From Clostridia bacterium (lineage in GTDB: Bacteria > Bacillota > Clostridia > Oscillospirales > CAG-272): a stretch of 10,701 nt of DNA. Each line of letters opens with the position of its first letter. Positions within the stretch are counted from its first letter, which is position 1. Of the stretch, positions 1-10,701 are shown piece after piece. Position numbers and translations under genes: made by a program. The notes below the pieces were generated by a model. The model saw only the letters and a program-made list of their open reading frames with translations, made no database searches and was not told the DNA's origin. The stretch is taken from contig JAFYRH010000132.1 in NCBI GenBank assembly GCA_017559555.1, forward strand, positions 1 to 10,701, written 5' to 3'.

Positions 1-1
1 C

Positions 2-1462
2 AAGACCTACACCGGCAAGATGATCCTCAAGGCAGACACTACAATTAAGAATGTAAACTTCGACGGCAAGGGTTACAACGGCTACGCAGTTGAAACTCGT
101 GGTGCAAGCTACGTTACCATCGAAGATTGTACCGCAGCGAACTACGGTTACGGTTTTGTACAACTTGCATCCGCAACTGCTCTTACCACTGTAAAGAACG
201 TTACTGTTAGCAACATGAACTACGGTGTAAAGGTAGACTACAGTGGCGCAGTTGTTCTCGAAAACGTAGACATCACCGCAGGTGTTGCAGCGGTTCTCAA
301 CTCCAACTACGGTGAAAAGACCATTACTATTAAGAATAGTAAGCTCAACATTCTCGGCACATGGACGAGAAACAACACAACCAAGACCACCTACGTATTT
401 GAAGGCGCGAACACTGTTGGTCAGTTCAAGACTGATGCAGCTATTGATAGCTTTAAGCTCGTAGTTGACGCAACTCTCACTGCTCCTGAAGGTTTGACTG
501 TTATTAGCGGTAGTGAATTGAATAAAGTAGAGTATACGAATGGCACCTACCACGTAGTTACTACCGTTGGTGTTGAGTATACCAACATGAGATTTGGCAA
601 CAGCCTCTCCCTCATCTTCGCTATCGGCGGCGAGGGTAAGTTCGGCTTGACTAACGGAGATTATGTAATCATTACTCACAAGATTGCTGACGGCAAGGGT
701 ACTATCGAAAAAGTAACACTTACTCATGGCGAGGGTCTGGATTGGACTGTTGTTACTATCGACGGCGAACAATATTACGCAGTTGAATTTAGTGGTCTTG
801 CAGCAAAGCAAATGACGGATGAAGTTTCTGTTCAAATCTTTTCCAAAGACGGTGTTGCATTGAGTCCTGTATTTACCACCAGCATTCGTGAATATGCAAT
901 GAAGAGATTGAACGCAGCTGAAGCAGCACCTGAATTCAAAACACTTGTTATCAATATGTTGAATTACGGTGCAGCTGCTCAAAAGTATTTCGAGTACAAC
1001 GAAGATAATCTTGCAAATGCAGAATTGGGTCAAACATCCGGTACTGTTACTTTCCCGAACAATTATGTATCCGGCGAATATTTGTTGGGTGTGAGTGCAA
1101 GATTTGATAACACAACTTCGTTGATCTTCAAGTTCAGCAGTAGCATGGAACAAGAAGGCATGAAAGCAGTATTTACCTATACAAATCACTATGGAGTAGA
1201 ATGCACTGTTGATGGAACTATCTCTGTGGATACTGCCGGTGATTTTGTAGTTGAACTGAAAGACCTCACTCTTGCTGATGCACGTCAGGTTGTTACCTGC
1301 ACCATCTACGGAGCAGACGGTGAGACGATTATTACCGAGGTTCAAGACAGTATTGCTTCCTACTGTGGCAGATCCACTGAGGCTGTGATGGTAGCTCTTG
1401 CTGAAGATTATATGAAGTTTGCAGATTCTTCTTATGCATATTTGCATCCTACTAAGAAATAA
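2..1462 (+). CDS. Secreted beta-helix surface protein, C-terminal part (partial)
   Basis: The reading frame is open from the left edge, so the true start and any signal peptide lie outside the window; 486 residues are visible. The first ~160 residues are short imperfect repeats rich in Asn, Thr, Val and Gly with alternating hydrophobic residues (such as TIKNVNFDGKG and TIEDCTAANYG), the pattern of a right-handed parallel beta-helix of the pectin-lyase type. From about residue 195 there are two related modules, each starting with F-x-N-x-x-SLIF, then a beta-rich stretch containing a DG turn, an SI-x-(E/S)-Y-x-x-R segment and a helix with YGAAAQKYF or LAEDYMKF. Similar tails are common on large surface proteins of gut clostridia. 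No LPXTG or other anchor is seen at the end. The role is probably at the cell surface, in adhesion or glycan binding, but no catalytic residues can be named. The stop lies 20 bases before the next small gene, so co-transcription is likely. Confidence 0.85.
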   Translation, partial: KTYTGKMILKADTTIKNVNFDGKGYNGYAVETRGASYVTIEDCTAANYGYGFVQLASATALTTVKNVTVSNMNYGVKVDYSGAVVLENVDITAGVAAVLNSNYGEKTITIKNSKLNILGTWTRNNTTKTTYVFEGANTVGQFKTDAAIDSFKLVVDATLTAPEGLTVISGSELNKVEYTNGTYHVVTTVGVEYTNMRFGNSLSLIFAIGGEGKFGLTNGDYVIITHKIADGKGTIEKVTLTHGEGLDWTVVTIDGEQYYAVEFSGLAAKQMTDEVSVQIFSKDGVALSPVFTTSIREYAMKRLNAAEAAPEFKTLVINMLNYGAAAQKYFEYNEDNLANAELGQTSGTVTFPNNYVSGEYLLGVSARFDNTTSLIFKFSSSMEQEGMKAVFTYTNHYGVECTVDGTISVDTAGDFVVELKDLTLADARQVVTCTIYGADGETIITEVQDSIASYCGRSTEAVMVALAEDYMKFADSSYAYLHPTKK

Positions 1463-1482
1463 TGAAAGGAGATTTGAAAACT

Positions 1483-1629
1483 ATGAAAAAATATCAAGCA
1501 CCTCAAATCGAGGTAGTAAAATTTGAAGTAGAGGATGTTATTACCGCTTCTCTCTTCGGTAGTAAGTTTGACTCCTTCAATCTTGGTGAATGGAGCAAAA
1601 ATGATACATCAAGCGCCAATTGGGTATAA
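1483..1629 (+). CDS. Small RiPP-like precursor peptide with YxxPxI leader motif (48 aa)
   Basis: ATG start with AAAGGAG at 1465-1471, 11 bases upstream, and a stop at 1629. The peptide starts MKKYQAPQIEVVKFEVEDVI and ends SSANWV. Seen directly: Y4-x-x-P7-x-I9, acidic residues at 15, 17 and 18, Thr21, then a different C-terminal half rich in Ser, Phe, Asn and Gly, with FDSFNLGEW at 29-37 and Ser/Thr at 38 and 42-44. Established knowledge: lasso-peptide leaders have a YxxPxL motif recognised by PqqD-like RiPP recognition elements, and a conserved Thr just before the core. Inference: residues 1 to ~22 are a leader and the rest a core or target. From memory, small clostridial proteins of this KKYxxPxIE...EDVI type are widespread and uncharacterised. 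No signal peptide or membrane segment is present. The PqqD-like, kinase-like and peptidase-like genes downstream support a modified-peptide reading; a small structural protein is the alternative. Confidence 0.8.
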   Translation: MKKYQAPQIEVVKFEVEDVITASLFGSKFDSFNLGEWSKNDTSSANWV

Positions 1630-1642
1630 TCTCTAATTGCGC

Positions 1643-1702
1643 CCCCAGGCTTCGGCCTGGGGCATGAGCCCGACTCTTTTCGGACTTGTGCCCCAGGCCG
1701 AA
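1643..1702 (+). repeat. GC-rich nested inverted repeats with UUCG hairpin between the two small peptide genes
   Basis: A perfect 8-bp stem, CCCCAGGC (1643-1650) against GCCTGGGG (1655-1662), closes a TTCG tetraloop and begins 13 bases after the stop of the 48-residue peptide. The right half, 1651-1664, is also the exact reverse complement of 1689-1702. A second, longer hairpin (arms 1651-1673 and 1680-1702, about three mismatches, loop ~6) can therefore form, but not together with the first. No run of T follows either stem, so neither is a classical intrinsic terminator. The element ends about 10 bases before the ribosome binding site of the next gene. It could be an RNA-stability or processing element, a translation switch, or a copy of a dispersed palindromic repeat. 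Confidence 0.75.
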
Positions 1703-1729
1703 ACATTCAAAAGAGAGGAAATTATAAAT

Positions 1730-1936
1730 ATGTTTGAAAACAAGTACGTAAAAATTGCTATTCTTGCGGCAGCTGTTGTTTTGATGGTTGTCGTTATTAT
1801 CTTGGCTTTTGGACGTGACAGCGCACTTTTTCCCGATAGAGGAGAGGTGACCACTGTTGAAACAGAGCAAACGACGGTTAAAGAATTGGGTACCTATCCC
1901 CCCTTTGATGATTCCAATGTGGGCGAATGGCATTGA
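1730..1936 (+). CDS. Small single-pass membrane peptide sharing the FDxxNxGEW motif (68 aa)
   Basis: ATG at 1730 with AGAGAGGA at 1712-1719. An in-frame upstream extension (TTG at 1637) runs through the hairpin and is not credible. The product has a short N-terminus (MFENKYVK), a hydrophobic segment at about residues 9-27 (Ile, Leu, Ala, Val), then a ~40-residue polar tail rich in Thr, Glu and Val. Basic residues flank both sides of the membrane segment, so topology is not clear. The tail ends PPFDDSNVGEWH. Residues 59-67 (FDDSNVGEW) match FDSFNLGEW of the preceding peptide at six of nine positions, with synonymous differences in shared codons (GAT/GAC, GGC/GGT), so this looks like protein-level similarity. 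I do not recognise the family. It might be a second substrate carrying a membrane anchor instead of a leader, or an immunity, anchor or partner protein. Confidence 0.75.
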   Translation: MFENKYVKIAILAAAVVLMVVVIILAFGRDSALFPDRGEVTTVETEQTTVKELGTYPPFDDSNVGEWH

Positions 1937-1957
1937 TTTTTTTAACTGTATAAAACA

Positions 1958-2662
1958 ATGAAACGGTACTATCAAATCACCGACCTTATTGTCGAAATGG
2001 ATACGTTTGGGCGCACCGAGCGGCAGGCGGTTCCTTATCTTGCAGACGGTGTGCAAAAAACGGATATTTTGATCGATTCGAAGTGGCAAAGCTTTCGCGA
2101 AAAATTCCCGTTTATATCCGAAGACGAGAGCGAATATTATTGCTCGGCATATAGCTTTTACACACAACTGGTCGACTTTAACGGCATGATGCTGCATTCC
2201 TCTGCGGTTGTAAAGGATGGGCGTGCGTATCTCTTTTCCGCTCCCAGCGGAACGGGCAAGTCCACGCACACACAGCTATGGCTCGAGGTTTTTGGCAAGG
2301 ATGTCACCATTCTCAATGACGACAAGCCTGCTCTTCGCCGCATCGACGGCACATGGTATGCCTACGGCACCCCGTGGAGCGGCAAACACGACATTAGCAT
2401 CAACACGCGTGTCCCCTTGGGCGGAATTTGCGTTTTGCGTCGCGGTGACGTGAACAAAATTGAGCCTTATCGCGGAGTGGGAGCTATCAAAGATATCTTT
2501 GAGCAAGCTCCAAAATACACAAATTCGGATTACGTAGGCAAGCTTTTGGATTTGCTGAATCAACTCCTTTGTGAGGTTCCCGTTTGGCAAATGGATTGCA
2601 ATATGGATCCCGAAGCTGCTCGCATGTCCTATGCGGCGATGTCGGGGCGAAAGGAAAACTAA
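1958..2662 (+). CDS. HPr kinase/PEP-carboxykinase-like P-loop protein
   Basis: The 234-residue product has a Walker A loop, SAPSGTGKST (94-103), followed by LNDDKPAL (119-126), in the position of the acidic metal-binding motif, and YGTPWSGK (136-143), typical of HprK-like proteins lacking the N-terminal HprK domain. The N-terminus (MKRYYQITDLIVEMDTF) fits the family, so ATG 1958 is chosen even though no clear Shine-Dalgarno sequence precedes it (upstream TTTTTTTAACTGTATAAAAC). Established knowledge: stand-alone HprK-like kinases in lasso-peptide clusters (paeninodin type) phosphorylate a Ser near the precursor C-terminus, while true HPr kinase/phosphorylase acts on HPr Ser46 and is about 310 residues. 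Its place one base before a PqqD-like gene favours a peptide-tailoring role, with the Ser/Thr-rich end of the upstream peptide as a candidate substrate; that link is inference. The weak initiation context could keep the enzyme below the peptide level. Confidence 0.85.
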   Translation: MKRYYQITDLIVEMDTFGRTERQAVPYLADGVQKTDILIDSKWQSFREKFPFISEDESEYYCSAYSFYTQLVDFNGMMLHSSAVVKDGRAYLFSAPSGTGKSTHTQLWLEVFGKDVTILNDDKPALRRIDGTWYAYGTPWSGKHDISINTRVPLGGICVLRRGDVNKIEPYRGVGAIKDIFEQAPKYTNSDYVGKLLDLLNQLLCEVPVWQMDCNMDPEAARMSYAAMSGRKEN

Positions 2663-2663
2663 A

Positions 2664-2924
2664 ATGAAACTGAAAAAAGGATTTGTTCTCCGCGAGGTCG
2701 CGGGCGAGACCGTTGTTGTCCCCGTTGAAGCAGAGTTGAATTTTAACGGAATGATCACGCTCAACGAAGCTGCAAAGGTTTTGTGGAGTGTTCTTGAAAA
2801 TGAAACAAGCACAGAAGATCTCGTCAAAGCAATTTTGTCTGAGTTTGACGTAGACGAAAAAACTGCTCAAAACGACGTTGATGCGTTTGTTCAAAAACTG
2901 AAAGGACTTGATTTCCTTGAATGA
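2664..2924 (+). CDS. PqqD-like RiPP recognition element protein
   Basis: ATG 2664 lies one base after the upstream stop, with AAAGGA inside the end of the kinase gene. The 86-residue product is the normal size for a stand-alone PqqD-family protein and has the expected order: strands FVLREVAG and TVVVPVEAE (7-24), FNGMITLNEAAKVLWSVLE (27-45), a helix DLVKAILSEFDVD (52-64), and a final helix DVDAFVQKLKGLDFL (71-85). Established knowledge: PqqD proteins have a winged-helix-turn-helix fold that binds leader peptides of ribosomally made peptides and delivers them to modifying enzymes. In lasso systems the equivalent B1 protein reads YxxPxL in the leader. Here the obvious candidate ligand is the 48-residue peptide with YxxPxI. 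PqqD-like genes also occur beside capsule genes without a known peptide, so partner identity is inference. Confidence 0.9.
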   Translation: MKLKKGFVLREVAGETVVVPVEAELNFNGMITLNEAAKVLWSVLENETSTEDLVKAILSEFDVDEKTAQNDVDAFVQKLKGLDFLE

Positions 2925-3372
2925 AAAACAAGTAACACTTGATGAATTGATGCCTCTCATTCGAGAGCAACTGGCTGCCGGACAAACGGTTACGTTCTTT
3001 CCGCACGGCGTCAGTATGCTTCCTTTGATTCGCGAGGGTAGAGATTCGGTAACGTTATCTGCTCCCCCAAAAAGGCTGAAAAAATACGACGTTGCGCTTT
3101 TTCAACGCGCAAACGGGCAGTATATTTTGCACCGCGTGGTGCGCTGTGGCGAGACCTACACCTTTGTGGGTGATAACCAGGTGCATCTCGAAAAAAACGT
3201 TCAACAAGAGCAAATAATCGCTATATGTACTGCGTTTTCGCGAGATGGTAAGCGTATATCGGCGCAGGCTTTTGGGTTGCGTTTGTATGCAGTTTTATGG
3301 AGCTTGCTGCGTCCTTTCCGCAGGGTGGCTTCGGCTGTTTTTCGCAGAGCTTGCAACATTTTGCGAAAATAA
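2917..3372 (+). CDS. S24/S26-type signal-peptidase-like protein with Ser-His pair
   Basis: TTG 2917 is chosen as start: AAAGGA at 2901-2906 is 10 bases upstream, whereas TTG 2908 is too close to it. The start overlaps the pqqD-like gene by 8 bases, suggesting translational coupling. The product is 151 residues. FPHGVSMLPLI (28-38) contains the presumed nucleophile Ser33, YILHRVV (69-75) has His72-Arg73 where bacterial type I signal peptidases carry a Lys, and FVGDNQ (83-88) is the conserved GDN box. Ser-His is the arrangement in SipW and eukaryotic-type signal peptidases. There is no N-terminal membrane anchor; instead a hydrophobic and basic amphipathic stretch lies at 119-148 (RLYAVLWSLLRPFRRV). 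It may cleave a leader or an exported peptide. It could instead be a regulatory or inactive relative. Confidence 0.8.
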   Translation: MNEKQVTLDELMPLIREQLAAGQTVTFFPHGVSMLPLIREGRDSVTLSAPPKRLKKYDVALFQRANGQYILHRVVRCGETYTFVGDNQVHLEKNVQQEQIIAICTAFSRDGKRISAQAFGLRLYAVLWSLLRPFRRVASAVFRRACNILRK

Positions 3373-3408
3373 AAAAAGACATTGCATTCTTAGAAGGGAG
3401 TGAGCAGG

Positions 3409-4623
3409 GTGGAGAATATTCTTTTGCCAAAATCTCAAAAAACACTTTTGTCGTTGGTTGGGCACGGCTTGTTCTCGACACCCCTGACGCTTGATCAAGA
3501 CGTCGATTGGAAAGAGGTCTTCTCCGAAGGAATGATGCAAGCGGTCGCTTTGCTTGCCTTTCAAAACTACAAGGAGCTTCCTTTGGATGAGGAAACTGCG
3601 GCTCTTGTTCAAAAGCACGTGAAGGAGAGCACAAAAGAGAATTTATTTTGCTTTCATTCTCACAAATATTTGCATAATCTAATGACCAAAAACAACAAAA
3701 CGTATTGCATTATTAAGGGCGCGGCATCGGCTTACCGATATCCCGATTCGCTTCTGCGCAATATGGGTGACGTTGATTTTTACGTTCCTTTTGACAGATT
3801 CGAAGAAGCACTTGCACTGCTTTTGGCAGAGGGCTTTCAAAAGATTCCCGGAAATCATTCCTACCACGTTACTCTTTTAAAAGGCGGAATGGATTTGGAG
3901 TTGCATTTTAGACCCTTGGCGACACCGGATGGGGAATTGGAATCTGTTTTTTATGAGTATTGGTCTGATATTTTTGAAAAATCAAAACTAACAAACGACG
4001 GTTTTGGCAGTTATGTTTTTCCGTCGGATTTTCACCATGGCTTTATTTTGCTGACGCACTTACAATCGCATCTGCTTGCAGGCGGTGTTGGTCTGCGTCA
4101 CGTTTGCGATTGGGCGGTGTTTGCAAATGCGTTTTCAAACGACGAGTTTGTTTCACTGTTCGAGCAAAAATTAAAGCGTGTTGGTCTTTGGCGTTTGGCG
4201 CAGGCGTTGTCTTTGGCATCCGTTAAACACCTGGGAGCGACACATTGTGAGTGGATGGGGGATGATTTTGCCCTTGCGGATGCGCTTCTTGCCGACATTC
4301 TCTGCGGTGGCAATTTTGGGCGCAAGGATAGGCAAAGGACCTATGAGGGGTTGTTTATTTCCGATACCGCAACGGCGGGAACGGGGAAGAACCGTTTTTC
4401 GCAAATCATTCGTTCGATGAACCGTATGGTGGATTATAATTGGGGATGGGTGGCAAAAATGCCGATATTCTATCCCGTTGGTTGGCTGTGGCTTTCCTTG
4501 CGTTTTTTGTTCCGTGTGTTAACGGGCAAGCGTCGGCTGCACCTGGCAAGCACGCTCAAAAAAAGCGGTGAGCGCAAAAAGCTGTATGAGGATCTTGCCT
4601 TGTTCAAGCCCGAAGAGGATTGA
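3409..4623 (+). CDS. Nucleotidyltransferase-like protein (PF14907-type)
   Basis: GTG 3409 is preferred because GAAGGGAG (3393-3400) is 8 bases upstream, while GTG 3400 overlaps that site; the product is then 404 residues. CIIKGAASAYRYPD (about 100-113) followed by NMGDVDFYV (118-126) is the Gly/Asp-x-Asp nucleotidyltransferase motif with D121 and D123, and MDLELHF (161-167) supplies the likely third acidic residue. GLRHVCDWAVF near residue 230 matches a conserved helix of this family. The C-terminal ~100 residues contain an aromatic hydrophobic stretch (PIFYPVGWLWLSLRFLF) and a basic end. The family is uncharacterised; from memory, members occur with HprK-like and PqqD-like genes, including lasso-peptide clusters, and beside exopolysaccharide loci. 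A nucleotidyl transfer to peptide or sugar is possible, but no substrate can be named. This is the last gene of the first operon. Confidence 0.8.
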   Translation: MENILLPKSQKTLLSLVGHGLFSTPLTLDQDVDWKEVFSEGMMQAVALLAFQNYKELPLDEETAALVQKHVKESTKENLFCFHSHKYLHNLMTKNNKTYCIIKGAASAYRYPDSLLRNMGDVDFYVPFDRFEEALALLLAEGFQKIPGNHSYHVTLLKGGMDLELHFRPLATPDGELESVFYEYWSDIFEKSKLTNDGFGSYVFPSDFHHGFILLTHLQSHLLAGGVGLRHVCDWAVFANAFSNDEFVSLFEQKLKRVGLWRLAQALSLASVKHLGATHCEWMGDDFALADALLADILCGGNFGRKDRQRTYEGLFISDTATAGTGKNRFSQIIRSMNRMVDYNWGWVAKMPIFYPVGWLWLSLRFLFRVLTGKRRLHLASTLKKSGERKKLYEDLALFKPEED

Positions 4624-4638
4624 AAATGCCTCTTTTTT
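4613..4638 (+). terminator. Intrinsic terminator overlapping the nucleotidyltransferase stop codon
   Basis: AAGAGG (4613-4618) pairs with CCTCTT (4629-4634), and the run of T at 4633-4638 follows directly. The stop codon TGA at 4621-4623 lies in the loop. It separates the peptide/kinase gene run from the capsule-type operon downstream. Confidence 0.7.
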
Positions 4639-4691
4639 GCAAAAAAACTTGATTATTTTTGGAAAAACACTCAGAAAAGAACAAAAAACTA

Positions 4692-4720
4692 TTGCATTAT
4701 ATAAATAAATATGTTATAAT
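4692..4720 (+). promoter_or_regulatory. Vegetative promoter of the capsule/exopolysaccharide operon
   Basis: TTGCAT (4692-4697) and TATAAT (4715-4720) are separated by exactly 17 bases in AT-rich DNA, and TGT just before the -10 box gives an extended -10. Transcription would start near 4727, leaving an untranslated leader of roughly 95 bases. This is the only convincing promoter seen in the window. Confidence 0.85.
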
Positions 4721-4741
4721 ATTTTATAACTATAAGTGTTT

Positions 4742-4795
4742 GTTTGTGAAATGTCAGTTGTGAAAACTGTGTTTTTATGACATTTTCTCACAAAC
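4742..4795 (+). promoter_or_regulatory. Stem-loop in the 5' leader of the capsule operon
   Basis: GTTTGTGA (4742-4749) pairs with TCACAAAC (4788-4795), and AATGTCA (4750-4756) pairs with TGACATT (4778-4784), with a three-base bulge at 4785-4787. This is a 15-bp imperfect stem. A smaller alternative hairpin, CAGTT (4755-4759) with AACTG (4765-4769), competes with its apical part. No T run follows. At DNA level it could be an operator palindrome, at RNA level a translation or antitermination element. It matches no riboswitch class I can name. Confidence 0.55.
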
Positions 4796-4821
4796 CACAC
4801 AATTTTAAGGACAAAGGTTTT

Positions 4822-5604
4822 ATGAACAACAGAACAAAAGATAACAATGCACAAGAGTACTATACGATAGATCTTCTCCACATTGCCAAGGTATTGTGGA
4901 GCAAGGCATGGGCTATCGTGTTGGTAGGTTTGCTTGCAGCGGGCGCAGCATTTGGTTATGCATCCTTCGCTATTGCACCTACCTATTCAGCATCCATTAT
5001 GCTTTATGTTAATAACAGCTCCATTTCCTTGGGTAACACAAGCTTCAGCATCAGTGCTTCCGACTTGGCGGCATCGCAAAGCCTTGTAAACACCTACAGC
5101 GAAATTTTGAACAACCGTACAACGCTGGAGCGTGTCATCGATAAAACAGGTGTTCCTTACACCTACAAGCAGCTCTCCGGTAAGATCAAGGCTGCTCCCG
5201 CAAACGAGACAGAAATCATGCGTGTAACGGTTACCACAACCGACCCCTACGAGGCTGCGGAAATTGCAAACTGCATTGCAGAGGTTCTCCCTATGAGAAT
5301 TTCGGAAATCATTGACGGTGCCTCTATGGAGGTTGTCGACTCTGCGGTGCCGAATTTGAGCAAGGTAGCCCCCAGCATAACCTCCTATACAATGGTTGGT
5401 CTGCTTTTGGGCATTCTCATATCTGCTGCCGTTGTGGTTGTGTTTGCGCTTCTTGATGATACCATTCACGATGAAGAATATATTTTGAACAACTATTCCT
5501 TCCCGATTTTGGCGAAGATTCCGGATTTGACAAATTCCGGCGGAAAGCACTACAGCTATTACTACCAAAAAAAGGGGAAAGAGACCCCCGGAGAAGGAGG
5601 TTGA
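4822..5604 (+). CDS. cpsC: CpsC/Wzz-like polysaccharide chain-length and kinase-adaptor protein
   Basis: ATG 4822 is preferred because AAGGACAAAGG lies just upstream; the in-frame ATG 4777 sits inside the leader stem-loop without a ribosome binding site. The 260-residue protein has the Wzz layout: a short cytoplasmic N-terminus with YYTIDLLHIAKVLW (13-26), transmembrane helix 1 at about 30-51, an extracellular domain with NTYSEIL and TTTDPYEAAEIAN (138-150), a proline-containing lead VPNLSKVAPS (176-185), and transmembrane helix 2 at about 188-211. The cytoplasmic tail has DDTIHDEEYI and ends KGKETPGEGG. Established knowledge: such proteins control polymer length and, in Gram-positives, activate the separate tyrosine kinase CpsD through the cytoplasmic tail. 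It is the first gene of the operon, and the kinase follows after 4 bases. Confidence 0.93.
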   Translation: MNNRTKDNNAQEYYTIDLLHIAKVLWSKAWAIVLVGLLAAGAAFGYASFAIAPTYSASIMLYVNNSSISLGNTSFSISASDLAASQSLVNTYSEILNNRTTLERVIDKTGVPYTYKQLSGKIKAAPANETEIMRVTVTTTDPYEAAEIANCIAEVLPMRISEIIDGASMEVVDSAVPNLSKVAPSITSYTMVGLLLGILISAAVVVVFALLDDTIHDEEYILNNYSFPILAKIPDLTNSGGKHYSYYYQKKGKETPGEGG

Positions 5605-5608
5605 TTTC

Positions 5609-6418
5609 ATGAAGTTGAAATTCTTTAATTTGAAATTCTTTCAAAAGAAGCAGACGCATGCTCCCGCTGTTGGAGAAGTAAGCCAAAAGACACTTCATAA
5701 AAACCTCGATTTTACCGCAACCGAGCAATATAAGCTTTTGCGCGCTAACTTGGATTTCACCATTCCCGCAGGTGTTAAATGCCCCGTCATCGGTGTTACA
5801 AGCGCGATGAGAGGTGAAGGTAAGAGTACGACCGCTGTCAATCTTTCTTACGTTTTGGCAGAACGCGGTAGCAAGGTGCTCTTGATTGACGGTGACCTTC
5901 GTATTCCGTCGATTGCAAAAAAGATGGGCCTTAAAAGCTCTCCCGGCTTGACCGACGTACTGATGGGCAAAGAGTCCCACGTAATGAGTGAGTTTAAATC
6001 TACCCTTTTGGATACGTGGTACGTTATGCCCTCCGGTGACATTCCTCCGAACCCCTCGGAATTGTTGGGTTCCAAGAGAATGGAAACGGTACTGACACAT
6101 TTGAGAAAGTTCTTTGATTACATCATCATCGACTTGCCGCCTGTAAACGTTGTATCCGATGCAACCTCCATTTCGAGTTTGATTACCGGTATGGTTTTGG
6201 TTGTTCGCGAAGAATACGGCGAAAAGAAAGAATTGGAGCGTTGCTTTAGACAATTGCAGCTTTCCAACGTCAACATTTTGGGCTGTGTAGTGAACGGCGC
6301 AAAAGCAGGTAGCGGGTCTTACGGCAAGTACAAAAAGTATCGTTATTACAAGTATAGCCGCTATTACTACAAGCGCGGTTACGAATATGCTTCCACCAAC
6401 ACTGAGGAGTCAAAATGA
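5609..6418 (+). CDS. cpsD: CpsD-like bacterial tyrosine kinase
   Basis: ATG 5609 with a strong GAAGGAGG at 5593-5600. The 269-residue product has all BY-kinase motifs: Walker A, SAMRGEGKSTT (65-75), Walker A', VLLIDGDLRIP (90-100), and Walker B, YIIIDLPPV (171-179). EQYKLLRANL (39-48) is the family's conserved helix for oligomerisation. The tail is a tyrosine cluster with 11 Tyr between residues 238 and 260, the usual autophosphorylation region. Established knowledge: CpsD is cytoplasmic, is activated by CpsC and its phosphorylation state tunes capsule or exopolysaccharide assembly. The N-terminus carries a tandem K-x-K-FF/LKFF repeat encoded by two 12-base direct repeats (5615-5626 and 5630-5641). 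The stop overlaps the phosphatase start as ATGA, indicating coupled translation of the opposing enzymes. Confidence 0.95.
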   Translation: MKLKFFNLKFFQKKQTHAPAVGEVSQKTLHKNLDFTATEQYKLLRANLDFTIPAGVKCPVIGVTSAMRGEGKSTTAVNLSYVLAERGSKVLLIDGDLRIPSIAKKMGLKSSPGLTDVLMGKESHVMSEFKSTLLDTWYVMPSGDIPPNPSELLGSKRMETVLTHLRKFFDYIIIDLPPVNVVSDATSISSLITGMVLVVREEYGEKKELERCFRQLQLSNVNILGCVVNGAKAGSGSYGKYKKYRYYKYSRYYYKRGYEYASTNTEESK

Positions 6419-7110
6419 TTGATTGGCACACTCATATTCTTCCCGAAATGGACGACGGAAGTCGCAGTGTGGAAGAAAGTAACCAAATGCTACAAGCATT
6501 GCACGAGCAAGAAATTGATTGTGTAATTGCTACACCGCATTTTTTAGCCAACCGTGAACCGGTAGAGCATTTCTTGGCACGAAGAGAGCAAGCGTATCGT
6601 CAACTCTCTCAGCTCGGCGGAGAAGATCTGCCGCGAGTCATTTGCGGAGCGGAGGTTTTATACTATCCGGGCATTAGCAGATTGGAAGGGCTTGAACGCC
6701 TTGCCATTGGCGACAGCAATTTGCTTTTGTTGGAAATGCCCATGGAAAAGTGGACCGAGTATACCATTCGCGAGCTCGGTGAACTTTCCGGTACCAGCGG
6801 ACTTACCATTGTGTTGGCGCATATTGAGCGATACCTTGGATTTCAAAGCAGAGGCGTGGTCGACAGACTTTGCAAAAACGGTTTGTTGATGCAGGTTAAT
6901 GCAAGTTTTTTCAACAATTTTGGAACTCGGCATAAGGCTTTTAAGCTTTTGCAAGCGGGAAATATACATTTTATCGGCTCCGATTGTCATAACATGGATA
7001 CGAGACCTCCTCGCATCGGTTATGCATACGGATGGATTGAGAAAAAGTTTGGTAAAGAGTATGTTTTGCAAATGCAAGAGTACAACAGTCGAATGCTCGA
7101 AGATAAATAA
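6415..7110 (+). CDS. cpsB: CpsB-like PHP-family tyrosine-protein phosphatase
   Basis: ATG 6415 overlaps the kinase stop (ATGA). The product is 231 residues, slightly shorter than the ~245 usual for CpsB/YwqE. PHP metal-binding motifs are all present: DWHTHILPEMDDGS (3-16) with His5 and His7, ATPHF with His42, GAE with Glu80, LAHIERY with His136, and SDCHNMDTRPP (189-199) with Asp190 and His192. Established knowledge: these manganese-dependent enzymes remove phosphate from the tyrosine cluster of CpsD and so reset the polymerisation cycle. Its position directly after the kinase, before the LCP gene, fits a Gram-positive capsule or exopolysaccharide control operon. The next gene begins 33 bases after its stop. 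Confidence 0.95.
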   Translation: MIDWHTHILPEMDDGSRSVEESNQMLQALHEQEIDCVIATPHFLANREPVEHFLARREQAYRQLSQLGGEDLPRVICGAEVLYYPGISRLEGLERLAIGDSNLLLLEMPMEKWTEYTIRELGELSGTSGLTIVLAHIERYLGFQSRGVVDRLCKNGLLMQVNASFFNNFGTRHKAFKLLQAGNIHFIGSDCHNMDTRPPRIGYAYGWIEKKFGKEYVLQMQEYNSRMLEDK

Positions 7111-7143
7111 CACTTTATGATTTTAATAAAGGAGATTAAAAAA

Positions 7144-7878
7144 ATGAAAAAAGTATTGATGTTTTGCTTGGTAATGGTTTTGGCGTTTAGCATGAGCCTG
7201 ACTGTTGCAGCCGTTAACGGTGGATTTATTTCCAGCCCTTCTAACGAAAAGGCTCCCGTTTTGGTAAACTACAAGAATGAGTCCGAAGACTGCACCGCAG
7301 AGCTGGTTCTTTGTTCTTATGCAGACCGTGCAAACCTTTCCGATGAAGCTCGTGCAGCAATTGAAGAAGCATACGCACAAATCAAGGGTACATACGACCT
7401 TAGTACCTTGACTGTTGATTTGGCAAAAATCGCTCTCGAGCTGGGTGTTCCGGTAACTCACCTCTCCGTTACTGATTTGTTTGATATTAGTTGCTCTGAA
7501 GATGAAGACCACGATGGACACGGCAAATTCACCATCGAGTTGACCGACGACTCTTTCCAAAGCTATGCATGCCTGCTTCACTACATGAACGGTGAATGGG
7601 TTATTGTTGAAAACGCTAAACTTAGCGAAAGCGGACGCACTCTGAGCTTCGAAGTAGACGAATTCTCTCCCTTTGCAATCGTTGGCTTCAACGGCGGTAA
7701 GGTTGTTCGTACTGAGGTAGAGGTTGAAGTACCTGCAGCAGTTAACAACGCACTGGTTGCAGTAAGCTCCGGTTCTACCGTTGCTGCTATTGCTACCACC
7801 ATTTGGGCACTTAGCGAACGCAAGAAGAACAGCGCTAAGAAAAAGGAAGAAGCTGATCAACAATGGCTGACGTTCTAA
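7144..7878 (+). CDS. Secreted membrane-anchored protein of unknown function
   Basis: ATG 7144 follows AAAGGAG and gives a normal signal peptide (MKKVLMFCLVMVLAFSMSLT, cleavage probably near VAA 21-23); the in-frame ATG 7117 lies before that ribosome binding site. The 244-residue product has a helical stretch (LSDEARAAIEEAYAQIK, 65-81), then HLSVTDLFDIS (106-116), a DxDxDG-like loop at 120-127 that resembles a calcium-binding loop, and a beta-rich module with YMNGEWVIVENAKL and FSPFAIVGF (174-182). A membrane helix at about 202-223 precedes a Lys/Glu-rich cytoplasmic tail, so it is a single-pass surface protein. The FSPFAIV-type module recurs in clostridial surface proteins. Its end overlaps the LCP start by 16 bases. 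It may be an accessory of polymer attachment; no activity can be assigned. Confidence 0.85.
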   Translation: MKKVLMFCLVMVLAFSMSLTVAAVNGGFISSPSNEKAPVLVNYKNESEDCTAELVLCSYADRANLSDEARAAIEEAYAQIKGTYDLSTLTVDLAKIALELGVPVTHLSVTDLFDISCSEDEDHDGHGKFTIELTDDSFQSYACLLHYMNGEWVIVENAKLSESGRTLSFEVDEFSPFAIVGFNGGKVVRTEVEVEVPAAVNNALVAVSSGSTVAAIATTIWALSERKKNSAKKKEEADQQWLTF

Positions 7879-9014
7879 AAAAAGGCAATTCTTCGGCGAA
7901 AAGTCTCAAAGATAAAAGAGCCAAAGCCGCAGTAGAAAAGGCCAAGATTAAGGCCGCTAAACCTCCAAAGGCTCCCAAGCCCCCAAAGGCAAAGTCTGCC
8001 GGCGCAGGAGGCAGTGTAGCAGGAAAGCTTGGCGGTATTGCCGCACAAGCCCTCAATTCGAAAACGGTTATCATCGCGGTTTGCGCAGCTCTTGCTGTGA
8101 TAGCCAGCGTGGTAGGTGTTGTGGTATGGGAACAAACTCATACAGATTTTCCCGAGCATGAGGCTTCGGATAACTCCATTGTGCATAATGGTGTGGTGTA
8201 TGTTCCGGAGCAAAACATCGAAACCTTTTTGGTTATGGGTCTCGATACGGTCGAGGGCGCAACAACCGATTCCTACAACAACGATCAAAGAGCAGACTTT
8301 TTGATGTTGTTTGTTTTCAACAACGATACAAAGCAATGCTCGGCTTTGCAAGTCAACCGTGATACCATTACCAATGTCAACATCTTGGGTGTTGCAGGTG
8401 ACGTTGTCAGCTCTACACCTATGCAAATTGCATTGTCGCATACCTACGGTCACGGTGGCGATATCAGTTGCCGCAATACTGCAAACGCTGTATCCGCCCT
8501 GTTAAATGGCGTTAAAATCGATCACTACATCTCGGTTACTATGGGCGCAGTACCTACGCTCAACGACCTTGTAGGCGGTGTAGAGGTCTCTCTGCTTGAG
8601 GATTACACCCATATCGATCCCTCTATGAGAAAGGGCGAAACGGTCACCTTAACAGGTGAGCAGGCACTTCGCTATGTTCAAATCAGACAAGGTCTTGAGG
8701 ATCAAACAAACACCACAAGAATGGAAAGACAGCAACAGTACATTAACGCGCTGTATGCTAAATTCCAAGCCTCTATGAGTAGTGATAGCAATTTTGCAGT
8801 GGAAGTTACAACGGCGATTTCGGATCAAATCGTTTCCGATAGATCGATTACACAATTGCAAAAGTTGGCAGAAAAATTCAATGAGTATGCGTTCTTGGGC
8901 ATTAGAGAGCTCGAGGGTTCCTCTGCCGTTCAAAACGGTTTTATGGAATTTTATCCCACAAGCGAATCTATTAGCCAAACGGTAGTTGATCTGTTCTACA
9001 AGCCGAAGGATTGA
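7863..9014 (+). CDS. LytR-CpsA-Psr (LCP) family glycopolymer ligase
   Basis: ATG 7863 lies within the end of the upstream gene, with AAGGAAGAAG upstream. The 383-residue product has an unusually long cytoplasmic N-terminus (1-67) rich in Lys, Ala and Pro, a transmembrane helix at about 68-89, then an extracellular LCP domain. Family residues are intact: FLVMGLD (122-128), R143-A-D145 in RADFLML, QVNRDT (163-168) with Arg166 and Asp167, and RMERQQQYI (286-294) carrying the conserved Arg-Gln pair. Established knowledge: LCP proteins transfer undecaprenyl-linked glycopolymers such as teichoic acid or capsule to peptidoglycan. Position after CpsC, CpsD and CpsB indicates that this one anchors the polymer made under their control. 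It is the last gene of the operon; two hairpins follow. Confidence 0.95.
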   Translation: MADVLKKGNSSAKSLKDKRAKAAVEKAKIKAAKPPKAPKPPKAKSAGAGGSVAGKLGGIAAQALNSKTVIIAVCAALAVIASVVGVVVWEQTHTDFPEHEASDNSIVHNGVVYVPEQNIETFLVMGLDTVEGATTDSYNNDQRADFLMLFVFNNDTKQCSALQVNRDTITNVNILGVAGDVVSSTPMQIALSHTYGHGGDISCRNTANAVSALLNGVKIDHYISVTMGAVPTLNDLVGGVEVSLLEDYTHIDPSMRKGETVTLTGEQALRYVQIRQGLEDQTNTTRMERQQQYINALYAKFQASMSSDSNFAVEVTTAISDQIVSDRSITQLQKLAEKFNEYAFLGIRELEGSSAVQNGFMEFYPTSESISQTVVDLFYKPKD

Positions 9015-9057
9015 TTTTTTACAGATTGTATTTGAATAGATCTTTTACCCCAATATC

Positions 9058-9093
9058 ATATAAGCCGAGCGGCAAAGTCTGCTCGGCTTATAT
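9058..9093 (+). terminator. Perfect 13-bp hairpin after the LCP gene
   Basis: ATATAAGCCGAGC (9058-9070) pairs perfectly with GCTCGGCTTATAT (9081-9093) around a 10-base loop, 43 bases after the LCP stop. The following CTTTATTATAC is only weakly T-rich, so it may protect the 3' end or terminate together with the next hairpin. The stem's AT-rich base would also provide A residues and T residues on either strand. Confidence 0.7.
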
Positions 9094-9111
9094 CTTTATT
9101 ATACAGTATGA

Positions 9112-9137
9112 ACCATCGGCATTGACGGTGGTTTTTT
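9112..9137 (+). terminator. Second intrinsic terminator of the capsule operon
   Basis: ACCATCG (9112-9118) pairs with CGGTGGT (9126-9132), with one G-T wobble and a 7-base loop, followed by six T at 9132-9137. It is a short but canonical plus-strand terminator, backing up the preceding hairpin. Confidence 0.65.
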
Positions 9138-9142
9138 GTTGC

Positions 9143-9174
9143 AAAAAAGGAACCACACCCGAGGGTGTGGTTCC
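9143..9174 (-). terminator. Intrinsic terminator of the minus-strand surface-protein gene
   Basis: GGAACCACACCC (9149-9160) and GGGTGTGGTTCC (9163-9174) form a perfect 12-bp stem. The A run at 9143-9148 reads as U on the minus-strand transcript directly after the stem. It lies 17 bases past the stop of the minus-strand gene. Confidence 0.85.
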
Positions 9175-9190
9175 GAGAGTTTAAATTGGA

Positions 9191-10701
9191 TTAGCTCCAG
9201 AATTCAATGGTGTTGATCATCGCTCTGTATCCGCCGGAAACTGTTGTCAATGTAACAGTTTTGGTTGTGGATGTGTCGATAACGATTACATCATATTCGC
9301 CATTGTTGGATGCCTTAGTGAGGGTGTGGGTTGTACCGTTGATGGTAACCTTAGCTGTGTTAGTCTTATATTTTGCAACATAGATAATAACTTGGTTTAC
9401 ATCTGCGCCAACGGTGAAGGAGAACTTACCAGCAGCGGAGCCGGTACCCAGCTTCAAGCAGGAGTTACCCTTTGCGTCACGAGCGCTAGCATATACCTTG
9501 GAAGCGCCGGAAAGTGCAAGAGTGTAGCCGTTTGCAGTGTAGGACTTGGAAGAGCCTATATCAGAACCGTCATTGTGGCTTGCAGAGCCGTTTGCACCAA
9601 AGTCAAAGGTTGCAAGGATTTCAGGTTCAGCAGGAGCATCGCTACCGCCGATTTCTTCGCCGCATTTTTCGCAAGTGCCTTCCTCGGTGGTGTGACCGAG
9701 AGCCTCGATGGTTTCAGTAATGGTGTTGAGTTCACATACGGTGCAAACCTTGGTGATGGAGCCGTTTGCTGTGCAGGTTGCTTCAACTTCTTTGGTTACT
9801 TCGTATACGTGCTCACAAGCAACAATTTCATCTATCCAACCGCTCTTCATTTGTGCGGTCTTACCATCATAGGTACCGATAACACCCCAAACGGTGATTT
9901 CATCACCAACACCGGGTTTGCTTGCCAATGCATTGTATTGGGTCTTGCCGTCTGCGGAGTACAGACCGTAAATGTAGAACTTGTTGCCTTCTTCATCTTG
10001 AATGTAAACGTTACCAAAGGTTTCGTTTGCAATTTCAACAATAACACCGGTTACATAGTATTTGTCGGTTGTATAGGTGTTTGATGCGTGTGCAAGACCA
10101 AGCTTGTTAGCCTCTGTGATAGTCAATGCTTCGTCTGCATTAGGAGCAACAACTGCGCTACAAGTGTCGCACTTGTAGTTGCCGTCTTCGTCAGCGTGAC
10201 CGAGAGCTGCTACTTCGTCTGCCTTGTAGGTGTCGCCACAAACGGAGCAAGTGTAGGTTGTGTAACCCTCTGCGGTGCAAGTGGGGTTGGTTACAGCGCT
10301 TTCGTAGGTATGAGCGATCATATCTACATAGTCAGCGTCATAAGTCTCGCCACAAGCGCAGGTGTAGGTGGTATAACCTTGTGCTGTGCAGGTAGGAGCG
10401 GTAACAACGGGTGTGTAGGTGTGTTCGTGAGAGAGGGTGGGAAGAATGTCTTCTACGATATCATCGCAGTTAGCGCATTCTTTGTGTTGGAGACCTTCTG
10501 CTTCTTCGGTGGGTTCTACATCAACGATCCAATCGCCGTAGGAGTGACCGGTAGCGGGGATCTCTTCTTGTTCTTCGAACCATTCGCCACAGATAAGGCA
10601 ACGAGAGCCTTCGGTGAGACCGTTTTCGGTGCAGGTTGCGTCCTTACCTTCAACGGTAACTTCGTTGTGATCGCAGGTTTGACCTGCGGTAACGGTGATG
10701 C
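9191..10701 (-). CDS. Large secreted Cys-repeat protein with OB-fold-like domain, C-terminal part (partial)
   Basis: The frame is open to the right edge, so the start is outside; about 502 residues are visible, ending INTIEFWS. Four Cys modules come first (about 10670-10150), each built on T-C-T-x-x-G-x-x-x-Y/R-C-x-x-C-G and often closing with a GH-type turn (ATGHSYG, AALGHAD). One has CxCG instead of CxxCG (YTCACGETY), a one-residue contraction. Next, at about 10129-9821, is an OB-fold-like domain (YYVTGVIVEI, VYIQDEEGNKFYIYG, GDEITVWGVIG). Another Cys module follows at about 9817-9659 (CEHVYEV, KVCTVC, CEKCGEE), and a beta-sandwich-like domain at about 9619-9194 (KVTINGTTHTL, VIVIDTSTTKTVTLTT). 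Such Cys modules recur in large secreted proteins of gut clostridia. The paired Cys suggest zinc or disulfide stabilisation. Function is unknown; no catalytic or cell-wall anchor motif is seen in this part. Confidence 0.87.
   Translation of the reverse strand, partial: ITVTAGQTCDHNEVTVEGKDATCTENGLTEGSRCLICGEWFEEQEEIPATGHSYGDWIVDVEPTEEAEGLQHKECANCDDIVEDILPTLSHEHTYTPVVTAPTCTAQGYTTYTCACGETYDADYVDMIAHTYESAVTNPTCTAEGYTTYTCSVCGDTYKADEVAALGHADEDGNYKCDTCSAVVAPNADEALTITEANKLGLAHASNTYTTDKYYVTGVIVEIANETFGNVYIQDEEGNKFYIYGLYSADGKTQYNALASKPGVGDEITVWGVIGTYDGKTAQMKSGWIDEIVACEHVYEVTKEVEATCTANGSITKVCTVCELNTITETIEALGHTTEEGTCEKCGEEIGGSDAPAEPEILATFDFGANGSASHNDGSDIGSSKSYTANGYTLALSGASKVYASARDAKGNSCLKLGTGSAAGKFSFTVGADVNQVIIYVAKYKTNTAKVTINGTTHTLTKASNNGEYDVIVIDTSTTKTVTLTTVSGGYRAMINTIEFWS

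Follow-up and report, generated by a model that had tools for sequence, protein, structure and literature searches.

A probable clostridial variant of the linear polyphosphorylated peptide locus, linked to genes for cell-surface proteins

A study published in May 2026 describes a cyclase-free gene set, found inside capsule loci, for Linear Polyphosphorylated Peptides (LPPs) (PMC13381572). In Paenibacillus alginolyticus the cluster runs lppA-K-B-S-D-N, and its protease and kinase have been characterised there as the leader peptidase and as the enzyme that polyphosphorylates serine; no effect of the nucleotidyltransferase could be detected in that study (PMC13381572). LPP clusters carry one to three precursor ORFs each, and their leaders follow the consensus YxxPxVLxHQxIxFETxxS (PMC13381572). 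A kinase and a nucleotidyltransferase are also carried by lasso peptide clusters (PMC7533575).

Here we analyse a stretch of 10,701 nucleotides from a Clostridia bacterium (hereafter the window). We consider it probable, at roughly 0.78, that the window holds an LPP-type RiPP locus, in a clostridial variant with a link to cell-surface proteins. A preliminary description had seen a RiPP-type modification cluster with a lasso-like leader and an RRE that was yet not a standard lasso cluster, an outline that we retain. It had also called the type uncharacterised, which no longer holds, since the same enzyme set is characterised in P. alginolyticus (PMC13381572). The features are as follows, all on the + strand, with the basis for each call in brackets.

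2..1462, +, secreted-type protein, truncated 5' at the contig edge (beta-helix, then two tandem CTD-2 domains)
1483..1629, +, precursor peptide A, 48 aa (sequence; leader family)
1650..1702, +, long RNA hairpin between the peptide A gene and gene B (folding)
1731..1936, +, small membrane-anchored protein B, 68 aa (sequence)
1958..2662, +, HprK-like kinase (LppK-like), 234 aa (below-cut-off NCBIfam matches; alignment of 23)
2664..2924, +, discrete RRE, PqqD-like (LppB / lasso B1-like), 86 aa (Pfam PqqD; alignments)
2917..3372, +, SipW/archaeal-type signal peptidase-like leader peptidase (LppS-like) (TIGR02228 below cut-off; Ser/His/Asp)
3409..4623, +, NTP_transf_5 nucleotidyltransferase-like protein (LppN-like) (PF14907)
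4777..9014, +, capsule/exopolysaccharide neighbourhood (profile searches of window proteins)

The five genes first noted between 1483 and 4623 are all in place, tightly spaced on one strand; the membrane-anchored gene B (1731-1936) had been missed. As the same arrangement recurs in other genomes, we take it to be more than chance. Homologous loci in named organisms include, by inference, one in Ethanoligenens harbinense (strain YUAN-3, probably L063) and one in Acetivibrio alkalicellulosi, whose record is flagged as unverified contamination. The peptidase may start at TTG 2917 or 2908, and the nucleotidyltransferase-like gene at GTG 3409 or 3400. Downstream, 4777..9014 encodes a chain-length protein, a CpsD-like ATPase, a CpsB phosphatase, a small secreted-looking protein and a LytR-CpsA-Psr protein. 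Of the single terminator claimed for the end of the operon, a pattern scan found no trace, and what stands is a stem seen by eye (AAGAGG/CCTCTT, 10-nt loop, T-run) that overlaps the stop at 4621-4623 and is a plausible terminator only.

The initial family calls for the four larger genes were borne out. For the HprK-like kinase, Pfam gave nothing at E<=1 and all NCBIfam matches fall below cut-off (ScmC, E 6e-7; HprK_rel_A, E 5e-4); its GxGKxTH P-loop is invariant in an alignment of 23 sequences. The Ser-His peptidase likewise has a below-cut-off match, to archaeal-type signal peptidase I (TIGR02228, E 7e-5), and its S31, H70 and D84 do not vary in either of two alignments (23 and 26 sequences). 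The nucleotidyltransferase-like protein matches PF14907 (NTP_transf_5) at 103.2 bits (E 2.2e-29), and the PqqD-like protein matches Pfam PqqD at 64.1 bits (E 1.5e-17). Against solved RREs, a profile of the latter scored E 6e-10 for TbiB1, 2e-8 for TfuB1, 3e-8 for PbaB1 and 7.9e-6 for LppB (9x8z). Taken as one sequence, the RRE of the window is closer to the lasso RREs (TbiB1, E 1e-4; PbaB1, 0.002) than to LppB (0.4), which counts against the LPP-type reading. Its N34, D71 and F75 nevertheless align with LppB N33, D70 and F74, the numbering offset being derived from the residues named in PMC13381572, so that N34 and D71 preserve the pair with which LppB fixes the YxxP motif. As first reported, the window proteins scanned by profile search include no match to a cyclase, a transglutaminase-like B2 leader peptidase, a radical SAM enzyme or a transporter. 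A cyclase motif searched for near 80 kinase loci matched only three genes; those in L105 and L147 were rejected as lasso cyclases, both being GMP synthases, and the third, on the opposite strand in L101, looks like a tRNA-thiolation enzyme.

The gene for peptide A begins at ATG 1483, with AAAGGAG 11 nt upstream, and its stop ends at 1629. The residues first pointed out in the peptide (Y4, P7, I9 and T21) are as claimed, and the leader, M1-T21, reads Y4xxP7xI9...E17D18V19I20T21; the clostridial leader consensus is [YF]xxPExExxxFxxED[IV]ITxS. By analogy with LppA, which places both the cleavage and the modification site, the putative core would be A22-V48 and the candidate phosphoserine S23. The strong hairpin at ~1650-1702 lies between the genes for peptide A and protein B, in a region (1620-1735) that folds at -49.4 kcal/mol (z -5.6); locus L045 has a similar element at the equivalent position. 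Protein B consists of a single hydrophobic membrane segment, a Thr/Glu-rich stalk and the tail PPFDDSNVGEWH, which by eye, unscored, looks like FDSFNLGEW of peptide A. Similar small lipoprotein-like genes occur in four other loci (L201, L265, L272 and L276).

Under the LPP-type reading, the YxxPxI leader of peptide A would bind the discrete RRE, and the HprK-like kinase would add one or more phosphates to S23, the serine two past the conserved Thr. Cleavage after T21 would then fall to the signal-peptidase-like protease, presented together with the RRE, and would release a linear peptide of ~27 aa, to be exported via an ABC transporter encoded elsewhere. More speculatively, a sugar or nucleotide may be added to the phosphate by the nucleotidyltransferase. 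The same parts could instead serve another chemistry, with the kinase serving to activate a residue towards cyclisation, dehydration or nucleotidylation and leaving no lasting (poly)phosphate. This would sit well with a leader half beside the cut site that differs from that of LPPs, with a nucleotidyltransferase lacking detectable effect in the LPP work (PMC13381572) and with the additional radical SAM enzyme in a relative's locus (L059). We find it unlikely, however, as the Ser directly past the cleavage Thr is kept as in the described LPPs, the enzyme set is identical and the window proteins have no radical SAM match.

The preliminary description had named a lack of conservation next to the PqqD-like gene as the outcome that would count against its reading; instead, the leader family proved to be conserved and to occur together with that gene. 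A leader model matched in 64 of 147 related genomes, versus 1 of 147 for a reversed control model, and leader peptides were found in 57/68 RRE-positive versus 7/79 RRE-negative genomes (44/55 versus 6/78 without the 14 genomes that supplied model seeds). Eleven of the 68 RRE-positive genomes had no leader detected by this search, which speaks against the LPP-type reading; single genomes had up to 18 matches. The family search gave 864 candidates at E<=0.01, 606 of them database proteins. Serine stands at P+16 in 120/120 of the matches listed and 63/72 locus peptides, and Thr at P+14 in 99% and 78%, respectively, a conservation that is partly circular because both sets were picked with the leader model.

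In relatives of the window, a large secreted protein is often encoded immediately upstream of the precursor, a setting that the preliminary description could not see. After removal of duplicates, 28 of 73 precursors had a gene with a signal-peptide-like start on the same strand <=60 nt upstream (28/50 with contig-edge cases set aside), against a background of 128 signal-peptide-like starts in 1459 genes. One of two C-terminal domain types was present in 28/48 upstream neighbours versus 12/1407 other genes of the same loci, a comparison that favours the neighbours, as upstream genes served to build the domain models; for 7 of the 12, a precursor was detected <=300 nt away on their other side. 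The window fits this pairing, as gene 2..1462 adjoins peptide A. Its product has a beta-helix region (PF13229, E 1.4e-6) and two tandem C-terminal Ig-like domains (CTD-2, residues 194-330 and 362-481), both modelled by AlphaFold2 at a mean pLDDT of 86.8; the contig edge removes the 5' end, where a signal peptide would be seen. The window's own genome has one detected precursor and one CTD-1 match. In the reverse direction, leader-like short ORFs, judged by eye, followed the domain in 12/14 cases in G020 (9 with strict YxxP), 5/6 in G034 (4 strict) and 2/9 in G146. G104 is an exception to the pairing, with none of 11 domains followed by such an ORF, and CTD-1 does not follow the leader in its distribution within the window's genus (21/26 versus 8/9). 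The papers that we searched gave no account of the leader/RRE co-occurrence or of the pairing of precursors with secreted proteins.

Alternatively, the short peptides may be co-expressed accessory peptides of the secreted proteins, with the kinase, RRE and protease acting elsewhere, for example on the exopolysaccharide machinery. None of the 31 precursors listed for the three many-copy genomes (G017, G027 and G004) shares a contig with the RRE, G020 (94% complete) has many precursor-like ORFs and no kinase or RRE that we could find, and 4 of the 7 leader-only genomes have neither. This explanation nevertheless appears improbable in view of the genome-wide co-occurrence and the RRE-binding motif itself; moreover, the 13 of 80 named kinase loci with a model-detected precursor <=4 kb from the kinase, a low number that counts against the LPP-type reading, all fall among the 60 loci with an RRE (13/60 versus 0/20 without). 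A fragment of a lasso cluster, its cyclase and transglutaminase-like peptidase lying elsewhere in the genome, would explain the lasso-like leader, the B1-like RRE and a kinase and nucleotidyltransferase such as lasso clusters are known to have (PMC7533575), but is very hard to credit when the window's own genome (69% complete) has no asparagine-synthase family protein, no cyclase was found by motif near the 80 homologous loci, and a signal-peptidase-like protease occupies the lasso peptidase's place.

Because precursors of this clade so often adjoin large secreted-protein genes, we speculate, within the LPP-type reading, that the product works together with such a protein, on the cell surface or within the exopolysaccharide. 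A broader proposal, which we hold tentatively and at somewhat less than even odds, is that in Oscillospirales and other Clostridia one kinase-RRE-protease set serves many unlinked precursors in trans, with phosphorylated or glycosylated peptides partnering or linking surface proteins. Every precursor would be encoded together with a large secreted protein of its own, in many cases one that bears a characteristic C-terminal domain; an S-layer, lipoprotein or membrane-anchored partner would at times be present as well. The LPP machinery there would not be a stand-alone natural-product cluster. PMC13381572 leaves the biological role open; should every precursor prove to belong to a secreted protein, one could test whether that protein is bound, anchored or decorated by the mature peptide. 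Many substrates could then also escape RiPP precursor searches confined to the enzyme cluster, and LPP-type systems would extend to rumen and gut Clostridia.

Among known systems, the SynChlorMet cassette (ScmC/ScmD) and HprK-related kinase A (TIGR04249, TIGR04352) resemble the window in its kinase and, for ScmD, in its RRE, in each case below cut-off; the curated scores are not reached, and the window differs in having no radical SAM match. Paeninodin-like lasso clusters have the RRE, kinase and nucleotidyltransferase types and the logic of leader docking in common with the window, whose scanned proteins gave no match to their cyclase or B2 peptidase and which has Tyr instead of Trp in the leader motif and Asn where their RRE has Gly at the position reading this motif.

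With LPP clusters, as PMC13381572 presents them, the window shares a discrete RRE whose Asn and Asp fix YxxP, an HprK-like kinase gene (a likeness resting on the P-loop and below-cut-off profiles), a SipW-type leader peptidase in which D84 is the candidate counterpart of LppS D93, an NTP transferase, the capsule-locus setting, the lack of a macrolactam cyclase (among the window proteins scanned and in its own genome, 69% complete) and a Thr before and a Ser just after the putative cut site. Its leader, by contrast, departs from theirs in nearly everything past YxxPx[hydrophobic], sharing beyond it only the Thr...Ser order, and is two residues longer (17 from Y to T, versus 15 in LppA). The LPP cluster includes an MsbA-like exporter, whereas none is among the window proteins scanned; one lies <=4 kb away in 31/80 homologous loci. 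Precursors number one to three per LPP cluster, whereas in the window's relatives they are also scattered beside secreted proteins. With a leader consensus other than YxxPxVLxHQxIxFETxxS, the window locus is in our view a clostridial LPP variant; we do not file it as a strict member of the LPP class.

The window, contig C191 (10,701 bases), comes from a genome of 1.66 Mb that is split into 384 contigs and 69% complete, and carries the following features.

stop at 1462, + strand: secreted-type protein, 5' part cut off by the contig edge
1483-1629, + strand: peptide A, a putative 48-residue precursor
1650-1702, + strand: strong hairpin between the genes for peptide A and protein B
1731-1936, + strand: protein B, small and membrane-anchored
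1958-2662, + strand: HprK-like kinase
2664-2924, + strand: PqqD-like, putatively leader-binding protein (RRE)
end at 3372, + strand: signal-peptidase-like protease
3409-4623, + strand: NTP_transf_5 protein
3' of the NTP_transf_5 gene, + strand: exopolysaccharide genes

As the preliminary description had proposed, the peptide, HprK-like, PqqD-like, Ser-His peptidase-like and nucleotidyltransferase-like genes all lie on one strand. Its list lacked the gene for protein B, which sits between those for peptide A and the kinase and whose product has a tail, FDDSNVGEW, similar by eye (unscored) to FDSFNLGEW in peptide A. The hairpin has a counterpart in locus L045 (11318-11377), each directly 3' of a precursor gene. 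These two hairpins, from two genera, are 79% identical over 62 nt, retain the fold, and perhaps act in mRNA processing or expression tuning. Elsewhere in the window, 9191-10701 on the - strand encodes a long, apparently secreted protein in which Cys-rich motifs of the EATCTANGSITKVCTVC type repeat.

Among 147 genomes of relatives, the RRE was found in 68 (E<=1e-6) and the leader, the conserved N-terminal part of the precursors, in 64 (E<=0.05); a reversed leader model, our control, matched in 1. The suggestion that the peptide family co-occurs with the PqqD-like gene was borne out, with leaders in 57/68 RRE-positive vs 7/79 RRE-negative genomes. When the 14 genomes that supplied seeds were omitted, the counts were 44/55 vs 6/78 overall, 26/26 vs 2/8 within the window's genus and 18/29 vs 4/70 outside it, all being raw genome counts that ignore kinship, in a set from which named-locus seeds may also stem. 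When the seven leader-only genomes were searched more widely, G074 proved to have both kinase and RRE, G132 the kinase and G075 a short match to it; G001, G020, G037 and G044 gave neither. G020 (L261-L274) is 94% complete and holds many secreted-protein/precursor pairs, yet neither kinase nor RRE was detected in it; an assembly gap, divergent machinery or relics could each account for this. The leader consensus, [YF]xxPExExxxFxxED[IV]ITxS, was drawn from 72 locus peptides and 120 listed database peptides. Both sets were gathered by the leader model, which makes their conservation circular in part; the co-occurrence test suffers less from this.

Leader matches can be numerous (18 in G017, 12 in G027, 10 in G004), and none of the 31 listed precursors from these three genomes (31 of 40 matches) shares a contig with its own genome's RRE match. 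In the 49 loci inspected around leader matches, among which L227, L231 and L232 also lie near their own genome's RRE match, many precursors start 10-25 nt 3' of a large gene whose product begins with a hydrophobic stretch. Across the full set of loci, 75 precursors scored >18 bits, or 73 without two duplicates. By a crude hydrophobicity rule, 28 of the 73 lie <=60 nt downstream of a same-strand gene whose start resembles a signal peptide, against a background of 128/1459 genes. At the same distance and on the same strand, 11 follow a gene truncated at the contig edge and nine a gene with no signal peptide detected; eight lie at a contig edge and 17 are other cases.

The upstream proteins share C-terminal domains. 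CTD-1, of ~115 aa, stands at or near the C-terminal end of 22/51 of them, two of these 22 having it ~347 residues before the protein end; Pfam gave no name for this region in 20 proteins scanned, 12 of them CTD-1 carriers. A second type, CTD-2, predicted to form an Ig-like sandwich with C-terminal helices, is found on several upstream genes and on that of the window, there in tandem. One or the other is present in 28/48 upstream genes vs 12/1407 other genes of the same loci (28/50 vs 12/1429 with duplicates included); seven of the 12 among 1407 are flanked on their other side by a detected precursor <=300 nt away. In the reverse direction, from CTD-1 to precursor, leader-like short ORFs were sought by eye. 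With a good ribosome site and <=24 nt after the CTD-1 gene, they were seen in 12/14 cases in G020 (9 strict YxxP; 14 of 18 matches sampled) and 5/6 in G034 (4 strict YxxP; 6 of 11 sampled). In G146 (9 of 15 sampled), 2/9 had one 161 nt away, with identical peptides, and in G104 (11 of 17 sampled) 0/11 had one. Outside the window's genus, leaders are present in 10/12 genomes with CTD-1 vs 25/100 without; within it, CTD-1 makes no difference (21/26 with vs 8/9 without). From adjacency and co-occurrence we suggest, tentatively and with a probability of roughly 0.4, that machinery of the Linear Polyphosphorylated Peptide (LPP) type here serves the cell surface.

Twenty-three precursors lie <=4 kb from a same-strand kinase, three of them at a contig edge. 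Of the remaining 20, 14 sit <=60 nt after a same-strand gene, two are each the second precursor in the same string, and four depart from the pattern. An S-layer homology domain protein stands between precursor and kinase in Herbivorax (L105), a Desulfotomaculaceae MAG (L156), L101 and L045, the place occupied by protein B in the window. In L201, L265, L272 and L276, precursors are followed by genes for small lipoprotein-like proteins that have an acidic stalk rich in Thr and Glu and a tail with Trp; tails of the PLDSWTHNY or NQNWTDNY type recur in these small lipoprotein or membrane peptides and at 1731-1936 of the window. A filter for such a small stalk/tail gene was passed by 3/75 precursor loci, the window and L201 looking alike, and by 3/20 domain loci of G020 and G034; the gene is therefore uncommon.

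The best 80 of 591 confirmed kinase loci bear mostly Clostridia MAG titles; counting same-strand neighbours <=4 kb away, 60 have an RRE, 40 a protease, 31 an ABC gene and 18 an NTP transferase. A model-detected precursor lies near 13 of these 80 and, within the same limits, near 0/20 RRE-less loci; a looser motif reveals further precursor-like peptides outside the 13 (e.g. L085, L093, L104, L118). The 20 loci with RRE and precursor undetected <=4 kb away (e.g. L088, L094, L098) encode close homologues and are a candidate second context for the kinase family. Kinase-RRE-protease loci also occur in MAGs whose titles place them outside Bacillota, in Lentisphaeria, Thermoguttaceae or Planctomycetes (L092, L109, L111, L131), possibly through contamination. 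A variant in L059 and L077 combines PqqD, an HprK-like kinase and a peptide (MKKTYEKPMVYFEELS... in L059, similar in L077) whose core contains cysteine; downstream in L059 are a Pfam-identified radical SAM protein and an ABC transporter, and L077 has a neighbour of the same size.

The Paenibacillus alginolyticus LPP gene set (lppA-K-B-S-D-N; PMC13381572), expressed in B. subtilis, yields a kinase that adds several phosphates to core Ser3 and a protease that cleaves after the last Thr of the leader, the RRE assisting; no effect was seen when the NTP transferase was deleted. The window contains A, K, B, S and N of this set. In alignment its RRE retains the Asn and Asp which fix the YxxP motif in LppB, and its protease retains Ser, His and an Asp. 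As a single sequence, the RRE gives stronger matches to those of lasso systems (TbiB1, E 1e-4; PbaB1, 0.002) than to LppB (0.4). Support is good both for what the sequence itself shows and for reading the locus as LPP-type. The published LPP leader consensus, however, is YxxPxVLxHQxIxFETxxS (PMC13381572): Tyr and Thr are 15 residues apart there and 17 in the Clostridial leaders, and Ser follows Thr by three residues there and by two in the Clostridial leaders. Because leader and genomic setting differ from those of LPP, the window system is a new variant of the LPP type.
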